Source: Acidobacteriota bacterium
Lineage (GTDB): Bacteria; Acidobacteriota; Aminicenantia; S016-38
NCBI GenBank assembly: GCA_015486055.1
Contig: WFSJ01000013.1
Coordinates: 1-64,000, forward strand
Direction of reading: 5' to 3'
Length of the DNA: 64,000 bases
The position numbers and the translations under genes were made by a program. Below are positions 1 to 64,000 of this stretch, in pieces. Within the stretch, counting starts at the first letter, position 1. Every line of letters starts with the position of its first letter. The notes beneath the pieces were generated by a model. That model did no database searches. It saw nothing but the letters and a program-made list of their open reading frames with translations, and was not told the DNA's origin.

Positions 1-24
1 GCGTCAGATGTGTATAAGAGACAG
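1..24. other. Residual Nextera (Tn5 mosaic-end) sequencing adapter
   Basis: The first 24 bases equal the 3' part of the Nextera read-1 transposase adapter. Bases 6-24 are the 19-base Tn5 mosaic end, AGATGTGTATAAGAGACAG, and GCGTC before it is also adapter. This is library-preparation sequence left on a contig end, not genome. It supplies a false GTG start at 10 and five false residues (MYKRQ) to the reading frame that continues into the first gene. Confidence 0.97.
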
Positions 25-990
25 GCTTACATAACCATTAAGGGAAATCCAGGGGAAAAATTCCCCTTTGAGTTTTCAACCTCTTCCCTGAGCTGGAAAA
101 CCTATTATTCATTTCATGCAAACATAAAGGCAAAAACGCTTAATCTTGAATCCTTCCTCGTTCTCAGCTCAGCCTTGCCTTTTGATACAACCGCTGAAAT
201 CTATCTTGTTCCGAAAAAACCTTCCTACTATTCAAAACTTCCAGAGCAACAGAGGTGGAGCATATCCCTCTTTAAACCTTTTATTTACAGGGCAAGAAAA
301 GTAGGAATGCCAACAACTCCTAAGCTAATAGAAGCGAAGGAAACTATTATGGCTAAGAATGTGATCAGGCCAACTCCTGTAACAAGGGGATTTTACAGGA
401 TGGTTTTTCTGGGAAAGAAAAGCCTTGTTTTCGGAAGAAACAGGGTTCAGCTTTTCTCTGAAAATTTGAACCCGGAAATAATATGGCAGGCTTTCCCTGC
501 CCTTTCAAATAAAGTCTTTGTGGTGGCAAAGGCAAAAAACACAACAGGCTTCCATATAATTCCAGCTGAAGCTCTTTTCTTCGTAGATGGAACTTTCACG
601 AGAAAAGCCTTTCTTGAAGATATTCCTGAAAATGGAAAAATGAAATTGCTTCTTGGTTATGACCCATCTTTCAAGATTAAATACAAAAAAAGCGTAGTTA
701 AAAGGAACGAAGGGATAAGGAAAAACAGCATTATAATTGAGAGAAATATTGAAATATCGAACGATGGAGACATTGGTAAGGAAGTCAGTATAAGAATACC
801 TCTTCCTTATGGTATAGACAAGGAAATCTCAATAGAGGATAAAATAACTCCACAGCCATTCTCTGTTGATAAGAGCAGAATTGCCACCTGGAATCTTAAA
901 TTTTCTCCAGGTGAAAGCATGAAAATAAACTTAAGATTCAAAATAGTTTACCCTAAATCCAAAAGGATCACTGGAATAGAAAACTATTGA
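25..990 (+). CDS. DUF4139 (MuiA-type) domain protein, 5' truncated
   Basis: This is the C-terminal part of a beta-rich protein of the DUF4139 / mucoidy-inhibitor-A family; the true N-terminus lies beyond the contig end. Family-like features are an early W-x-x-x-Y segment with hydrophobic strands, a central block reading NTTGFHIIPAEALFFVDGTF, then LLLGYDPSFKIKYK, and a final strand block with ATWNLKFSPGES typical of the domain's end. The molecular function of DUF4139 proteins is not established. The frame is open from base 25 to the TGA at 988-990. The residues encoded by bases 10-24 are adapter and must be removed. Confidence 0.75.
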   Translation, partial: AYITIKGNPGEKFPFEFSTSSLSWKTYYSFHANIKAKTLNLESFLVLSSALPFDTTAEIYLVPKKPSYYSKLPEQQRWSISLFKPFIYRARKVGMPTTPKLIEAKETIMAKNVIRPTPVTRGFYRMVFLGKKSLVFGRNRVQLFSENLNPEIIWQAFPALSNKVFVVAKAKNTTGFHIIPAEALFFVDGTFTRKAFLEDIPENGKMKLLLGYDPSFKIKYKKSVVKRNEGIRKNSIIIERNIEISNDGDIGKEVSIRIPLPYGIDKEISIEDKITPQPFSVDKSRIATWNLKFSPGESMKINLRFKIVYPKSKRITGIENY

Positions 991-1133
991 ACCATCTCAG
1001 GCTGAAAACAACATAGATTAAATCCGGGCTTACGCAGCAAGCTTGAACTGAATTATACTTCGCTTGTGAAAAGGATTCTTGAAAAGCTGGGATGAAATAA
1101 TGAAGTTTGAAGCTCTCAAAGAAAATTGATAAC

Positions 1134-1161
1134 TTGACAAAGCTCCTTAACAGAGTAAAAT
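1134..1161 (+). promoter_or_regulatory. Sigma-70-type promoter of the Old Yellow Enzyme/ArsR operon
   Basis: A perfect -35 TTGACA (1134-1139) and -10 TAAAAT (1156-1161) are 16 bp apart. Transcription would start near 1168, just before the palindrome at 1170-1187 and the Shine-Dalgarno AGGAGG ahead of the ATG at 1206. No gene is seen in the remaining 990-1133 gap. Confidence 0.75.
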
Positions 1162-1169
1162 CTTCTTCT

Positions 1170-1187
1170 AACATTCAAAAGAATGTT
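1170..1187. promoter_or_regulatory. 18-bp perfect palindrome at the transcription start, candidate ArsR operator
   Basis: AACATTC-AAAA-GAATGTT is a perfect 7-bp inverted repeat with a 4-base centre, lying between the predicted transcription start (~1168) and the ribosome binding site (~1196). ArsR/SmtB-family repressors bind imperfect 12-2-12-type dyads containing TTCA/TGAA-like cores at such sites, and the last gene of this operon encodes an ArsR protein. Autoregulation is inferred. The same sequence could also fold as a weak RNA hairpin. Confidence 0.5.
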
Positions 1188-1205
1188 TTAATATAGGAGG
1201 CAATC

Positions 1206-3134
1206 ATGTTTGATACATTATTTAGCCCCATAAAAGTGGGAAATCTTGAGATAAGGAATAGAATAATCTTTCCGCCCATTTCCACCAACTTCGCAGATGA
1301 GAATGGACACGTAACCGACAGGATGATATTTCACTATGAAAAAAGGGCAATGGGAGGTGCAGGTCTTATAATAGTAGAAAATCTCTGCTTTGATTGCCCT
1401 GCGGGACGCCATGGTGCATTTCAACCGCGAATAAATGATCCAAAATTCATAAAAGGATTCAAAAAGCTTGCAGATGCTGTTCACAAGTATGGGGCGAAAA
1501 TATCCGCTGAGCTCACTCACCCTGGAATATTTGCTGACCTCAGATTCAACGAAGGCCTGACTCCAATGGGTCCATCAAAGGTTCTCCTCAGAAAGGATAA
1601 AGGATATGTGAAGGAAATGGCAAGGAAAGACATCGAAAGAGCTTTCAAAAAGATAGCTGATGCTTCAATGTTTCTAAGAGAAGCAGGTTTTGATTCGGTT
1701 GAGGTTCAAGGTGCACATGGTCTTTTGGTGAACCAGTTCCTTTCACCTCTGAGTAATAAAAGAACCGATGAGTATGGAGGTTCGATTGAAAATAGAACAA
1801 GGTTTGCAAAAAGATTAATAGAAGCCATAAAAAAAGGCGCAGGAAAGGAGTTTCCTGTAACCATAAGGCTTGCAACCCATGAATTTATGGATGGTGGAAT
1901 TAATATTTACAAGGATGGTAAGGAAATAGCAACCCTTATGGAAAAATACGGATATGTAATGATTCAGGCAGACCTTGGCTTTGGAGACAAGGAAAAAAGG
2001 TTGGAACCCATAATGTATCCAGAAGCTTGGAGAAGCTATTTGGCAGGAGAAATAAAAAAGGTTGTGGATATCCCTGTAGTTGCAGTCGGAATGATAAGAA
2101 CCCCGCAGAAAGCAGAAGAATTAATTAAAAAAGGAATATGCGACATGGTAGTTTTGGGAAGGCCTCTTATCGCTGACCCTTTCTGGCCAGAAAAAGCAAG
2201 AAAAGGAGAAACTCATCTTATAAGAAAATGCATCGGTTGCAATGAATGCGTAAAAGCAAGACATGACGACGATGTTCCTCTAAAGTGCGCCACAAATCCA
2301 GAAGTAGGTCTTAGATGCACAGAAACTGTGCTTGAAAATGCGCTGAACCCCAAAAAGGTAATGGTTATAGGCGCAGGCCCAGCTGGACTTGAGGCCTCAA
2401 GGGTCCTCGGATTAAGAGGCCATAATGTTTTGGTTTACGAAGGAGAAAATAGATTGGGAGGGGCGCTAAATATAGCATCTATTCCCCCTGGGAAATTCAA
2501 GCTAAGATGGCTTATCGACTACTACAGTGAAATTTTAAAAACGCTCCCAAATGTAAAAATTCTTCTTGGAAAAAAAGCCAATAAAAAACTCATACAAATG
2601 GAGAATCCTGACTTCGTAGTGGTTGCCTCTGGTTCAAGGCCGATATTTATCAATACAGGATGCAAGAACACATTTAGATATACTGATATTCTTGAGGGGA
2701 AAGTTATACTTGAAAATGAGGATGTAATAGTTGGAGGGGGAGGTCTTGTAGGATGTGAAACTGCTCTTTACCTTACAACAAAAGGTAATAGTGTCACCAT
2801 TCTTGAGATGCTCCCGGATGTGGCAAGGGAAATGGAAACACTCTCAAGAAAAGCTTTGTTAAGAGAGCTTGAGAAAAATGGGGTTAGGATATTCACCAAA
2901 AGGAGAATAAAAAGGATGGAAAACGGGCATGTAATAGCTGAAAACATAGAAACTGAAGAAGAGGAAAAATTCAGGGGAAAATTTGTCATCGCCTTCGGAG
3001 GAAAGCCAAATAACGCCATAGCAAATATAATAAAGGAATTGGATATACCTTATGAGGTTATAGGGGATGCTAAGGCGGTCAGGAAGATAGCGGATGCAAT
3101 AGGTGAAGGATATAGAATAGGAAGGATGATATGA
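1206..3134 (+). CDS. NADH:flavin oxidoreductase, Old Yellow Enzyme / 2,4-dienoyl-CoA reductase family
   Basis: This is a 642-residue cytosolic flavoenzyme of the three-domain enoate/dienoyl-CoA reductase type. An FMN TIM barrel occupies about residues 1-335 (HPG near 100, the family signature AHGLLVNQFLSPLSNKRTDEYGG near 170). A 4Fe-4S cysteine cluster follows at Cys342, 345, 348 and 361. The FAD Rossmann motif GAGPAGLEAS is near 389 and the NAD(P) motif GGGGLVGCE near 510. Such enzymes reduce C=C bonds of unsaturated acids, acyl-CoAs or quinone-like compounds; the substrate here cannot be read from sequence. The C-x2-C-x2-C spacing is tighter than the usual C-x2-C-x3-C. The start is supported by AGGAGG seven bases upstream. 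It overlaps the downstream ArsR gene by 4 bases, so the enzyme is probably induced by whatever that repressor senses. Confidence 0.9.
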   Translation: MFDTLFSPIKVGNLEIRNRIIFPPISTNFADENGHVTDRMIFHYEKRAMGGAGLIIVENLCFDCPAGRHGAFQPRINDPKFIKGFKKLADAVHKYGAKISAELTHPGIFADLRFNEGLTPMGPSKVLLRKDKGYVKEMARKDIERAFKKIADASMFLREAGFDSVEVQGAHGLLVNQFLSPLSNKRTDEYGGSIENRTRFAKRLIEAIKKGAGKEFPVTIRLATHEFMDGGINIYKDGKEIATLMEKYGYVMIQADLGFGDKEKRLEPIMYPEAWRSYLAGEIKKVVDIPVVAVGMIRTPQKAEELIKKGICDMVVLGRPLIADPFWPEKARKGETHLIRKCIGCNECVKARHDDDVPLKCATNPEVGLRCTETVLENALNPKKVMVIGAGPAGLEASRVLGLRGHNVLVYEGENRLGGALNIASIPPGKFKLRWLIDYYSEILKTLPNVKILLGKKANKKLIQMENPDFVVVASGSRPIFINTGCKNTFRYTDILEGKVILENEDVIVGGGGLVGCETALYLTTKGNSVTILEMLPDVAREMETLSRKALLRELEKNGVRIFTKRRIKRMENGHVIAENIETEEEEKFRGKFVIAFGGKPNNAIANIIKELDIPYEVIGDAKAVRKIADAIGEGYRIGRMI

Positions 3135-3406
3135 CATCAAAAGAGATGGCAAAATTCTTCTTTGCTCTTTCAGACTCTACAAGGCTAAAAATCCTCAAGG
3201 AAATATTTGAAGAAGAAAAATGCGTTGGAAAGGTGGCTGAAAGTCTTAACTTACCCATTCAAAATGTTTCCCATCACTTGCGTCTCCTTGAGACCTCAGG
3301 ATTTGTTGAGGCAAAAAGATACGGTAGATTTATAAGATACAGAGCAAAAAAAGAGGAGCTGAAGGAAATTTGCTGGGGAACGAAGGAATTCTTCGAAAAA
3401 ACTTAA
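3131..3406 (+). CDS. ArsR-family winged-helix repressor
   Basis: This 91-residue protein is a minimal ArsR winged helix. It opens with the family's DSTRLKILKEI helix, has a recognition helix around NVSHHLRLLETSGFV, and a wing RYGRFIRYR. Only one cysteine sits where ArsR metal sensors carry the ELCVC pair, so the classical As(III) site is absent and the ligand is unknown. Its ATG overlaps the TGA of the flavin oxidoreductase (ATGA), showing translational coupling. The palindrome at 1170-1187 is its most likely operator. Its stop overlaps the convergent chromate transporter's stop by 4 bases. Confidence 0.88.
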   Translation: MTSKEMAKFFFALSDSTRLKILKEIFEEEKCVGKVAESLNLPIQNVSHHLRLLETSGFVEAKRYGRFIRYRAKKEELKEICWGTKEFFEKT

Positions 3407-4593
3407 GTGGCCAAGCCGAGGAAGACAGTAACAGCCCATAACGCAAGACCTCCGAAAAAAATCCAGATAACATCAAGCTTAAAATATTTTATGGAGATAA
3501 AAGCTGCTGCTGCAAGGGCAAGAGATGACGGTCTTGTGGCTCCAATTTTCCCAAGTTCAAGGACCATCACAGCAAGCAATCCAACAAAGGCAGCAAGAAT
3601 CCCCCTTAAAGCACCTTTTATGTAAGCTATGTGTTTTATTCTGGAATAAACTTCGCTCACGATGAGTGTAAATACAAAGGAGGGCGAGAATATCGCAAAA
3701 GTTGCAAGAAAAGCTGCCCATACTCCTCCAAGCTTGTATCCTATAAAAGCTGCTGTTATCAATATCGGTCCAGGAGTTATCTGACCAAGAGCTATTCCGT
3801 CCGCAAACTGTCCCATGGTGAGCCAGTGGTAGTGAGTTACAGCATCGGCCTGAATTAAAGGAAGGATCGTCACGCCATTCCCAAAAGCAAGGGCTCCAAT
3901 TTTAAAGAAAGACAGCGCCATGGCTCTTATCTGAGAATTGAAAATCAGGGAAATCATGATGCCAGCAAGGACACTCGCTACAGACCCGATTATCCCTCCC
4001 CATGGGGAAGAATGAAAAACAGGGGATAAGTTTTTCCCTGTTTTATTATTCGACTCACTCTGAGGCTTTAGAAAAATAGCACCTGCTACGAAAGCCACCA
4101 GAACTATAATCACAGCATTCACCCCAAAAATCAGTGCTATAAAAGATAAAAGAAGAATTAGAGCTTCACCCGTACCCTTAATACTTTTTTCTCCGAGCTC
4201 CATGGTCACATAAAGAATAATCCCTACCACAATGGCTTTGAGTCCTATCAGTACTTGACCCACCCAGGGTATTTTTCCTGCGGAAAAATAAAGCGAAGAT
4301 AAAATCACCATTAGCAAGAATGTTGGTGTTACAAATGCAAGAGTTCCAAGAAATGCTCCTAAAACTCCGCCAGCCCTGTAGGCTCCATAGGTCGCCAGAT
4401 TGAACATTATAGGCCCTGGATAGAGCTGAACCATTGCAAGCCCTTCACTGAGTTCCTTTCCGTTCAGCCATCCTTTCTTGATTAACATCCTTTTTAGCTT
4501 AGGCAAGATTGCAAACCCATAAGCTGTAAGTCCTACAACAAAGTAGGCGAGGAAAATGCTCAAAAGATTGGATTTCTTTCTCACTTTTCTCAT
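3403..4593 (-). CDS. chrA: Chromate transporter (ChrA/CHR family), two-domain form
   Basis: This is a 396-residue polytopic inner-membrane protein made of two homologous CHR domains (about residues 8-185 and 195-396). The duplicated signature is visible as GLAMVQLYPGPIMFNLATYG in the first half and GIALGQITPGPILITAAFIG in the second, each followed by a G-x-x-G-AFL-x-T-x-A-x-F motif. ChrA proteins export chromate or related oxyanions, though many homologues have no proven substrate. The two halves are joined by a polar loop near residues 175-195. The gene is convergent with the ArsR gene. No strong Shine-Dalgarno is visible before the ATG. Confidence 0.9.
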   Translation of the reverse strand: MRKVRKKSNLLSIFLAYFVVGLTAYGFAILPKLKRMLIKKGWLNGKELSEGLAMVQLYPGPIMFNLATYGAYRAGGVLGAFLGTLAFVTPTFLLMVILSSLYFSAGKIPWVGQVLIGLKAIVVGIILYVTMELGEKSIKGTGEALILLLSFIALIFGVNAVIIVLVAFVAGAIFLKPQSESNNKTGKNLSPVFHSSPWGGIIGSVASVLAGIMISLIFNSQIRAMALSFFKIGALAFGNGVTILPLIQADAVTHYHWLTMGQFADGIALGQITPGPILITAAFIGYKLGGVWAAFLATFAIFSPSFVFTLIVSEVYSRIKHIAYIKGALRGILAAFVGLLAVMVLELGKIGATRPSSLALAAAAFISIKYFKLDVIWIFFGGLALWAVTVFLGLAT

Positions 4594-4726
4594 TTTATCA
4601 CATTTAATCTTGCCCTATCCGAGGGTGCTAAAATTTCCGAATTTTATCCTTCTTAGTTTAGTTCTTATATATTATTTTATCATATATAGCAAAATCCTAT
4701 CTCAAGTTTTTCCAAAAATTTTTTTC

Positions 4727-4755
4727 TTGACTTTTTCTCAAGTTTGTACTATTAT
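4727..4755 (+). promoter_or_regulatory. Promoter of the SPW-repeat gene
   Basis: TTGACT (4727-4732) and TATTAT (4750-4755) are separated by 17 bp, followed by a strong AAGGAGGTG Shine-Dalgarno at 4773-4781. A CTTGA (4726-4730) / TCAAG (4738-4742) dyad overlaps the -35, and CTCAAGTTT occurs twice (from 4701 and from 4737), so a repressor site here is possible. The second ArsR gene downstream is a candidate regulator. Confidence 0.65.
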
Positions 4756-4785
4756 ATAAATGTAAGAAATTTAAGGAGGTGAAAC

Positions 4786-5109
4786 ATGTGGGCTAATTGG
4801 GTTAATTTCGTTTTGGGTATTTGGATAGTCGTTGCAGGCTTCGTTTTGAAGACTCCTCCAAAAACTGCTAATTTCTGGAATGACCTTATTGTTGGTATCA
4901 TTGTAGCAATACTTGCCTACATTGCCACAACAACTAAAAGAGCTCTCTGCTGGATCAACGTTATCCTTGGAATTTGGCTGATCATCGCAGCGTTTATTCC
5001 TTCCATTGTCGGGACTAAATCCGGGAACCTCTGGAATGACATCATCTCTGGTATTATCATACTTGTTGTTGCTATAATCGCAGCACTTCAGAAGCCAAAG
5101 ACAGCTTAA
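4786..5109 (+). CDS. SPW-repeat membrane protein
   Basis: This is a 107-residue integral membrane protein with four hydrophobic segments built as a tandem duplication. Each half reads W-x-N-x-x-LGIW followed by a hydrophobic helix, then N-x-W-ND-x-I-x-GI and a second helix (about residues 3-50 and 55-102), which is the SPW repeat family pattern. The function of these proteins is unknown. Translation is supported by AAGGAGGTG five bases before the ATG. A strong GC hairpin follows the stop and an ArsR gene lies 55 bases downstream, so the two may form a regulated pair. Confidence 0.8.
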   Translation: MWANWVNFVLGIWIVVAGFVLKTPPKTANFWNDLIVGIIVAILAYIATTTKRALCWINVILGIWLIIAAFIPSIVGTKSGNLWNDIISGIIILVVAIIAALQKPKTA

Positions 5110-5124
5110 CCCCGTATAACCCAA

Positions 5125-5151
5125 AAGGGAGGGGAGCTTATCCCCTCCCTT
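5125..5151 (+). terminator. GC-rich hairpin between SPW and ArsR genes
   Basis: AAGGGAGGGG (5125-5134) and CCCCTCCCTT (5142-5151) form a perfect 10-bp stem with a 7-base loop. The 3' side runs into TTAACCC rather than a U tract, so it may act as a weak terminator, an attenuator lowering expression of the downstream ArsR gene, or an mRNA-stabilising 3' end. It ends 13 bases before the ArsR ATG at 5165. Confidence 0.6.
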
Positions 5152-5164
5152 AACCCAGGGTAAA

Positions 5165-5551
5165 ATGAAAAAAGAGGAGAGTTTTGTAAGAACATTTAAA
5201 AGTCTTGCGGAATCAACGAGGCTAAAAATTTTAAGGCTTCTCTCTGCGCAAAAAAATCTATGTGTTTCAAGTATAGCAGAGGAGCTTGGCATCACCATTG
5301 CCCTTTCCTCTCACCATCTAAAAATCTTAGAGAGGGAGGGTCTGGTTAATAGGCACAGAGAAGGTAAAAAAGTTAAATATAACTTGAATAAGGAAGGTTT
5401 GGATAAGTTCATTATAAATTTTTATGGATACATAAATATAATTCTGGAGATAGAAAATATCCCAAAGCTTTTGGGGAAAGAATTACTTGGCAAGGTCAAA
5501 AGAGGCTTTAAAACTGTGGGGAATGATTTCAAGCATGCAATTCAGGGCTGA
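5165..5551 (+). CDS. ArsR-family regulator with C-terminal extension
   Basis: This is a 128-residue winged-helix regulator. The ArsR core (about residues 5-80) includes AESTRLKILRLLS, a NLCVSSIAEELG helix and the DNA-reading helix ALSSHHLKILEREGLV, then a wing HREGKKVKYNLN. About 45 C-terminal residues lack recognisable motifs. It has a single cysteine at the ELCVC position, so metal sensing is uncertain. No convincing Shine-Dalgarno precedes the ATG. It sits 55 bases after the SPW-repeat gene, beyond a strong hairpin, and probably reads through from that promoter. Confidence 0.85.
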   Translation: MKKEESFVRTFKSLAESTRLKILRLLSAQKNLCVSSIAEELGITIALSSHHLKILEREGLVNRHREGKKVKYNLNKEGLDKFIINFYGYINIILEIENIPKLLGKELLGKVKRGFKTVGNDFKHAIQG

Positions 5552-5580
5552 ATTTGTCCTCCTCTTTTTGAGAAAAACCT

Positions 5581-5739
5581 TTATCTTTTATCCTTCTTAA
5601 TGATTACCATCTTGTTTTCTTCGAAGATTTTTTCTATCCCTTATACATCCTTATATTTGGTAGAAACCAGCTTGAAGTTAAGGATAGAGGAAACCCTTTC
5701 ATCCCAGCATACTAAAAGGGATGAGGCCTCAAGCTTCAT
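5581..5739 (-). pseudogene. Possible decayed small gene with an in-frame stop
   Basis: The 330-base gap between the ArsR and PadR genes holds, on the minus strand, an ATG-started frame of 32 codons (MKLEASSLLVCWDERVSS...), a TAA at 5641-5643, then 19 more in-frame codons ending in a lysine-rich tail and a second TAA at 5581-5583. Both parts have protein-like composition with the same lysine/glutamate-rich bias as neighbouring genes, which suggests one short gene broken by a nonsense change. I do not recognise a family, and chance cannot be excluded. Confidence 0.25.
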
Positions 5740-5838
5740 TTCAACTATGTAGCAGGAAATTGCTGGAGTTTATGCTTTCCAATAGGAATTTTTTATGAAT
5801 CTCATTAGATATATATAAAACTCTATCATATAAGTTAA

Positions 5839-5867
5839 TTGAAAATACAAGTGAAATGTGGTAATAT
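5839..5867 (+). promoter_or_regulatory. Promoter of the PadR/NifX-like operon
   Basis: TTGAAA (5839-5844) and TAATAT (5862-5867) are spaced by exactly 17 bp. The transcription start would be near 5874 and the ATG is at 5883, so the leader is very short, with only GGAG at 5873-5876 as a possible ribosome contact. Confidence 0.65.
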
Positions 5868-5882
5868 ATTAATGGAGAAATT

Positions 5883-6257
5883 ATGGCAGAATGGGAATTT
5901 AAAAGTTGGTGCAGGAATTACCCAAGAGGAAAACCACCCAGGTTTTTAAGGCCTTTCCTGCTCCTGTTCCTCTATACAAAGAATGCCCATGGATATGAGC
6001 TTCTTGAAAGGCTTAAGGAACATGGGCTAAACTATGAGTTACAGGATATAGGTTATGTTTATAAAACCCTGAGAATGATGGAAAGGGATGGTTCTATAAG
6101 CTCTGCATGGGATGTAAGCGGAGAAGGGCCAGGGAAAAGGGTCTATGAGATAACCGAAGGCGGCAAAAAAGAACTTGAAGAATGGGCCATAACCCTTAAA
6201 AGCATAAGGGATAGCCTTACGACATTTTTGAAGATTTACATGGGGGTGAAAAAATGA
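5883..6257 (+). CDS. PadR-family transcriptional regulator
   Basis: This is a 124-residue PadR-type winged helix. Diagnostic segments are RPFLLLFLYTKNAHGYELLERL near the start, then YVYKTLRMMERDG (recognition helix) and the wing G-PGKRVYEITEGGKKEL. A short C-terminal helix completes the dimerisation part. The protein starts with about 20 extra residues containing WCRNYPRG. It overlaps the next gene by 4 bases (ATGA), so it probably regulates its own operon with the Fe-Mo-cofactor-binding-like protein. The ligand is unknown. Confidence 0.88.
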   Translation: MAEWEFKSWCRNYPRGKPPRFLRPFLLLFLYTKNAHGYELLERLKEHGLNYELQDIGYVYKTLRMMERDGSISSAWDVSGEGPGKRVYEITEGGKKELEEWAITLKSIRDSLTTFLKIYMGVKK

Positions 6258-6652
6258 TAAGAATAGCATTTGCCACAGAAAATCCAGATGGGCTTGAGGG
6301 AATAATCGCTCAGCATTTTGGGCGCTGTCCATACTATACCTTTGTTGAAGTGGAAGGAAACGAAGTAAAGGACTGGCTTGTTGTCACAAACCCTGCTGCA
6401 GAAGAACATGCATCAGGTCAGATACCAAAATTTGTAGCAGAACAAGGAGCAAAAGCTATAGTTGCAGGAGGCATGGGCCCTAAAGCTCAAGAATGGTTTC
6501 TTGACCTCGGGGTTAAGCCTTATGTCCATGTGAGCGGAAAAATAAGTGATGCCCTTCCCTTAATTCTAAAAGAAGAGCTCCAACCACTTACAACCCCTGA
6601 TAAGGAATGTGACAAAAAAGAGAAAAATGAACCTAAGAGGAAAAATAAATAA
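6254..6652 (+). CDS. NifX/NifB-type (dinitrogenase Fe-Mo cofactor-binding) domain protein
   Basis: This 132-residue protein has the small ribonuclease-H-like fold of the NifX / MTH1175 family. It starts MIRIAFATENPDGLEGIIAQ, then HFGRCPYYTFVEVEG, a N-x-A-x-EEHASGQIP segment and GAKAIVAGGMGPKAQEWF, all hallmarks of the family, and ends in a charged lysine-rich tail. No nitrogenase genes are nearby, so it is likelier a general metal-cluster carrier or regulatory protein than a nitrogenase factor. Similar proteins often sit beside PadR genes or Mrp-type P-loop ATPases. It is translationally coupled to the PadR gene. Confidence 0.85.
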   Translation: MIRIAFATENPDGLEGIIAQHFGRCPYYTFVEVEGNEVKDWLVVTNPAAEEHASGQIPKFVAEQGAKAIVAGGMGPKAQEWFLDLGVKPYVHVSGKISDALPLILKEELQPLTTPDKECDKKEKNEPKRKNK

Positions 6653-6660
6653 TCCTCTTA
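6634..6660 (+). terminator. Hairpin spanning the NifX-like stop codon
   Basis: TAAGAGGA (6634-6641) and TCCTCTTA (6653-6660) form a perfect 8-bp stem around an A-rich 11-base loop that contains the stop codon (6650-6652). No U tract follows, so it may be a mild terminator or a 3'-end stabiliser. Confidence 0.4.
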
Positions 6661-6774
6661 TCACTCAGTAAAATCTCTTATTCGCTTCTTTAATTGGTAG
6701 GGAACTTCAGCAAATTCAACTTTATAGATTAAAAGCATACAAACTCCTCTTACCTCTTACTCGCTTTAGCAATC

Positions 6775-6805
6775 AGGAGAGAGAGGCTATCACCCACTCT
6801 CTCCT
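6775..6805 (-). terminator. Hairpin downstream of the RRM gene
   Basis: AGGAGAGAG (6775-6783) and CTCTCTCCT (6797-6805) form a perfect 9-bp stem with a 13-base loop, beginning 23 bases after the minus-strand RRM gene ends. It would end the RRM transcript, and possibly also the convergent NifX-like transcript. There is no U-rich tail on either strand. Confidence 0.5.
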
Positions 6806-6828
6806 ATAATCGTGTTAATTAAAAAACC

Positions 6829-7071
6829 TTATCTTTCCCTCCTAGGACGAGCTTCATCCACTCTCATGGTACGCCCTTTGAAATCAGTGCCATTAAGTCC
6901 ATTCATTGCTTTCTCAGCTTCTTCTGAACTTGCCATTTCAACGAATCCAAAGCCTCTGCCCTCGACTATGTTGACGTTCTTAACCTCACCGTAATCGCCG
7001 AACAGTTCTTCCAATTCCTCCTTAGTCACAGAGTAACTAAGGTTTCCTACATAAAGTTTACTACCTTGCAT
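6829..7071 (-). CDS. RRM-type RNA-binding protein
   Basis: This is an 80-residue single RNA-recognition-motif protein. RNP2 reads KLYVGNLSYS and RNP1 reads RGFGFVEM, followed by GLNGTDFKGRTMRVDEARPR and a short basic tail. Bacterial single-RRM proteins bind single-stranded RNA and are often cold-induced. The start is placed at the Met codon at 7071 (MQGSKLYVGN). A GGAGGT Shine-Dalgarno lies just upstream of it, whereas the in-frame ATG at 7083 is part of that ribosome-binding site. Transcription probably begins far upstream at the promoter at 7325-7353. Confidence 0.88.
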   Translation of the reverse strand: MQGSKLYVGNLSYSVTKEELEELFGDYGEVKNVNIVEGRGFGFVEMASSEEAEKAMNGLNGTDFKGRTMRVDEARPRRER

Positions 7072-7318
7072 GGTAACCTCCATTTTTTCTTTACCCCCTC
7101 TGTGAAATAATAATCCCCTAATAAGGTGAAACAGTAGAACGATTCTGACCTTTCAATAGGAGGATTCTTTAACACGAGAGGAAGCTCATTAAATACTTAT
7201 TTCAAGAATATATATCCTGAGTGAGAAACGTTTTCAAGGAAAATTGAAACAAAATTATCTGCGTGAAACTTCTCTGCAAAATGTTTAACCTTATAAAATC
7301 CATTAGAATTAATCATAC
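7072..7318 (-). promoter_or_regulatory. Long 5' leader of the RRM gene
   Basis: About 245 bases separate the strong minus-strand promoter (7325-7353) from the RRM start codon, with no open gene between. Long structured leaders are typical of cold-shock and autoregulated RNA-binding protein genes, so this stretch may control translation. I see no clear riboswitch or strong single hairpin by eye. Confidence 0.4.
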
Positions 7319-7324
7319 ATTATT

Positions 7325-7353
7325 ATAATACACTAGAATAATCTATATGTCAA
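7325..7353 (-). promoter_or_regulatory. Consensus promoter reading toward the RRM gene
   Basis: On the minus strand TTGACA (7353-7348) and TATTAT (7330-7325) are exactly 17 bp apart, embedded in AT-rich DNA. This is one of the best sigma-70-type promoters in the window. Transcription would start near 7318, leaving the long leader described separately. Confidence 0.8.
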
Positions 7354-7472
7354 CCCCTTTTATCATTTTATCTCTAAACAGCTCAGGAAAAACGGTACTT
7401 TCCATAACTTGGATTCTTTTGTCCACTAAATATTTATAAGGGTGCTTTATAGCTGAGTCTCCTAAATCATGA

Positions 7473-7478
7473 TAAAAT
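7473..7478 (+). promoter_or_regulatory. -10 element for a leaderless GTG start
   Basis: TAAAAT (7473-7478) lies exactly six bases before the GTG at 7485. There is no Shine-Dalgarno in that space and only a poor -35. This matches the TANNNT-6-start arrangement seen at many first genes here. Confidence 0.5.
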
Positions 7479-7484
7479 TCTCCT

Positions 7485-8501
7485 GTGGATGTTCTTTTAG
7501 ATGGAAGAAAAATAAGGGATTTTGGAATAGGCGTTTATATCGAGAATCTTGCGAAGGAAATAACAGGGAAAATAGCTATTTCCTTCCTTTGTTATGAAAA
7601 GGACAAAGCGCTATTCGGGGAAAATTGCAGGGTTGTAAATAGCAAGGGCTATTCAATAACGGAACAGTGGGAAATATGGAGGGCTGTAAAGAAAGCTAAA
7701 CCAAAGCTTTTTCACTCTCCCCACTATGTTTTCCCTATTCTTTACAAGGGCACGATTGTTATTACCATCCATGACATAATCCACCTGCTTTTTCCACAGT
7801 TCTTCCCGAAAGGGGCAAATCTTTATGCAAAGTTCATGATTGGGAAGGCAACCAAAAGGGCTGCTGCAGTAATAACTGTTTCGGAAAGATCCAAAGCTGA
7901 CATAATCAAATTCTTTCCTGAGGCGGAATATAAAGTCCACGTTATACACAACGGAATAAATGAGATTTTCTCTAAGGATCCGTCTAATGAAGATTTGCTA
8001 TGGGCAGAAAAATTCTACCCTTATATACTTGCAGTTGGAAACAATAAACCCCACAAAAGATTCCCCTTCTTAATAAAAGAGTTCAAAAAGGTAAGAGAAA
8101 ATTTTCCTCAGCTAAATCTTGTCATAGCCGGTTGGGATAGAAAGGTAGAAGATGGTATAATCACCCTTGGAAATGTGAGTAAGGAAAAACTTTCTGCTCT
8201 ATACAGGAAGGCAGAACTTCTTGTTCATCCTTCCCTTTATGAGGGATTCGGACTCCCACCCTTCGAGGCATCTGCCTGCGGCACCCCTGTGTTAACTTCA
8301 AAGGTTGGAGCTGTGGAGGAAATACTTGGTGAAGATATGCTTTACTTTGAAGGAGAAGATTTAGGGGAGAAAATTATATTTGCTTTGAACAATGTGAAAA
8401 AAATGAAATGCCTTGCCCGCAACGCAAAGGGAAAGGTGAAAGACCTGACTTGGAAAAGCTCAGCAGAAAAACATCTTTCCCTCTTTAGGAGTTTCCTTTG
8501 A
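7485..8501 (+). CDS. Glycosyltransferase family 4 (GT-B fold)
   Basis: This 338-residue cytosolic GT-B enzyme transfers a sugar from an activated donor. The N-terminal motif DGRKIRDFGIGVYIENL is typical of GT4 enzymes of polysaccharide synthesis. HDIIHLLFPQFFP is in the acceptor domain, and the donor-site motif VHPSLYEGFGLPPFEASACG includes the E-x7-E arrangement. It is the first gene of a three-gene operon whose next start (TTG at 8498) overlaps its stop, followed by another GT4 and a membrane sugar-phosphate transferase. The operon therefore probably makes an exopolysaccharide or cell-surface glycan. Donor and acceptor are unknown. The GTG start seems leaderless. Confidence 0.88.
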   Translation: MDVLLDGRKIRDFGIGVYIENLAKEITGKIAISFLCYEKDKALFGENCRVVNSKGYSITEQWEIWRAVKKAKPKLFHSPHYVFPILYKGTIVITIHDIIHLLFPQFFPKGANLYAKFMIGKATKRAAAVITVSERSKADIIKFFPEAEYKVHVIHNGINEIFSKDPSNEDLLWAEKFYPYILAVGNNKPHKRFPFLIKEFKKVRENFPQLNLVIAGWDRKVEDGIITLGNVSKEKLSALYRKAELLVHPSLYEGFGLPPFEASACGTPVLTSKVGAVEEILGEDMLYFEGEDLGEKIIFALNNVKKMKCLARNAKGKVKDLTWKSSAEKHLSLFRSFL

Positions 8502-9574
8502 GGGTGGCTTTTATTCATGACTGGCTCACAGGAATGAGAGGAGGCGAAAAGGTCCTTGAAGAACTCCTGAATCTTTTCCCTAACTCTGAGATTTTCACTC
8601 TTCTGCACCTTAAGGGAATGGTTTCAAAAAAAATTGAGGAAAAGGAAATTCATACCTCCTTTATTCAGAAACTTCCTTTCAAAAGCAAAGTTTACAGACA
8701 TTATCTTCCCTTGTTTCCCGCTGCAGTGGAATCTTTTAACCTGAAAGGATTTGACCTTGTTTTTTCCTCAAGTCATTGTGTCGCAAAGGGAGCAATTCCT
8801 CATCCAGGCACTCCTCACATCTGTTACTGTCACACTCCGATGAGGTATGCTTGGGATCTTTTTGAGGACTACTTTGGGAATAAGAGAGGACTTCACAGAA
8901 TGCTTATTCAAATGATAATGGCAAAGCTTAGGACATGGGATACAGTTTCAAGCCAGAGAGTGGACATTTTTATAGCAAATTCCCATCTCGTAAAGGAAAG
9001 AATATGGAGATATTATAGAAGGGAAGCTACTGTGGTTTATCCTCCGATTAATACTGACTTTTTCAAATGCGACAAAAGGGATGGTGAGTTTTTCCTTATG
9101 GTTTCCCCCCATGTTCCATATAAGAGAATAGATATAGCAATTAATGCTTTCTCTAAACTCAAGGACGAAAAACTCATTATTGTGGGGAAAGGGCCTCTTT
9201 TTAAACGAGCAAAAAAATACTCACCGCAAAATGTGGAATTTGTCCAGCAAGTTGGCGATGAAGACCTCAGAAGACTTTACTCCAGGGCGAAAGCTCTTAT
9301 TCATACTGCAAAAGAGGATTTCGGAATGGTAATGGCTGAAGCCCAGAGCTGTGGTATACCTGTCATAGCTTACGGAGAAGGAGGAAGCAAGGATATCGTA
9401 AGGAGAAAGACAGGAATATTATTCAAGGAACAGAAAGAGGAAGCCTTAATAGAAGCTGTTGAAGACTTCAAAGAGGAGGATTACGACCCAGAGCTTGTAA
9501 GGAAAAACGCCCTTAGGTTTTCAAAAAGAGAATTCAGAGGTAAAATTTCAGACCTGGTAGAAAAGATCAGATGA
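8498..9574 (+). CDS. Glycosyltransferase family 4
   Basis: This 358-residue GT-B glycosyltransferase begins RVAFIHDWLTGMRGGEKVLE, the N-terminal signature of many surface-glycan GT4 enzymes. It contains YCHTPMRYAWDLFEDYF in the acceptor domain and a donor-site motif HTAKEDFGMVMAEAQSCGIPV. Translation begins at TTG, with the TTGA overlapping the upstream stop, so it is coupled to the previous gene. Its own stop overlaps the next ATG in the same way. It presumably adds the second or third sugar of a lipid-linked repeat unit begun by the third gene. The specificity cannot be read. Confidence 0.88.
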   Translation: MRVAFIHDWLTGMRGGEKVLEELLNLFPNSEIFTLLHLKGMVSKKIEEKEIHTSFIQKLPFKSKVYRHYLPLFPAAVESFNLKGFDLVFSSSHCVAKGAIPHPGTPHICYCHTPMRYAWDLFEDYFGNKRGLHRMLIQMIMAKLRTWDTVSSQRVDIFIANSHLVKERIWRYYRREATVVYPPINTDFFKCDKRDGEFFLMVSPHVPYKRIDIAINAFSKLKDEKLIIVGKGPLFKRAKKYSPQNVEFVQQVGDEDLRRLYSRAKALIHTAKEDFGMVMAEAQSCGIPVIAYGEGGSKDIVRRKTGILFKEQKEEALIEAVEDFKEEDYDPELVRKNALRFSKREFRGKISDLVEKIR

Positions 9575-10929
9575 TAAGAAAAAAGGAATTTGTAAGCGGA
9601 CTTTATTTCATAATTGGAGATATAGTCGCAGTTGCAATATCTTTCATCATCGCTTACGCTATAAGGTTTTATTCAGGGCTTCTCCCTGTCCCTAAGGGAA
9701 TACCTTCTTTTGATTCCTATTTGATATTCTTGATTATCTTTGCCTTTCTTCACCTAATAAGTTTCTCAATGATAAGGGGTTATGGAAGACAATTGATATG
9801 GAGAAGGTCAGACGAAACTCTTACAATATTTCTTGTAAATCTCTTTGTCATCGTGCTTGCCCTTGGAATTATTTCCTATCTGAGAACATACAGATGGATA
9901 GGGATAGAGATATCCCATCTTTTCCTCTTAACATATTTCATTGTAAATTCAGCAATAGCTCCAATAAGTAGAGGCATTACAAGATATATCCTTAAAGGAA
10001 AATGGGTGGAGAAAAAAACAACAGCCATAATAGTCGGTAATGGAAAAACAGCAGATTCTCTTCTAAAGGCCCTTGATAGGTTTTCCCCCCTTGGGTATGA
10101 AATTTTGGGAATATTCGGGAACTACAAAGGAGAAAAATCTATTGGAAATGAAAGGGATGCGGTTGATTTCGTAAGGCACAATAAAGTGGATGAAGTTTAC
10201 ATTCTACATCCCCTAAGGGAGACAGACACCATGGAAATGGTGAGGAAACTTTCTGAAGAGGTCATTGAAATCAAGCTTGTACCTGACCTTTTAGGATTCG
10301 TGATGCTTCATCATTCAATAGAACAGATTAATGGAGTTGCTGCTATAAATATAACGCATGTTCCCCTTCACGGGTGGAATATAGTAATAAAAAGAGCATT
10401 TGATCTAATAGTTTCTCTTCTTGCGATAATAATATTTTCACCTATTATGTTATTGGTCTCACTTGCCATCTTTATAACATCGGGCTCGCCTGTAATCTTC
10501 CACCAGAAAAGGACCGGGATAGATGGCAAGGAATTTACAATTTACAAGTTCAGGACAATGCTTCCCGAATCGGACAAAACATGGATCGCCTCACAGGAAA
10601 GAGTAACATCCATAGGAAAATTCTTGAGAAAATGGAGCCTTGACGAACTTCCCCAGTTTTTCAACGTTCTTATCGGACATATGAGCATAGTGGGTCCAAG
10701 ACCTGAAAGACCCGAGTATGTAGAGCATTTTAAGAGATCAATTCCTCAATATATGCTTAGACACAAGGTTAAAAGCGGGATAACAGGGTGGTCACAGGTA
10801 AATGGCCTGAGAGGGAACACATCAATTGAAAAAAGAATAATCTACGACCTTTATTACATAAAAAACTGGTCGCTCCGGCTGGATTTAAAGATAATAATTA
10901 TGACCCTCTGGAGATTCCGTCAACCCTAA
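9571..10929 (+). CDS. Polyprenyl-phosphate sugar-1-phosphate transferase (WcaJ/WbaP-like)
   Basis: This 452-residue inner-membrane enzyme starts lipid-linked polysaccharide synthesis by moving a hexose-1-phosphate from a nucleotide sugar to undecaprenyl phosphate. There are about four N-terminal membrane helices (residues 12-135), a CoA-binding-like Rossmann segment with TTAIIVGNGKTADSLLKAL, then a further membrane hairpin near 275-310. The C-terminal catalytic domain carries FHQKRTGIDGKEFTIYKFRT, KFLRKWSLDELPQFFNV, VGPRPERPEYV and the GITGWSQVNGLRG block. It is coupled by ATGA to the preceding GT4. No polymerase or flippase is adjacent; 228 bases without a recognisable gene follow. Confidence 0.92.
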   Translation: MIRKKEFVSGLYFIIGDIVAVAISFIIAYAIRFYSGLLPVPKGIPSFDSYLIFLIIFAFLHLISFSMIRGYGRQLIWRRSDETLTIFLVNLFVIVLALGIISYLRTYRWIGIEISHLFLLTYFIVNSAIAPISRGITRYILKGKWVEKKTTAIIVGNGKTADSLLKALDRFSPLGYEILGIFGNYKGEKSIGNERDAVDFVRHNKVDEVYILHPLRETDTMEMVRKLSEEVIEIKLVPDLLGFVMLHHSIEQINGVAAINITHVPLHGWNIVIKRAFDLIVSLLAIIIFSPIMLLVSLAIFITSGSPVIFHQKRTGIDGKEFTIYKFRTMLPESDKTWIASQERVTSIGKFLRKWSLDELPQFFNVLIGHMSIVGPRPERPEYVEHFKRSIPQYMLRHKVKSGITGWSQVNGLRGNTSIEKRIIYDLYYIKNWSLRLDLKIIIMTLWRFRQP

Positions 10930-11157
10930 AAATATTCGTTCTGAAATCCACTCCACCGCAAATAAGAAAGGGGTTCGGGTAAGGAAGATATTATTTTTAG
11001 GAAAGCAAAGGAAAATGTTGTAGATTATACAAATTCAACTCGAAAACTATCCGCTTTTTAGAGGAGAACAACAAAGAATTCTTCCCACAAAATGGGCGGG
11101 ACCAAATATTTAAAGCCATAGATACTGTATGAGGCTTTTTCAAAAGGCATAAAAGGG

Positions 11158-12111
11158 CTAATCCTTATCCAGGAAATAAACCCTTTTAGCAAGGTCCCTG
11201 AAGTATTCTGAGCTCTCTTCACCCTCTCCTATTTCCTTTATCGCCTCAAAATATTGATAGATTTTAGAATCGGTCAGGTCAGCTATGTGCAAAACGAAGG
11301 CCTCCAAAGTTTTCGGGGAAACAGGGGCTCCGAACTCCTGCTCGCCGTGATGAGAGGCAATACAGTGAAGGAGATTCACCTTGCTTTTTCCGTCGTAACC
11401 TGCCTTCTTGCAAAGTTCCTCTGCTCTCATAATAGATATCACTGTATGCCCCAGGAGGTCTCCTTCCCTCGTAAATCCATTCTCCCCTATTTCTTCCATC
11501 TTACCAATATCGTGTAAAAGGGAAGCTAAGAATAAAACTTCAAGGTTCAAACCATAAATATGGCCGAGGTAAAGAGCTATTCTCATGACCATATAGGTAT
11601 GAAGGGCTAATCCTCCCTCCTCGGAATGATGCTTTCTGACAGCTCCCTTCGCCTTTAGAAATTCTCTTTCATATTTCTCCCAGAAAATTCTATAGAGCCT
11701 CCAGCCTTCCTCGCTTTTAATGGATTTTTCCGCGAGTCTCTCCATGCTTTCCCTTATGTTTGCACCCTTCGGGTATTCTGCCCTCGGCTCAGGGACAAAA
11801 TCTTCCTTTGCCAGATCAACTTTTTCCATTGAATCCACGATCACATTTCTCCTGCCTTCCTGAGTCCTTAGTTTGATACGGTAAACTCCTTCATCTATCA
11901 AGCTTTTCTCAATTTTTCCCCTTGGTAGGAATTTCCCATTGATCTCTCCGCCAAAGAATACGGTTTCCACAGCACCGCTTTTATCCATTATCCTGAAGCT
12001 AAGAAAAGGACCAGAAACACCCATTTTAAATGTTACATCCCTCACAAAGAACTCCCCTTCAAAGCTGTTTGCTTTTTTCCCTTCTTTTATGTCTTTTACC
12101 CTAATATTCAT
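11158..12111 (-). CDS. YhaM-like 3'-5' exoribonuclease: OB-fold plus HD domain
   Basis: This 317-residue cytosolic protein has an N-terminal OB-fold nucleic-acid-binding domain (residues about 5-95, with FLSFRIMDKSGAVETVFFGG) followed by an HD metal-dependent phosphohydrolase domain. Metal ligands are visible in KHHSEEGGLALHTYMV, LASLLHDIGKMEE and the later CIASHHGEQEFGAP. That order matches YhaM/CBF1-type RNases. The ATG at 12111 is preferred over the upstream in-frame TTG at 12117. A TATAAT at 12123-12118 lies six bases before the ATG and a TTGAGA (12145-12140) 16 bp further up, so the TTG would abut the -10 box. The message is probably leaderless. Confidence 0.85.
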   Translation of the reverse strand: MNIRVKDIKEGKKANSFEGEFFVRDVTFKMGVSGPFLSFRIMDKSGAVETVFFGGEINGKFLPRGKIEKSLIDEGVYRIKLRTQEGRRNVIVDSMEKVDLAKEDFVPEPRAEYPKGANIRESMERLAEKSIKSEEGWRLYRIFWEKYEREFLKAKGAVRKHHSEEGGLALHTYMVMRIALYLGHIYGLNLEVLFLASLLHDIGKMEEIGENGFTREGDLLGHTVISIMRAEELCKKAGYDGKSKVNLLHCIASHHGEQEFGAPVSPKTLEAFVLHIADLTDSKIYQYFEAIKEIGEGEESSEYFRDLAKRVYFLDKD

Positions 12112-12117
12112 ACCCAA

Positions 12118-12145
12118 ATTATAAGTTAGGATAGAAGCTTCTCAA
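12118..12145 (-). promoter_or_regulatory. Promoter giving a leaderless YhaM-like mRNA
   Basis: On the minus strand TTGAGA (12145-12140), a 16-bp spacer and TATAAT (12123-12118) are followed by six bases and the ATG at 12111. A start site 6-7 bases past the -10 falls on or next to the A of the ATG. Confidence 0.65.
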
Positions 12146-12170
12146 AATTTCCTTAATGAAATTAAAAAAC

Positions 12171-12244
12171 TGCGGCTGGCGGGAATTGAACCCACAACCT
12201 TGGGATTAGGAATCCCACGCTCTATCCTATTGAGCTACAGCCGC
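12171..12244 (-). tRNA. tRNA-Arg (anticodon CCT)
   Basis: A complete 74-base cloverleaf is visible. The acceptor GCGGCTG pairs with CAGCCGC, followed by discriminator A. The D arm is GCTC/GAGC, the anticodon stem TGGGA/TCCCA encloses TTCCTAA, and the T arm GTGGG/CCCGC carries TTCAATT. The anticodon CCT reads AGG, a very common arginine codon in this window. The CCA end is not encoded. It lies alone between the YhaM-like gene and nfeD. Confidence 0.96.
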
Positions 12245-12277
12245 AAGGTTTATATTTTATCAGTTAAACTTCCCTTG

Positions 12278-13537
12278 TCAATCTTTTCTTTTAACACTCA
12301 GTCTCATTCCCTTTACCCCAACAACAATAATGGTTTCACCTTTTTCAATGTCCTCTTTTGACTCTGCATTCCATATTTCACCATGTACAAAGACCTTTCC
12401 CCTTCCCTTCTTTATTGGAAGATAAACCTCCCCCTCCTCTCCTACTATGCCTTCAGCACCTGTTACTGGCTTTTCCCTTATTGCTCTTGCTATTAAATAG
12501 ATAAGAAAAATTACGATGGCTGTAATAGCAATCACTGTAGATGCTATTACGGAAAGTGAAGGTCTCATTGATGGGTCAGGTGATTTTACTAACATAACAG
12601 AACCTATAAACAAAGCGACACCTCCTCCTATGCCAAGTATTCCAAAGCTTTGAACCTTTGCTTCTGCAATAAAAAGTCCTATTCCCATAAGGATTAAAAT
12701 TAGGCCGGCTATATTTATGGGAAGAATCTGGAAGGCAAAAAAGGCAAGTATAAGTGAGATACCCCCAACAACACCAGGAACTATTGCCCCTGGATGGGAA
12801 AATTCAAAATACAGACCCAGAAGTCCGATCATCAAAAGGAAATAAGCAAGGGAAGGGTTGGCTATTACAGTAAGAAACCTTTCTCTGAAGCTTTCATTTA
12901 CCTCCATAACATTAACATTGGTCAGATTAAGTTTAAACTGTCTCCCGTTTATCTTCCTGAGAATTTTCCCATTAAGTTTCTTCAGAAGGTCACCAAGGTC
13001 CGAAGCCTCAGCATCAGCCAACCTGTATTTCAAAGCTTCCTTTTCATCAAAGGAACGGCTCTTCTTAACAGCCTCTTCAGCCATCTTTACATCCCTTCCC
13101 CTCTTTTCCGCAAGGGAACGAATCAGGGCCGAAGCATCCTGAGCCACTTTTTCGCTCATAACCTTGCCCATTTTCTGTCCCATAGCAACTGGATGGGCAG
13201 CTCCCATATTTGTTCCCGGAGCCATAGCCACGAAATCAGCAGAGAGAGAAATAAAAAAACCTGCAGAAGCTGCTCTTGCCCCGGAGGGATAAATGTAAAC
13301 AACAACAGGAATATTAGCATTAAGAATCCTCTTCATTATCTTCCTCATGGAAGTATCAAGCCCTCCAGGTGTGTTAAGTTCTATAACAACGAGTTTCCCA
13401 TTCCTTTCAGTTTCTCCTATAACTCTCAAAATATAGTCAGCCGTTATCGGATGAATTGCCGCATCTACCTTAGCAACATAAACCACAGAAGAAAAAGCAA
13501 AGGATGCAAAAAACAGAAGTGCTATAAACTTCCTCAC
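12278..13537 (-). CDS. NfeD-type membrane serine protease (long form)
   Basis: This 419-residue protein is a long-form NfeD/PH1510-like protease. A signal peptide (residues 1-16) leads to a ClpP-class protease domain on the outer side of the membrane. ELNTPGGLD and the catalytic-serine region RAASAGFFISLSADFVAMAP, followed by NMGAAHPV, define the fold, and the KKSRSFDEKEALKYRLAD block resembles the lysine-bearing part. About four or five membrane helices (235-345) and a C-terminal OB-fold (EGIVGEEGEVYL, GEIWNAES) follow. These proteases usually act with stomatin/slipin partners; a slipin gene is present but 10 kb away. GTG start: TATAAT (13549-13544) ends six bases before it, so the mRNA is likely leaderless. 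Confidence 0.92.
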   Translation of the reverse strand: MRKFIALLFFASFAFSSVVYVAKVDAAIHPITADYILRVIGETERNGKLVVIELNTPGGLDTSMRKIMKRILNANIPVVVYIYPSGARAASAGFFISLSADFVAMAPGTNMGAAHPVAMGQKMGKVMSEKVAQDASALIRSLAEKRGRDVKMAEEAVKKSRSFDEKEALKYRLADAEASDLGDLLKKLNGKILRKINGRQFKLNLTNVNVMEVNESFRERFLTVIANPSLAYFLLMIGLLGLYFEFSHPGAIVPGVVGGISLILAFFAFQILPINIAGLILILMGIGLFIAEAKVQSFGILGIGGGVALFIGSVMLVKSPDPSMRPSLSVIASTVIAITAIVIFLIYLIARAIREKPVTGAEGIVGEEGEVYLPIKKGRGKVFVHGEIWNAESKEDIEKGETIIVVGVKGMRLSVKRKD

Positions 13538-13543
13538 TTTGAT

Positions 13544-13549
13544 ATTATA
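13544..13549 (-). promoter_or_regulatory. -10 element for leaderless nfeD
   Basis: A perfect minus-strand TATAAT lies exactly six bases upstream of the GTG start at 13537. No Shine-Dalgarno fits in the gap and no good -35 is visible. Confidence 0.55.
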
Positions 13550-13567
13550 ACCTGAAAGGAGGAAAAA

Positions 13568-14767
13568 ATGGAAAGAATTGTCCCGATTTTAGGAATTCTC
13601 TTTTTTATTCTCATTGGCTATGCATTATCATCAAACAGGAAAGCTATACCATGGGGAACCGTGGGCATAAGTCTTGGGCTCCAATTTCTCACCGCTGTTT
13701 TTATGCTTAAAACTACGGTGGGCATTAGGCTTTTTGACATTCTCAATAGAATCTTTATTGCCTTCCTGAACTATTCGGATAAGGGAGCTGGTTTTCTATT
13801 CGGAAAACTTGTAAACGACACAAGAATAGGAGCAACTGTCGCTTTTAAGGTTCTTCCTGTGATTATTTTTGTATCATCTTTCATGGCTGTTCTTGCTTAT
13901 TTAAGAATCATAGAATACACCATAAAAATTCTCGCTCACATATTTTATAAAACTATGAAAATCTCAGGAGCAGAAGCATTTGCCACTTCCCTTTTTATAT
14001 TCATGGGAATTGAAACAATAACAGGATTGAAGAGATATGTGGATGAAATGACCGATTCGGAAATATTCTTAGTGATGACTGCCTTCCTATCAACAATAGC
14101 AGGTTCAGTCATGGCCACTTATGTTAGCTTCGGCGCCTCCGCAGGACATCTTCTGGCAGCTTCTTTAATGTCTGCTCCAGCTGCGGTTGCACTTGCAAAA
14201 ATAATGCTTCCGGAGACAGAAATTCCCAAAACTGCCTCCAGCATAAAAGAGGTAAAATACCAGAGATTTAAAGGTAATATAATATCTTCAGCAGCCCAGG
14301 GAGCTTCAGATGGTTTGTCCCTTTCCCTACAAATAGCTGCCATGCTCATAGCCTTTATATCAATGATTTACATGTTTGATTCTTGGCTTTCTCCACTCGG
14401 AATTTCCTTCGAAAAAATATTCGGATGGGTATTTTCTCCATTTGCATTTCTTATGGGTGTTCCGTGGAAGGAAGCAAGTAAAGTGGGAGTTCTTCTCGGG
14501 ACAAAGACTGTTTTTAATGAATTCTTAGCCTATCTCCAGCTTCATTCTTACATAATAAATCATACCCTCAGTCAAAAAGCCATTATAATTTCTTCCTACG
14601 CTCTTTGCGGATTTGCGAACTTCGGAAGCATAGCAATACTCGTTGGAGGAATAGGCACCTTGGCACCTTCCAAAAAGGATTTAGTAACAAGGCTCAGTAT
14701 CAAAGCTCTTATTGCAGGAACCCTTGCAAGCTTTATGACAGCTTCCTTCGCTTCTATTCTTCTTTGA
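13568..14767 (+). CDS. Concentrative nucleoside transporter (NupC/CNT family)
   Basis: This 399-residue inner-membrane protein belongs to the CNT family, which imports nucleosides with protons or sodium. Conserved parts are the N-terminal core helices, FKVLPVIIFVSSFMAVLAYL, GAEAFATSLFIFMGIETI (a substrate/ion-site region), STIAGSVMATYVSFG and the C-terminal SSYALCGFANFGSIAILVGG. Length and motif order match full-length CNTs. A Shine-Dalgarno AAAGGAGG lies six bases before the ATG. It is divergent from nfeD with only 30 bases between starts, so their promoters overlap, and its 3' end overlaps the convergent kinase gene by 14 bases. Confidence 0.9.
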   Translation: MERIVPILGILFFILIGYALSSNRKAIPWGTVGISLGLQFLTAVFMLKTTVGIRLFDILNRIFIAFLNYSDKGAGFLFGKLVNDTRIGATVAFKVLPVIIFVSSFMAVLAYLRIIEYTIKILAHIFYKTMKISGAEAFATSLFIFMGIETITGLKRYVDEMTDSEIFLVMTAFLSTIAGSVMATYVSFGASAGHLLAASLMSAPAAVALAKIMLPETEIPKTASSIKEVKYQRFKGNIISSAAQGASDGLSLSLQIAAMLIAFISMIYMFDSWLSPLGISFEKIFGWVFSPFAFLMGVPWKEASKVGVLLGTKTVFNEFLAYLQLHSYIINHTLSQKAIIISSYALCGFANFGSIAILVGGIGTLAPSKKDLVTRLSIKALIAGTLASFMTASFASILL

Positions 14768-16385
14768 TCTTTTTCAACTGAAAGGAGATCACCTCTAAAC
14801 TTTCCCCTCCCTTAAGCTCGATTTCCTTGCGAATAGTTCTGTATCCTTCCCTTTTTATTTCAATTATATGCTTTCCTGCAGGGAGTTTTATGTTTTCAAG
14901 CTTTGTTATTCCTACAAATTTTCCATCTATATAGACTTCCCCATGTGGAGTAGAATCAATGCTATTAATAAAAGCAAAAATCGGAAATATATGAAATAAC
15001 TTTTTTGTCTTTCCTGGTTCAATACTGAAAGATTCTTTCACCACCCCGTATTTTTCTGAAACAAATTTCACAATGTGATTCCCTTTGTTTACTGTGAATT
15101 TCTTTTCTGGAGGAACTATACCAATGTATTTCCCATCTACATATATTTTGCTGGAAAAATTAGATGATATTATAACCTTTCCGAATAAAGAAGATTCAGT
15201 CTTTGCAACCCCGTTTATATGGCCTTTTCCTCCCTCAGGTTCCTCCTTGCTTTTCTTTATTAGTATATTCTTAGCCCTGAGGTAATTTTGAAGAGCAATT
15301 CTCTTAATATCACTTCTGAAGTAATACCCTCCACCGAGAAGAAGTAATACAACAATTAAAAGAGCTGCTTTCCCAATAGATATAATTCTCCTCTTAGACC
15401 TGTATACCCTCATTCCCTTTACATAAAATTTTAGCTTCTTTAAATCCTTTGCCATATTAAGAGCAGATTTATATCTGTTTTTGGGTCTCTTATCCGTCGC
15501 CTTTAGGATGATCCTTTCAAGGAAAAGGGGAATTCTCGGATTATATTTGGTTGGAGAAGGCAGTGGGTCCCTAACATGTTTCCATAAAATCTGAAGAGGA
15601 GTATCCCCAATAAAAGGAACTTTGCCTGTTGCCATCTCAAAGAGGGTTATTCCAAAGGAATAAATATCCGAGGCAGAAGATAAATTCTCTCCTTTAGCTT
15701 GTTCAGGAGAAACATAATATGGAGTACCGAGCATCTCTCCACTTCTCGTTAAGTTTCCAGAATCACCTGTCTTTTTCGCAAGACCAAAGTCCGCGAGTAT
15801 GGCTTTCCCCGTGGATTTTTCGATAATTATATTCGCTGGTTTTATATCCCTGTGTATGACACCTTTGTTATGCATATATTGAATTGCCGAAAGAATATCC
15901 AAGCTTATTTCTGCGATATCCTCAAATCTTAATTTATTTCTTTCCTTTATAATTGCTTTTAGAGTTTTTCCTTCTATGAATTTCATTACTATGTAGGCAA
16001 TATTGTTGTAAATGCCCACTTCGTAAATGGGAACGATGTTCGGGTGCTCAAGAGTGGCGTAAATCTTAGCTTCTCTTTTGAATCTTTCAAGCATTTCTGA
16101 ATCGTTCATAACTTCTGGGGATAAAACCTTCAGAGCACATTTCCTGTCAAGGATCTTATCCCTTACGAGAAAAACCTTGGAAAAACCTCCCTTCCCTATG
16201 AACCTTATCACCTCGTATTTATCACCTATTTTCTCCATTATAGGAATGAGGTCCTCAAACTCCCGGGAAGATTGAAGTTTTACCTTTTGTGTATCTTCTC
16301 CCTCAAAGGAATATCCACAAAAAGGACAGGTTAAAGCCTTCTCGTCAACTTCGTTCCCGCACTGTGGACAAACTTTAACTGCCAT
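14754..16385 (-). CDS. Ser/Thr protein kinase with N-terminal zinc ribbon, one membrane helix and two PEGA domains
   Basis: This 543-residue membrane-anchored Hanks-type kinase begins with a zinc ribbon (residues 5-25, CPQCGNEVDEKALTCPFCG). The kinase domain spans about 55-320: IGKGGFSKVFLV, catalytic lysine in CALKVL, HRDIKPANI, DFGLAKK and the GTPYYVSPEQAKG segment. A basic stretch and one membrane helix (about 336-356) follow. Outside are two PEGA domains (about 395-460 and 470-540; KIYVDGKYIGIVP and GEVYIDGKFVGIT), which usually bind surface polymers or proteins. It is therefore a candidate transmembrane sensor. The ATG is six bases after TATCCT with TTGACA 17 bp upstream, so the mRNA is leaderless. 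Confidence 0.95.
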   Translation of the reverse strand: MAVKVCPQCGNEVDEKALTCPFCGYSFEGEDTQKVKLQSSREFEDLIPIMEKIGDKYEVIRFIGKGGFSKVFLVRDKILDRKCALKVLSPEVMNDSEMLERFKREAKIYATLEHPNIVPIYEVGIYNNIAYIVMKFIEGKTLKAIIKERNKLRFEDIAEISLDILSAIQYMHNKGVIHRDIKPANIIIEKSTGKAILADFGLAKKTGDSGNLTRSGEMLGTPYYVSPEQAKGENLSSASDIYSFGITLFEMATGKVPFIGDTPLQILWKHVRDPLPSPTKYNPRIPLFLERIILKATDKRPKNRYKSALNMAKDLKKLKFYVKGMRVYRSKRRIISIGKAALLIVVLLLLGGGYYFRSDIKRIALQNYLRAKNILIKKSKEEPEGGKGHINGVAKTESSLFGKVIISSNFSSKIYVDGKYIGIVPPEKKFTVNKGNHIVKFVSEKYGVVKESFSIEPGKTKKLFHIFPIFAFINSIDSTPHGEVYIDGKFVGITKLENIKLPAGKHIIEIKREGYRTIRKEIELKGGESLEVISFQLKKIKEE

Positions 16386-16391
16386 AATTTT

Positions 16392-16420
16392 AGGATAATT
16401 TCATTCGCTCTTTTTGTCAA
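16392..16420 (-). promoter_or_regulatory. Near-consensus promoter giving a leaderless kinase mRNA
   Basis: Minus-strand TTGACA (16420-16415), a 17-bp spacer and TATCCT (16397-16392) are followed by six bases and the ATG at 16385. There is no Shine-Dalgarno. This is one of the clearest examples of the leaderless architecture in the window. Confidence 0.75.
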
Positions 16421-16459
16421 GCTAAAAGCACCTGAGCCAAATTACCACAAGAAAAAGGA

Positions 16460-16768
16460 TTATTTCTTCCCTAACCTCTCTATTATTTCATCTACTTCAG
16501 CATATCCTTTAGAATAAAACTTTTCCTCATCAGTGTCTAACTCCTTAAGGAGTCTTAAAAATTCTCCCGCATGAACCTTTTCCTCATTGGCAATATCCAC
16601 AAGCACATTTTTCGCAAGCTGGTTATCCGTGGACTCTGCCAGTTGAGTGTAAAGTTGAACTGCTTCGTACTCCGCGGCAATCATAAACCTTATAGCCCTT
16701 ACAAGTTCTTCTTGGGTAAGTTTCCTGTCGCTTGCGAGGCCAGAAAATGGTGAGTTAAATTCAGGCAT
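16460..16768 (-). CDS. Ferritin-like two-helix protein (encapsulated-ferritin/rubrerythrin type)
   Basis: This 102-residue protein has half a ferritin fold. A first helix with AAEYEAVQLYTQLAE supplies a conserved glutamate, and a second helix with ANEEKVHAGEFLRLL supplies the E-x-x-H ligands. A single such unit must dimerise to make a four-helix ferroxidase site, as in encapsulated ferritins (EncFtn) and the domain preceding some archaeal encapsulins. The C-terminal tail (YAEVDEIIERLGKK) could in principle be an encapsulin cargo peptide, but no encapsulin gene is adjacent. The role is likely iron oxidation/storage or peroxide defence. AAGGAGG precedes the ATG, and TATAAT with a TTAACC-like -35 lies upstream. 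Confidence 0.8.
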   Translation of the reverse strand: MPEFNSPFSGLASDRKLTQEELVRAIRFMIAAEYEAVQLYTQLAESTDNQLAKNVLVDIANEEKVHAGEFLRLLKELDTDEEKFYSKGYAEVDEIIERLGKK

Positions 16769-16817
16769 TTGATCCTCCTTTTTCTCAAATTATACCTCAA
16801 ATTTTTAAGAGGTTAAT

Positions 16818-16846
16818 TTGACTCAACATAATTTTAAGTATAGAAT
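16818..16846 (+). promoter_or_regulatory. Promoter of the 2-oxoacid:ferredoxin oxidoreductase operon
   Basis: TTGACT (16818-16823) and TAGAAT (16841-16846) are 17 bp apart, followed by AAGGAGG at 16867-16873 and the ATG at 16878. It is divergent from the ferritin-like gene. Confidence 0.7.
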
Positions 16847-16877
16847 AATGTTTAAACTTTATAAGTAAGGAGGTTTT

Positions 16878-17432
16878 ATGATAGAAATAAGATTTCATGG
16901 AAGAGGGGGTCAGGGGACAGTGGTGGCTTCCAAGATTTTAGCTGATGCTGTAACCAGGGAGGGGAAATTCGTCCAGGCTTTTCCTGAATTCGGTGTTGAA
17001 AGAAGAGGGGCCCCTGTTGCAGCCTTCGCCCGCATATCCGATACAAAGATATGGCCAAGGCACAAGATTTACGAGCCTGATCACATAATTATCCTTGACC
17101 CAACTCTCATAGGGGCGGTAAATATGCTTGAAGGATTGAAACATGGAGGATGGATACTAATCAACACATCAAAAAAGCCCACTGACCTCAACTTTCCCGA
17201 TAAATATAAAACAGCCACAGTAGATGCTACAAAAATTGCCCTGAAATACAGACTCGGTAGTGCAGCTGCTCCTATAGTTAATACAGCCATAGTTGGTGCT
17301 TTTGCAAAGGTTATTCCTGTTGTAAGCCTTGAAACCCTTCTTGATTCTATAGAAGAAGGAGTGCCCATAAAATCAAAAGAAAATAGGGCGGCTGCAGAGG
17401 AAGCTTACAGTAGCGTAATTATGGAGGGCTAA
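16878..17432 (+). CDS. porC: 2-oxoacid:ferredoxin oxidoreductase, gamma subunit
   Basis: This 184-residue gamma subunit of an archaeal-type four-subunit pyruvate/2-ketoisovalerate:ferredoxin oxidoreductase starts MIEIRFHGRGGQGTVVASKI, the family's N-terminal signature. It continues with a FPEFGVERRGAPV motif. The complex oxidatively decarboxylates 2-oxoacids to acyl-CoA, passing electrons to ferredoxin; gamma forms part of the CoA-binding face. The four genes lie in the order gamma, delta, alpha, beta with overlaps or 1-base gaps, so they form one operon. AGGAGG precedes the ATG. Pyruvate and branched-chain ketoacid versions cannot be told apart here. Confidence 0.92.
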   Translation: MIEIRFHGRGGQGTVVASKILADAVTREGKFVQAFPEFGVERRGAPVAAFARISDTKIWPRHKIYEPDHIIILDPTLIGAVNMLEGLKHGGWILINTSKKPTDLNFPDKYKTATVDATKIALKYRLGSAAAPIVNTAIVGAFAKVIPVVSLETLLDSIEEGVPIKSKENRAAAEEAYSSVIMEG

Positions 17433-17433
17433 A

Positions 17434-17727
17434 ATGGCAGGGAAAAAATTTGTCTTCAAAACCGTAAACGATCTTCCCCCAATGGCAATGTCCCTCGGGA
17501 GAATGGATATTAACAAAACCGCAAGCTGGAGGAACCTAAGGCCAATAATCGATTATGAAAAGTGCATTGACTGCATGATCTGCTGGAAATACTGCCCAGA
17601 ACCGGCAATTTATTTGAGGGAAGGGGACGAAAGGGTAGCCATAAACTACGATTATTGTAAGGGATGCCTCATATGCGTTGAGGAATGCCCTGTAAATGCA
17701 GTTTCAACAGAGGAGGAAGGAGAATGA
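17434..17727 (+). CDS. porD: 2-oxoacid:ferredoxin oxidoreductase, delta subunit (2x[4Fe-4S] ferredoxin)
   Basis: This 97-residue subunit carries two 4Fe-4S clusters. The motifs CIDCMICWKYCP and CKGCLICVEECP each give C-x2-C-x2-C-x3-C ligands for a bacterial-type ferredoxin pair. It conducts electrons from the thiamine-diphosphate site to external ferredoxin. The N-terminal 45 residues resemble those of delta subunits from POR/VOR complexes (a W-R-x-x-RP segment just before the first cluster). It starts one base after the gamma stop and overlaps alpha by ATGA. Confidence 0.94.
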   Translation: MAGKKFVFKTVNDLPPMAMSLGRMDINKTASWRNLRPIIDYEKCIDCMICWKYCPEPAIYLREGDERVAINYDYCKGCLICVEECPVNAVSTEEEGE

Positions 17728-18875
17728 GATTAGCACTTATTGGAAATCATGCCCTTGCTTACGGGGCACTTCTCTCAAGGGTTCAGACAATAGCTGCCTA
17801 CCCGATAACACCTCAAACACAGGTTGTTGAACGTCTATCCGAAATGTGTGCGGATGGAACACTCAAAGCAGAATTTGTCAAGGTAGAATCCGAACATTCA
17901 GCAATGGCTGCAACTATGGGAGCTTCTGCATCAGGAGTAAGAGCATTTACAGCAACTTCGTCTCAGGGTCTCGCTTTGATGCACGAAGTCCTTCACTGGG
18001 TAACAGGTGCGAGATTACCCATAGTGATGGGAAATATAAACAGGGCGTTTGGCCCCCCATGGTCAATTTGGTCCGAGCAAACGGATTCCCTTTCTCAGAG
18101 GGACACAGGTTGGATGCAGATTTACGCCCAGGACAATCAGGAAGTTCTTGACTCTGTAATTCTCGCTTACAAAGTATCGGAGCAGGCACTCCTCCCCACC
18201 ATGATAGTTCTTGATGCTTTCTTTCTCTCTCACACCTCAGAACCAGTTGAAATTCCCGAGCAGGAAAAGGTGGATGAATTTCTCCCTCCTTACAAGAACA
18301 AATACATCCTCAATCCAGAGGATCCCCATGCCTTTGGAGGCCTTACAAATCCCGAATGGTACATGGAGCTCCGCTACGAAATCCACAAGGCCCATGAAAA
18401 AGCTCTCGGCCTAATAGAAAAAGAAGGAAAAGAATTCGGAAAGATATTTGGAAGATATTATGGACTTGTTGACCCATACAAAGTGGATGATGCTGAAACA
18501 ATTCTCGTTGCAGTTTCTACAGCAGCATCTACAGGCAGGTACGCGGTAGAACTCCTGAGGGAAAAGGGTGAAAAGGCAGGACTTCTGAGGTTAAGAGTTT
18601 TCAGACCTTTCCCTTATGAAAAGGTTAAAGAAATACTTTCCAGCGCAAAGAAAGTTATAGTCCTTGACAGGAATCTTTCTCCTGGAGCAGGAGGTATAAT
18701 AGCTTCAGAAGTAAGAGGAGCTCTTGCCAATGTAAGAAATCATCCTCCTGTATTCAGCTATATAATGGGACTTGGAGGAAGAGATATCACTACAAAACAG
18801 GTAATGGAACTTTTCGACGAGGTCAAAGGCAAAGAAGAAGGTCAGGATATAATATGGAAAGGGGTGAAAATATGA
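17724..18875 (+). CDS. porA: 2-oxoacid:ferredoxin oxidoreductase, alpha subunit
   Basis: This 383-residue alpha subunit has the family motifs AAYPITPQTQVVERL near the start, KVESEHSAMAATMGASASG, FTATSSQGLALMHEVLHW and RDTGWMQIYAQDNQEVLD. Alpha carries the pyrimidine-domain part of the thiamine-diphosphate fold, and its C-terminal third contains the transketolase-C-like segment ending in FSYIMGLGGRD. I place the start at the ATG at 17724, which overlaps the delta stop as ATGA and follows GGAGGAAGGAG. An upstream in-frame start at 17685 lies inside delta and is unlikely. Confidence 0.93.
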   Translation: MRLALIGNHALAYGALLSRVQTIAAYPITPQTQVVERLSEMCADGTLKAEFVKVESEHSAMAATMGASASGVRAFTATSSQGLALMHEVLHWVTGARLPIVMGNINRAFGPPWSIWSEQTDSLSQRDTGWMQIYAQDNQEVLDSVILAYKVSEQALLPTMIVLDAFFLSHTSEPVEIPEQEKVDEFLPPYKNKYILNPEDPHAFGGLTNPEWYMELRYEIHKAHEKALGLIEKEGKEFGKIFGRYYGLVDPYKVDDAETILVAVSTAASTGRYAVELLREKGEKAGLLRLRVFRPFPYEKVKEILSSAKKVIVLDRNLSPGAGGIIASEVRGALANVRNHPPVFSYIMGLGGRDITTKQVMELFDEVKGKEEGQDIIWKGVKI

Positions 18876-19774
18876 GAAAACTTACGCTTCCAAGAGAAGA
18901 ATATATGAGTTCTGGACACCTTGCGTGTCAGGGATGTGGGGGAGCACTAGCAATGAGACTCGCTCTCAAAGCTCTGGGCAAAGATACCATACTTACAATC
19001 CCTGCCTGCTGCTGGTCAGTTATAGATGGACCTTTTCCCTACTCCGCTGTAGGAGTTCCTCTTTTTCATGCACCATTTGAGACCGCAGCCTCAACATCTG
19101 CAGGAGTAGCGGCGGCGATGAAAATGCTTGGAAGAGAAGATGTAAATGTTGTGGCCTGGGCAGGAGATGGTGGAACATTTGACATAGGAATTCAGGCAAT
19201 CTCGGGCGCAGCTGAGAGAGGGGATAACATTCTTTACATAGTCTATGATAATGAAGCATATATGAATACAGGGATACAAAGAAGCTCAGCCACTCCTTAT
19301 AAAGCATGGACAACAACGACACCTTACAAATTCCCAAAAACAAGACAAAAGAAAGATATAATAGGGATTCTCGCTGCTCATAAAATCCCATATGCGGCAA
19401 CAGCTACAGTGGCATATCCTGAGGATCTGGTTAAAAAAGTATCTAAGGCAAAAGCACTTAGAGGATTTAAATTCGTCCACATTCTTGCTCCATGCCCTCC
19501 TGGTTGGAAAACTCCTCCTGAAATTACAATAAAACTCTCAAGACTTGCTGTCCAAACCGGAGTCTTTCCTCTTTACGAAGTTGAAAACGGCGAAAAATAC
19601 AAGATAAACATAAAACCAAAAAAGCTTAAACCCGTGCTTGAGTATCTTAAACTCCAGGGAAGATTTCGCCATCTAACCCAGAATGACGTTAATGAAATCC
19701 AGAAAAACGTAGATAAAAACTGGAAACTCCTCCAGGCAAAAGAGGAATTCTCAAAACAGATAGAAAACTTGTAA
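18872..19774 (+). CDS. porB: 2-oxoacid:ferredoxin oxidoreductase, beta subunit
   Basis: This 300-residue beta subunit binds thiamine diphosphate. Visible motifs are GHLACQGCGGALAMRLALKA near the start (with a cysteine pair of the type that holds a proximal cluster), the Mg/ThDP motif AGDGGTFDIGIQAISGAAERG, and YDNEAYMNTGIQRS. The C-terminal half contains HILAPCPPGWKTPPE. The ATG at 18872 overlaps the alpha stop (ATGA) and follows GGGGTG; the upstream in-frame ATG at 18854 adds only six residues inside alpha. This is the last gene of the operon. A weak AGAAT/ATTCT hairpin near 19787 may separate it from the convergent aldehyde dehydrogenase. Confidence 0.93.
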   Translation: MRKLTLPREEYMSSGHLACQGCGGALAMRLALKALGKDTILTIPACCWSVIDGPFPYSAVGVPLFHAPFETAASTSAGVAAAMKMLGREDVNVVAWAGDGGTFDIGIQAISGAAERGDNILYIVYDNEAYMNTGIQRSSATPYKAWTTTTPYKFPKTRQKKDIIGILAAHKIPYAATATVAYPEDLVKKVSKAKALRGFKFVHILAPCPPGWKTPPEITIKLSRLAVQTGVFPLYEVENGEKYKINIKPKKLKPVLEYLKLQGRFRHLTQNDVNEIQKNVDKNWKLLQAKEEFSKQIENL

Positions 19775-19869
19775 AATAAGGCAAAAGAATTCTGATTCTC
19801 CTTTTTCAGATGCTTTGATTATTTATTATTTAATTTTACGACAGATTGCCCTTGTTTAAGCCTTCTTCT

Positions 19870-21483
19870 CTAAATACCCAGTAATTTGCCCAAGGAGGCC
19901 AGAAGAGCCGAAAAGCCAACCTGCTTGAGGAGTTTTGGCACATAGGGAAAGAGCTTAAACAAGGCTCTGAGCTTATCTTTACCATAAATAACTCGTGAAG
20001 CAAGGGAAAGAATCTTAAGGGTCTTTCTTGAATAACCATACCACCAGAGGAGTTTCTTCCTTCTGCTAAAATCGGACAAGATATATTTGGGCCGAAGAAT
20101 TTCCTTAAGACCTAATTCCCCATGTGTCCTTCCTATCCCGCTCCATTTAAATCCTCCCCACGGGGCTGTAGGTTCAGCAAAGGAAATCAAATGGTCATTT
20201 ATTGTAACGGAACCAGCCTCAAGAGAAAGTGCTGTTCTTTCGGCCCTTTTTCTTTCCCTTGTCCAAATCGAAGCAGTAAGTCCATAATTGTTATCGTTTG
20301 CAAGCTTAACTGCTTCTTTTTCGCTCTCAAAACTCCTTATTGCAATAACTGGCCCAAAGGTTTCTTCTTTCCAGAGCTTTGTCCTCAGAGGAACATCTTT
20401 GAAAATCCATGGATTCATATAATACCCTTTTTCAAATTCAGTTTCCCTCCCGCTTATCCTAATTGCTCCCTCTTCTTCTGCTTCCTTTATCTGCGACAGG
20501 ACTTTTCCCTTTTGTTCTTCCGAAATCAGGGGACCCATATCAATGTTGTCCTCAAGAGGATTTCCAACTCTTATTGCCTCGGTCTTACCCCTCAAAAGGT
20601 CTAAAAATTTCCCCTCAACATCTTTTTGAATTAGCACTCTCTCAACCGATGCACATGTTTGTCCTGCATTCATAAATCCAGCCCATACAGCTCCCGAGGC
20701 TGCTCTCTCAAGATTTGCATCCTCAAAAACCACCATTACATCTTTACCCCCGAGTTCAAGGACAGCTTTCTTCAGACTTTCCCCTGCTATCTGAGCAATC
20801 CTTCTTCCAACTGAAACGCTGCCTGTGAAGAAGATATTTGAAGTTCTCCTATCTCTTATAATAGTTTCTATCTTATCATGCTCGGTTATCAGAACCTGAA
20901 GTGCCCAGGGTTCAAATTCCGCCTCTTTGAAAATTTCTCCGATAAAAAGTCCCACAAGGGGAGTAAGGGAAGAAGGCCTAAAAATCACAGGGCTTCCTGC
21001 AAACAAAGAATAAACTATATTCAAAAAAGCAATTACAAAAGGATAGTTAGAGGGAGAAATCACAAAGGAAATTCCAGAGGGTTGATAGATAAGCTTCCCT
21101 GTTTTTCCCCTTAATACAGGTTCGTTTGGGATGAGCTCTTTTTCCTCAAGGATTTCTTCTCCTTTCTCAATTATAAAATCCAATGTTGAAAGGGAAGGAT
21201 ACACCTCTGTAGCAAAAGCTTCTACAATTGGCTTTCCCTGTTCAATGGCAATAAGTTCAGCTATTTCCTCTGCTCTGTTGCTCAGCACCTCCTTTAGTTT
21301 TTCAAATTCTTTCCTTTCAGGTTTAAGTCCCATTCCTTTCCATGCTTCCTCAAATGCAATCTCTATTACTTTCCCTTCCGCCAGGGAAATCTCTGAGATG
21401 GGCTCCTCTGTCGCAGGGGAAATACTTACTATTTTATTCGTAGTATCCATAAACTTTCCTCCTACAAAAACTCCTGTTTCCAT
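19870..21483 (-). CDS. NAD(P)-dependent aldehyde dehydrogenase
   Basis: This 537-residue member of the aldehyde dehydrogenase superfamily oxidises an aldehyde to an acid. Landmarks are ISPSNYPFVIAF (cofactor-domain strand), FFTGSVSVGRRIA, the general-base glutamate in LELGGKDVMVV, the nucleophilic cysteine in GFMNAGQTCASVERV and the late ETFGPVIAIRSF. The protein is 40-60 residues longer than typical class members because of a basic, hydrophobic C-terminal tail (YSRKTLKILSLASRVIYG onward) that may associate with membrane. AAGGAGG lies before the ATG. It could remove aldehydes formed from amino-acid fermentation; the substrate is unknown. Confidence 0.9.
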   Translation of the reverse strand: METGVFVGGKFMDTTNKIVSISPATEEPISEISLAEGKVIEIAFEEAWKGMGLKPERKEFEKLKEVLSNRAEEIAELIAIEQGKPIVEAFATEVYPSLSTLDFIIEKGEEILEEKELIPNEPVLRGKTGKLIYQPSGISFVISPSNYPFVIAFLNIVYSLFAGSPVIFRPSSLTPLVGLFIGEIFKEAEFEPWALQVLITEHDKIETIIRDRRTSNIFFTGSVSVGRRIAQIAGESLKKAVLELGGKDVMVVFEDANLERAASGAVWAGFMNAGQTCASVERVLIQKDVEGKFLDLLRGKTEAIRVGNPLEDNIDMGPLISEEQKGKVLSQIKEAEEEGAIRISGRETEFEKGYYMNPWIFKDVPLRTKLWKEETFGPVIAIRSFESEKEAVKLANDNNYGLTASIWTRERKRAERTALSLEAGSVTINDHLISFAEPTAPWGGFKWSGIGRTHGELGLKEILRPKYILSDFSRRKKLLWWYGYSRKTLKILSLASRVIYGKDKLRALFKLFPYVPKLLKQVGFSALLASLGKLLGI

Positions 21484-21649
21484 AATTCCTCCTTAAATTA
21501 CGAATCCCTTTTCTTTGGCTTGCCCATTGAAATATTCGCAGACAATTAATTTTTCAAAAAGCCTTCCCCATATAAAATTAGGAAACTCAATAAAGAAAAG
21601 AACTTCGTTACTCATAGGAAAATTATATTATAATTAAGGGAGGGAAAAA

Positions 21650-21952
21650 ATGGGGAAAATAATAGTTGAAGTCACCGTAGTTCCCTTGGGAACAGAATCA
21701 CCGAGCCTCAGTAGATATGTTGCGGAGATTGAGAAGACCCTGAGAGAATTTAACCTAAAAACAAAACTCACCCCTATGTCCACAATAATAGAAGGAGAAT
21801 GGGACGAGGTTTTTAGTGCTATAAAGGCCATGCACAATACCCCATTCAGCCATGGGGCTCTGAGGGTTTCAACGAGTATAACAGTGGATGAAAGAAGGGA
21901 TAGGAAACTAAAGATGGAGGAAAAAATAAAAGCCGTGGAAGAGAAATTATGA
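21650..21952 (+). CDS. MTH1187-type (YqgV/UPF0045) thiamine-binding protein
   Basis: This 100-residue ferredoxin-like-fold protein belongs to the MTH1187/YkoF-like family, some members of which bind thiamine or its pyrimidine part. The family pattern is clear: EVTVVPLGTESPSLSRYVAEIEKTL, TPMSTIIEGEWDEVFSAIKAMH and R-x-x-TSITVDERRDR. No thiamine transporter genes are beside it. A GGGAGG Shine-Dalgarno precedes the ATG and TATAAT lies at 21629-21634. The next gene, a membrane protein, overlaps by 4 bases. Confidence 0.87.
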   Translation: MGKIIVEVTVVPLGTESPSLSRYVAEIEKTLREFNLKTKLTPMSTIIEGEWDEVFSAIKAMHNTPFSHGALRVSTSITVDERRDRKLKMEEKIKAVEEKL

Positions 21953-22404
21953 AATATCTGAAAACTTCAAAATTCGTTTCCCTTTCAATATTATTTTCAG
22001 AAATACTCACAGGTTCTATCGTTTTTTTTATTCATAGGATACATCCCATGCCTTTGAGGTTTGTAAATCCCTATATATTCAAGGGCTTTTTCTATATCTC
22101 CGCTGCAATAGTTCTTGCTGTCCTAATAATTAAAAAGACAATGTTCTATTCAAAGTCCTTTATCAAGTTAAGCGAAGAAGATATACTCAGAAAAATGGCT
22201 TCTACTTTTATGGTTTTGAATGTGATAGCAGAAGTAATTTCTGTATTAGGTTTTGTGCTTTATCTTCTCTCAGGCTCCCTAAAATATTCCCTTACTCTCA
22301 TCGCTATCTCTTTCGTAACCACTATCCTCGTATTCCCTTTTGATTATGCAATAAAGGGCTATATGTATGAAATAAAAAGGAAGAAAGAACTTTATGGGGA
22401 ATAA
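21949..22404 (+). CDS. Small four-helix membrane protein, unknown function
   Basis: This is a 151-residue predicted inner-membrane protein with about four hydrophobic helices (roughly residues 12-30, 42-62, 85-107 and 112-132) and a charged C-terminal tail ending KRKKELYGE. I do not recognise a family. Its ATG overlaps the stop of the thiamine-binding-like protein (ATGA), so the two are co-translated and may work together, for instance as a binding protein and membrane partner. Its 3' end overlaps the convergent LeuD-type gene by 13 bases. Confidence 0.7.
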   Translation: MKYLKTSKFVSLSILFSEILTGSIVFFIHRIHPMPLRFVNPYIFKGFFYISAAIVLAVLIIKKTMFYSKSFIKLSEEDILRKMASTFMVLNVIAEVISVLGFVLYLLSGSLKYSLTLIAISFVTTILVFPFDYAIKGYMYEIKRKKELYGE

Positions 22405-22880
22405 ATATTCCTTTTCACATAGGGAATAAGTCCACCTGCATCAAGGATTTCCCTTACTTTATCGGGAAATGGGGGGAACTTAAAATCACCATTTGGAGTT
22501 TTTATTACCCCTTTCCGGAGGTCAATTTCAACTTCATCTCCGTTTTTAACAGCATCCACCGCCTCGGGAGATTCTATCGCAGGGAGACCTGAGTTTATAG
22601 CATTCCTGAAATAAATCCTCGCGAAGGACTTGGCAACTATGGCAGATATCCCCGCATATTTAATGGCAAGAACTGCTTGTTCCCTTGAAGAACCCATTCC
22701 GAAGTTTTTCCCTGCAAAAATTATATCTCCTTTGCTTATTTTCTTTGAGAATTCAGGGTCAAGGTCCTCCATAGCATGAGAGGCCATTTTTTCCTCAGTA
22801 AGATTCTTATAAGTATATCTTCCAGGAAAAATAACATCCGTGTTTATGTTATCTCCACATTTGTAAACTTTTCCTTTCAT
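22392..22880 (-). CDS. leuD: 3-isopropylmalate/homoaconitate dehydratase small subunit
   Basis: This 162-residue small (swivel) subunit belongs to the aconitase superfamily; with a large Fe-S subunit it isomerises 3-isopropylmalate or a related hydroxy-acid. Motifs are GDNINTDVIFPGRY, AGKNFGMGSSREQAVLAI (substrate-binding loop), KSFARIYFRNAINSGLP and a DxxxG end. The length fits the archaeal/thermophile LeuD2-HACN type rather than the longer enterobacterial form. The ATG at 22880 has an AAGGA at proper distance; the upstream GTG (22886) is too close to it. No large subunit is in the window. Confidence 0.88.
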   Translation of the reverse strand: MKGKVYKCGDNINTDVIFPGRYTYKNLTEEKMASHAMEDLDPEFSKKISKGDIIFAGKNFGMGSSREQAVLAIKYAGISAIVAKSFARIYFRNAINSGLPAIESPEAVDAVKNGDEVEIDLRKGVIKTPNGDFKFPPFPDKVREILDAGGLIPYVKRNIYSP

Positions 22881-22925
22881 AACCACATCCTTAAATGAAA
22901 TTATAACAAAATTTCCAATTAATGG

Positions 22926-22931
22926 TATAAT
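22926..22931 (+). promoter_or_regulatory. -10 element for leaderless DUF362 mRNA
   Basis: A perfect TATAAT lies exactly six bases before the ATG at 22938. A weak ATAACA (22903-22908) sits 17 bp upstream as a possible -35, and no Shine-Dalgarno is present. Confidence 0.6.
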
Positions 22932-22937
22932 CTTTTT

Positions 22938-24008
22938 ATGGCAAAAGTCGCTATTCTCAAAACTTCCCCTGAAACTGTGCTTGAAGATATAGATAAAGCC
23001 TTTGAGCTTGCGAAAATAGAAAAGGAATTTTCAAAGGAAGCTCCAACAATAATAAAGCCCAACATTTCCTGGCATTTCGTTTATCCCTCATCAAATACAA
23101 CTCCCTGGCAATTTGAGGGAACAGTTCTATCGCTTCAAAAGCGAGGATACAAAGACCTTCCCGTTGTTGAGAACAATACTGTAGTTACAAATCCTTACAA
23201 AGGGGAAAAATTGCTCAAGTTCAATAAAGTAATTGAGAAATACAATCTTCCAGTCTATTACAACTTCAAGGACCTTAAATGGGTGAAATACGAACCAAAA
23301 GGAAAAATGTTAATCCTACCGAAAATTTACAAGAAAGGGATTTACATCCCAGAATTCTTTTTCGGAAAGAATATAATCCATCTTCCAACCGCAAAAACTC
23401 ATATTTACTCCACAACTACTGGGTCCATGAAAAACGCCTTCGGCGGTCTTCTTAATACAAAAAGGCATTATACTCATACATGGATTCATGAGACCCTTGT
23501 GGACTTGCTAACAATCCAAAAGGAAATACACACGGGAATATTTACCCTGATGGATGCAACCCACATTGGCTGCGGTCCAGGACCAAGGACCCTTGAACCC
23601 CATGAAGCTGACCTCATTCTTGCATCCTCAGATTCTGTAGCAATTGATGCGGTATCTGCAAAAATCCTCGGCATTGACCCCATGACCATAAAATACATAA
23701 GGCTTGCACACGAAAGGGGCCTTGGAATTGGGGATATAAATGAAATAGAGACTGTCGGAGAAGATATCGGTGAGATAAACTTCCATTGCAAGATAGGGGA
23801 TAATTTCGCAAGCAAAGTTGGAGATCTCCTCTGGTTTGGTCCCCTGAAGGGGATACAATGGCTATTTTTTCATACTCCATTGGTCTATATTTTCGTATTT
23901 GGCTCCTATTTCTTTCATGATATCCTATGGTATCCCGTAAAAGGGAAAAAAGTTGTCAGAGAATATCTTCAAGAAAATAAATGGGGAAAACTTTTCAATA
24001 AATATTAA
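22938..24008 (+). CDS. DUF362 domain protein
   Basis: This 356-residue protein matches the DUF362 family. Features are KPNISWHFVYPSSNTTPWQFEG near residue 45, LPTAKTHIYSTTTGSMKN, DATHIGCGPGPRTL and ASSDSVAIDAVSAKILGIDP. Many relatives carry a ferredoxin domain; this one lacks it and instead ends in about 80 residues with hydrophobic stretches (WLFFHTPLVYIFVFGSYFFH), suggesting membrane contact. The function of the family is not established, though a redox or metal role has been suggested. The start is the first codon after TATAAT-6, so it is likely leaderless. The slipin gene follows 12 bases later. Confidence 0.82.
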   Translation: MAKVAILKTSPETVLEDIDKAFELAKIEKEFSKEAPTIIKPNISWHFVYPSSNTTPWQFEGTVLSLQKRGYKDLPVVENNTVVTNPYKGEKLLKFNKVIEKYNLPVYYNFKDLKWVKYEPKGKMLILPKIYKKGIYIPEFFFGKNIIHLPTAKTHIYSTTTGSMKNAFGGLLNTKRHYTHTWIHETLVDLLTIQKEIHTGIFTLMDATHIGCGPGPRTLEPHEADLILASSDSVAIDAVSAKILGIDPMTIKYIRLAHERGLGIGDINEIETVGEDIGEINFHCKIGDNFASKVGDLLWFGPLKGIQWLFFHTPLVYIFVFGSYFFHDILWYPVKGKKVVREYLQENKWGKLFNKY

Positions 24009-24020
24009 AGGAGGTTAAAA

Positions 24021-24776
24021 ATGGGAACAGGTATAACAATTGGGATAATTGTTTTACTCTATCTTCTAAGCTGTATTAAAATCCTTAAGGAATATGAAAG
24101 GGGAGTAATTTTTAGACTTGGAAGGGCTCTTCCTAAGCCAAAAGGACCCGGGATAATACTGGTATTTTATCCAATAGATAGGATAGTGAGGGTAAGCCTC
24201 AGGACCATTGTCCACGATATCCCTCCCCAAGATGTGATAACAAGGGACAATGTATCTGTTAAAGTAAATGCCGTTGTCTATTTCAGGGTTTTTGAACCTA
24301 TAAAGTCAGTTCTTCAAGTTGAAAATTTCTTCTTGGCGACTTCTCAGCTTGCCCAGACAACTTTAAGAAGTGTCTTAGGTGAGGTAGAACTTGATGACCT
24401 TTTAAGCTCAAGGGAAAAACTCAATGCAAGCCTTCAGGAAATCCTTGATAAACACACAGACCCCTGGGGAATAAAGGTTCAGATGGTGGAGATAAAGCAT
24501 GTTGATCTTCCCCAGGAAATGCAAAGGGCAATGGCAAGACAGGCAGAAGCAGAAAGAGAAAGAAGAGCAAAAGTAATTACAGCAGAAGGTGAATTTCAAG
24601 CTTCAAGGAAACTCTCGGATGCTTCAAAAGTGCTATCTGAAAATCCGATAGCTATCCAGCTTAGATTCCTCGGGACATTATCAGAGATAGCCTCTGAGCA
24701 GAGCTCTACTATAGTATTTCCGATTCCAATAGAGCTCCTGAGCTTCCTGAAGAAAAAAATAGATAAGAAGGATTGA
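24021..24776 (+). CDS. Slipin/stomatin (SPFH-band 7) membrane protein
   Basis: This 251-residue prokaryotic stomatin has one N-terminal membrane hairpin (residues 3-20), then [24 protein letters not shown], the SPFH domain with [20 protein letters not shown] and [12 protein letters not shown], and a coiled-coil region ([20 protein letters not shown]). Slipins form membrane microdomains and are substrates or partners of NfeD proteases. In many genomes slipin and nfeD are adjacent; here the long-form NfeD is at 12.3-13.5 kb. A strong AAAGGAGG precedes the ATG. The next gene begins within its stop codon. Confidence 0.92.
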
Positions 24777-25366
24777 TGTCCAGACTTCCCCCATACAGAA
24801 TGAGGGTTTCTGTTTCCACGATGGGAGTCTTGATTCTCATATTTCTCTTCTTGCTAAGTTTATCCTTTATAGCAGGATTTTACCTCGGTGAAAAACAAAT
24901 CCTTCCTGAAAATCCAAAGCTCAGCGGGAAGAGAGAAGAAATAAGCCAAAAAACTATCTCTACTAAAGAAGAATTGCAAAAAAAACCGCTAAAAACAGAA
25001 TTAGCTGAGAAAAGCATGCAAGAAAAGAAACCACAAATAAAGCTCCAGAAGAAGGTCAAGCCTAATAAAGTGAACGTTTCCATGCAGACAAAGCCGAGAA
25101 AAAATTTTAATTTAAAAGGATATTTTTCCCTTCAAGTAGCAGCTCTTACAAAAAGGCAATCCGCTGAGAAACTCGCAATTTCTTTAAGGAGAAAAGGATA
25201 CAATGTAGTTATCAAATGGGAAAAAAACTTCTACAAGATAAGAGTGGGAAAATACCCCACTTATGAGAAAGCAAAGACCATGAGGAAGAAACTCTTTCCT
25301 GTGCTAAAAAGCCTGAGAGTTAAATTAAAAAGCGAGAAGGGCATAATAATCAAGAAAATAATCTGA
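24776..25366 (+). CDS. SPOR-domain membrane protein
   Basis: This 196-residue protein is anchored in the inner membrane. One helix (about residues 12-35) is followed by a lysine/glutamate-rich linker (about 45-115) and a C-terminal SPOR domain (about 118-190; YFSLQVAALTKRQSAEKLA, then YNVVIKWEKNFYKIRVGKYP). SPOR domains bind denuded septal peptidoglycan, so a role in division or envelope is likely. The ATG at 24776 shares its A with the slipin stop (TGATG); a TTG one codon earlier is less likely. It is coupled likewise to the downstream acylase gene. Confidence 0.85.
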   Translation: MSRLPPYRMRVSVSTMGVLILIFLFLLSLSFIAGFYLGEKQILPENPKLSGKREEISQKTISTKEELQKKPLKTELAEKSMQEKKPQIKLQKKVKPNKVNVSMQTKPRKNFNLKGYFSLQVAALTKRQSAEKLAISLRRKGYNVVIKWEKNFYKIRVGKYPTYEKAKTMRKKLFPVLKSLRVKLKSEKGIIIKKII

Positions 25367-27630
25367 TGAAATGGTTGCTTAATTCAATAATTGTGCTTCT
25401 GATAGGATACATTTTAATAATGCAAATAATGTTCCCCTCTTCTCCGATAAAAACAGAAGGAAAAATAAGAGTGGAAGGTTTGAAAACAGAGGTGAAAATC
25501 TCAAGGGATGAAAACGGGATCCCCACTATAGAGGCTTCGAATCCCCACGACCTTTTCTTTGCCCAAGGCTTCATTCACTGTCAGGAAAGGTTTTTCCAGA
25601 TGGACATTTACAGAAGAGCCGCACAGGGAAGGCTTTCTGAGCTTCTGGGAGAAAAAACAGAGGAGTCGGATAGGATAACAAGAGCCCTTGGAATCAACCT
25701 CATAAATCCGAAATTGAGCTCCGAGGAAAGGGTCGTTCTGCAGTCCTATACAGATGGAGTAAATGCTTGCCTTAAAACCACTGGAAGTAGCTTTGAGTAT
25801 AAACTTCTTATGGCAAAAAGGGAGCCATGGTCCATCAAGGATAGCCTATCTGTGGAGAGAATACTTCAATGGAGTCTTTCCTCCAACTTTTCAGAGGAAT
25901 TCGTAAGATACGAAATCCTATCTGAAAAAGCAGGACTCTCAAAATTCTGGAATATCCTTGATCCTGTCTCTGCATCCGAGACTCCCTTTATCATAGAGAA
26001 AGGAGAGAACTGGCTGAAACCGGGGGAAGGAATTGAGGACTTTCTCTCAACATTGCCTAAAGGAATGAGTAATAACTGGGTAATCTCGGGGAAAAGGACA
26101 AAAAGCGGAAAACCAATTCTTGCCAATGACCCCCACCTTGAACCATCTCTCCCGGGTATATGGTATTTAATGCATCTAAAGGGAGGAGGATATGATGTAA
26201 TGGGTGTGAGTCTTCCTGGCACGCCTGGAATAATTATAGGAAGAAATTCAAGGATAGCTTGGGGATTTACCAACTCCTATGCAGATGTTCAAGATCTCTA
26301 CATAATAAAAATCAAGGGTGACAAATACTGGTTGAATGGGGAGGAAAAAAGGTTCAAGAAGAGGAAAGAATTTATAAAGATAAGAGGAAATGGCGAAAAG
26401 AAGTTGATTTTTTTTCAAACAGATTATGGACCGGTTATTTACGCTGAGAATGGGAAAGGTCTTGTTCTGAGATGGGTTGGATATAAAGCCAGACACCTGA
26501 TTAAAGCCATGATAGCTCTCAACAGAGCAAAGGATTGGGAAGATTTCAGAAGGGCCATGAGCTTCTGGACTGTTCCATCCCAGAACACAGTTTATGCGGA
26601 TATTGATGGAAATATAGGTTACCAGCTCAACGGAAAAATTCCTAAAAGAAACTGGAGCGGACTTTTTCCTGTTAAAAAAGGCAATTGGGAAGGTTATTAT
26701 TCAATAGACGAACTCCCCCACAGTTTCAATCCTGGTAATGGCTACATTGTAACTGCAAATAACTATGTAGAGCCAGATTTCCCCGGAGTAAACGATGCTC
26801 TAATGGGATACAGAGCAGAAAGAATAAGGCAAATGATAGAGGACAAGAAAAAGATTTCCTTGGAAGATATAGAAAAGATACAAATGGATGTCAAATCCCT
26901 TTATGCCCAGAGGCTAATAAAGGCTGTCCTTCCCATACTTGAGGAAAGTTTTCCGGAAGATCCATGGGTTAAGGCATTTAAAAAATGGGATTATAGAATA
27001 AGCGCCAACTCAACGGAGGCTGCCCTCTTTGAAGTGTTCGTAATTGAGACTGAAAAGAAGATGTTTTTCCCATCCGATAGGAAACTTCAGGCACTTTATC
27101 TTGGAAAATTGCCAGGGAAAATGCAGGGATTTTCAATTTTTTCCAATAAGGCAAGAGAAGCTCTCTTAAGGATAATAGAAGGTAAAAGGGATGATGTGGT
27201 AAGAATGGTCTCGGATGGAAAATTTTCTTCTGTAAACGAAGTAGTAAAGGAAGGATTTAAAGAGGCAAAATCGATGGCAAAAGGAAAAACCTGGGGCAAA
27301 ATTCATTATCTTGAATTAATTCATCCTCTCGGAAGGTCCAAAATCCTGAAATTTCTCCTTGGAAAAAAGGTTTATCTCGGAAAATTTCCCATGGGTGGCG
27401 ATAGGGAAACTGTCCTTCAGGCAAGTTCTCCTCCTCTATCTACCTCGCCTGTTCTTGTTACTCCCTCTATGAGGGAGATAATTGATTTTTCAGATGACAG
27501 ATGGATAAGTTTCCCAGGCCAGACTGGAATACCTTCAAAACATTACAGTGATCTTCTTAAACTCTGGCTCAATGGGGAATATATAACTATTGGAATGGGA
27601 AGGAAAAAAGTTATTTTGTTTATTCCCTGA
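25366..27630 (+). CDS. Penicillin acylase-family Ntn hydrolase
   Basis: This 754-residue exported precursor has an N-terminal membrane/signal segment (residues 5-22). The alpha part contains DENGIPTIEASNPHDLFFAQGF and ERFFQMDIYRRAAQGRLSEL. The predicted self-cleavage site is before Ser235 in KGMSNNWVISG, whose serine becomes the N-terminal nucleophile of the beta chain. Supporting residues follow in ILANDPHLEPSLPGIWYLMH and GRNSRIAWGFTN. Family members hydrolyse amides such as beta-lactam side chains, acyl-homoserine lactones or N-acyl amino acids; the natural substrate here is unknown. It overlaps the SPOR gene stop by one base, so it belongs to the slipin operon. Confidence 0.92.
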   Translation: MKWLLNSIIVLLIGYILIMQIMFPSSPIKTEGKIRVEGLKTEVKISRDENGIPTIEASNPHDLFFAQGFIHCQERFFQMDIYRRAAQGRLSELLGEKTEESDRITRALGINLINPKLSSEERVVLQSYTDGVNACLKTTGSSFEYKLLMAKREPWSIKDSLSVERILQWSLSSNFSEEFVRYEILSEKAGLSKFWNILDPVSASETPFIIEKGENWLKPGEGIEDFLSTLPKGMSNNWVISGKRTKSGKPILANDPHLEPSLPGIWYLMHLKGGGYDVMGVSLPGTPGIIIGRNSRIAWGFTNSYADVQDLYIIKIKGDKYWLNGEEKRFKKRKEFIKIRGNGEKKLIFFQTDYGPVIYAENGKGLVLRWVGYKARHLIKAMIALNRAKDWEDFRRAMSFWTVPSQNTVYADIDGNIGYQLNGKIPKRNWSGLFPVKKGNWEGYYSIDELPHSFNPGNGYIVTANNYVEPDFPGVNDALMGYRAERIRQMIEDKKKISLEDIEKIQMDVKSLYAQRLIKAVLPILEESFPEDPWVKAFKKWDYRISANSTEAALFEVFVIETEKKMFFPSDRKLQALYLGKLPGKMQGFSIFSNKAREALLRIIEGKRDDVVRMVSDGKFSSVNEVVKEGFKEAKSMAKGKTWGKIHYLELIHPLGRSKILKFLLGKKVYLGKFPMGGDRETVLQASSPPLSTSPVLVTPSMREIIDFSDDRWISFPGQTGIPSKHYSDLLKLWLNGEYITIGMGRKKVILFIP

Positions 27631-27644
27631 CTTGACTCATAGTT

Positions 27645-27650
27645 TATAAT
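27645..27650 (+). promoter_or_regulatory. -10 element just upstream of dnaG
   Basis: TATAAT (27645-27650) lies ten bases before the dnaG ATG, leaving at most a very short leader and no Shine-Dalgarno. A TTGACT at 27632-27637 is too close to pair with it, so a -35 is not clear. Confidence 0.45.
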
Positions 27651-27660
27651 TACAATTCCT

Positions 27661-29337
27661 ATGGATTACGAAGAACTTAAGAGAAAGATAAAGGAAACTG
27701 TAGATATTGTTGAAATAGCATCAAAATATACCAACTTGAAAAGGGCAGGAAAGTATTATAGGGGACTTTGTCCATTTCACCATGAGAAAACCCCATCCTT
27801 TTATGTTGATCCTGAAAAGAAACTATACCACTGCTTTGGATGTGGCGCAGGCGGAGACGCCATAAAACTCGTAATGGAAATGGAAGGGGTAAGCTTTATG
27901 GAAGCTCTAAGCACCCTTGCAAGAAATTATGGAATTCCATTCAAAATCACCAGAAAAAGCTCTAAGGAGGAAGACATCCTCTATAAAATAATGGAGGAAA
28001 CAGCAAAAATATACAAGGAGGAACTCTGGAAAAAAGGAAGGGGATACAATTATATAAAAAAAAGGGGAATAAAGGAGGAAATTGCTAAGGAACTCTGTTT
28101 AGGATACGCCCCTAAAAGCTGGGATTTCATCTTAAAGAATCTTTCCACAAAATTCTCCAACCAACAATTAGAAAAAGGAGGGTTAATCATAAAAAAGGAA
28201 GGCGGAGGATACTACGATAGATTCAGAGATAGATTAATTTTCCCTATTTTTGCAGAGTTCGGAAGGATAACTGGATTTGGAGGAAGAGCAATTGAAAATG
28301 CCCAGGAGGCAAAATACATAAATTCACCTGAGACTCCTATTTATAAAAAGGGGAAGGCCCTTTATGGTCTCAACTGGAGTAAAAAGGAAATCAGAAAAAC
28401 GGGAAAAGCAATAATAGTGGAAGGTTATATGGATTTTCTTTCCCTCTATTCTTCAGGAGTGAAGAATGTCGTGGCGAGCCTTGGAACAAGCTTAACAGAA
28501 AATCAGGCCGCATTAATTTCAAGATTTGCCTCTGAGGTTTATCTCAGCTATGACAATGATGATGCAGGAAAAAGATCAACTGCAAGAGCTATCCCGATTT
28601 TACTCTCAAAGGGGCTTTCTACGAGAGTGGTTGAACTCGAAAATGCAAAAGACCCTGATGAATTTGTGGAAAAATTCGGTCAGATGTCCTATATATATAA
28701 AATGGAGGGAGCAGAAAAAGGGGTGATTTTTTTGTTCAATTATTTCGGAAGGGAAAACAAGGAGGCAGGAATTAAAAGGGCGATAGATGCAATATCTTAT
28801 ATTACCGATCCTATAAAAAAGAGATATGATGTGGCTGAGCTGAGTTATATATCAAGGATAGAGGAAAAAATTCTTATGTCAATGTCAGAAGAAGGGGAAA
28901 AGTCTTCCAGTTTTAAAAGAAGAGGTGCTCTTACTCCCTTAGAGGGAGGAGTTATAAGGATAATTTCGTGCTGTAGCTCCGATTTTCTAAATTCTCTTGA
29001 AGGGGAAATTTATAGGGAACTGAAGGATTCTAAGTTTTCCTATATAATATCCCTTGCAGAGGCTAAAGCTCGTGGGGAAGATATTCCTGAGAATGTCGTA
29101 GATGAGAGCATTAGGCCAGAAGTTTTAAGGATATTTTTCGAAGATAAACCGCCAAACTCGAGCGCTGAAGAAGTCGTCAAAGAACTCTTTAATACAATTA
29201 TAAAAGGAAAAATAGGAAAGATTCAGATGGAAATTAAGGCTGCTGAAAGGGAAGGAAATACAGAAAAAATCATTGAACTTATGAGAAAAAAACAAAATCT
29301 AATAAATAGAATAAGAGGAAAAAATGGTCAAGCATGA
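27661..29337 (+). CDS. dnaG: DNA primase
   Basis: This 558-residue bacterial primase synthesises RNA primers at replication forks. The N-terminal zinc-binding domain has [15 protein letters not shown] and the [11 protein letters not shown] cysteines. The RNA-polymerase core includes GFGGRAIEN and [19 protein letters not shown]. The TOPRIM motifs are [12 protein letters not shown] and [10 protein letters not shown]. The C-terminal helicase-interaction part (about residues 420-558) is short and divergent. It overlaps rpoD by 14 bases, giving the ancient dnaG-rpoD arrangement without rpsU. The message starts at or a few bases before the ATG. Confidence 0.96.
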
Positions 29338-30850
29338 GCTAACTTATGAAGAAAGCATCGAAAGACTGCTTAAAATAGGGAAGGAAAGAGGTTCAATAAC
29401 TTATACGGAAATAAGCCAATACCTTCCCGAAGATATAGTGGAGCCAATTGACATTGAAGGTCTCTATACATTGTTCGATTCCTATGGAATAAAGGTGGTT
29501 GAAGATGGCGAGGAAGAGGAGGAAAAATACAACACAAAATTATTAGATGAAGGGGAAGTGATATCAGACCCAATAAAGCTTTACCTGAAAGATATGGGAC
29601 ATTTGCAACTTCTAACAAAGGAAGAGGAAGTTCTTTACGCCAGCCAAATGGAAAGGGGACGAGACATCATGATGAAAGCCCTCATAAGGATGCCCTATAT
29701 AGTAAACAAAATCGTAGACTTTGGAGAAGATTTCAAAACAGGGAGGAAAAGTTTAAGAGAACTTATTTCCTTACATGACGAGGATAAATCCATAAGAGAC
29801 AAGGTTTTTATAGAAAGGATAGAAACAATAAAAAGTATAAAGATAAAAGTGGAAGAAGCGGAAATCAAAGGAAAAAGTAAAGCACGGATAGCAAAGCTCC
29901 TTCTTGAATTACTCAAGGCTATCGGGGAAGTTGGCCTTCATAAAAGCATTACAAAAGATCTCAAAAGAGAAATGGAAGAAAAGGAAAATGAATGGGATAA
30001 GCACATAGAAGAAAGTGACACAAGGGAAATAAAGAGAATAGAAGAAGAGATTGGGATAGAGCATTCCGTTTTCAAAAAGCTCATGGAAAGATTGAGATAC
30101 GGAAGCAGAATATACGAAGCGGCAAGGAAGGTTCTTATAGAGTCAAACCTAAGGCTTGTTGTCTCCATTGCAAAAAGATATACAAACAGAGGACTTCCAT
30201 TTATGGATCTAATTCAGGAAGGAAATATAGGATTAATGAAAGCCGTTGAGAAGTTTGAATATAGAAAGGGTTACAAATTCTCTACTTATGCAACATGGTG
30301 GATAAGACAGGCAATAACAAGGGCTATCGCAGATCAGGCAAGAACAATAAGGATTCCGGTTCACATGGTCGAAACCATAAACAGACTTTCAAAGGTAACA
30401 AGGGAATTATTTCAGGAACTCGGGAGAGACCCAACATGTGAAGAAATAGGAGAAAGGATGGAGCTATCCGTTGAAAAGGTAAGAAAAATAATGAGGATAG
30501 CTCAGGAACCAGTTTCCTTAGAAACTCCAATTGGTGACGAAGAAGATACACAACTGAGGGATTTTATAATGGACAGAGAATCTCCATCTCCACCGGATAC
30601 GGTTATGTTCTCAACGCTCAAAGATCAGCTTAACAAAATACTTGATACCCTTACGCCCAGGGAATCAATAATTCTTAAGCTGAGATTTGGACTACAAGAT
30701 GGAAATGAACACACATTAGAAGAAGTAGGTCAGTTTTACAATGTAACCAGGGAAAGAATAAGACAGATCGAGGCAAAGGCTCTAAGGAAACTCCGCAGTC
30801 CTTCAAGGGCAAAAAAGCTCAAGGCGATTTTGAAAGGATACAAGATTTAG
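29324..30850 (+). CDS. rpoD: Primary sigma factor sigma-70
   Basis: This 508-residue principal sigma factor has a short region 1.1-like N-terminus, then region 1.2 ([21 protein letters not shown]), an acidic non-conserved insert (about residues 120-250), and region 2 with [20 protein letters not shown] and [18 protein letters not shown] for -10 melting. Region 3 and region 4 follow, ending in [19 protein letters not shown], the -35-reading helix. It directs RNA polymerase to promoters like the TTGACA/TATAAT pairs seen throughout this window. It overlaps dnaG by 14 bases and is presumably co-transcribed. Confidence 0.97.
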
Positions 30851-30852
30851 TG

Positions 30853-30880
30853 TTGACAAAAGCAATTCTTTTTGTATAAT
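30853..30880 (+). promoter_or_regulatory. Consensus promoter of tRNA-Met and the zinc-ribbon gene
   Basis: A perfect TTGACA (30853-30858) and a perfect TATAAT (30875-30880) are 16 bp apart. The start site would fall at about 30887-30888, at the first base of the tRNA. Confidence 0.9.
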
Positions 30881-30887
30881 TCTAAGT

Positions 30888-30959
30888 GGGCCTATAGCTC
30901 AGCGGAAGAGCTGCCGGCTCATAACCGGTCGGTCCCGGGTTCGAATCCTGGTAGGCCCA
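30888..30959 (+). tRNA. tRNA-Met (anticodon CAT)
   Basis: A 72-base cloverleaf is seen. The acceptor GGGCCTA pairs with TAGGCCC, plus discriminator A. The D arm is GCTC/GAGC, the anticodon stem GCCGG/CCGGT encloses CTCATAA, and the T arm CCGGG/CCTGG carries TTCGAAT. G1:C72 and the anticodon stem exclude the initiator type, so this is elongator Met; a lysidine-modified Ile(CAT) tRNA cannot be ruled out by eye. No CCA is encoded. A protein gene begins only eight bases after its 3' end. Confidence 0.94.
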
Positions 30960-30967
30960 CTTTTGTA

Positions 30968-31684
30968 ATGGAGGATTTAAAACCACTAATAGAACTTCAA
31001 GACAACGACATTGAGATAAGAAAGATAGAAAAAAGGTTAAATGAAGAAATTCCCCTCCTTCTTAAAGAAATACAGGAAGGCGAAGAAAGGGCAGAATTAA
31101 TGGTTAAACAGGTAGAAGAAAAAATAGAGAAGAATCTTAAAGAAAGAAGAGACATAGACCTTGAGATAAAATCAATATTAGAAACTATGGGAAAACACAG
31201 AGCACAGTTAAACACTGTAAAAACTAACGAAGCATATAAAGCTCTTATAGAAGAAATAGAGGATGACGAAGAAAAAAAGTCCTCAATGGAAGACAGAATT
31301 ATTGAGTTAATGATAGAGGAAGAGGAGCTCCAGAAGGAAAAAAAGAGCAACAAGGAAGAATTCTCCAAAATTAGGGAGGAATTCTCCAAAAAGAAAAAAC
31401 TCGTTTTGAAAGAGCAAAAGGGATTAGAAACAAGAAAGAGAAAACTTTTAGAAGAGCGTGAGAAGCTAAAAGAAAAAATAAAGCCTGAGTTACTTAGGCT
31501 TTATGTCCAGATAGCAAACAAAAGAAACGGTATTGCTCTTTCCCCTGTTCACGATGGTTTTTGTTCAGTATGTCAGATAAGGATAAGGCCCCAGGTTCTT
31601 GAGGAATTAAAGAAGGGTGAAAAAATAATAAGGTGTGAGAACTGCTCAAGAATACTTTACATCAACGAAGAAAAGGAGACCTAA
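30968..31684 (+). CDS. Coiled-coil protein with C4 zinc ribbon
   Basis: This 238-residue protein has a long antiparallel coiled coil (about residues 1-190, KTNEAYKALIEEIEDDEEKK in the middle is a family landmark) and a C-terminal zinc ribbon (CSVCQIRIRPQV and CENCSRILY). It matches the CT398/DUF164-like family, in which some members bind sigma-54 or secretion components; the function is not settled. The reading frame extends upstream through the tRNA, but the ATG at 30968, eight bases after the tRNA, is the only sensible start. The mRNA is therefore made by 3' processing of the tRNA transcript and has almost no leader. Confidence 0.88.
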   Translation: MEDLKPLIELQDNDIEIRKIEKRLNEEIPLLLKEIQEGEERAELMVKQVEEKIEKNLKERRDIDLEIKSILETMGKHRAQLNTVKTNEAYKALIEEIEDDEEKKSSMEDRIIELMIEEEELQKEKKSNKEEFSKIREEFSKKKKLVLKEQKGLETRKRKLLEEREKLKEKIKPELLRLYVQIANKRNGIALSPVHDGFCSVCQIRIRPQVLEELKKGEKIIRCENCSRILYINEEKET

Positions 31685-31701
31685 AACGACCATTTTGACT
31701 C

Positions 31702-31730
31702 TTGACAAAAAAGGATTTATATAATATCAT
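31702..31730 (+). promoter_or_regulatory. Promoter giving a leaderless NlpC/P60-SufCB mRNA
   Basis: TTGACA (31702-31707), a 17-bp spacer and TATCAT (31725-31730) are followed by six bases and the ATG at 31737. A nearer TATAAT at 31720-31725 has too short a spacing from the -35. There is no Shine-Dalgarno. Confidence 0.7.
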
Positions 31731-31736
31731 TTTCCT

Positions 31737-32156
31737 ATGAAAAAGGTGGGAATTATTTCTCTTCTTCTCCTTTTCCTTTTGAGTTGTGCAGTCGAAACAG
31801 CTCCACAAAGAAATATTAAGGAAAAAGTTATTTCTCTGGTCGGAAGCAAATACCGATATGGAGGAGAGTCACCGAGGACCGGATTTGATTGCTCAGGGCT
31901 TGTTTATTATGTTTATAGAAGCTCAGGATATAAAATCCCAAGGAGTACTGAGAGACAATTGAAAGCTGGAAAGACAATAAAAAGAGGATTTGAAAAAGGA
32001 GATCTTCTTTTCTTTAAGTTTAATGGCAAACTTCATGTGGGAATTTTCATTGGAAAACACCATATGGTTCATGCTTCGCCAGAGAGGGGAGTTGTCGTGG
32101 AAAATTTGAATAGATATTGGAAAAAACATTTTTGTAAAGGAGTAAGGATCATATGA
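31737..32156 (+). CDS. NlpC/P60-family peptidoglycan endopeptidase lipoprotein
   Basis: This 139-residue exported protein has a lipobox at its N-terminus (LLFLLSCAVE, lipid-modified Cys at residue 17) followed directly by an NlpC/P60 domain. The catalytic cysteine is in RTGFDCSGLVYYVY, the histidine in KLHVGIFIG and the third polar residue in MVHAS. These papain-like enzymes cut D-gamma-Glu to meso-diaminopimelate or related bonds in stem peptides. It is unusually compact, with no targeting domain. Its stop overlaps the next ATG, linking it to the LOG-like and SufC/SufB genes. Confidence 0.9.
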   Translation: MKKVGIISLLLLFLLSCAVETAPQRNIKEKVISLVGSKYRYGGESPRTGFDCSGLVYYVYRSSGYKIPRSTERQLKAGKTIKRGFEKGDLLFFKFNGKLHVGIFIGKHHMVHASPERGVVVENLNRYWKKHFCKGVRII

Positions 32157-32635
32157 GAAAGAAACCGAGAATCGGGGTAATTGGGGGTTCAAAACCAAAC
32201 AAAAAAGCTTTGGAGCTTGCCTACAAAACAGGTAAATTAATCGCAGAGAAGGGAGCAATTCTCGTCTGTGGAGGGCTGGGAGGTGTAATGGAGGCTGTAT
32301 CCCGGGGAGTAAAGGATGCTGGGGGAATAAGCATCGGCATACTTCCATGGGATAAACTTGATGTCTGCAACCAATACATAGACATTCCTATTGTAACCAA
32401 TGTAGGATATATGAGGAATGCTCTCGTTGTTCTTAATTCTCATTCGGCAATAGCAATAGACGGTAGTTACGGAACCCTTTCAGAAATAGCATATGGTATG
32501 ATTTACGGAAAAAAAGTATTTGGGTTGGAGACTTGGGATGTTCCAGGTGTCAACCATATGCAAAATCCCGAAGAAGCAGTAGATCTTGCATATAAAGAGG
32601 CTTTGAATGTTGTTGGTGGAAAACCTCAAGGTTGA
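32153..32635 (+). CDS. TIGR00725-type LOG/DprA-like Rossmann protein
   Basis: This 160-residue Rossmann-fold protein of the TIGR00725 group is related to cytokinin riboside phosphohydrolases (LOG) and to molybdenum-cofactor carrier proteins. Motifs are RIGVIGGSKPNKKALELAY, GAILVCGGLGGVMEAVSRG and the late DGSYGTLSEIAYG, corresponding to the PGGxGT region of LOG proteins but with GSYGTLSE here. The substrate is unknown. It is coupled by ATGA to the NlpC/P60 gene. The SufC gene starts 29 bases before its stop in another frame. Confidence 0.82.
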   Translation: MRKKPRIGVIGGSKPNKKALELAYKTGKLIAEKGAILVCGGLGGVMEAVSRGVKDAGGISIGILPWDKLDVCNQYIDIPIVTNVGYMRNALVVLNSHSAIAIDGSYGTLSEIAYGMIYGKKVFGLETWDVPGVNHMQNPEEAVDLAYKEALNVVGGKPQG

Positions 32636-33338
32636 AGCTGAAGGGAAACTTATCCTTAAAGGGATAAACCTCCGCATAAAATCAGGCGAAACCCATGTGC
32701 TTTTCGGCCCTAATGGCGTTGGAAAATCAACTTTATTCTATGCTCTTATGGGATTTTCAAAATACAAGATTGTGGAAGGGAAAATATATTTTAAGGAAAA
32801 GGATATAACACATCTTCCACCTCATGAAAGGGCAAAAATGGGCATAGGTTTATCTTTTCAGAGACCTCCGTCAATAAAAGGTGTAAAACTCTATCAAGTA
32901 GGAGAATTACTCAATGTTCGGGAGGATAAAATAGAGGAAAAGGCAAAAATGCTGAGATTGAATGGATTGCTCAGTAGGGATATCAATCTTGGATTCTCAG
33001 GGGGGGAGATGAAGCGTTCAGAGGTCTTTCAACTTCTACTTCAGAATCCAGATTTAAGCCTTATTGATGAGCCTGAATCAGGAGTCGACATAACAAACAT
33101 AGAAGTCATCTCAAATGCTTTGAGGAAACTTCTTCAAAAGGATATCCCAATTCTTGATAGAGGAAAAAGCGGGTTTATAATTACTCACACAGGATTTATA
33201 TTAGAAAAAATCTTAGCGGATAAGGGACATCTCCTTTGGGATGGAAAAATAGTTTGTTCAGGCAATCCAGAGGAAATGTTCAATACTATAAAAGTTAAGG
33301 GGTACAAATTATGTCAGAAGTGCTGGAAGAAAAGCTAA
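32607..33338 (+). CDS. sufC: Fe-S cluster assembly ATPase SufC (minimal SUF/SMS type)
   Basis: This 243-residue ABC ATPase belongs to the SufC family. Walker A is GPNGVGKST, the signature is GFSGGEMKRSE, Walker B is LSLIDEPESGVD, and the switch histidine is in ITHTGFIL. SufC with one SufB-like scaffold forms the minimal two-gene assembly machinery known from methanogens and some anaerobes. The ATG at 32607 lies 29 bases inside the upstream gene, and nearby TTG/GTG codons are alternatives. The next gene also starts inside this one, so the pair is tightly coupled. SufS, SufU and SufD are absent here. Confidence 0.9.
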   Translation: MLLVENLKVEAEGKLILKGINLRIKSGETHVLFGPNGVGKSTLFYALMGFSKYKIVEGKIYFKEKDITHLPPHERAKMGIGLSFQRPPSIKGVKLYQVGELLNVREDKIEEKAKMLRLNGLLSRDINLGFSGGEMKRSEVFQLLLQNPDLSLIDEPESGVDITNIEVISNALRKLLQKDIPILDRGKSGFIITHTGFILEKILADKGHLLWDGKIVCSGNPEEMFNTIKVKGYKLCQKCWKKS

Positions 33339-34414
33339 TCCAGGAGAAGGAAACTCTTGAAAGGGTAGGATTTACCCTTGAGGAGAAGGAAAGATCGGGT
33401 TCCTTTATCCTAATTGACGACCAGGATATGGTTTCAAATTACAGCGATGGGCTTACATATTATTCTACAAAGAAAGCTGCGGAAAAACTTGATGGAGTAA
33501 AGGAAAAACTCTGGAGCATAATAGAACCCAACAAGGACGAGTACACAAGAAAAGCAGCAGGGGCTCCTTTGAAAGGATATTTCATCCATGTTGAAAAGGG
33601 AAAGAAAATAGAAAAACCCCTACAGGCATGTTTTTTTATTGCTACTGCCCGCCTCTTTCAGTCAGTTCACAATTTAATAGTAGTTGAAGACGGAGCCCAA
33701 CTTCACATAATAAATGGATGCGCAACAGCCTCCTATGTGAATGCAGGGATGCATATAGGAATCACAGAAATATTCGTTGGGAAAAATGCTTTCCTTTCCT
33801 ACACAATGATCCATGACTGGGCAGAAGAAGTTGAGGTAAGACCCAGAACCGCAGTAATTGTTGATGAAGGAGGTAAATTCATATCCAATTACATTACAAT
33901 AAAAAAATCAAAGATAACTCAGACTTATCCCATAGCATATATAGAAAAGGGAGCCAGTGCTCAGTTTGCAAGCCTCATCTATGCACCTGAAAATTCCCTT
34001 TATGATGTTGGAGCAAAAATAGTTCTCAATGGTGAAGGTTCAAGCGGAGAAATAATATCAAGAGCAATAAGTGGTGGAGGAAAGATATTTTCAAAAGGCC
34101 ATTTAATAGGCAATGCAAAAGGTATAAAAGCTCATATGAGCTGTGATGGACTTCTCCTTTCCGATAAGGGCTCCATAACAGCAATTCCAGAGCTTGAGGC
34201 GAACTATCCCGATGTAAATATGAGTCACGAAGCAGCGGTGGGAAAAATCGCCGAAGAAGAGTTAGAATACCTTATGGCAAGGGGATTTTCCCCAGAAGAA
34301 GCTAAATCCTTGATAATAAAGGGTTTCCTCGATCCAAAAATACTCGGACTCCCGTCGGCTCTTGAGAAGGAAGTGGAAAAGACCTTAACAATGGCAGAGA
34401 AGGGAGGGCTTTAA
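33311..34414 (+). CDS. sufB: SufB-like Fe-S scaffold protein (single SufB/D paralogue)
   Basis: This 367-residue protein is a SufB/SufD-family beta-helix scaffold. GYFIHVEKGKKIEKPLQACF, NLIVVEDGAQLHIINGC, the EIFVGKNAFLSYTMIHDW segment and the closing ALEANYPDVNMSHEAAVGKI-like block (written here as EANYPDVNMSHEAAVGKI) match the family. In two-gene systems this protein serves as both SufB and SufD, binding SufC and building 4Fe-4S clusters. It is shorter than typical SufB (about 470), as in archaeal and minimal versions. It overlaps sufC by 28 bases. Confidence 0.9.
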   Translation: MSEVLEEKLIQEKETLERVGFTLEEKERSGSFILIDDQDMVSNYSDGLTYYSTKKAAEKLDGVKEKLWSIIEPNKDEYTRKAAGAPLKGYFIHVEKGKKIEKPLQACFFIATARLFQSVHNLIVVEDGAQLHIINGCATASYVNAGMHIGITEIFVGKNAFLSYTMIHDWAEEVEVRPRTAVIVDEGGKFISNYITIKKSKITQTYPIAYIEKGASAQFASLIYAPENSLYDVGAKIVLNGEGSSGEIISRAISGGGKIFSKGHLIGNAKGIKAHMSCDGLLLSDKGSITAIPELEANYPDVNMSHEAAVGKIAEEELEYLMARGFSPEEAKSLIIKGFLDPKILGLPSALEKEVEKTLTMAEKGGL

Positions 34415-34501
34415 AGAAGGCCTAATCTTCCCTTGATAAAAGAGAAAAAAGTTATAAAATTGAATTGAGGAAAGAGGTAAACCCATTTAAGGGAGGAAAA
34501 A

Positions 34502-35164
34502 ATGAAGAAGGGATTTACTTTAATCGAAATGGTGGTGGTCCTCGCTGTAGTTTCAATTCTGGCGGCTATCTTGGTTCCCGCAGTAGCAAAACACATAGAG
34601 GATGCGAAAATAGCAAGGGCTCACAATGAAGTCCAGGTCATTGGTGCTGCTATAGTCAGCCTTTACAAGGATACGGGGTTCTGGCCCTATACCAATGCCG
34701 ACGGTCCTTCTGGGGGAGTGAACAGAGTATTGTCCGACCCAGTCCATGTCTCCCAAAATTACGATTCCTCGGTGAGCGGTGCAGAGAACTGGGCAACATT
34801 AACACCTACAAAGTCTCTCTTTGATTACCTTTTCTACAATAACCCGGACGAAAATTCAGGCCCCACAAATTCAAATGAACCAGGGGAAGATTTTCCTACT
34901 GCAGGAGAATATATGTGGAGGGGACCCTACATTGATGAGGAAATAATCACCGATCCCTGGGGATATTCATATGTGCTGGACTCACGCTATCTCCCTGGGA
35001 ATAGCATAATACCCGAAAATACAAAGAGGGGACACAGGGTATATATTCTCACAGCCGGCTCTAACAAAACATGGGAAACACCATTTAACGATGGTATAAC
35101 AAGACCGGCAGACGCTATAGGAGGAGATGATATAGGTCTTACCATATACACAAATAGAGATTAA
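34502..35164 (+). CDS. GspG-like type II secretion/type IV pseudopilin
   Basis: This 220-residue prepilin-like protein begins MKKGFTLIEMVVVLAVVSIL. The type III signal sequence would be cut after Gly4, and the Phe5 and Glu9 typical of pilins are present. The hydrophobic stem helix runs to about residue 28. The globular part has a GspG-like aromatic segment (SLYKDTGFWPYTNADG) and YMWRGPYIDEEIITDPWGYSYV, where GspG binds calcium. GGGAGG precedes the ATG. It starts an operon with an ABC transporter and TPR protein, and its stop overlaps the ATPase ATG (TAATG). The pilus assembly genes are 25 kb away. Confidence 0.88.
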   Translation: MKKGFTLIEMVVVLAVVSILAAILVPAVAKHIEDAKIARAHNEVQVIGAAIVSLYKDTGFWPYTNADGPSGGVNRVLSDPVHVSQNYDSSVSGAENWATLTPTKSLFDYLFYNNPDENSGPTNSNEPGEDFPTAGEYMWRGPYIDEEIITDPWGYSYVLDSRYLPGNSIIPENTKRGHRVYILTAGSNKTWETPFNDGITRPADAIGGDDIGLTIYTNRD

Positions 35165-35985
35165 TGATACTCAAGGTAGAAAATGTAAAAAAAACATACA
35201 GGGGGAAAGGAAAAGGGGTAGAAGCTCTTAAGGAAATTTCCTTAGAGGTGGGGGAGGGGGAAATTTTCGGATTTGTTGGGCCAAACGGAGCAGGGAAAAC
35301 TACTCTTATAAAAATAATCGTTGGCATCTTAAATCAGGACCATGGAAAGGTAAGAATATCGGAAAAAGATCCAAGAAGCCCTGAAGGAAAGAGCTTAAGG
35401 GGATTTGTTCCTGAGAACCCTCAGACTTTCAAAAATCTAACGGGGGAAGAGTTCCTGAAATTTTGCGCAGAGGTTTCAAGCAAAAAGGAAAAAAGGGTTG
35501 ATCCTCTATTGGAACTCGTGGGACTAAAAAATGCACGGAAAAGGAGGATGGGCAGCTATTCCAAAGGAATGATTCAGAGAACAATGATAGCTCAATCCCT
35601 CCTTGGGAATCCCCCGCTTCTGGTCTATGATGAGCCTCTTAGCGGGCTTGATCCTATAGGAAGAAGGGATGTCAAATCCATAATAAGAAATCTGAAGGAA
35701 GAAGGGAAAACTGTATTTTTCTCTTCCCACATAATAGAGGATGTTGAAGAATTGGTTGATAGGGTTGCGATAATAAAGGAAGGAAAAATAACGAAGATAC
35801 TTGAACTTGGGCGGCCGGGAAAATTTCTCATTAAATATTTTACTGATGGGAAATTGAAAAGGAAAAAAATTGAAAGGAAAAATCTATGGAAAACTCTTGA
35901 AAGAATAAGGGAAATTGGGGACATCTACGAGGTAAAGCCAGCAGAAATTGAACTTGAGGAGATAATTGGTGAGGAAAATAATTAA
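35164..35985 (+). CDS. ABC transporter ATP-binding protein (PilH-like position)
   Basis: This 273-residue ABC ATPase has Walker A GPNGAGKTT, a signature region GSYSKGMIQRTMIAQ, Walker B LLVYDEPLSGLDP and the switch histidine FFSSHIIEDVEEL. About 60 C-terminal residues extend beyond the core. Together with the next gene it makes a two-part exporter-like ABC transporter. Its place directly after a pseudopilin and before a TPR protein resembles the pilG-pilH-pilI accessory transporter of myxobacterial type IV pili; this comparison is from gene order, not sequence scoring. It overlaps the permease gene by 20 bases. Confidence 0.87.
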   Translation: MILKVENVKKTYRGKGKGVEALKEISLEVGEGEIFGFVGPNGAGKTTLIKIIVGILNQDHGKVRISEKDPRSPEGKSLRGFVPENPQTFKNLTGEEFLKFCAEVSSKKEKRVDPLLELVGLKNARKRRMGSYSKGMIQRTMIAQSLLGNPPLLVYDEPLSGLDPIGRRDVKSIIRNLKEEGKTVFFSSHIIEDVEELVDRVAIIKEGKITKILELGRPGKFLIKYFTDGKLKRKKIERKNLWKTLERIREIGDIYEVKPAEIELEEIIGEENN

Positions 35986-36727
35986 TCTTTCCCTTGGAAT
36001 TTTCCAGGAGTATTTCAGGGATAAACTATTTTATTTTATATTCTCCCTTTCCGTCCTTTTGCTCCTTTCCTCCTTTGTTCTTCAGGAAATGGTGGTTGGA
36101 GAGGCAGGAAAAGTGTTCAAGGACATGGCACTGAACGGCATAACCCTATTTGCTGTGGCAGTCCCGATTTTCATAACGTCACAGATGATATCCTCACAGA
36201 TTCAAAGAAAATCAATATATCTTGTTCTTTCATTCCCCTTATCCTACCCTTCAATAGTCCTTGCTCACCTTTTAGCTTCCCTATATATAATAGTAATATC
36301 AATTCTATCTTTTTCCGTAATAGCCTTTGCCCTGATTCTTCCCTTTGAAGTTTGGTTCCTGCAACTCCTTATCCATTCATATCTTTCAATATTTCTCGGA
36401 CTCATTCTTTCAGCATGGGCCCTTTTCTTCTCGTCGGTAACATCTTCAATTCTCTCAGCTCTTTCAACTTTTATAATTTACTCAATAGGAGCCACATTTC
36501 AGACAGCTTTAGAATATGCGAACCATTATCACCGACTTATGGGATTAAGCCTGAAAGCTCTGGGATACATAGTGCCAAATGCCTCATTGTTTGATCTAAA
36601 ACCAGAACTTATATATAGACTTCCATATTCTAAAGAAATATTAATATTGGCCCCAATCTATTCTATTTCCTCTGCCGTGATTTTTATATATCTCTCCTCG
36701 CTGATACTCTCAAAAAGGGAAATATGA
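35966..36727 (+). CDS. ABC-2-type transporter permease
   Basis: This 253-residue protein has about six membrane helices (near residues 18-40, 53-75, 95-125, 130-155, 160-180 and 225-247) and the layout of ABC-2-type permeases, with QRKSIYLVLSFPLSYPSIVLA after the second helix. It would partner the ATPase gene, which it overlaps by 20 bases. Its stop overlaps the start of the TPR gene (ATGA). The substrate is unknown; the pseudopilin context suggests a role in pilus or secretion biogenesis. Confidence 0.82.
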   Translation: MVRKIINLSLGIFQEYFRDKLFYFIFSLSVLLLLSSFVLQEMVVGEAGKVFKDMALNGITLFAVAVPIFITSQMISSQIQRKSIYLVLSFPLSYPSIVLAHLLASLYIIVISILSFSVIAFALILPFEVWFLQLLIHSYLSIFLGLILSAWALFFSSVTSSILSALSTFIIYSIGATFQTALEYANHYHRLMGLSLKALGYIVPNASLFDLKPELIYRLPYSKEILILAPIYSISSAVIFIYLSSLILSKREI

Positions 36728-37389
36728 AAAGAACCGCTTTAATTCTTCTATCTATTATTGGAATTTCCTTCTCAGTAAATACTTATTCTAAAATAAGAAG
36801 GGAAAAACCTCCGGAATCCGTGCTTTATGTTCCGAAGGGAAAATATGTAAAGATTTTGTCCCTCAACTTTGGGGAAATCGCTGCAGATTATTTACTTTCA
36901 AGAGCCCTTACCTACTTCGGATCTCATTACTATCAGAAGAAATTCCCCTATAAATGGCTTTACAACCTTTTTGATTCGGCAACAACGGTGGATCCAATGA
37001 ACAAGGAAGCCTTTATGATGGGAGCAAGACTTCTTACAGTAAGAAATGCAAAGCTCTCAATAGAATTGCTGAAAAAAGGGATGAAGTTTCACCCAGACTA
37101 CTGGAAGTTCCCGGAGATGATAGGTTTTATATATTTCTTCTTCCTGAAAGATGCAGAAAAAGCAGCCCACTGGTATGAAAAGGCATCCGTCCTCCCTGGT
37201 CATCCCCCTTATGTTCCTTCTCTCGCTTCAAAATTCTATACCCAGGTTGGCAAATACAGAGAAGCAATAAGGGTTCTTTACAATTTTTATTCTACCACAA
37301 AGGACAAAAAGCTGAGAAAAATCTTTAAGATGGATATAGAAAACCTTCAAAAGAAGATAAAACGCATAAGAAAGACACGGGTAAGATAA
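36724..37389 (+). CDS. Membrane-anchored TPR protein
   Basis: This 221-residue protein has an N-terminal hydrophobic helix (residues 4-19), then helical repeats of TPR type (about 75-180; DSATTVDPMNKEAFMMGARL and DAEKAAHWYEKASVLPGHPP are typical repeat pairs), and a very basic C-terminus (KKIKRIRKTRVR). It probably acts as a periplasm-facing scaffold for the ABC transporter with which it is coupled (ATGA). Similar TPR partners occur beside pilus-associated ABC systems. The substrate and partner are not known. Confidence 0.78.
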   Translation: MKRTALILLSIIGISFSVNTYSKIRREKPPESVLYVPKGKYVKILSLNFGEIAADYLLSRALTYFGSHYYQKKFPYKWLYNLFDSATTVDPMNKEAFMMGARLLTVRNAKLSIELLKKGMKFHPDYWKFPEMIGFIYFFFLKDAEKAAHWYEKASVLPGHPPYVPSLASKFYTQVGKYREAIRVLYNFYSTTKDKKLRKIFKMDIENLQKKIKRIRKTRVR

Positions 37390-37442
37390 ATTTGACGAGC
37401 AAATAACTTGAATTACCCCTTAAAAAATGGTAAAAGGATAGA

Positions 37443-39746
37443 ATGAAAAATAGAGTATACTTTGCCATTTCCTTCATAAGTGCCGCTTCGATAATGACAG
37501 AAGTAGCTTTAACAAAGATATTCGCCGTTCTTTTCTTTCACCATTTTGCTTTCCTAATAATAAGTCTTGCCCTTCTTGGATATGCCGCAGCGGGAGTTTA
37601 TCTCTCAATAAAAAAAGATTATTCCTCTTATTATCATAGATTGCCTTTTTATTCTCTCTCAATGGGAATTGGACTTCTTATAGTATTTAAAATAGTTCTT
37701 CTGATTCCTCTTAATTTTATTGCCCTTCCTGCTCCAAAGCAGATTTTTTATCTATTTCTTTACTTCACTATTCTACTTGTGCCCTTTTTCTTAGCAGGCA
37801 CTCTCCTTTCACTTATTTTCTCAATGTTAACAGAGAAAGCTAACAGACTTTACCTCTTTGACCTTGTAGGAGCAGCGGTAGGAGGGGCAATATGTGGATT
37901 TTCTGTCTCAATCTTCGGAGGACAGGGCATAATTGTTCTCGCTGCTTCCTTTGCTATATTTGCAAGCATACTTCTGGAAGGAAAATTAAAAGCTACCCTT
38001 TTGGCCTCGCTTATAATTGCGATATCCATCATTCCATTTTCAAGTAAGGCTTTCGAATTTAACTACAGCATGGCCAAGAGAAATTTCGCTCTTACAAAAG
38101 AAAATATAATTTTCTCCAAATGGAGTCCGATTTTCAAAATTGATGTGGCTAATTTCACAAGGTTTTCCAAAATTATATGGATAAATGCAGGATCAAACCA
38201 GTCCTTTATGACAAAACAAAAGCACGATCTTAGATATGACGAGAACATCCCAAGGAAAGTCATAATAAGGGACGTTTCAATACCATATATTTTGAACCCA
38301 AGAGGTTCATATTTAATAATAGGGCCTGCAGGTGGTCTTGAAGTCTTTGTTGCCCTAACATACCTTCCAAGAATGATATATGCTGTTGAGCTTGACCCTG
38401 TCATCGTTGATATCGTGAAAAATAGATATTCCTCTTTCATAGGAAACCTGTATAAAAGCCGAAGGGTAAGGCTTATAAACGATGAGGGAAGAAGTTACAT
38501 AAAAAGATCAAGGGAAAAATATGATGTAATCCAGGAAGTAAACAACTGTACGCCTGCGGCTATCACCTCAGGAGCACTTAATTTCTCAGAATCTTACATA
38601 CTCACAGTTGAAGCATTCGAAGATTACTGGCGTCATTTAAAGCCCAATGGAATAATTGCAATTCACACATGGGGTTCAGCAAAACTTCTTGCAATGGCAA
38701 TTGAAACGCTGAAAAGAGAGGGAATAAATAATCCAAGAGACTACATCGCAATAATAGGAGGTGGAGGTTTAAGGAATCTATTTATGTTAAGAAAGGGAAA
38801 ATTCACTGAAGAAGATGTAGAAAAAATAGAGAAAGAAATGAAATGGGTGAACACACACAGCAAAATTCCAGGGAAAATGTATCCTATTTACCTGCCTTAC
38901 AGAGATCCTATAGCGAATGTAGAAAATGCGGTGTTCACCGAGCCTTTAAAGAAAATTGAGAAGGAAACTAATCTTGAGCTCACCCCGCCGACTGATGACA
39001 GACCATTTTTTTATCGTTTTCTTTCCCCATTCAAATTTAAGATCAAGGGAAATTTGACGAGGTCGGTTTTCAACAGAGTTGTGGAAGTTTATAACTTTAA
39101 CGCATCTGTAAGTCTCCTGGCCATAATCGCAGTTCTTTTAATCCTCTCCTTCATCCTCATTCCCTATCCCCTATTTGTTTTCCACAGGAAGGGAATAAAA
39201 GAGGGAAAATCATTAAGGTTTATGTTATTCTTTTCGTTCATAGGCCTTTCCTTCATCTTCATAGAAATCGTTTTGATAAAGAAATTCATTCTCTTCCTTG
39301 GAAATCCCGCATATTCAATTACAATGGTGATTTCTTCCCTTCTTCTGAGTGCAGGTATCGGAAGTGGCATCTCTCCAAAAATTCCCCCTTCTAAAATCAA
39401 ATTTATCAGCTTGTTGCTTTTTGCCCTAACTCTTGGATATATTTTTTTTCTGAACCCAGTATTTAATGCCACTTTAAGTCTTCCCTTTGCAGCAAGACTC
39501 TTAATCTCTCTTGTCTTAATTTCCTTTATAGGCATCTTTATGGGAATGATGTTTCCTGCAGGGCTAAAACTTGCAAGAAAGATCTCTGTGAACCTTATCC
39601 CATGGGCATGGGGAGTAAACGGATTCTTCACAGTGATGGGTTCAGCTCTTACAGTTCTTCTCGCGGTACTTTTTGGATTTAATTTCGTTCTCCTCCTTGC
39701 AGGCGTATTTTATCTGCTTGCAGGTGTCTCAATCCCGATAAAATAA
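37443..39746 (+). CDS. Polytopic membrane protein with spermidine synthase-like domain
   Basis: This 767-residue protein has about six membrane helices at the N-terminus (residues 5-200), a soluble Rossmann methyltransferase/aminopropyltransferase-like domain (about 270-440) and six more helices at the C-terminus (about 545-765). The central domain shows LIIGPAGGLEVFVALTYLP, YAVELDPVIVDIV and VRLINDEGRSYIKRSREKYD, as in polyamine aminopropyltransferases, but the usual catalytic DxSD is replaced by QEVNNCTPA. Real aminopropyl transfer is therefore doubtful. Such fused MFS/spermidine-synthase-like proteins are common but uncharacterised. It is 53 bases downstream of the TPR gene and has only AGGATAGA before the ATG. 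Confidence 0.82.
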   Translation: MKNRVYFAISFISAASIMTEVALTKIFAVLFFHHFAFLIISLALLGYAAAGVYLSIKKDYSSYYHRLPFYSLSMGIGLLIVFKIVLLIPLNFIALPAPKQIFYLFLYFTILLVPFFLAGTLLSLIFSMLTEKANRLYLFDLVGAAVGGAICGFSVSIFGGQGIIVLAASFAIFASILLEGKLKATLLASLIIAISIIPFSSKAFEFNYSMAKRNFALTKENIIFSKWSPIFKIDVANFTRFSKIIWINAGSNQSFMTKQKHDLRYDENIPRKVIIRDVSIPYILNPRGSYLIIGPAGGLEVFVALTYLPRMIYAVELDPVIVDIVKNRYSSFIGNLYKSRRVRLINDEGRSYIKRSREKYDVIQEVNNCTPAAITSGALNFSESYILTVEAFEDYWRHLKPNGIIAIHTWGSAKLLAMAIETLKREGINNPRDYIAIIGGGGLRNLFMLRKGKFTEEDVEKIEKEMKWVNTHSKIPGKMYPIYLPYRDPIANVENAVFTEPLKKIEKETNLELTPPTDDRPFFYRFLSPFKFKIKGNLTRSVFNRVVEVYNFNASVSLLAIIAVLLILSFILIPYPLFVFHRKGIKEGKSLRFMLFFSFIGLSFIFIEIVLIKKFILFLGNPAYSITMVISSLLLSAGIGSGISPKIPPSKIKFISLLLFALTLGYIFFLNPVFNATLSLPFAARLLISLVLISFIGIFMGMMFPAGLKLARKISVNLIPWAWGVNGFFTVMGSALTVLLAVLFGFNFVLLLAGVFYLLAGVSIPIK

Positions 39747-39771
39747 GGGTATTGAGGGTCCAAATCTTGAA

Positions 39772-39969
39772 TTAACGCATTTTTCCAACCTTTTTCTTCA
39801 AGATTCTTTGCAGTTCATTCAACAATATATCAGTTCCTCTACTATTTCCTCCCAATTTCGGGTAAAACTTTAAGTTTAAACTAAGGAAGGAACTATAGAT
39901 GAATGATAAACTTTCAACAGGAAAATACTTTTTAGTTCCCAGCAATATTAGAATTGTTAATCTTGACAT
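39772..39969 (-). CDS. Possible small protein in the gap before nagZ, unconfirmed
   Basis: The 289 bases between the membrane protein and nagZ contain one minus-strand ATG frame of 65 codons ending in a basic tail (ILKKKVGKMR). It lacks a Shine-Dalgarno and resembles no family I know. It could be a small gene, a remnant or chance; it is listed because nothing else occupies this gap. Confidence 0.2.
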   Translation of the reverse strand: MSRLTILILLGTKKYFPVESLSFIYSSFLSLNLKFYPKLGGNSRGTDILLNELQRILKKKVGKMR

Positions 39970-39999
39970 TTAGTTAAATAATCTATTTTCAGATTTTTC

Positions 40000-40028
40000 T
40001 TGACTTCTCTTTCCGAGAATGTTATCTA
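40000..40028 (+). promoter_or_regulatory. Promoter giving a leaderless nagZ-like mRNA
   Basis: TTGACT (40000-40005), a 17-bp spacer and TATCTA (40023-40028) are followed by seven bases and the ATG at 40036. The in-frame TTG at 40000 is the -35 box itself, so it cannot be the real start codon. A second TTGACA at 39963-39968 may be an additional upstream element. Confidence 0.65.
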
Positions 40029-40035
40029 TGATATA

Positions 40036-41658
40036 ATGAAAAGAGAGATTTTAAATAGTTTCAGTCTGGAAGAAAAAATAGGGCAGATGTTTATGGTGGG
40101 ATTTTCAGGGGAAATTCTACCCAGTAAAGTAGAAGAATTCATAAAAAGATCAAATATTGGATTTGTAGTTTTATTTTCCAGAAATGTCTCCTCCCCTGAG
40201 CAAGTAATTTCCCTGACAAGCTCAATTCACTCTTCTTCGAGAATACCCCCTATGATTTTTACTGACCAGGAAGGAGGAATAGTATCTCAGCTTGGGGAGA
40301 TGGCATCTACATTTACTTCACCGATGGGACTTGCAGCCACAGGAAAGCCTAAATTTTCAGAAATTGAGGGGAAAATTATAGGGAAAGACCTGAAGATTCT
40401 CGGAATAGATGGAGTATTAGCCCCTGTAGGAGATGTCAATAGGGAACCAGACAACCCTATAATTGGCATAAGGTCCTTTTCGGATGACCCAAAAATAGTG
40501 ATCAAGTTCGCAAAGGCGTTTATAAAAGGTGCAAAGAACCAAGGTATAGCTCCTGTTTTAAAGCACTTTCCAGGACACGGTGGCACAAAAACAGACTCAC
40601 ATTTATCCCTTCCATCAGTAGATGAGACAGAAGAAGACTTCAGAAAGTTTGACTTGAAACCGTTCACTGAGCTTTCCAAAAAAAATGATTTCATTATGAG
40701 TGCACATGTTTCTTATCCTCAGATTGACCCTTCGGGTTTTCCAGCCACCTTTTCTAAAAAAATCCTCAGCGAGATTTTAAGGGAAGAACTCGGATTTGAA
40801 GGGATTGCCTTAACTGATTGCCTTGAGATGAACGCAATATGGGATAACTTTACCCCTGAGGAAATGATTAATTACGCAATTGAAGCAGGAGCTGATGTCC
40901 TTCTTTCAAGTCATACCCTTGACCTTCAGAAAGAACTTTACAGCATCCTTCTGAAACTTGTTAAACAGGGTAAAATCTCAGAGGAAAGGATAAATATCTC
41001 AGTGGAAAGGATTCTGAGAGTAAAGAAAAATTACGGGATTCTCTCACCAAATAAGAAAAAACCTTTCAGGAAAGTTGGGAAACTGAGAGCTTATAGAAAA
41101 AAGGAGGATCTGATATGCCAGAGAGCCATAGTCCTTTTAAGGGATAAAACACATAAGCTTCCTCTTGCAAGAAACGCAAAGCTTGGAATAATAGAGTGGG
41201 AAAAGGCTACCTCCACAGTTCCTATATCAGAAACACAACATAAAAGCTATCTTGAGAAAAGGGCAAAGGAATATTTCTCAAGGCCTGATGTTCTCATCCT
41301 TCCTCTCCAAATTCCTGATTTTACTCTTATCAAAGACTTCGTTAAATCTCACGATGAAATCCTCCTCGCTCCATATTCAAGAACTCCTGAGGTTGAAAGA
41401 ATTCAGGGAAAAGTGATAAGGAAGATTCTTCAAATCCGAGGCGACGCCATTGTTGCTTCCCTTGGAAATCCATATGATATAAGGCAGTTTCCTCAAGTGA
41501 ATACATATCTTCTGAGCTTTGGATTCAGGGACTGCCAGGTAAAAGCTCTTTTTGATGCCCTCTCCGGAAAGGTAAAACCTTCTGGAAAGCTCCCTGTAAA
41601 TTTTGAAGGGATACTTACAGATGATACAAACATAAAAAGCAAGTATCACAAGAGCTAA
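40036..41658 (+). CDS. nagZ: Glycoside hydrolase family 3 beta-N-acetylhexosaminidase (NagZ-like)
   Basis: This 540-residue GH3 enzyme likely releases N-acetylglucosamine from peptidoglycan fragments or other beta-glycosides. The catalytic domain (about 1-340) has IGQMFMVGFSG at the start, FTDQEGGIVSQL, the NagZ-type catalytic loop KHFPGHGGTKTDSHLSLP (the His-Asp pair) and the nucleophile region ALTDCLEMNAI. Residues 350-540 form the second GH3 domain, ending SGKLPVNF. No signal peptide is seen, fitting a cytosolic recycling role. The start is the ATG following TATCTA-7; longer frames would begin inside the promoter. Confidence 0.9.
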   Translation: MKREILNSFSLEEKIGQMFMVGFSGEILPSKVEEFIKRSNIGFVVLFSRNVSSPEQVISLTSSIHSSSRIPPMIFTDQEGGIVSQLGEMASTFTSPMGLAATGKPKFSEIEGKIIGKDLKILGIDGVLAPVGDVNREPDNPIIGIRSFSDDPKIVIKFAKAFIKGAKNQGIAPVLKHFPGHGGTKTDSHLSLPSVDETEEDFRKFDLKPFTELSKKNDFIMSAHVSYPQIDPSGFPATFSKKILSEILREELGFEGIALTDCLEMNAIWDNFTPEEMINYAIEAGADVLLSSHTLDLQKELYSILLKLVKQGKISEERINISVERILRVKKNYGILSPNKKKPFRKVGKLRAYRKKEDLICQRAIVLLRDKTHKLPLARNAKLGIIEWEKATSTVPISETQHKSYLEKRAKEYFSRPDVLILPLQIPDFTLIKDFVKSHDEILLAPYSRTPEVERIQGKVIRKILQIRGDAIVASLGNPYDIRQFPQVNTYLLSFGFRDCQVKALFDALSGKVKPSGKLPVNFEGILTDDTNIKSKYHKS

Positions 41659-41795
41659 AACAACAATAATTGGATTTTTCCACATCCCTGTGAATTCTAT
41701 CTTCTTTCTCATCAAAAAACCCCATGATTTTGCATAAATGGGATGCATTTTGAGAAGCCTTTTATCTTTCACGGAATTTCAGTTAAACTCTCATT

Positions 41796-42680
41796 ATGAA
41801 CCTGACCCCGCAAAAAGCGAAAAAAAGACCTGCTGTTTTCCCTTTTGTTCTTCTTGTCGGGGCTATTTCTATATCCTTTGCTAGCATATTCATAAAGCTC
41901 TGTGGCGAAGTTCCTTCCCTTGTAATTGCTACTTTTAGGACGGGAGTTGTCTCAATATTTCTGTTTCCATTCTTTGTGGTCAAAGGTAAAAAATTCCCAA
42001 AAAAATTTCTACTTCTTTCTCTTCTTTCGGGTCTTGGTCTTGCCTTTCATTTTGGATTCTGGATATCTTCCCTGAAATATACAACAGTAGCATCCTCACT
42101 TTTCGTTCTCTCCGTATATCCCTTCCTTGTAGGAGCGGCTTCCCATTTCATATTAAAAGAAAAGCTCACCGCAAGTTTCACCATCGGTTCTTTGATAACT
42201 CTTGCAGGGGTAGGGATAATTTTCTCGCTTGGCTTCTCATCTTTTTCACTTACCTTGGGAAATCTCCTTTCATTTCTCGGGGCGGTTTCCCTTGTAGTTT
42301 ACTTTATACCGGGAAGAGTGGCGAGAAAGAAAATCGCAATAATTCCATTCCTCTTTGTTGTTTATTCAACGGCGACAGTTTTTCTTCTGGGAGCTTCATT
42401 TGCCTTTGGTTCCAGGTTTACAGGATACAGCACAAAAAGCTACTTATATCTAATCCTTCTCGCTGTAGTCTCCCAGGGACTTGGACACTCTTCATTTAAC
42501 TGGGCATTGAGATATATAAAAGCTGCTCTCGTAAGCATAACCACTCTCGCAGAACCTATAGGGGCTAGCATACTGGCCTGGTTAATCTTTAAAGAATCCT
42601 TATCCCCGACAAAAATCCTTGGCGTTTCCCTCGTAATCTTCGGCATTTTAGTCGCATGGAGAAAGGAGAAGGAAGATTAA
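41796..42680 (+). CDS. EamA/DMT-family transporter
   Basis: This 294-residue inner-membrane protein has ten hydrophobic helices in two homologous EamA halves, typical of drug/metabolite exporters. VGAISISFASIFIKLCGEVP opens the first half, LSGLGLAFHFGFWISSLKYT and the conserved YPFLVGAASHFILKEKL follow. The second half contains SFNWALRYIKAALVSITTLAEPIGASIL and the ending FKESLSPTKILGVSLVIFG. The substrate is unknown. TAAACT at 41784-41789 ends six bases before the ATG, with no Shine-Dalgarno, so the mRNA may be leaderless. Confidence 0.9.
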   Translation: MNLTPQKAKKRPAVFPFVLLVGAISISFASIFIKLCGEVPSLVIATFRTGVVSIFLFPFFVVKGKKFPKKFLLLSLLSGLGLAFHFGFWISSLKYTTVASSLFVLSVYPFLVGAASHFILKEKLTASFTIGSLITLAGVGIIFSLGFSSFSLTLGNLLSFLGAVSLVVYFIPGRVARKKIAIIPFLFVVYSTATVFLLGASFAFGSRFTGYSTKSYLYLILLAVVSQGLGHSSFNWALRYIKAALVSITTLAEPIGASILAWLIFKESLSPTKILGVSLVIFGILVAWRKEKED

Positions 42681-42718
42681 GATTTCAGGAAAGTATCACA
42701 GAAATCATACTGAATAAG

Positions 42719-42748
42719 TTGCACAGGCTTGATCTATTTAACTATAAT
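42719..42748 (+). promoter_or_regulatory. Promoter of the FG-GAP/transglutaminase lipoprotein gene
   Basis: TTGCAC (42719-42724) and TATAAT (42743-42748) are 18 bp apart, followed by AAAAGGAGG just before the ATG at 42779. Confidence 0.6.
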
Positions 42749-42778
42749 ATAACGAAAGCTCAAAAAAGGAGGTAAAAA

Positions 42779-45490
42779 ATGAGAAGATTAACTGAGATGC
42801 TTATTTTTATAATCGCTCTTTTTTTAATACTCCAGGGATGTGCTGAAAAGAGAATAAAAACTGAATATATTACTATAAAGCCAGGGGACTGGGTTGTCCT
42901 TGGAGAGAGAAAGCCAGAACTTCCCCGTCAAGTCCTCCTCGCCATAGAGAAAGTTCCTACCTGGTTAAAAGATGAATTAAGATGGAAAATGGAGGAACTA
43001 TACCTGACAAAAATGAAATTCAATGGTTTATCCTCCCCTGCTCTCTTGGACATAAATTCAGACGGACTAAATGACCTGATTGTAGGTACAAAAGATGGAA
43101 TAGTGGAAATCTTTCTAAATGTTGGCTCAAAACACCATCCTATCTTTAAAAAAGTGTCCAATTTATATCCTGGGATAGATGTCGTTGATGATGCCACCCC
43201 ATTCCCAGTGGATGTGGATGGAGATGGAGACATTGATCTTGTGTTTGGAAACAACAGGGGAAAGGTTATCCTTTACGAAAATGTGGGACTAAAAAACGGC
43301 AGGGTACAGTTTAAGGAAAGAAGAGACTTTTTTGTTGTAGAGAAAAAAGACGACAAGGGCAAGAAGAAAGAGGAGATAGATGTCGGGGAGTATTCGGTAC
43401 CTCTTCTTTTCGATATGAACGGCAAGGGAATTCTTGACCTCATAGTCGGGTCTAAAGATGGAAAAATTCACCATTTTATAAATACGGGTACCAGAAAACA
43501 TCCTGAATGGAAAGAGGATCTGGATGAGAAGGCAAAAACAGGTTTACTATATAAGCATGTGTCCCTGTTCCACGGTATAAACGTGGAGGAAAGGGCTGCT
43601 CCGGCTCTATACTACTCTAAGATACACGGCAAAAAGATCCTTACGCTGTTAGTTTTTGACAATAAAGGAGAACCTAAAGTTTATACCTATGATTTTGGAG
43701 GACATGTTGAAAAAAAATTCTCTAAATTCCCACCGGATATTTATACTTCCCACTGGAAAGAGTCCAAAATAGTTGGCAAAATGATAAAACCTTGGCCTCC
43801 TGAAAAGGGAGTTCTCATCCCCAGGGTTTTTGACTTTGACGGGGACGGCAATGAGGATATGCTTATAGGAAGTTCTTCTGGAAAAATCCACCTTATAAAG
43901 GACATCGCCACAAAGAATGCTACCCATAAGATTTCTCTGCAAAATCTGACAGGAGGAAGCGAATCTCTGGGAGGATACGACATTATCAGTGGGGGAACAA
44001 ATGAACATACCGCTCTTAAATTTCTCAACCCAAAATATGTAAATGCATATTCCAAGCTCATATTAAGTTCAGAAAAGAAATATGTGGACGAGGTAGCCTT
44101 TACTATTGCCCATACTGCAACAAAAGTTTTAAAGGCCATGGTCGATTCTCCCGAAGATAAAGAGGGCATAAGTTATTCCCCTGAAGTCCTTCTTGAAAAT
44201 GCTAAAGAACTATACAAAATCGCAAGAACCTTGCCCTATGTAAGGCTCGTTGAAAAAAGAAATTACACTACTGTAGCCCTTATGTGGAAGGATGGAAAAT
44301 GGCATGAACTTCCCAAAAAATTTTATTATTGGTATATAGTGCACCCCAGAACAAGGTTTGAGGCACCATCATATTATCTGGGTAAGTTCTGGAGGGAATA
44401 TCTCTTTACTAATAACAAATATGGCAAAAGTCTTTACGAAGCTGTAAAAGATGCCAAGAATGCATACAATGCTATAGAAAAAGCTCACAAATGGACAAGG
44501 GTATTTTTTGAATGGGGAGAAGAAAGTCACGACAAATTACCCCAGGAACCCTACAATGCCAATTACGGCTCATGTGGCGAATGGAGCATATTTGGAGTGG
44601 CTATTGGAAGGACCCTCTTAATACCCACAAGGCTTGCGAATGATTGGGGAGAAGACCATGTCTGGAATGAATTTTACAGTGACGGCAAGTGGCATCACTG
44701 GGATATAAATTCAGATGTCAAAAAGGGATTGGACAACCCGAGACTCTATGAAAGAAATTGGAAAAAATTCATTTCCTCTGTGTGGACTATAAGGGGAGAT
44801 GATTCTATTTATCCTATCTCAGAAAAATACACAGGCCTTGCCACTGTAAAATTAAAGGTAGTAGATGATGAAGAAAATAAAAGCCCTATTGCAGGAGCTA
44901 TGGTTGTAGTCCTTTCAGGATGGGCTCCTGAGAAGGGATACGACAAGGCGCCCCTCCTCTCTATCTGGGGGGTTACCGACGAAAATGGAGAGGTGAAGTT
45001 TAAGCTAGGAGAAAATAAATACAAATTCCTTATTTCCGCTCCTAATTATGGTCTGAAGACCGTAGAGCTTCAGGACTCTCAGGGAAATAAGAATCACATA
45101 ATAGAGGGTAAAAATTACGATATTCTTGTCTCCTATGGATATAGTATTCAGAGAGCGAAAAAATACAAAAAACCAATAGTAAAATGGAAGAAGCTCGCAG
45201 GCAGAATTTTAAAAATCAAGACCTCTTCCTTTCAGAAAATAAGGGTTCCTCTTGATTACCCTGCAAAATACCATTACATAACAGGAAATGAGGTCACAGT
45301 TCCCTCAGAAGGTAAACTAATTTACTTCATCTGTAGTAAGGCAGAGGAGGAAAAGTTCGAAAAGGGGCAGAACTTCAAAGTCATAGCCTATGGAACAGTG
45401 GACAAAGAAATTAGACTTCCAAAAGGTTACAGACTGGTCTTTCTTAATCAAAGCAAGGCTACATGGTTCAGAGTAAGAATAAACCGCTAA
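42779..45490 (+). CDS. Lipoprotein with FG-GAP/VCBS repeats and a PNGase-like transglutaminase core
   Basis: This 903-residue exported lipoprotein has a lipobox IILQGCAEK-like end of the signal peptide (ILQGCAEK; Cys near residue 21). Four FG-GAP-type beta-propeller repeats follow (about 80-400), each with a D-x-D/N-x-DG-x-x-D calcium loop such as VDVDGDGDIDLVFG and FDFDGDGNEDMLIG. Next comes a helical part (420-560) and a transglutaminase-fold domain with Cys599 in YGSCGEW, His627 in DHVWNE and Asp642 in HHWDIN. The CGEW and DHVW spacing resembles peptide:N-glycanase cores. The C-terminus holds a beta-sandwich with an AGAMVVVLSGW segment. It may cut or crosslink surface peptides or glycopeptides (inference). 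The strong GGAGG fixes the start. Confidence 0.85.
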   Translation: MRRLTEMLIFIIALFLILQGCAEKRIKTEYITIKPGDWVVLGERKPELPRQVLLAIEKVPTWLKDELRWKMEELYLTKMKFNGLSSPALLDINSDGLNDLIVGTKDGIVEIFLNVGSKHHPIFKKVSNLYPGIDVVDDATPFPVDVDGDGDIDLVFGNNRGKVILYENVGLKNGRVQFKERRDFFVVEKKDDKGKKKEEIDVGEYSVPLLFDMNGKGILDLIVGSKDGKIHHFINTGTRKHPEWKEDLDEKAKTGLLYKHVSLFHGINVEERAAPALYYSKIHGKKILTLLVFDNKGEPKVYTYDFGGHVEKKFSKFPPDIYTSHWKESKIVGKMIKPWPPEKGVLIPRVFDFDGDGNEDMLIGSSSGKIHLIKDIATKNATHKISLQNLTGGSESLGGYDIISGGTNEHTALKFLNPKYVNAYSKLILSSEKKYVDEVAFTIAHTATKVLKAMVDSPEDKEGISYSPEVLLENAKELYKIARTLPYVRLVEKRNYTTVALMWKDGKWHELPKKFYYWYIVHPRTRFEAPSYYLGKFWREYLFTNNKYGKSLYEAVKDAKNAYNAIEKAHKWTRVFFEWGEESHDKLPQEPYNANYGSCGEWSIFGVAIGRTLLIPTRLANDWGEDHVWNEFYSDGKWHHWDINSDVKKGLDNPRLYERNWKKFISSVWTIRGDDSIYPISEKYTGLATVKLKVVDDEENKSPIAGAMVVVLSGWAPEKGYDKAPLLSIWGVTDENGEVKFKLGENKYKFLISAPNYGLKTVELQDSQGNKNHIIEGKNYDILVSYGYSIQRAKKYKKPIVKWKKLAGRILKIKTSSFQKIRVPLDYPAKYHYITGNEVTVPSEGKLIYFICSKAEEEKFEKGQNFKVIAYGTVDKEIRLPKGYRLVFLNQSKATWFRVRINR

Positions 45491-45513
45491 GAAGAAATGT
45501 AAATCATGCTTTT

Positions 45514-47625
45514 TTATTTTAAGAAACGGTCAAAGAAATTTGCTGAGGCTTGATAGGCTTTAAGCCAGGTTTTGTGCATTAGAAAATCGTGAATTTCATC
45601 AGGAAAAATTAAAGTCTCCACATGGGCTTTTCCTAATTCCCTGAGTCTCTGGACGAGATCAGTAGTTTGGATAAAGTCAACATTGCGATCATCGTCTCCG
45701 TGAATAAAAAGCACAGGTGACGTCCACGAATCTACATCAGCCACAGGAGAAGATTTATATGCAACCCTTAGCTCTTCTCGTCCCTCTATTCTCCAGTCTT
45801 CGCTTCCTCTCATCATTCCTCTGTAGGACCAGTCATGGACACCATGAAAATCCACACCTGCTGTGAAAAGGTCTGAATTCCTCGCAAGCCCCAGAGCCGT
45901 TAGATAACCGCCGTATGAACCTCCCCATAGGCCAATTTTAAGTGGGTTGACAAAGGGGAGTCTCTGAAGGAATTTTGCCCCGGCCACAATATCTTGATAC
46001 TCAGATGCTCCTTCAGGGCCCTGATTAGGAGCAGTTCTAAAAGCAGCTCCATAGCCAATACCTGAGCGATAATTTACAGAAAGTACCACATAGCCTTTGC
46101 TCACAAGATACTGGTTAAAGGCATAGGAGTTATGATAATACTCAAAGTAATGCCATCCCAAAACCATCTGGCGAATCGGACCCCCATGCATAAATATAAT
46201 TCCAGGTCGAGAATCTCCTGTCTTTACGCCCTCTGGGACAAAAAGCTGTCCGTGGATTTTAAGACCATCTCCGGCCTTAAAAATCACTTTTACGGGCTTG
46301 ATAATTTTCTTTATGGGGAAATTTGTAGGAATAAGCTCAGGCGAAATAAGCTTCGGTCTTCCTCCTTTTATGGGAATTACAGCTGGTGCTGCAGGCTGCT
46401 TTGCAGTGGAACAGATGAGGACTATGTTTTTACCTGAGGGAACTACCACAGGGCTCCATTCTATCCCCTTCCCGGATGTCAAAGGTTTTGGCTCACCGCC
46501 ATATATGGAAACTTCCCAGAGATGCCTCCTGTCTATGTCGCCCTTATTTGAATTGAATATCAATGTTTTCCCGTCAGGGCCTATAGCAAGATTTTCTACC
46601 TCATATCTACCTGGGGTAAGGCAAAGAACCTTCCTATCCCTTAGCAATAGAGAATACAAATGCATCCACCCGTCCTGTTCAGAATAGAAGATTAGATGGT
46701 CATTGCCAGCCCAAAGTAAAGGATGGTGAGGATAATACTGGGCAAATCCACCGCCCTTTACGACTTCAAATACTTTTTCCCCTTTGCCTGTATAAATATT
46801 AAAAATCCAGATGGAAAATGGAGCATTCCATACATCCCAGATGGGTTTCCTTTTCATTTTCGCTCCAGGAAGTCGTATGAAGGCAATGCGTCTTCCGTCA
46901 GGAGACCAGACAGGACAAAGGTCCCTGTTTACATTCGGAAGGAGCCATTTTATTTCTTTCTTTCCAAGATTATAAATACCAATAAAGCTATGGTCATTTC
47001 TGATACTTACAAATGCCAATTGAGAACCATCAGGAGACCAGTTAAAGAAACGATTATTTCCTCTAACTTTGAATAGAACTCCTGGTTTTTGGGTACCATT
47101 TAGAGGGACAACGAAAACCTTCCCCTGATTTCTAAAAACTACAAGGTCTCCTTTAGGGGAAATTACTGGTTCTGTGCCCTGGCCGAGTTTCCACGGTTTT
47201 CCGCCTTTCACTTTTATGGCCCAGACATCTCTTTCAACACCCTCAGGATTGCTGTTAGGATTAGGGTATTCTCCTCTCTTATTAGGTTCCCCTCCTAAAA
47301 CATAAACTAAAATGTTCCCATCAGGGGAGAATCCAAGATGTGAAATTTCTTGTCCATTGTCTTCAGTATAATTTGTTATCCGTCGTGCTACATAATTTGG
47401 CCCGTCGGCGACCCAGATATTCCTTTTACCTTGGTCATCAAAGACCCACGCTACCCTATCTTTTCTCTGAGCTACAATTATATGGGATGGGAAGGGAACG
47501 CTAAGAACATCTTTTAAGGTGAAGGAAAGAAGATTTTTGTAGGACACAAGAGATAGGAAGAGGAAAAAGAGTAAAGGAATTAACCACTGCCCATTTTTAT
47601 TTTTTCCTCTTATGCCTGCTTTCAT
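45514..47625 (-). CDS. S9-family (prolyl oligopeptidase/acylaminoacyl) serine peptidase, exported
   Basis: This 703-residue peptidase has an N-terminal signal/anchor (residues 12-35), WD-like PD40 beta-propeller repeats (about 60-400; LGFSPDGN, NWSPDGSQLAF, VWSPDGRRIAF) and a C-terminal alpha/beta-hydrolase. The catalytic serine is Ser570 in LWGGSYGGYLTALG, the aspartate is in FIHGDDDRNVDF and the histidine in DEIHDFLM; HGGPIRQ lies at the oxyanion region. It cleaves small peptides outside the inner membrane. The ATG at 47625 follows AAGGAGGTG; the upstream in-frame ATG at 47643 overlaps that ribosome site. It is divergent from the tricorn-like gene. Confidence 0.93.
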   Translation of the reverse strand: MKAGIRGKNKNGQWLIPLLFFLFLSLVSYKNLLSFTLKDVLSVPFPSHIIVAQRKDRVAWVFDDQGKRNIWVADGPNYVARRITNYTEDNGQEISHLGFSPDGNILVYVLGGEPNKRGEYPNPNSNPEGVERDVWAIKVKGGKPWKLGQGTEPVISPKGDLVVFRNQGKVFVVPLNGTQKPGVLFKVRGNNRFFNWSPDGSQLAFVSIRNDHSFIGIYNLGKKEIKWLLPNVNRDLCPVWSPDGRRIAFIRLPGAKMKRKPIWDVWNAPFSIWIFNIYTGKGEKVFEVVKGGGFAQYYPHHPLLWAGNDHLIFYSEQDGWMHLYSLLLRDRKVLCLTPGRYEVENLAIGPDGKTLIFNSNKGDIDRRHLWEVSIYGGEPKPLTSGKGIEWSPVVVPSGKNIVLICSTAKQPAAPAVIPIKGGRPKLISPELIPTNFPIKKIIKPVKVIFKAGDGLKIHGQLFVPEGVKTGDSRPGIIFMHGGPIRQMVLGWHYFEYYHNSYAFNQYLVSKGYVVLSVNYRSGIGYGAAFRTAPNQGPEGASEYQDIVAGAKFLQRLPFVNPLKIGLWGGSYGGYLTALGLARNSDLFTAGVDFHGVHDWSYRGMMRGSEDWRIEGREELRVAYKSSPVADVDSWTSPVLFIHGDDDRNVDFIQTTDLVQRLRELGKAHVETLIFPDEIHDFLMHKTWLKAYQASANFFDRFLK

Positions 47626-47643
47626 AATTTCACCTCCTTCCAT

Positions 47644-47672
47644 CCTATAGCATTCGGGACATTAAAAGTCAA
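47644..47672 (-). promoter_or_regulatory. Promoter of the S9 peptidase gene
   Basis: Minus-strand TTGACT (47672-47667) and TATAGG (47649-47644) are 17 bp apart. The start would be near 47637, immediately before the Shine-Dalgarno, so the leader is only about 12 bases. Confidence 0.6.
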
Positions 47673-47771
47673 GATTCCTTAGCGGAAACCGAAAGAATAT
47701 TGGAAATATATAGAACCTTAATCATATTTTCTCGTAGAAGAATGTATGATAGTTTCCACATCATTGCTTTA

Positions 47772-47800
47772 TTTACATAGGAGAAAAAAGTCTATATCAT
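47772..47800 (+). promoter_or_regulatory. Promoter of the tricorn-like peptidase gene
   Basis: TTTACA (47772-47777) and TATCAT (47795-47800) are 17 bp apart, followed by CGGAGG and the ATG at 47817. It lies back-to-back with the S9 peptidase promoter. Confidence 0.65.
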
Positions 47801-47816
47801 TTGTTCGGAGGTTATT

Positions 47817-50800
47817 ATGAAGAAGGTCTTTGTTTTTCTACTCGCTCTGGGGTTGAGCTTTGCCTCTACAAAGCTTTTGAGGACCCCGCAAATAAGTGGG
47901 AACAAAATTGTTTTCTCTTACCAGGGAGATATCTGGATTGCCCCGGCTACAGGAGGCACTGCCCACAAGCTAACCTCAGCTCCTGGCTTCGAGGCCTATC
48001 CAAGGTTCTCTCCTGACGGTAAATATGTGGCATTTATTGGCCAGTACTATGGTGGAAACGATGTTTATGTGGTTCCAACAAAAGGAGGCGATCCGAAAAA
48101 ACTCACCTATCATACAAGTTCTGAGATGGTAGTTGGCTGGTCCCCGAAAGGTAAGGTGATATTCACATCTGACAGGGAAACCATTTTCCCTACTGTTCTT
48201 AAGTTTTACGCTGTTGGAATAAATGGTGGATTCCCGAAAGCTCTTCCAATCGACAGAGGAAGCTTTATAGATTTTTCTCCTGACGGAAAATATGTAGCAT
48301 TTAACAGAAACAGCGGTTATTTCTGGTGGTGGAAACGATATAAGGGAAGTGCAAATTTAGATGTATGGCTCCTTGATAAAAAGACAGGAAAGTTCACAAA
48401 ATTAACTAACTGGAAAGGTAACGACTCTTGGCCAATGTTTGGAAAGGACGGAAAAATCTATTTTGTCTCCGACAGACAAGGAATGGCAAATCTATATTCA
48501 ATGGACTTCAAGGCAAAGAACCCAAAAAGCACAATAAAAAAGCTCACTAATTTCAAAAATATAAATATTGAGTGGCCCTCAATTTCTACTGAAAGGGACA
48601 GAATAGCTTTTGAGGCAGGCGGAAACCTCTATGTTTACACTATAAAAAACGGGAAACTTCAGAAACTTGATATAAATGCTTCTGGAGATTTGCCCTTCAA
48701 TTTAAAGGAAGTTTATAATCCGAAAAAGCTTATCCAAGATTATGATATATCTCCAAATGGCAAAAGGGTTTTGGTTGTGGCAAGGGGCGAGGTATTCTCA
48801 ATTCCCGCAAAATATGGACCCACAAGAAATATCTCAAAAACTCCTGCAAGGGAGGAATGGGCAACATGGGCTCCTGACGGAAAGCGTATAGCTTATTTCT
48901 CTGACGAAAATGGAGAATTCCAGCTCTACATAGTAAAGGAAAAAACAGGGGAAAAGGAAAAGATAACAAATATTCCAAAATTTAAATACAATCCAGTTTG
49001 GGCCCCTGATTCAAAGAAAATAGCCTTCTCAACTAATGATGGGAAGATATATGTAGTTTATCTCGAGAAGAAAAAGCTGACAACGGTTGACAGGAACAGA
49101 ACCGGCCTGGTTACCGACTTCTCATGGTCCCCGGATTCCAAATGGCTTGCCTATGTTCTCAGGAATAAAGTGGGATATGGAAGCATATATGTTTTTAACT
49201 CCCTTACAAAGAAAAAAAAGCCCCTTATAATCTCATCGTTCAGTGACTACGAACCTGAATTCACACAGGACGGAAAGAGGTTGATTTATCTATCAACAAG
49301 CGTGATAAAACTCAACTACAACTTCTTTGCAGGCAATTTTTCATCAAATGCAGAGGTAAAATTAATGAGCCTTGACCTTGTCCCAGGATTGAAGGATATT
49401 TACAAACCCAAACCTGACGAAGAGGAAAACGGAGAAAAGAAGGAAGAAAAGGGCAAAAAGACCAAGAAAAAGGAAAAAATAAATGTGAAGATAGACTTCA
49501 ACAATATAGAAGCAAGGATTAAAACTGTACCTGTAAAGCCCGGCAGTTACACTGCACTTTCTACAACAAAGAGTTATTATTTATTCCTTGACCGGGCGGA
49601 AAAAACTCTTAAAGCATACAATATAAAGACAAGAAAGATAGAAACTCTGATAAAGGGTGTAAAGGATTATGCTCTTTCTGCAAAGGGAACCCATATCGCA
49701 TATATGAAGGGTAAGAATATTGCCATAGCAAAGGTCGGAAAGGTGCAGAAGGATGAGTTCGTTTCACTTGATGCCATGAGTATGGAACTCAACAGGGTGG
49801 CAGAATGGAGACAGATCTTCCATGAAGCATGGAGAATGGTTAGGGACTTCTTCTATGACAAAAGAATTCATGGGCTCAACTGGAAGGCGATCGGAAAGAA
49901 ATATGAGACTCTTCTTCCCTATGTAAGAACAAGGCAGGAGTTGAATACATTAATTGAGGAAATGGTTGGAGAGCTTAATGCTTCACACCAAGGAGCAAGG
50001 GGAGGAGATTATGGAATTAAACTTCCAACATACAATGTAGGGTACATAGGAGCAAGCTTCAATCCTGATTATAAAAAGGAGCTTTACAAAATAAAGCACA
50101 TTTATTCTCAGGATCCTGATGTTGAAGCATTCAAAAATCCGATTTCAGGTCTTGCAAAGGAAGGTGAATATATAATCTCAATAGATGGGGAGAAGATAAC
50201 CACAAAAAGAAATATTTATTCTTACTTGGTAGGAAAGTCCAAAAAGGAAGTAGAAATAGTTCTCTCGCCGGATGGAACCCCAGAAAAATCTAGGAAAATC
50301 ACAGTAAAAACTCTTCCATCTGAGAAAAACCTTATATACCATGATTGGGTTGCTAAGAAAAGGAAATATGTAGATGTAAAGAGCGGCGGGAAAATAGGAT
50401 ATATTCACCTAAGGGATATGGTAACCTTCGGAATGACCCAGTTCCTTCGCTGGATTAATGCCTACAGATATAAAGATGCCATCATACTGGATGTCAGATT
50501 CAACGGAGGAGGAGGAATAGACCCATACTTAATAGATATTCTTGAGAGAAGACAGTATCAAACAGTAAAGGGAAGAAACCAAGAAGTGGTCGAAAGGCCA
50601 ATGAGCGCATTCTACGGGCATGTGGCAGTTCTTATAAATCAATTCTCATACTCGGATGCAGAGGTTTTCCCTGCAGGCTTTAAAGCAAGGAAACTTGGAA
50701 CCCTTATCGGAGTTCCAACCCTTGGATTTGTTATAGCAGTTACAGCTCATCCTATGATAGACGGGGGCTATGTAAGACAAACAAGCTGGGGACTCTGGGA

Positions 50801-50981
50801 ACTTAGTGGAAAAATGCTTGAAGCAAGAGGTGCAATCCCTGACATATATGTGGAAAATCCACCTGAAGCCGTTTTGGAGGGGAAAGACCCTCAGCTTGAT
50901 AGGGCCATTGAATTCCTAATGAAACAGATAAAGAAACATCCAAGGAAAAAATATCCAATAAACTATTTTAAAAAACATTGA
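47817..50981 (+). CDS. Tricorn-like S41 protease, exported
   Basis: This 1054-residue homologue of the tricorn protease has a signal peptide (residues 1-17). An N-terminal propeller of PD40 repeats follows (RFSPDGKYVAFIG, TWAPDGKRIAYFSDENGE, VWAPDSKKIAFST). Then come a lysine/glutamate-rich linker (about 535-560), a helical C1-like region, a PDZ domain (about 755-850) and the S41 catalytic domain. Tricorn's active residues appear in order: Ser723-His724 (LNASHQG), Ser946-Asp947 (FSYSDAEVFPAG) and Glu1002 (MLEARGAIPD). It should cut oligopeptides into di- and tripeptides outside the cytoplasm. Classical archaeal tricorn is cytosolic; the secreted version is the oddity here. CGGAGG supports the start. 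Confidence 0.93.
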   Translation: MKKVFVFLLALGLSFASTKLLRTPQISGNKIVFSYQGDIWIAPATGGTAHKLTSAPGFEAYPRFSPDGKYVAFIGQYYGGNDVYVVPTKGGDPKKLTYHTSSEMVVGWSPKGKVIFTSDRETIFPTVLKFYAVGINGGFPKALPIDRGSFIDFSPDGKYVAFNRNSGYFWWWKRYKGSANLDVWLLDKKTGKFTKLTNWKGNDSWPMFGKDGKIYFVSDRQGMANLYSMDFKAKNPKSTIKKLTNFKNINIEWPSISTERDRIAFEAGGNLYVYTIKNGKLQKLDINASGDLPFNLKEVYNPKKLIQDYDISPNGKRVLVVARGEVFSIPAKYGPTRNISKTPAREEWATWAPDGKRIAYFSDENGEFQLYIVKEKTGEKEKITNIPKFKYNPVWAPDSKKIAFSTNDGKIYVVYLEKKKLTTVDRNRTGLVTDFSWSPDSKWLAYVLRNKVGYGSIYVFNSLTKKKKPLIISSFSDYEPEFTQDGKRLIYLSTSVIKLNYNFFAGNFSSNAEVKLMSLDLVPGLKDIYKPKPDEEENGEKKEEKGKKTKKKEKINVKIDFNNIEARIKTVPVKPGSYTALSTTKSYYLFLDRAEKTLKAYNIKTRKIETLIKGVKDYALSAKGTHIAYMKGKNIAIAKVGKVQKDEFVSLDAMSMELNRVAEWRQIFHEAWRMVRDFFYDKRIHGLNWKAIGKKYETLLPYVRTRQELNTLIEEMVGELNASHQGARGGDYGIKLPTYNVGYIGASFNPDYKKELYKIKHIYSQDPDVEAFKNPISGLAKEGEYIISIDGEKITTKRNIYSYLVGKSKKEVEIVLSPDGTPEKSRKITVKTLPSEKNLIYHDWVAKKRKYVDVKSGGKIGYIHLRDMVTFGMTQFLRWINAYRYKDAIILDVRFNGGGGIDPYLIDILERRQYQTVKGRNQEVVERPMSAFYGHVAVLINQFSYSDAEVFPAGFKARKLGTLIGVPTLGFVIAVTAHPMIDGGYVRQTSWGLWELSGKMLEARGAIPDIYVENPPEAVLEGKDPQLDRAIEFLMKQIKKHPRKKYPINYFKKH

Positions 50982-51031
50982 TGAGGAAGCCATAGGAGAC
51001 TCATAAAATTAAGTTAAGAAAGGAGGAAATA

Positions 51032-51478
51032 ATGAGCGAAAAAATCAAGATTGGGATTATCATTTGTGACCGTTATAGAACATGTGCTGGAGGAAAATGT
51101 TTCAGGTCACTCAGGAACAGAGAGGGAGCCTTCAGTATTTATAGAGGAAAGGAAGTAGAAGTTGTGGGATTCACAACCTGCGGAGGCTGTCCTGGAGGAA
51201 ACATTGAATATGCACCGGAAGAGATGAAGAAAAATGGGGCCCAGGTGATTCATCTTGCTACCGGATTTGTCGTTGGATACCCTCCCTGTCCATATGTAAC
51301 ATACTTCCGAGATTTTATAAAGGAAAAATTCGATTTAAAAGTTGTTGTAGGAACCCATCCTATCCCTCAGAAATACTATATCATCCATAAAAAACTCGGC
51401 ACATGGGATTCCCCAAAATGGAAAGAGCTTATAAAGCCTACGCTAACGGATGAGAAAACCCGACTCTCTTATGATTGA
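51032..51478 (+). CDS. CGGC-domain protein
   Basis: This 148-residue cysteine-rich protein has the CGGC domain. It begins IKIGIIICDRYRTCAGGKCFRS, contains GFTTCGGCPGGNIEYAPEEM (the name-giving motif) and later GYPPCPYVTYF. The cysteine pattern suggests a metal- or cluster-binding site, but the function is unknown. A GAAAGGAGG Shine-Dalgarno precedes the ATG. It is a single gene: the 129 bases after it hold nothing recognisable, and the next genes are on the other strand. Confidence 0.85.
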   Translation: MSEKIKIGIIICDRYRTCAGGKCFRSLRNREGAFSIYRGKEVEVVGFTTCGGCPGGNIEYAPEEMKKNGAQVIHLATGFVVGYPPCPYVTYFRDFIKEKFDLKVVVGTHPIPQKYYIIHKKLGTWDSPKWKELIKPTLTDEKTRLSYD

Positions 51479-51607
51479 CGAATAACAAGCTAAAAAACTG
51501 AAAGATAATTCTCCCCATCCATTCTACTATGAAGTGGATTTTGGTTCTTTCTAAAGAGCAAAGTGCTTATAAAACATTAGAGGACGTATAGCTTTCCCAG
51601 AAAAGGG

Positions 51608-52174
51608 TCACTCAAGTTCCCCTATCTCTCTCAGTATATAATAAAACCCGGATATTATTGTAACTCCGGCTGTAATCCAGAAAAGGATGAGCATTCCAGG
51701 CATTTCTATTTTGGTAACATTTGCGAAAAGAATCAGGATGGCAACGATTATTTGAACTGTTGTGGTTAATTTTCCCAACCAATGGGGTTTTAAAATCCTA
51801 TCAGGATACATCAGAGTGAGAAGGGAAACTCCTATCACCATAAAGATATCCCTTGAAACTATGGTAATAGTTAACCACTTTGGAACAAATATCGTGAGGG
51901 GAAGAACTCTTATAGTAAAAAGAATATATGTGGAGTCCATAAGAAGCTTATCGGCTAAGGGGTCAAGTATATATCCAATCCTTGATCTCTGATTGAAAGC
52001 CCTCGCTATAAGCCCATCAAGAAGATCAGTAATTGAAGCAAGAAAAAGCACTCCAAGGGCTAAGTCCCTTTCCCCATCAATATATAAATAAATAAAAATC
52101 GGGATAAGAATAATCCTCAAAAGAGAGAGCATATTTGGAACGGTTAAAGCTTTAAAGGTGAGTTTATCCTTCAA
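51608..52174 (-). CDS. pgsA: CDP-diacylglycerol-glycerol-3-phosphate 3-phosphatidyltransferase
   Basis: This 188-residue inner-membrane enzyme makes phosphatidylglycerophosphate, the first step of phosphatidylglycerol synthesis. The CDP-alcohol phosphotransferase motif D-G-x2-A-R-x8-G-x3-D-x3-D is visible in LLDGLIARAFNQRS and IGYILDPLADKLLMD. The N-terminus TVPNMLSLLRIILIPIFIYL and about five or six helices fit PgsA. The start is TTG, overlapping the upstream TPR/SLH gene's stop (TTGA), which supports it over internal Met codons. It is the last gene of the minus-strand miaA-hflX operon. Confidence 0.93.
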   Translation of the reverse strand: MKDKLTFKALTVPNMLSLLRIILIPIFIYLYIDGERDLALGVLFLASITDLLDGLIARAFNQRSRIGYILDPLADKLLMDSTYILFTIRVLPLTIFVPKWLTITIVSRDIFMVIGVSLLTLMYPDRILKPHWLGKLTTTVQIIVAILILFANVTKIEMPGMLILFWITAGVTIISGFYYILREIGELE

Positions 52175-53340
52175 TTACTGACTCCCTTCAGAAGTTCTCT
52201 CAATTTCTCCATAGATTTTATTGCATCCTTAAGTGTAATCGATTCATAGGGATGAAAAAGGTTAGCTTCTCCTTCCATTATTCCAAGCCCTACAATTTCC
52301 CTTGCATCGTAGGAGTTCGTGTCATAAAGGACGGGAAATGACATATTTGTTACTTTAACATTCAGCTTCCTAATCAGCCTTACTATTATCTCTGCGAGGT
52401 CTTTTCTCTTCACTCTCCCGTCAGGCTGAAACGTATGGTCAGGAAACACCTTCATTATTCCCAAGGAAGTTATCTTTAGGATAGAGCTCATCTCCTCTCC
52501 CCTGTATATATCAGTTATTATTGGAGGTTTTCCTCCCGAAAGAAAAGGCCCGAAATAAGCATCTATTACAAGGGCAAGGTCACCCCTCGATATCTCTACT
52601 TTTCCCATAAGGGGTTTAAGCTTTTCCTCTATCCTTTTCTTTTCAATCTTATCCCTGAGGGTTTCCATCTCCCTCTTATTCTGTTCACTGGGGTAAAGTT
52701 TGTACGTCCTTTCCCTCAAAGAAAGAGCCTCATTAAGCTTGCCCTCCTTCTCCAATGCTTCACTGTAAAGCCTGAGGATTTCTTGGTCTTCCCCAACCGC
52801 TGAAATTCCCTTCTTGAGATATGCCGTGGCCATAAAGTTCTCTCCTTCCCTAAGGTAAAACTCCGCCATTTTTATATATGCTTCCTTTGAATTTGGTGCT
52901 ATTATAAGGGCTTCGGAAAGGTCCTTGGGATCCGAACTACTCAAGGCCTGGGAAAGTGCTCTTTCCTTTATCTTATCCATTTTTCCCCTGGCCTCAGGAT
53001 GGGAGGAATTGGAATAGAACCTGTAAGCAGTGAGGAAATCCCCAATTTTCTCGTAAACCATACCGAGCCCAAGATTTGAGAAGGATTCTTCACCCATTTG
53101 CAAAGCTTTCCTGAATTTTTCCTCTGCCTCTTTCAATCTCCCCAGCCTCAAAAGGGCAAACCCCTTCGCTTCTGTATCGTAAACAGTCTGTTCCCTGTAG
53201 TTAAGGGCCTCTTCGGGCTTCTCCCTTACCTTTTTCCATATTACCGAATCGGGATGTGGCTTAAGATAAACCGGAGCCTTTTGTCCACAGAACTGCAACA
53301 AAAACGCCAAAGCGAAAATGATAAAGGAATTTTTTCTCAT
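52171..53340 (-). CDS. TPR lipoprotein with C-terminal SLH-like motifs
   Basis: This 389-residue exported protein ends its signal in LLQFCGQK (lipid-modified Cys near residue 18). Five or more TPR-like helical repeats follow (about 60-220; GFALLRLGRLKEAEEKFRKA, SNLGLGMVYEKIGDFLTAY). At the C-terminus (about 260-385) there are two segments like S-layer homology motifs (SLGIMKVFPDHTFQPDGRVK and GLGIMEGEANLFHPYESITL). SLH domains anchor proteins to secondary wall polymers or peptidoglycan, so this lipoprotein may bridge the outer membrane and the wall. It is coupled to hflX (ATGA) and pgsA (TTGA). Confidence 0.8.
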   Translation of the reverse strand: MRKNSFIIFALAFLLQFCGQKAPVYLKPHPDSVIWKKVREKPEEALNYREQTVYDTEAKGFALLRLGRLKEAEEKFRKALQMGEESFSNLGLGMVYEKIGDFLTAYRFYSNSSHPEARGKMDKIKERALSQALSSSDPKDLSEALIIAPNSKEAYIKMAEFYLREGENFMATAYLKKGISAVGEDQEILRLYSEALEKEGKLNEALSLRERTYKLYPSEQNKREMETLRDKIEKKRIEEKLKPLMGKVEISRGDLALVIDAYFGPFLSGGKPPIITDIYRGEEMSSILKITSLGIMKVFPDHTFQPDGRVKRKDLAEIIVRLIRKLNVKVTNMSFPVLYDTNSYDAREIVGLGIMEGEANLFHPYESITLKDAIKSMEKLRELLKGVSN

Positions 53341-54560
53341 TTTGACTTCCTTGTTCCCACTCTCAACTTTATCCCCTCCTTACCCATTTCTTTGGAAAGA
53401 ATTATAGCTCTTTTCTGTATTTCTTTCCAGTTTAAATTAGTAGAATACGGGAAAAATAGAGTCCTTATCTCATAGTTTTTCATTACAACTGCCTCAATCT
53501 TATTGAGAAGTTCTTCCTTTCCCTCACCTGTTTCCGCGGAGATATAAATTCCATTATTTGAATTCTGGTTTTTCTCTAAAAAATATTCCTTCTTGTCAAG
53601 CAGGTCTATCTTATTAAAAACCTTTATTATTGGTTTATTCTGAACTTTCAATTCCTGAAGGGTTTTCTCCACGGATTCTATCTCCTCCCTGAAATTTTCT
53701 GAAGATATATCCACAACATGGAGAAGAAGATCGGCTTCTACCGTTTCTTTAAGGGTTGCCCTAAAAGCAGTTATAAGCTCTAAAGGAAGCTTTCTTATAA
53801 ATCCCACAGTATCTGAAATAAGAATAGGGAAACCAGAAGGAAGAGTCACTCTCCTTAAAATTGTATCCAAGGTGGTAAAAAGAGCTTCTGAGATCTTTTT
53901 ATCCTCCCCTGTTAGAAGGTTAAAGAGCGTTGTTTTCCCCGCGCTTGTATAGCCCACGAGAGCTGCTGTTGGGATATTTTCCTTCTTTCTATGTTTCCTC
54001 TGAATCTCCCTCCTTTTTCTTACCTCTTCTATCTGGCTCTTCACTTTTTTTATCCTTTCCTTTATCCTCCTTCTGTCATACTCAAGCTTTGTCTCTCCTG
54101 GTCCCCTCGTTCCTATACCCCCTCCAAGTCTGCTCATCTTCTTTCCCATCCCTGTGAGGCGGGGAAGCAAATAGGAAAGCTGGGCAAGCTCAACCTGAAG
54201 TTTACCTTCCATGGTCATTGCCCTCTGGGCAAAAATATCAAGAATCAATTGTGCTCTATCAAGGATCTTTGTCTTAACCACATTTTCAATGTTTCTATGC
54301 TGAGCAGGTGAAAGGTTCTCGTCAAATACCACAAGATCAGCTCGAAGTTCCTCTGCCATTGCAGCTATTTCAATTATCTTGCCCTTACCAACGAGGGAAA
54401 CGGGATCAAAAGAATTCCTCCTGTGTATTATTCTCCCAACAACTTTTCCGCCAGCGGATTTTACAAGCTCCTCAAGCTCAAGCAGCATCTCCTCAGCATG
54501 CTTCTTCTCGGAGAGCTTTCTGTAGACTCCCGTGACTATTGCCCTTTCAGCTTTTCTCAT
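53337..54560 (-). CDS. hflX: GTPase HflX
   Basis: This 407-residue translational GTPase binds and splits 50S/70S ribosomes, especially under stress. The N-terminal HflX domain contains FDENLSPAQHRNIE and the GPGETKLEYDRRRIKERI helix motif (about 155-180). The G domain has G1 ALVGYTSAGKTTLFN, G3 SDTVGFIRKLP and G4 FNKIDLL. The C-terminal extra domain resembles those of other HflX proteins. It follows miaA, as hfq-hflX or miaA-hflX operons often do, sharing a 4-base ATGA overlap. Confidence 0.95.
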   Translation of the reverse strand: MRKAERAIVTGVYRKLSEKKHAEEMLLELEELVKSAGGKVVGRIIHRRNSFDPVSLVGKGKIIEIAAMAEELRADLVVFDENLSPAQHRNIENVVKTKILDRAQLILDIFAQRAMTMEGKLQVELAQLSYLLPRLTGMGKKMSRLGGGIGTRGPGETKLEYDRRRIKERIKKVKSQIEEVRKRREIQRKHRKKENIPTAALVGYTSAGKTTLFNLLTGEDKKISEALFTTLDTILRRVTLPSGFPILISDTVGFIRKLPLELITAFRATLKETVEADLLLHVVDISSENFREEIESVEKTLQELKVQNKPIIKVFNKIDLLDKKEYFLEKNQNSNNGIYISAETGEGKEELLNKIEAVVMKNYEIRTLFFPYSTNLNWKEIQKRAIILSKEMGKEGIKLRVGTRKSK

Positions 54561-55447
54561 CTTTTACCGATCAATTTCACAATAGTCTTTATATCATCTG
54601 GAGGAACCCAGACTATATTATTCTCATGCCTGAGCCACATTAATTGCTTCCTGGCATACTCCTTTGTATTTTTCTTCATAAGCCTTTTCACTTCCTCAAG
54701 GGAAATTTTTCCCTTTACAAATGATAGGACTTCTTTATATCCAATGGCGGAAAAAGGGGGACATTCTTCACTGCATCCTGACGATAGAAGTTTCCTCACC
54801 TCCTTAATTATTCCCCTCCTGAACATTTCTTCTACTCTTTCCTCTATCCTCCTGTAAAGTTCTTCCCTCTCCCTTTTTACCGCTATTTTTATGAATTTCC
54901 ATCCCTTAAGGGGGGAATTGGTATCGGCAAAGCTCTCGCTCATATTTTTACCCGAAAGGTGAAATACCTCCATGAGTCTGACCATCCTTCTTGCATCCAT
55001 TGACCCGATTTTAGCATAATATTTGGGGTCAAGCTCTGCAGTCCTGATTCTAAGTTCATGGACCTCGGATTTCCATTTCTCTCTGAAATCATCCCCTGCA
55101 CCTCCTACGGGAAAAAGTCCCTTTTCTAAAGCCCTTACATAGAGAAAAGTTCCTCCGACAATTACGGGAATTTTTCCCTTGGCACTAATTTTCCTGATTA
55201 AATTCGCAGCAAGTTTAGCAAATTCGGCAGCAGAAAATCTCCTGCAGTCAGAAATTATGTCCATTAAATGATGAGGAACTCTTTTCCTCACCTTCCTGCT
55301 TACCTTATCTGTCCCTATGTCAAAACCTTTATAAAGCTGAACTGAATCGCAGTTTATTATCTCTCCACCAAGAAATTCCGCCAATTTTATTGAAAGCTCT
55401 GACTTCCCAGACCCTGTAGGTCCAAGGACAGAAAGGACCTTCCTCAT
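54557..55447 (-). CDS. miaA: tRNA dimethylallyltransferase MiaA
   Basis: This 296-residue enzyme adds a dimethylallyl group to A37 of tRNAs reading UNN codons. Motifs are the P loop LGPTGSGKSELSIKLAE, NCDSVQLYKGFDIGTDKV, the substrate region GGTFLYVRALEKG and the later C-terminal swinging part KEYARKQLMWLRHE. The length and motif order are normal. Both ends overlap neighbours by 4 bases (upstream gene stop and hflX start), placing it in a coupled operon. Confidence 0.95.
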   Translation of the reverse strand: MRKVLSVLGPTGSGKSELSIKLAEFLGGEIINCDSVQLYKGFDIGTDKVSRKVRKRVPHHLMDIISDCRRFSAAEFAKLAANLIRKISAKGKIPVIVGGTFLYVRALEKGLFPVGGAGDDFREKWKSEVHELRIRTAELDPKYYAKIGSMDARRMVRLMEVFHLSGKNMSESFADTNSPLKGWKFIKIAVKREREELYRRIEERVEEMFRRGIIKEVRKLLSSGCSEECPPFSAIGYKEVLSFVKGKISLEEVKRLMKKNTKEYARKQLMWLRHENNIVWVPPDDIKTIVKLIGKR

Positions 55448-56316
55448 TCAGGAGTGGAATTTATCCTGAACTGAATTCTTGATAGAAGTTTCATGTTAAC
55501 AAAGTGAAGAATATTTACTACATCCTTCCTGAACTTCGTAATATACCTGGAAAAATGATTTTCTCCCTCGTCCCCTTTCCTTAATCTGTATTCAAATTCT
55601 CTTATCTCATCGTGAAGTTCAACAAGAATATGTTTAACCTCTGTAAAGTTCAAGATAGCCTTGCTGAGCCTTCTTATGCTGGTTTTATCTATATTTACCT
55701 CTGTTTTTTTGTTTTCCCACACAAGGAGAGTTTCACCAACAAGCTCTCCCATTTCCACAAGATAATTCCTAACAAAGGGAGAAGAAAGATTAAATTCCTC
55801 AGCTTTGTCCCTTATGTGCTCAAATTCTTTATCAAGATAAGGAATAGAATCATTAAGACCAAAATAATCCCTTTCTCCTGAAAGGGAAAGGAAATCATGC
55901 CCCACATAGAGTTTATCATCATAATTAGGAATGATTTCCCTAACATTGTGGGTGTAAAATTTCAGCCTATATCCCCATGTTCCTATCTGTTCTGCAAATC
56001 TACATAGAAGAAGAAAATCATTCTGCTCAATGAAATAGCTGTTGGCTTCTATTATTGCTGTATATTTTATCAAAGTCTCCAGTATCAATCTTTTTATTCT
56101 GTTTAGGGTCTCTTCCCTTTTTTCCACTTCATCCTCTACCTCCATATTTTGCTCAGGATAAATTATACTGAGGGAAGGAGAAAGCATATAAAGGGAACTC
56201 CTGACAGGAATTTCAAGATAAAGATTGAAAAGCACATTCTCTTGGAAAGGGTCCAGCCGAAATTTTTCTGGTTCCCTTTCAAGCAAATCAAAATTTTCAA
56301 GAATTTCTATCTTCAC
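55444..56316 (-). CDS. Uncharacterised helical protein heading the miaA-hflX operon
   Basis: I do not recognise this 290-residue protein. It looks soluble and mostly helical, rich in charged residues, without membrane segments or a signal peptide. Recurring features are a long acidic-basic helix near residues 60-90 (DEVEKREETLNRIKRLI) and a C-terminal helix pair around HDEIREFEYRLRKGDEGE. The GTG start is supported by TAAAAT (56328-56323) exactly six bases upstream and by no Shine-Dalgarno, so the operon mRNA is likely leaderless. Its stop overlaps miaA (ATGA), so it is co-translated with tRNA modification and ribosome-rescue genes. Confidence 0.72.
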   Translation of the reverse strand: MKIEILENFDLLEREPEKFRLDPFQENVLFNLYLEIPVRSSLYMLSPSLSIIYPEQNMEVEDEVEKREETLNRIKRLILETLIKYTAIIEANSYFIEQNDFLLLCRFAEQIGTWGYRLKFYTHNVREIIPNYDDKLYVGHDFLSLSGERDYFGLNDSIPYLDKEFEHIRDKAEEFNLSSPFVRNYLVEMGELVGETLLVWENKKTEVNIDKTSIRRLSKAILNFTEVKHILVELHDEIREFEYRLRKGDEGENHFSRYITKFRKDVVNILHFVNMKLLSRIQFRINSTPE

Positions 56317-56322
56317 CTGTAA

Positions 56323-56328
56323 ATTTTA
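56323..56328 (-). promoter_or_regulatory. -10 element for the leaderless miaA-hflX operon
   Basis: Minus-strand TAAAAT (56328-56323) ends six bases before the GTG at 56316. It is divergent from the GT2 promoter and no good -35 is visible. Confidence 0.5.
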
Positions 56329-56338
56329 GCAAATTTCA

Positions 56339-56367
56339 TTGAAAAGAGAAAATCTCTCGTATAAACT
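56339..56367 (+). promoter_or_regulatory. Promoter giving a leaderless GT2 mRNA
   Basis: TTGAAA (56339-56344), a 17-bp spacer and TAAACT (56362-56367) are followed by seven bases and the ATG at 56375. An alternative -10, TATAAA, lies at 56360-56365. Confidence 0.55.
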
Positions 56368-56374
56368 TAAATAT

Positions 56375-57319
56375 ATGGAAAACTTATCTGTTATTGTTCC
56401 GGTATTCAACGAAGAGGAAAATCTCCCTCCTCTCTATCAAGAATTGAAGGGAACCTTGGACGCCACAGGCCATAGCTATGAGGTCATATTCATTGACGAC
56501 GGCAGCAGAGATTCTTCATGGAAAATTATAAAGGAATTTTCATCAAAGGACCCAAGGGTCAAGGGGATAAAGCTCAGAAAAAATTTCGGTCAAACTCCTG
56601 CTATGATGGCTGGTTTTCATGAAGCCTCAGGAGAAATAATTATCACAATGGATGCAGACAGGCAGAACGACCCGAAGGATATCCCGAGACTGCTAAAAAA
56701 GCTTGGAGAAGGCCACGACATAATTAGCGGATGGAGAAAAAAGAGAAAGGACCCATTCTTTACAAGAAAGCTTCCCTCAATAATAGCCAACTGGCTGATT
56801 TCCTTGGTAACAGGACTCCACCTCCACGATTATGGGTGCACATTAAAGGCTTACAGAAGCGAAGTGGTAAAGAATTTAGAGCTATATGGTCAGATGCACA
56901 GGTTCATTCCGGCAGTGGCTTCTAACTATGGGGTTGATGTTGTAGAGATAGAAGTTAATCACAGAGCCCGACTTGCAGGGAAATCCAAGTATGGACTTTC
57001 AAGAACATTCAAGGTAATTCTTGACCTCATTTCCCTGAAATTTCTCCTCAGTTACTCTACAAGGCCCCTTCATATCTTCGGCTCTTTGGGCATTGCATCA
57101 TTTTCCCTCGGTTTAATATCAGGGCTTTATTTAATCTATGTCAAATACATAAAATCCCAACCAATTTCCAATAGACCCCTACTTTCCCTGACTGTCCTCC
57201 TCATAATAACAGGAATCCAGTTGATAGTACTGGGACTTCTTGGAGAACTCATTACCAGGACATATCACGAAAGCTCAGGAAAGAAAACTTATGCGGTAAA
57301 GGAAAAAATTGGCTTTTAA
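56375..57319 (+). CDS. Family 2 glycosyltransferase, ArnC/DPM-like polyprenyl-phosphate type
   Basis: This 314-residue GT-A enzyme begins LSVIVPVFNEEENLPPLYQE and has the nucleotide-sugar motifs EVIFIDDGSRDSS and TMDADRQNDPKDIPRLLKKL. The acceptor-side segment GWRKKRKDPFFTRKLPS matches enzymes that move sugars to polyprenyl phosphate. Two membrane helices (about 230-255 and 265-290) anchor the C-terminus, as in ArnC/GtrB proteins. It likely makes a lipid-linked sugar used to decorate lipid A, glycans or proteins. The in-frame TTG at 56339 is the -35 box, so the ATG at 56375 is taken as the start. Confidence 0.9.
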   Translation: MENLSVIVPVFNEEENLPPLYQELKGTLDATGHSYEVIFIDDGSRDSSWKIIKEFSSKDPRVKGIKLRKNFGQTPAMMAGFHEASGEIIITMDADRQNDPKDIPRLLKKLGEGHDIISGWRKKRKDPFFTRKLPSIIANWLISLVTGLHLHDYGCTLKAYRSEVVKNLELYGQMHRFIPAVASNYGVDVVEIEVNHRARLAGKSKYGLSRTFKVILDLISLKFLLSYSTRPLHIFGSLGIASFSLGLISGLYLIYVKYIKSQPISNRPLLSLTVLLIITGIQLIVLGLLGELITRTYHESSGKKTYAVKEKIGF

Positions 57320-57323
57320 GCCA

Positions 57324-57884
57324 CTAAAACTTGAAAACTCCCCCCGCAGTAACTGAAAAAGTGGTGAATTTCCCCGATGTATTAAACTCATGAAAATCCT
57401 TGAGAATGTCCGATACCCTCAGCAGCTTTGCCTCTGCCCAAATTCCTATCATTGATGGGACGAATTTGATGCCAAGGGCCAACGAATAATGTTTTCCATC
57501 CGGAGAGTAAGTGTGTGTTCCGAGGAATTTTGTCTTCCCGTAGTCAAGAGCAAAGTAAGGAGAAAGAATTCCTCCTGATCTCAGAACGAAACCTAACCCA
57601 TAGGTTGCGAACTTGTCGGAGAAATCAAGGTCCCCGTGAGTTACCTTGTTTATAGCATCAGGCTCAAGTGAATTGAGGATGTAATATGCCTCTACCCCAA
57701 ATTTAGAAACAAAAGCCTGGGCTTTCAACCCATAATTTGCTCCTGTCGAAAGTTTAATGAGAAAAAGATTGTCGTCCAGAATGTTGGACCCCTTAATTAC
57801 CCCTAAACCTCCCATTAAATCAAAATCAATTCCTTGGGCAAAAATTAATCCTACAACAAAGAACAATGCCAGAAATTTTTTCAT
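57324..57884 (-). CDS. Small outer-membrane beta-barrel-like protein
   Basis: This 186-residue protein has a cleavable signal peptide (KKFLALFFVVGLIFAQG; cut after about residue 17). The rest has alternating hydrophobic strands and ends in aromatic phenylalanine (AGGVFKF), typical of outer-membrane beta barrels. There is no clear family match. The glycines and YGLGFVLRSGGILSPYFAL suggest an eight-stranded barrel. The Met at 57884 follows GAGGAGG at good distance; the GTG two codons upstream sits against the ribosome site. The convergent GT2 gene ends four bases from its 3' end. Confidence 0.72.
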   Translation of the reverse strand: MKKFLALFFVVGLIFAQGIDFDLMGGLGVIKGSNILDDNLFLIKLSTGANYGLKAQAFVSKFGVEAYYILNSLEPDAINKVTHGDLDFSDKFATYGLGFVLRSGGILSPYFALDYGKTKFLGTHTYSPDGKHYSLALGIKFVPSMIGIWAEAKLLRVSDILKDFHEFNTSGKFTTFSVTAGGVFKF

Positions 57885-57919
57885 ACACACCTCCTCTTAT
57901 GATTTTAAATTATTTTTGT

Positions 57920-57925
57920 TAAAAT
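57920..57925 (+). promoter_or_regulatory. -10 element for leaderless GWxTD gene
   Basis: TAAAAT lies exactly six bases before the ATG at 57932. The -35 is weak and there is no Shine-Dalgarno. Confidence 0.5.
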
Positions 57926-57931
57926 ATCCAT

Positions 57932-59962
57932 ATGAGAAAAATCATTATACTAATACTCTTCGCACTTTTGATTTTCCCTTCCACAGGGGAAAAAAATCGG
58001 ATAAAGGACCTTCCATTAAAGTATCAGAAATGGCTCAATCTCGTATGGTGGGTTATAACCCCGAAGGAAAAGGAGGTTTTCCTTCAGATCAAAAACAACA
58101 AAGACAGAGATATCTTCATAAAAACATTCTGGAAGGTAAGGGATCCGAATCCTTCAACCCCGAAAAACGAATTCAGGGAAGAATTGATAAGGAGATTCAA
58201 CTATGCAAATAAATATCTCGGAACCGATTCCCCGAGGCCGGGATGGATGAGTGATAGGGGAAAAATTTATATACTCCTCGGGCCCCCAATAAGCAAAGAA
58301 AGATATTACATGAATCAATATGTTGTTCCAACAGAAGTCTGGTATTATTACGGAAGGTCAGATTGGGGCCTTCCCTCCCATTTTGCCATGATTTTCTTCA
58401 AGAGAAACGGAATCGGAGAATTCAAACTTTACGACCCATTAGGAGATGGTCCTTATGAACTTCTCATCAAAAATCAGGACACAAGGAACCTAAGCCCTAC
58501 AAATTACGAAAAGATTTACGAATATATCCGTAACAGCGAGCCAACCTTAGCTGAAATTTCCCTTTCCCTTATACCGGGGCAAATCCCTTATGATTATCAG
58601 CCGTCTTTAAATGCGGCTTCAATTATTTCAAGGGTTCTAACTATCCCAGAGAAGGAATTTGATACAACCTATGCTAAGGATTTCTTGAAATATAGAGGAC
58701 TTGTAAGTGTTGATTATACCCTGAACTATATAAATTCAAGGTTCTCCTTGCACATAGCAAAGGACATGATGTTCGGGAAAAACTTCCTTCACTATACAAT
58801 AGAGCCTTCTTCTATTAGCCTTGAGAAAATAAACGGTAAAAATGTAGCTAATTTTGAGGTAACTTCAAGCTTAAAAAAGGAAAATGGAGATACAATCTTT
58901 CAGTACAGGAACAATTTCAATATTAAACTGAGGGGTAATGAACTTCGAGCCATAAAATCTGGGGGAATATCACTCCAGGGAGAGTTTCCTGTAATTGAGG
59001 GAAAATATGAAGTGATTCTCCTTGTAAAAAATACCATTTCAAAGGAATTTTCCTACATAGATACAAGAATTGATGTCCCTCCACCTGATGAATTCCACAT
59101 TGAAAAACCAGTAATAGCTTTTGGCAAGAAGCAAGTTTCTCTTTTTGCCCTGAAGCCATTTACATTCGGCAACAATTTTTTGCTTACGGATTCAAGAAAC
59201 ACATTTTCCCAAAAGGAGAAACCTACAATCCTCATAAGAATTTGCTCCATTCCAAAACAGGTCTGGGAAAACCAATATCTTGAGGTAAGGGCCTCCAGCG
59301 AGGAAAAGGATTTTCTTCTTAAGAAGATCAAGCTTTCATCCATGCCTTATAAGACAGATATGGAATTTTTATTTACCTCTAATGTTAAACTCCCCTCAGA
59401 CGAATATGAAGTCTACGTAAAAATAGGTAAGGTAAAATCCCCTGAAGCAGACATTGCAATTTCTCCTCTCTCTTCAATACCAAGACCTTTGATATCTTCA
59501 AGTGTAATGCCATTGAAAAACCAATTCCTTATTTATCTTTCCTTAGGAAGCCAGTATTCAAGGGCTGGAAAACTCGGAGAAGCCGTAAAATACCTTAAAA
59601 AGAGCCTCCTCCAAAGACCAAATTGCAAGGATGCAGTGCTCCTACTCGCTCAGGACTATTTGATCCTCAAAAAACCAGAGAAGGCGTTGACTGTTCTCTC
59701 AAAAATCGGGGAAAAAGGGGAATATGAAATCTTATTTTACAAGGGAAAAGCCAATGAGGAAATGGGAAATTTCAAAAAAGCCATTTCCTACTATAAACGC
59801 TCGATTTCTATTTATGACAGTGACCCAAGAGTATTGAATTCACTTGGTATATGTTATTTAAAATTAGGGAGGAAGGATGAAGCAAAAAAGGCGTTTGAAG
59901 CCTCTCTCAGACTAAATTCAGGCCAGGAAAAGGTAAAGAAAATACTAAAAAATCTCCTTTAG
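57932..59962 (+). CDS. GWxTD-domain protein with C-terminal TPRs
   Basis: This 676-residue exported protein has a signal peptide (about residues 1-18). The GWxTD domain follows (about 25-150), with VITPKEKEVFLQI, FWKVRDPNPSTPKNEFREE, RFNYANKYLG and PGWMSDRGKIYILLGPP, then EVWYYYG. The name motif reads GWMSD here instead of GWxTD. The middle region (about 230-520) is beta-rich and unassigned. The C-terminus has TPR repeats (about 525-670; YLSLGSQYSRAGKLGEAVKYL, NSLGICYLKLGRKDEAKKAF). GWxTD proteins are widespread in Acidobacteriota, FCB and candidate phyla, with no established function. It appears leaderless. Confidence 0.85.
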   Translation: MRKIIILILFALLIFPSTGEKNRIKDLPLKYQKWLNLVWWVITPKEKEVFLQIKNNKDRDIFIKTFWKVRDPNPSTPKNEFREELIRRFNYANKYLGTDSPRPGWMSDRGKIYILLGPPISKERYYMNQYVVPTEVWYYYGRSDWGLPSHFAMIFFKRNGIGEFKLYDPLGDGPYELLIKNQDTRNLSPTNYEKIYEYIRNSEPTLAEISLSLIPGQIPYDYQPSLNAASIISRVLTIPEKEFDTTYAKDFLKYRGLVSVDYTLNYINSRFSLHIAKDMMFGKNFLHYTIEPSSISLEKINGKNVANFEVTSSLKKENGDTIFQYRNNFNIKLRGNELRAIKSGGISLQGEFPVIEGKYEVILLVKNTISKEFSYIDTRIDVPPPDEFHIEKPVIAFGKKQVSLFALKPFTFGNNFLLTDSRNTFSQKEKPTILIRICSIPKQVWENQYLEVRASSEEKDFLLKKIKLSSMPYKTDMEFLFTSNVKLPSDEYEVYVKIGKVKSPEADIAISPLSSIPRPLISSSVMPLKNQFLIYLSLGSQYSRAGKLGEAVKYLKKSLLQRPNCKDAVLLLAQDYLILKKPEKALTVLSKIGEKGEYEILFYKGKANEEMGNFKKAISYYKRSISIYDSDPRVLNSLGICYLKLGRKDEAKKAFEASLRLNSGQEKVKKILKNLL

Positions 59963-59963
59963 T

Positions 59964-59992
59964 TTGCTTTTCAACTCATTTTGTTATATATT
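59964..59992 (+). promoter_or_regulatory. Promoter of the pilB-pilC-pilM operon
   Basis: TTGCTT (59964-59969), a 17-bp spacer and TATATT (59987-59992) lie five bases before the ATG at 59998 and eight before the next in-frame ATG at 60001. Either way the leader is absent or nearly so. Confidence 0.5.
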
Positions 59993-59997
59993 TATAA

Positions 59998-61683
59998 ATG
60001 ATGGAAGAAGGCAAGCTTGCAAGGAAACCTCCCAAGAAAATAGGGGAAATTTTAATAGAACAGGGACTAATAACTCCCCAGCAGTTGGAGCTCGCCCTTA
60101 AAGAACAAAAAAGAACAAAAGAAATATTGGGGGAAATCCTTGTAAATCTCGGGTTTATAACAAGGGATGGTCTCTCAGCAGCTCTCGCAACTCAATCTGG
60201 CGTAGAATCTGTTGAGGTAAAAAACCTGAAAGTAAGGAATGAAGTTCTGAATTTGATAAGGGAAGAGACAGCAAAAAGGCTAAAGGCTTTTCCTTTTGAA
60301 GCGGACAAGAACACAGTGTATATTGCCATGGCAAATGTCTTTGACCTCAGAGCGATCTCAGAACTTGAGAAAATTACAGGGAAATATGTGAAGGTTTATT
60401 CAGCATCTGAAACCGATATAATGGAGGCAATAGATTTTAATTACTCCGGAGGAGCATCTCTTGAAGAACTGATGGAAAAGTCCATAGAGATAGCTTCCCA
60501 AGCTGCTGCAAAGGATATTGTAAGCGAAAGGCCCGTTGTGAAGCTCGTCGACCATATAATAGTAAAAGGAATTGAAGATGCAGCTACCGATATCCACATA
60601 GAACCAGAAGAAAAAATCCTAAGGACAAGATACAGAATAGATGGAGTCCTTTTCCCTGGGCCAATAATGCCAAATATCCTTCGCCCAGCCATAGAAACCA
60701 GGCTAAAAATACTTGCGGGAACGAATATCGCCGAATCAAGAATTCCTCAGGATGGAAGAATAACTTTCAGATACGGAAAAAAAAGATTTGACATAAGAGT
60801 TTCCTTTTTCCCCACTGTAAACGGTGAAAATATAGTAATGAGACTCCTTGACAAGTCACGTCTTGTTCTCGGTCTTGAAGAGCTTGGATTCTCCCAGAAG
60901 CATCTCCAGCTGTTTTTATCCCTGGTTACCAAGCCCTATGGATTGGTCTTAGTTACAGGACCCACAGGGGCCGGGAAAACTACAACACTCTATTCAGCTA
61001 TAAATTACCTCAACTCTATAGAAAAAAACATAATGACAATAGAGGACCCTGTAGAATATGAATTTCCCCTTATAAGGCAAAGTCAGATAAACCCAAAGGC
61101 AGGTTTTACCTTTTCAAATGGATTGAGGGGAATTCTCAGGAATGACCCGGATATAATCCTGATAGGTGAGATAAGGGACAGCGAAACCGCAGAAATGGCG
61201 GTTAGGGCAGCCCTCACCGGGCATTTAGTTTTTGCAACCTTGCATACCAATGATTCAGTATCTGCCGTTGCAAGGCTGATAGAAATGGGCGTTGAAAAAT
61301 TTCTCATTGCCTCATCACTTATAGGTGTAGTCGCACAGAGGTTGGTGAGAAAGCTCTGCAGGCATTGTAAGTTTCCTTATACTCCTGATGAAGATGAATT
61401 GAAAAGAATAGGATGGCACTGGGAGCCAAGTCCTACATTTTATAAAGCACGCGGGTGTCCCAGATGCAGAAACACTGGTTATAAAGGAAGAACAGGCATT
61501 TTTGAAGTCTTCATAATCTCTAAAAGGATAAAATCTATGATAGCAGAAGGAAGGATTTCGGAATTGAAGGAAGAAGCTCTCTCTGAGGGTTTTGTCACAT
61601 TATTTGAGGATGGGATAGATAAAGTAAGAAGAGGAATAACCTCCTTAGAAGAAGTCTTCAGAGTAACTTTTGGAGAGGTATAA
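59998..61683 (+). CDS. pilB: Type IV pilus/type II secretion extension ATPase PilB/GspE
   Basis: This 561-residue cytosolic motor powers pilus extension or pseudopilus assembly. An N-terminal GspE-N (MshEN-like) domain (about 10-160; IGEILIEQGLITPQQLELAL) is typical. The ATPase part has a Walker A GPTGAGKTTTLYSAINYL (residues about 320-337), an Asp box in TIEDPVEYE, Walker B DPDIILIGEIRDSETAE and a His box LTGHLVFATLHTNDSV. The zinc-binding C-x2-C pairs are at about 454-457 and 487-490 (CRHCKFPYT, CPRCRNTGY). ATG at 59998 or 60001. The stop shares one base with the pilC start (TAATG). Confidence 0.95.
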   Translation: MMEEGKLARKPPKKIGEILIEQGLITPQQLELALKEQKRTKEILGEILVNLGFITRDGLSAALATQSGVESVEVKNLKVRNEVLNLIREETAKRLKAFPFEADKNTVYIAMANVFDLRAISELEKITGKYVKVYSASETDIMEAIDFNYSGGASLEELMEKSIEIASQAAAKDIVSERPVVKLVDHIIVKGIEDAATDIHIEPEEKILRTRYRIDGVLFPGPIMPNILRPAIETRLKILAGTNIAESRIPQDGRITFRYGKKRFDIRVSFFPTVNGENIVMRLLDKSRLVLGLEELGFSQKHLQLFLSLVTKPYGLVLVTGPTGAGKTTTLYSAINYLNSIEKNIMTIEDPVEYEFPLIRQSQINPKAGFTFSNGLRGILRNDPDIILIGEIRDSETAEMAVRAALTGHLVFATLHTNDSVSAVARLIEMGVEKFLIASSLIGVVAQRLVRKLCRHCKFPYTPDEDELKRIGWHWEPSPTFYKARGCPRCRNTGYKGRTGIFEVFIISKRIKSMIAEGRISELKEEALSEGFVTLFEDGIDKVRRGITSLEEVFRVTFGEV

Positions 61684-62888
61684 TGCCTATATTTTTATAC
61701 ACTGCCAAGGATACAAGCGGGAAAACAGTTAAAGGACAAGTGGAAGTTATGGATGAGTTCCACCTGAGATCGGCGTTAAGATCAAGGAATCTATATCTTC
61801 TTGAAGCAAAACAGGAAAGAGGAAAATACTTCAGAGAAAAAGGGAAACTAACAAAGAGAGAACTTATAATCTTTACAGTTCATCTTGCAACCTCTCTTGA
61901 ATCAGGAATTCCTATTATAACAGCCATTCAGGATTTCTCTGAGGAAATAGAGAGAAAAAGATTCATATTTGATAGTCTTGTAACAATGATAAACTCAGGC
62001 ATGAGTTTTTCAGCTGCTCTTGAAAGATATCCAAGGTCCTTTCCTGAAATATATATCAACATAGTAAGAGCAGGCGAAGCAACTGGTAACCTTGATAAAG
62101 TCTTGTGGGATCTTGTCAGATTTATGGAATGGCAGGAAGATGTAGCAAGACAAGTAAAACAGGCATCAATTTATCCAACGATAGTAATCCTGCTGGTAAT
62201 AGGTGTAATTACTCTCCTGATGACAGTGACTCTGCCGAGAATTGTACCCATTCTAAAATCCTATAATGTTGAACTACCATGGGTGACAAGGCTTTTTATA
62301 TCCTTATCAAACTGGTTTCAGGCTTATTGGTGGAGCATTCCTCTGGTTATAGTGCTTTTCATACTCTTCTATAGATTTACTTATAAACATACAAAGGCGG
62401 GAAGAAATTTCTGGGATACAGGGAAACTTAAAATCCCTATTTTTGGGGCACTCCACAGGAAAATAGCATTCTCAAGATTTTCTCATTACATGGCAACTCT
62501 CTACAAAGCAGGAATAGGGCTCCTTCAATCTTTATCCATAGTCGAAGATGTTGTTGGGAATTCAATCATAGGAGAAGCTATAAGCAGGGTTAGAGAAAGA
62601 GTAATGGCAGGAGAGAAGATTTCGGAAGCCATGAAAAGCGAGGAAATATTCCCGAAACTTGTCATAAGGATGATGGCAGTTGGAGAAGAAACAGGAAGAG
62701 TATCTGTTACCCTTGAAAAGGTTTCAGAATATTATGATAGGGAAGTTCCTGCTGCTATAAAAAGGTTCTTTGCTTTCCTTGAACCTGCAATAATCATATT
62801 TCTTGGAATAGTAGTTGTCCTTCTTGCTCTTGCAATATTCCTCCCTATATATAAATTAGCATCCGCTATAGGAGCCCAGGCAAGATGA
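61683..62888 (+). CDS. pilC: Type IV pilus/type II secretion platform protein PilC/GspF
   Basis: This 401-residue inner-membrane platform protein has two homologous T2SSF domains (about 55-180 and 265-385). Motifs are LVTMINSGMSFSAALERYP and FPEIYINIVRAGEATGNLDKVL in the first half and YMATLYKAGIGLLQSLSIVE and MMAVGEETGRVSVTLEKVSEYYDREV in the second. Three membrane helices (about 160-185, 215-240, 370-395) fit PilC. It links the PilB motor to pilin assembly. It is coupled to pilB and, by ATGA, to the following PilM-like gene. Confidence 0.95.
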   Translation: MPIFLYTAKDTSGKTVKGQVEVMDEFHLRSALRSRNLYLLEAKQERGKYFREKGKLTKRELIIFTVHLATSLESGIPIITAIQDFSEEIERKRFIFDSLVTMINSGMSFSAALERYPRSFPEIYINIVRAGEATGNLDKVLWDLVRFMEWQEDVARQVKQASIYPTIVILLVIGVITLLMTVTLPRIVPILKSYNVELPWVTRLFISLSNWFQAYWWSIPLVIVLFILFYRFTYKHTKAGRNFWDTGKLKIPIFGALHRKIAFSRFSHYMATLYKAGIGLLQSLSIVEDVVGNSIIGEAISRVRERVMAGEKISEAMKSEEIFPKLVIRMMAVGEETGRVSVTLEKVSEYYDREVPAAIKRFFAFLEPAIIIFLGIVVVLLALAIFLPIYKLASAIGAQAR

Positions 62889-64000
62889 AAAAGAACGAAT
62901 TTTTGATAATAAGCTTTGATGAAAATTACCTCAGGGTTCTTCGGGTTCAAAAGAAGGGGAAAGAATTCCTTCTCAAAAACCCAATTTACCACCCAATAGA
63001 AGAGGGGAATTTCTTGGAAACTCTTTCTTTTGTTTCTCATTCCTATCCTCTTAAAGGTGAAGAAGCCTTACTTCTGTGGCCCAGGAAAAAATCATATTCA
63101 ACTCTTTTGAAACTCCCACCTATGGGGAAAAAGGAAGCAAGAAAGGTAATAGAGAACGAATTGAAGGACATGGTTCCATTCTCAGGAGAATTTGTCTTTG
63201 AATATTTGAAGGTGAGGGGAAAGGAGGAAGACTTTTATTACATTGTTGCCAGCGAAAGTTCAGAAATTGAAAAAGTTTTAAAGAACATTGAAAAACTCGG
63301 TCTTAATATAAAGGGAATAATCTGGAAGGAGCTTTCAGTCCAGCTTGTCCTGGGAGAAATATTCAAAAACCTCGGGATAGCAAGTTTCCTTCACCTTCAC
63401 GAGAACAGTGGAAGTTTCTATCTATTTAAGGATGGAGTTGTGCTCATATCAAGGGATTTTGCAATATCCCCTGGCAGAGAGAGCGAATCCATAAGGGAAG
63501 AAATTTTGAGATCGATTCAGTATTTTAAACAGTTCATGAGAGAGTTTGTTACGGAGGAAATATTTATCTTAGCTTCTCCCCAGTATAGAAATTCTTACAA
63601 GGATTTTCTCCCTTCGCCAATGAGAATAACAGATGTTGAAGACTCAGGAATCCTTGAAAGGCTCCCATTTTTATATTCTGAGGAAATTTCGGAAAAGCTT
63701 CAAGAATTTCATCTCATATTCCTTCCCCTCCTTGGGGCTACGCTACTCCAGAAATTTCCGTCCTTTCCGAGCCTCATCCCTGAAGATCACATATACTCAA
63801 CGAAAATTTCGTCTGCAATTGCTTATTTATCTATAGAAATAATTCTATCCATAGCTCTTCTAAGTGCTGGGATATTCTTGCTTTCTTCATACAAAGCAAG
63901 GTCAGAAAAAATGCTAAAGAGGATAGAAGCTAAGTATTCACAGGTGGAAGGAAAAATTTCAAAGATAGAATCTGCGAAAAATAAAAGGTTGGATTTCTGG
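62885..64000 (+). CDS. PilM/GspL-like assembly protein fused to a PilN-type membrane segment, 3' truncated by window end
   Basis: This reading frame is open from ATG 62885 to the last base, 372 residues so far. The first 300 residues look like the actin-fold cytosolic domain of PilM/GspL (KKNEFLIISFDENYLRVLRV at the start, PPMGKKEARKVIENELKDMVPF in the middle). At about 308-333 comes one membrane helix (LSIEIILSIALLSAGIFLL) followed by a lysine-rich coiled coil typical of PilN/GspL. The protein thus joins cytosolic PilM-like and membrane PilN-like parts in one chain, as GspL does. It overlaps pilC by 4 bases. Confidence 0.8.
   Translation, partial: MKKNEFLIISFDENYLRVLRVQKKGKEFLLKNPIYHPIEEGNFLETLSFVSHSYPLKGEEALLLWPRKKSYSTLLKLPPMGKKEARKVIENELKDMVPFSGEFVFEYLKVRGKEEDFYYIVASESSEIEKVLKNIEKLGLNIKGIIWKELSVQLVLGEIFKNLGIASFLHLHENSGSFYLFKDGVVLISRDFAISPGRESESIREEILRSIQYFKQFMREFVTEEIFILASPQYRNSYKDFLPSPMRITDVEDSGILERLPFLYSEEISEKLQEFHLIFLPLLGATLLQKFPSFPSLIPEDHIYSTKISSAIAYLSIEIILSIALLSAGIFLLSSYKARSEKMLKRIEAKYSQVEGKISKIESAKNKRLDFW

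Follow-up and report, generated by a model that had tools for sequence, protein, structure and literature searches.

Cytosolic peptide:N-glycanase (PNGase; yeast Png1 and mouse/human NGLY1; PDB entries 1x3w, 3esw, and 2f4m) is an enzyme of the transglutaminase (TG) fold and is lost in NGLY1 deficiency. Eukaryotic PNGase shares a TG-fold ancestor with XPC/Rad4, an inactive TG-fold DNA repair protein that has lost the catalytic residues; the prokaryotic relatives of this ancestor were not clear from the open-access papers that we searched. The same core fold and C..H..D signature occur in bacterial Transglut_core proteins (PF01841; e.g., Cytophaga 3isr, TgpA, and the CGEEST transglutaminases), and FG-GAP/integrin-like propellers are known from CRTAC1, KICSTOR, the BBS propellers, and the Psathyrella velutina lectin. 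We analyzed a 64,000-nucleotide stretch (the window) of contig WFSJ01000013.1 from an Acidobacteriota bacterium. One gene in the window encodes a secreted protein that keeps the catalytic residues lost in XPC/Rad4 and, unlike the propeller proteins named above, carries its FG-GAP propeller inside the N-terminal domain of an enzyme.

The gene is an intact open reading frame of 903 amino acids with an ATG start (positions 42779 to 45490; this and all features of the protein given below are on the forward strand). A Shine-Dalgarno sequence (AGGAGGT; 42767 to 42773), read directly from the sequence, is placed 5 to 6 nt before the ATG and constitutes a strong ribosome-binding site. Nearly full-length conservation was observed in three near-complete sister-genus genomes labeled Candidatus Aminicenantes (51 to 57% identity), and an ortholog with 52 to 53% identity was found in a Thermoplasmata archaeon, whose contig also carries mevalonate-pathway genes, in keeping with an archaeal source. 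Because the frame is conserved across these sister genomes and the archaeon, it is not a product of chance. By inspection, a type II signal peptide, its Cys at position +1, makes up the N-terminus of the protein (MRRLTEMLIFIIALFLILQG followed by C21). The signal peptide and lipobox (LQG-C21) span residues 1 to 21 (42779 to 42841), residues 2 to 20 form a helix in the AF2 model, and the ortholog from a second congeneric species has the lipobox LTG-C, in agreement with the original prediction of a lipid-anchored secreted protein. In the three sister-genus orthologs, the signal peptide is of the ordinary kind and the lipobox Cys is absent, and the lipid anchor is thus a genus-level feature.

An FG-GAP beta-propeller had been predicted ahead of the catalytic core, and the repeats are indeed present (about residues 78 to 400; 43010 to 43978). 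Matches to Pfam FG-GAP_3 (8.5e-15; 55.5 bits versus a cutoff of 26.9) and FG-GAP (9.5e-9; 35.4 bits versus 22.1) both exceeded the cutoffs, and Ca-type DxDxDG loops, shared with known propellers along with the repeats and fold, start at residues 91 (DINSDGLND; 43049), 145 (DVDGDGDID; 43211), 212 (DMNGKGILD, degenerate; 43412), and 352 (DFDGDGNED; 43832). The propeller is, however, not an essential partner of the core. Alignments revealed that it is missing outside the Aminicenantes and the FG-GAP-bearing Thermoplasmata, so that most family members lack it. Given that the helices P.WL...L and Y..LIL...DE.AF adjoin in propeller-less relatives and are separated by the FG-GAP block here, the propeller is an insertion into the N-terminal helical domain. 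The first helices of that domain (residues 50 to 75; 42926 to 43003; AF2 helices at 50 to 58 and 61 to 75) are thereby split from the remainder. In a Foldseek search, the propeller matched FG-GAP/integrin-like propellers and lectins, including GlcNAc- and fucose-binding ones, among many other propellers.

The remainder of the N-terminal region is a family-specific helical domain (residues 415 to 590; 44021 to 44548), delimited by alignments and AF2, for which a Pfam scan of 38 members returned no Pfam family. Its invariant residues in family alignments are D437, E438, Y516, Y517, P523, W538, and R539, and several residues of the domain are as invariant as the catalytic ones. Downstream of the core are an Ig-like (Big_1-like) domain (residues 690 to 785; 44846 to 45133), recognized from AF2 strands and from Big_1 matches in four relatives (E values of 4.6e-5 to 1.1e-3, under the Pfam cutoff), and a C-terminal beta domain (residues 800 to 903; 45176 to 45487) that is seen in AF2 and conserved in orthologs.

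The TG-fold core (residues 594 to 642; 44558 to 44704) was identified by Pfam, AF2, and Foldseek. Pfam Transglut_core matched residues 556 to 642 (4.5e-8; 33.8 bits versus a cutoff of 23), and 34 of the 38 relatives matched this family at an E value of 0.1 or better. The predicted catalytic Cys599 (NYGSCGEW, with CGEW at 599 to 602; 44573 to 44575) aligns with C191 of yeast PNGase and C306 of the mouse enzyme, and the predicted catalytic His627 (EDHVWNEF, with DHVW at 626 to 629; 44657 to 44659) aligns with yeast H218. The predicted third catalytic residue, Asp642 (44702 to 44704), follows W638 with the W-x-x-x-D spacing of PNGase (W231...D235). Invariant across the 38-member alignment are C599, G600, E601, D626, H627, W629, E631, and W638. 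Among members that are well conserved elsewhere, position 642 is D in Aminicenantes and archaea and E or Q in several bacteria, and a Cys-His-Asp triad is therefore not universal in the family. The yeast counterparts of W629, E631, W638, and R618 are W220, E222, W231, and R210; R618 varies across the wider family, and all four residues also belong to the general TG-core signature and are not PNGase specific. In an AF2 model of residues 415 to 695 (281 amino acids; pLDDT, 90.7; pTM, 0.90), with the register read at the secondary-structure level, Cys599 is at the start of a helix and His627 at the start of a strand, and Asp642 comes after the next strand. The predicted Cys-His-Asp core is thus in register, and PNGase has the same arrangement of Cys at a helix start, His at a strand start, and Asp at a strand end (PMC3502110).

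The likeness to PNGase had originally been drawn from the CGEW and DHVW motifs. As PNGase-specific motifs, these were ruled out: on the core strip (residues 594 to 642), PNGases scored 20 to 25 bits versus 25 to 38 bits for the better generic TGs, four of which (L040, L041, L066, and L016) fit the strip as well as PNGase or better. The kinship itself held, and since the core strip does not discriminate, it rests on a post-Asp module of approximately 38 residues (648 to 685; 44720 to 44833) with the pattern D.P..Y...W.K..S...D...V..Y, which is common to PNGase and XPC. On this strip, mouse and yeast PNGases scored 19.1 and 14.4 bits, respectively, compared with 8.6 bits for the best of about 4,000 shuffles and at most 5.9 bits for generic TGs.

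Other searches pointed in the same direction. The window protein alone retrieved yeast PNGase (phmmer, 1e-5), a four-sequence core profile retrieved the mouse and yeast enzymes (1e-8), and a 38-sequence profile run against the PDB retrieved both at 8e-15 to 1e-14, with the next transglutaminase (3isr) at 0.033. Profile-profile comparison with PNGase gave a probability of 98.7. A full-length Foldseek search was swamped by propeller matches and was redone with the enzymatic half, for which mouse PNGase, yeast PNGase, and XPC (2.7e-5) ranked first, with a best PNGase match of 1e-5, ahead of bacterial 3isr, and animal transglutaminases were far below; the PDB contains few TG folds, and "closest solved relative" holds within those.

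The source genome (1.86 Mb) contains six Transglut_core genes, among which a yeast PNGase probe matched only the window gene (34.6 bits). A PNGase profile made from two sequences (95 positions) matched the window gene at 43 bits and XPC at 23.8 bits. Across 22 genomes, other TG proteins reached at most 23 bits with this profile, and mostly covered its first ~60 positions only. Family members came first in most family-bearing genomes and also across 396 genomes of the phylum. A different TG protein from a Thermoplasmatota genome (L080; a 408-amino-acid open frame on a short contig) scored 37.6 bits; the stretch after its core (LSYIIAENPDGTIDDITYRYT) resembles the post-Asp stretch, making it another PNGase/XPC-like candidate. 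The catalytic core of the window protein is the closest prokaryotic look-alike of cytosolic PNGase found in the searches that we ran, and on these sequence comparisons we regard the kinship as real.

Among 84,980 species genomes scanned, family members were recovered from Candidatus Aminicenantes, Thermoplasmata archaea, Zixibacteria, WOR-3, Hydrothermota, Acidobacteria, and Myxococcota-type bacteria. The family profile gave at least 84 bits for members and at most 45 bits for other TG proteins. In Thermoplasmatota, 41 of 390 sampled genomes matched the PNGase profile at a per-genome E value of 1e-4 or better, and nearly all of the matches inspected were long exported proteins of the same family. 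Export is a shared theme: relatives carry signal peptides, and some bacterial members have type IX (T9SS) sorting tails at the C-terminus. Three Myxococcota-type proteins (L037 to L039) have a large insertion between the helical domain and the TG core, as well as Cys-rich C-terminal tails ending in Arg that resemble MYXO-CTERM sorting signals. Carriers were seen only as metagenome bins. We found no description of the family in the open-access literature searched; a plasmid search produced a single match, to the FG-GAP part alone, and a PHROGs search produced nothing significant.

In a tree based on about 100 columns, the family was monophyletic (98/97) and separated from 12 generic TG rows at 92/76. 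The original prediction had named, as outcomes that would refute it, a core that groups firmly with bacterial TG-like proteases or catalytic residues out of register; no such grouping appeared, and the register held as described above. The two PNGases paired apart from the family; PNGases, L080, and the CGEEST family were nearest, with weak branching order, and a single clade of PNGase plus the family was not rejected by the AU test (p-AU, 0.56). The sampling of this tree comprised two PNGases on the eukaryotic side and no Asgard sequences. The CGEEST proteins (L015 to L017, from G043, G030, and G039) are of the same class; they have an Ig-like domain after the core, with a solved homolog (3e8v), and no post-Asp module. 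Three proteins from Thermoplasmata metagenome-assembled genomes fell in the same subclade as the window protein: L024 grouped with the Aminicenantes orthologs (100/99), and L022 and L023 were outside them. L024 and L022 have the same propeller insertion, and the L023 sequence ends before the propeller position. The placement of these three proteins suggests transfer between archaea and Aminicenantes. The best reading of these sequence data is that the family is a secreted prokaryotic clade near eukaryotic PNGase/XPC in the TG-fold superfamily.

Compared with cytosolic PNGase, the window protein has the same TG fold, triad spacing, and W, E, and W residues, but is secreted rather than cytosolic, belongs to a separate clade, and adds the helical, propeller, Ig-like, and C-terminal domains. 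The three Cys residues in its 903 amino acids are at positions 21, 599, and 852, and the two CXXC motifs of PNGase, which make up a zinc-binding domain ahead of the catalytic Cys, are thus missing; yeast PNGase needs this domain (PMC9102325). We found no PUB or Rad23-binding parts of PNGase in the window protein. Judged from the missing zinc domain and the clade of its own, the protein is not a PNGase by membership. Bacterial Transglut_core proteins share the core fold, the signature, and the Pfam match but have neither the post-Asp module nor the helical domain of the family.

Next to the gene are an S9 prolyl-oligopeptidase-family gene (45514 to 47643, reverse strand) and a tricorn-type protease gene (47817 to 50981, forward strand), and a GH3 beta-N-acetylhexosaminidase-like gene is located two genes upstream. 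The tricorn gene is likewise adjacent in L011 and L045 (the latter from the second species of the genus) but is not kept in the sister genus, where the neighbors encode Amidase_3, DUF362, and Fer4 proteins. An EamA transporter gene is found upstream in both genera; the remaining neighbors differ, and gene context was dropped as a clue to function. Regarding host N-glycosylation, the source genome (G000) contains an STT3-type gene with a WWDKG motif (L113; G000:C47:19913-20947), from which the bacterium may make N-glycoproteins, and STT3 genes are present in several archaeal carriers. STT3 was not detected in the gene-carrying sister species G001 and G003 to G005, near-complete sister-genus genomes among them, or in the archaeon G062. 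Host N-glycosylation was therefore ruled out as a correlate, and the gene is not tied to its host's own N-glycosylation.

Because of the PNGase kinship, the invariant catalytic residues, and the export signals, the window protein is best read as a surface-anchored secreted thiol amidohydrolase acting on extracellular (glyco)protein, which we consider reasonably probable on the basis of sequence and model. His627 and Asp642 would activate Cys599, which in turn would attack a carboxamide carbon in a protein or glycopeptide outside the cell; the resulting thioester would then be released to water (deamidation/hydrolysis chemistry), and we infer hydrolysis rather than cross-linking. We envisage a substrate cleft shaped by the helical domain together with the PNGase-like post-Asp module; the Ca-stabilized propeller may dock the enzyme on its substrate or on surface glycans, and the lipid anchor would hold it on the cell. 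Regarding the putative activity, peptide or isopeptide hydrolysis has close to an even chance, N-glycan release appears unlikely, and deamidation, transamidation, or another reaction would account for the rest.

In both sequence and fold, the solved structures nearest to the window protein are PNGases, chitobiose-bound yeast 3esw among them, which raises the possibility of a true extracellular PNGase that cleaves the Asn-GlcNAc (beta-aspartylglucosylamine) bond of N-glycoproteins, e.g., those of archaeal S-layers or its own, with the propeller as a lectin-like anchor. The invariant W629, E631, and W638, the presence of R618, the lectins among the propeller matches (some FG-GAP-like lectins bind sugar), and the STT3 genes of the source genome and several archaeal carriers fit this idea. 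However, the W, E, W, and R residues are general to TG cores, the CXXC zinc domain is lacking, some carriers have no detected STT3, and the family forms its own clade, so that we consider this reading unlikely, if with an appreciable chance. The post-Asp module is retained in XPC despite its loss of catalysis and therefore need not mean glycan chemistry. This also favors an ordinary secreted TG-fold cysteine peptidase that degrades detrital protein, in which the PNGase likeness would be an old structural element irrelevant to the substrate. The S9 and tricorn-type neighbors lean weakly toward protein breakdown, carriers known only from metagenome bins fit a scavenging life, and the core strip suits generic TGs at least as well as PNGase. 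Set against this are the absence of tricorn adjacency in the sister genus and the generic bacterial TGs, including the five others of the source genome, which lack the post-Asp module or are missed by the PNGase probe. We give the peptidase slightly less than an even chance.

The TG fold with Ca-type loops nearby would also suit a Ca-dependent cross-linker (transglutaminase or deamidase) that stabilizes the cell surface, and the full-length Foldseek search also matched human transglutaminase 2, a protein with flanking beta domains as well; such a role is very improbable, given that the loops are in the propeller and not in the core and that, in the search with the catalytic half, animal transglutaminases came far behind PNGase/XPC. 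Least probable is cell-wall action on a sugar-peptide amide bond. An Amidase_3 (N-acetylmuramoyl-L-alanine amidase) gene directly downstream in one sister-genus genome, ORFs of corresponding length and location in the other two genomes, and the GH3 gene in the window hint at it, but the neighbors are not constant between genera and the family occurs widely in Thermoplasmatota, organisms that lack peptidoglycan of their own.

The source bacterium is heat loving, and the window protein is probably thermostable. Action on glycoproteins would account for the opening of N-glycosylated necromass by microbes of sediments and hot springs; a peptidase activity would show that the PNGase module is not tied to glycan chemistry. 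A secreted archaeal/bacterial family with active residues and the post-Asp module is a concrete candidate relative of the PNGase/XPC ancestor. A rather unlikely proposal is that the family serves as a prokaryotic equivalent of cytosolic PNGase and releases N-glycans extracellularly with a lectin-like FG-GAP propeller; if true, it would represent a separate, independently built prokaryotic route of de-N-glycosylation alongside the PNGase F-type enzymes and would be informative about the prokaryotic roots of the PNGase/XPC lineage.
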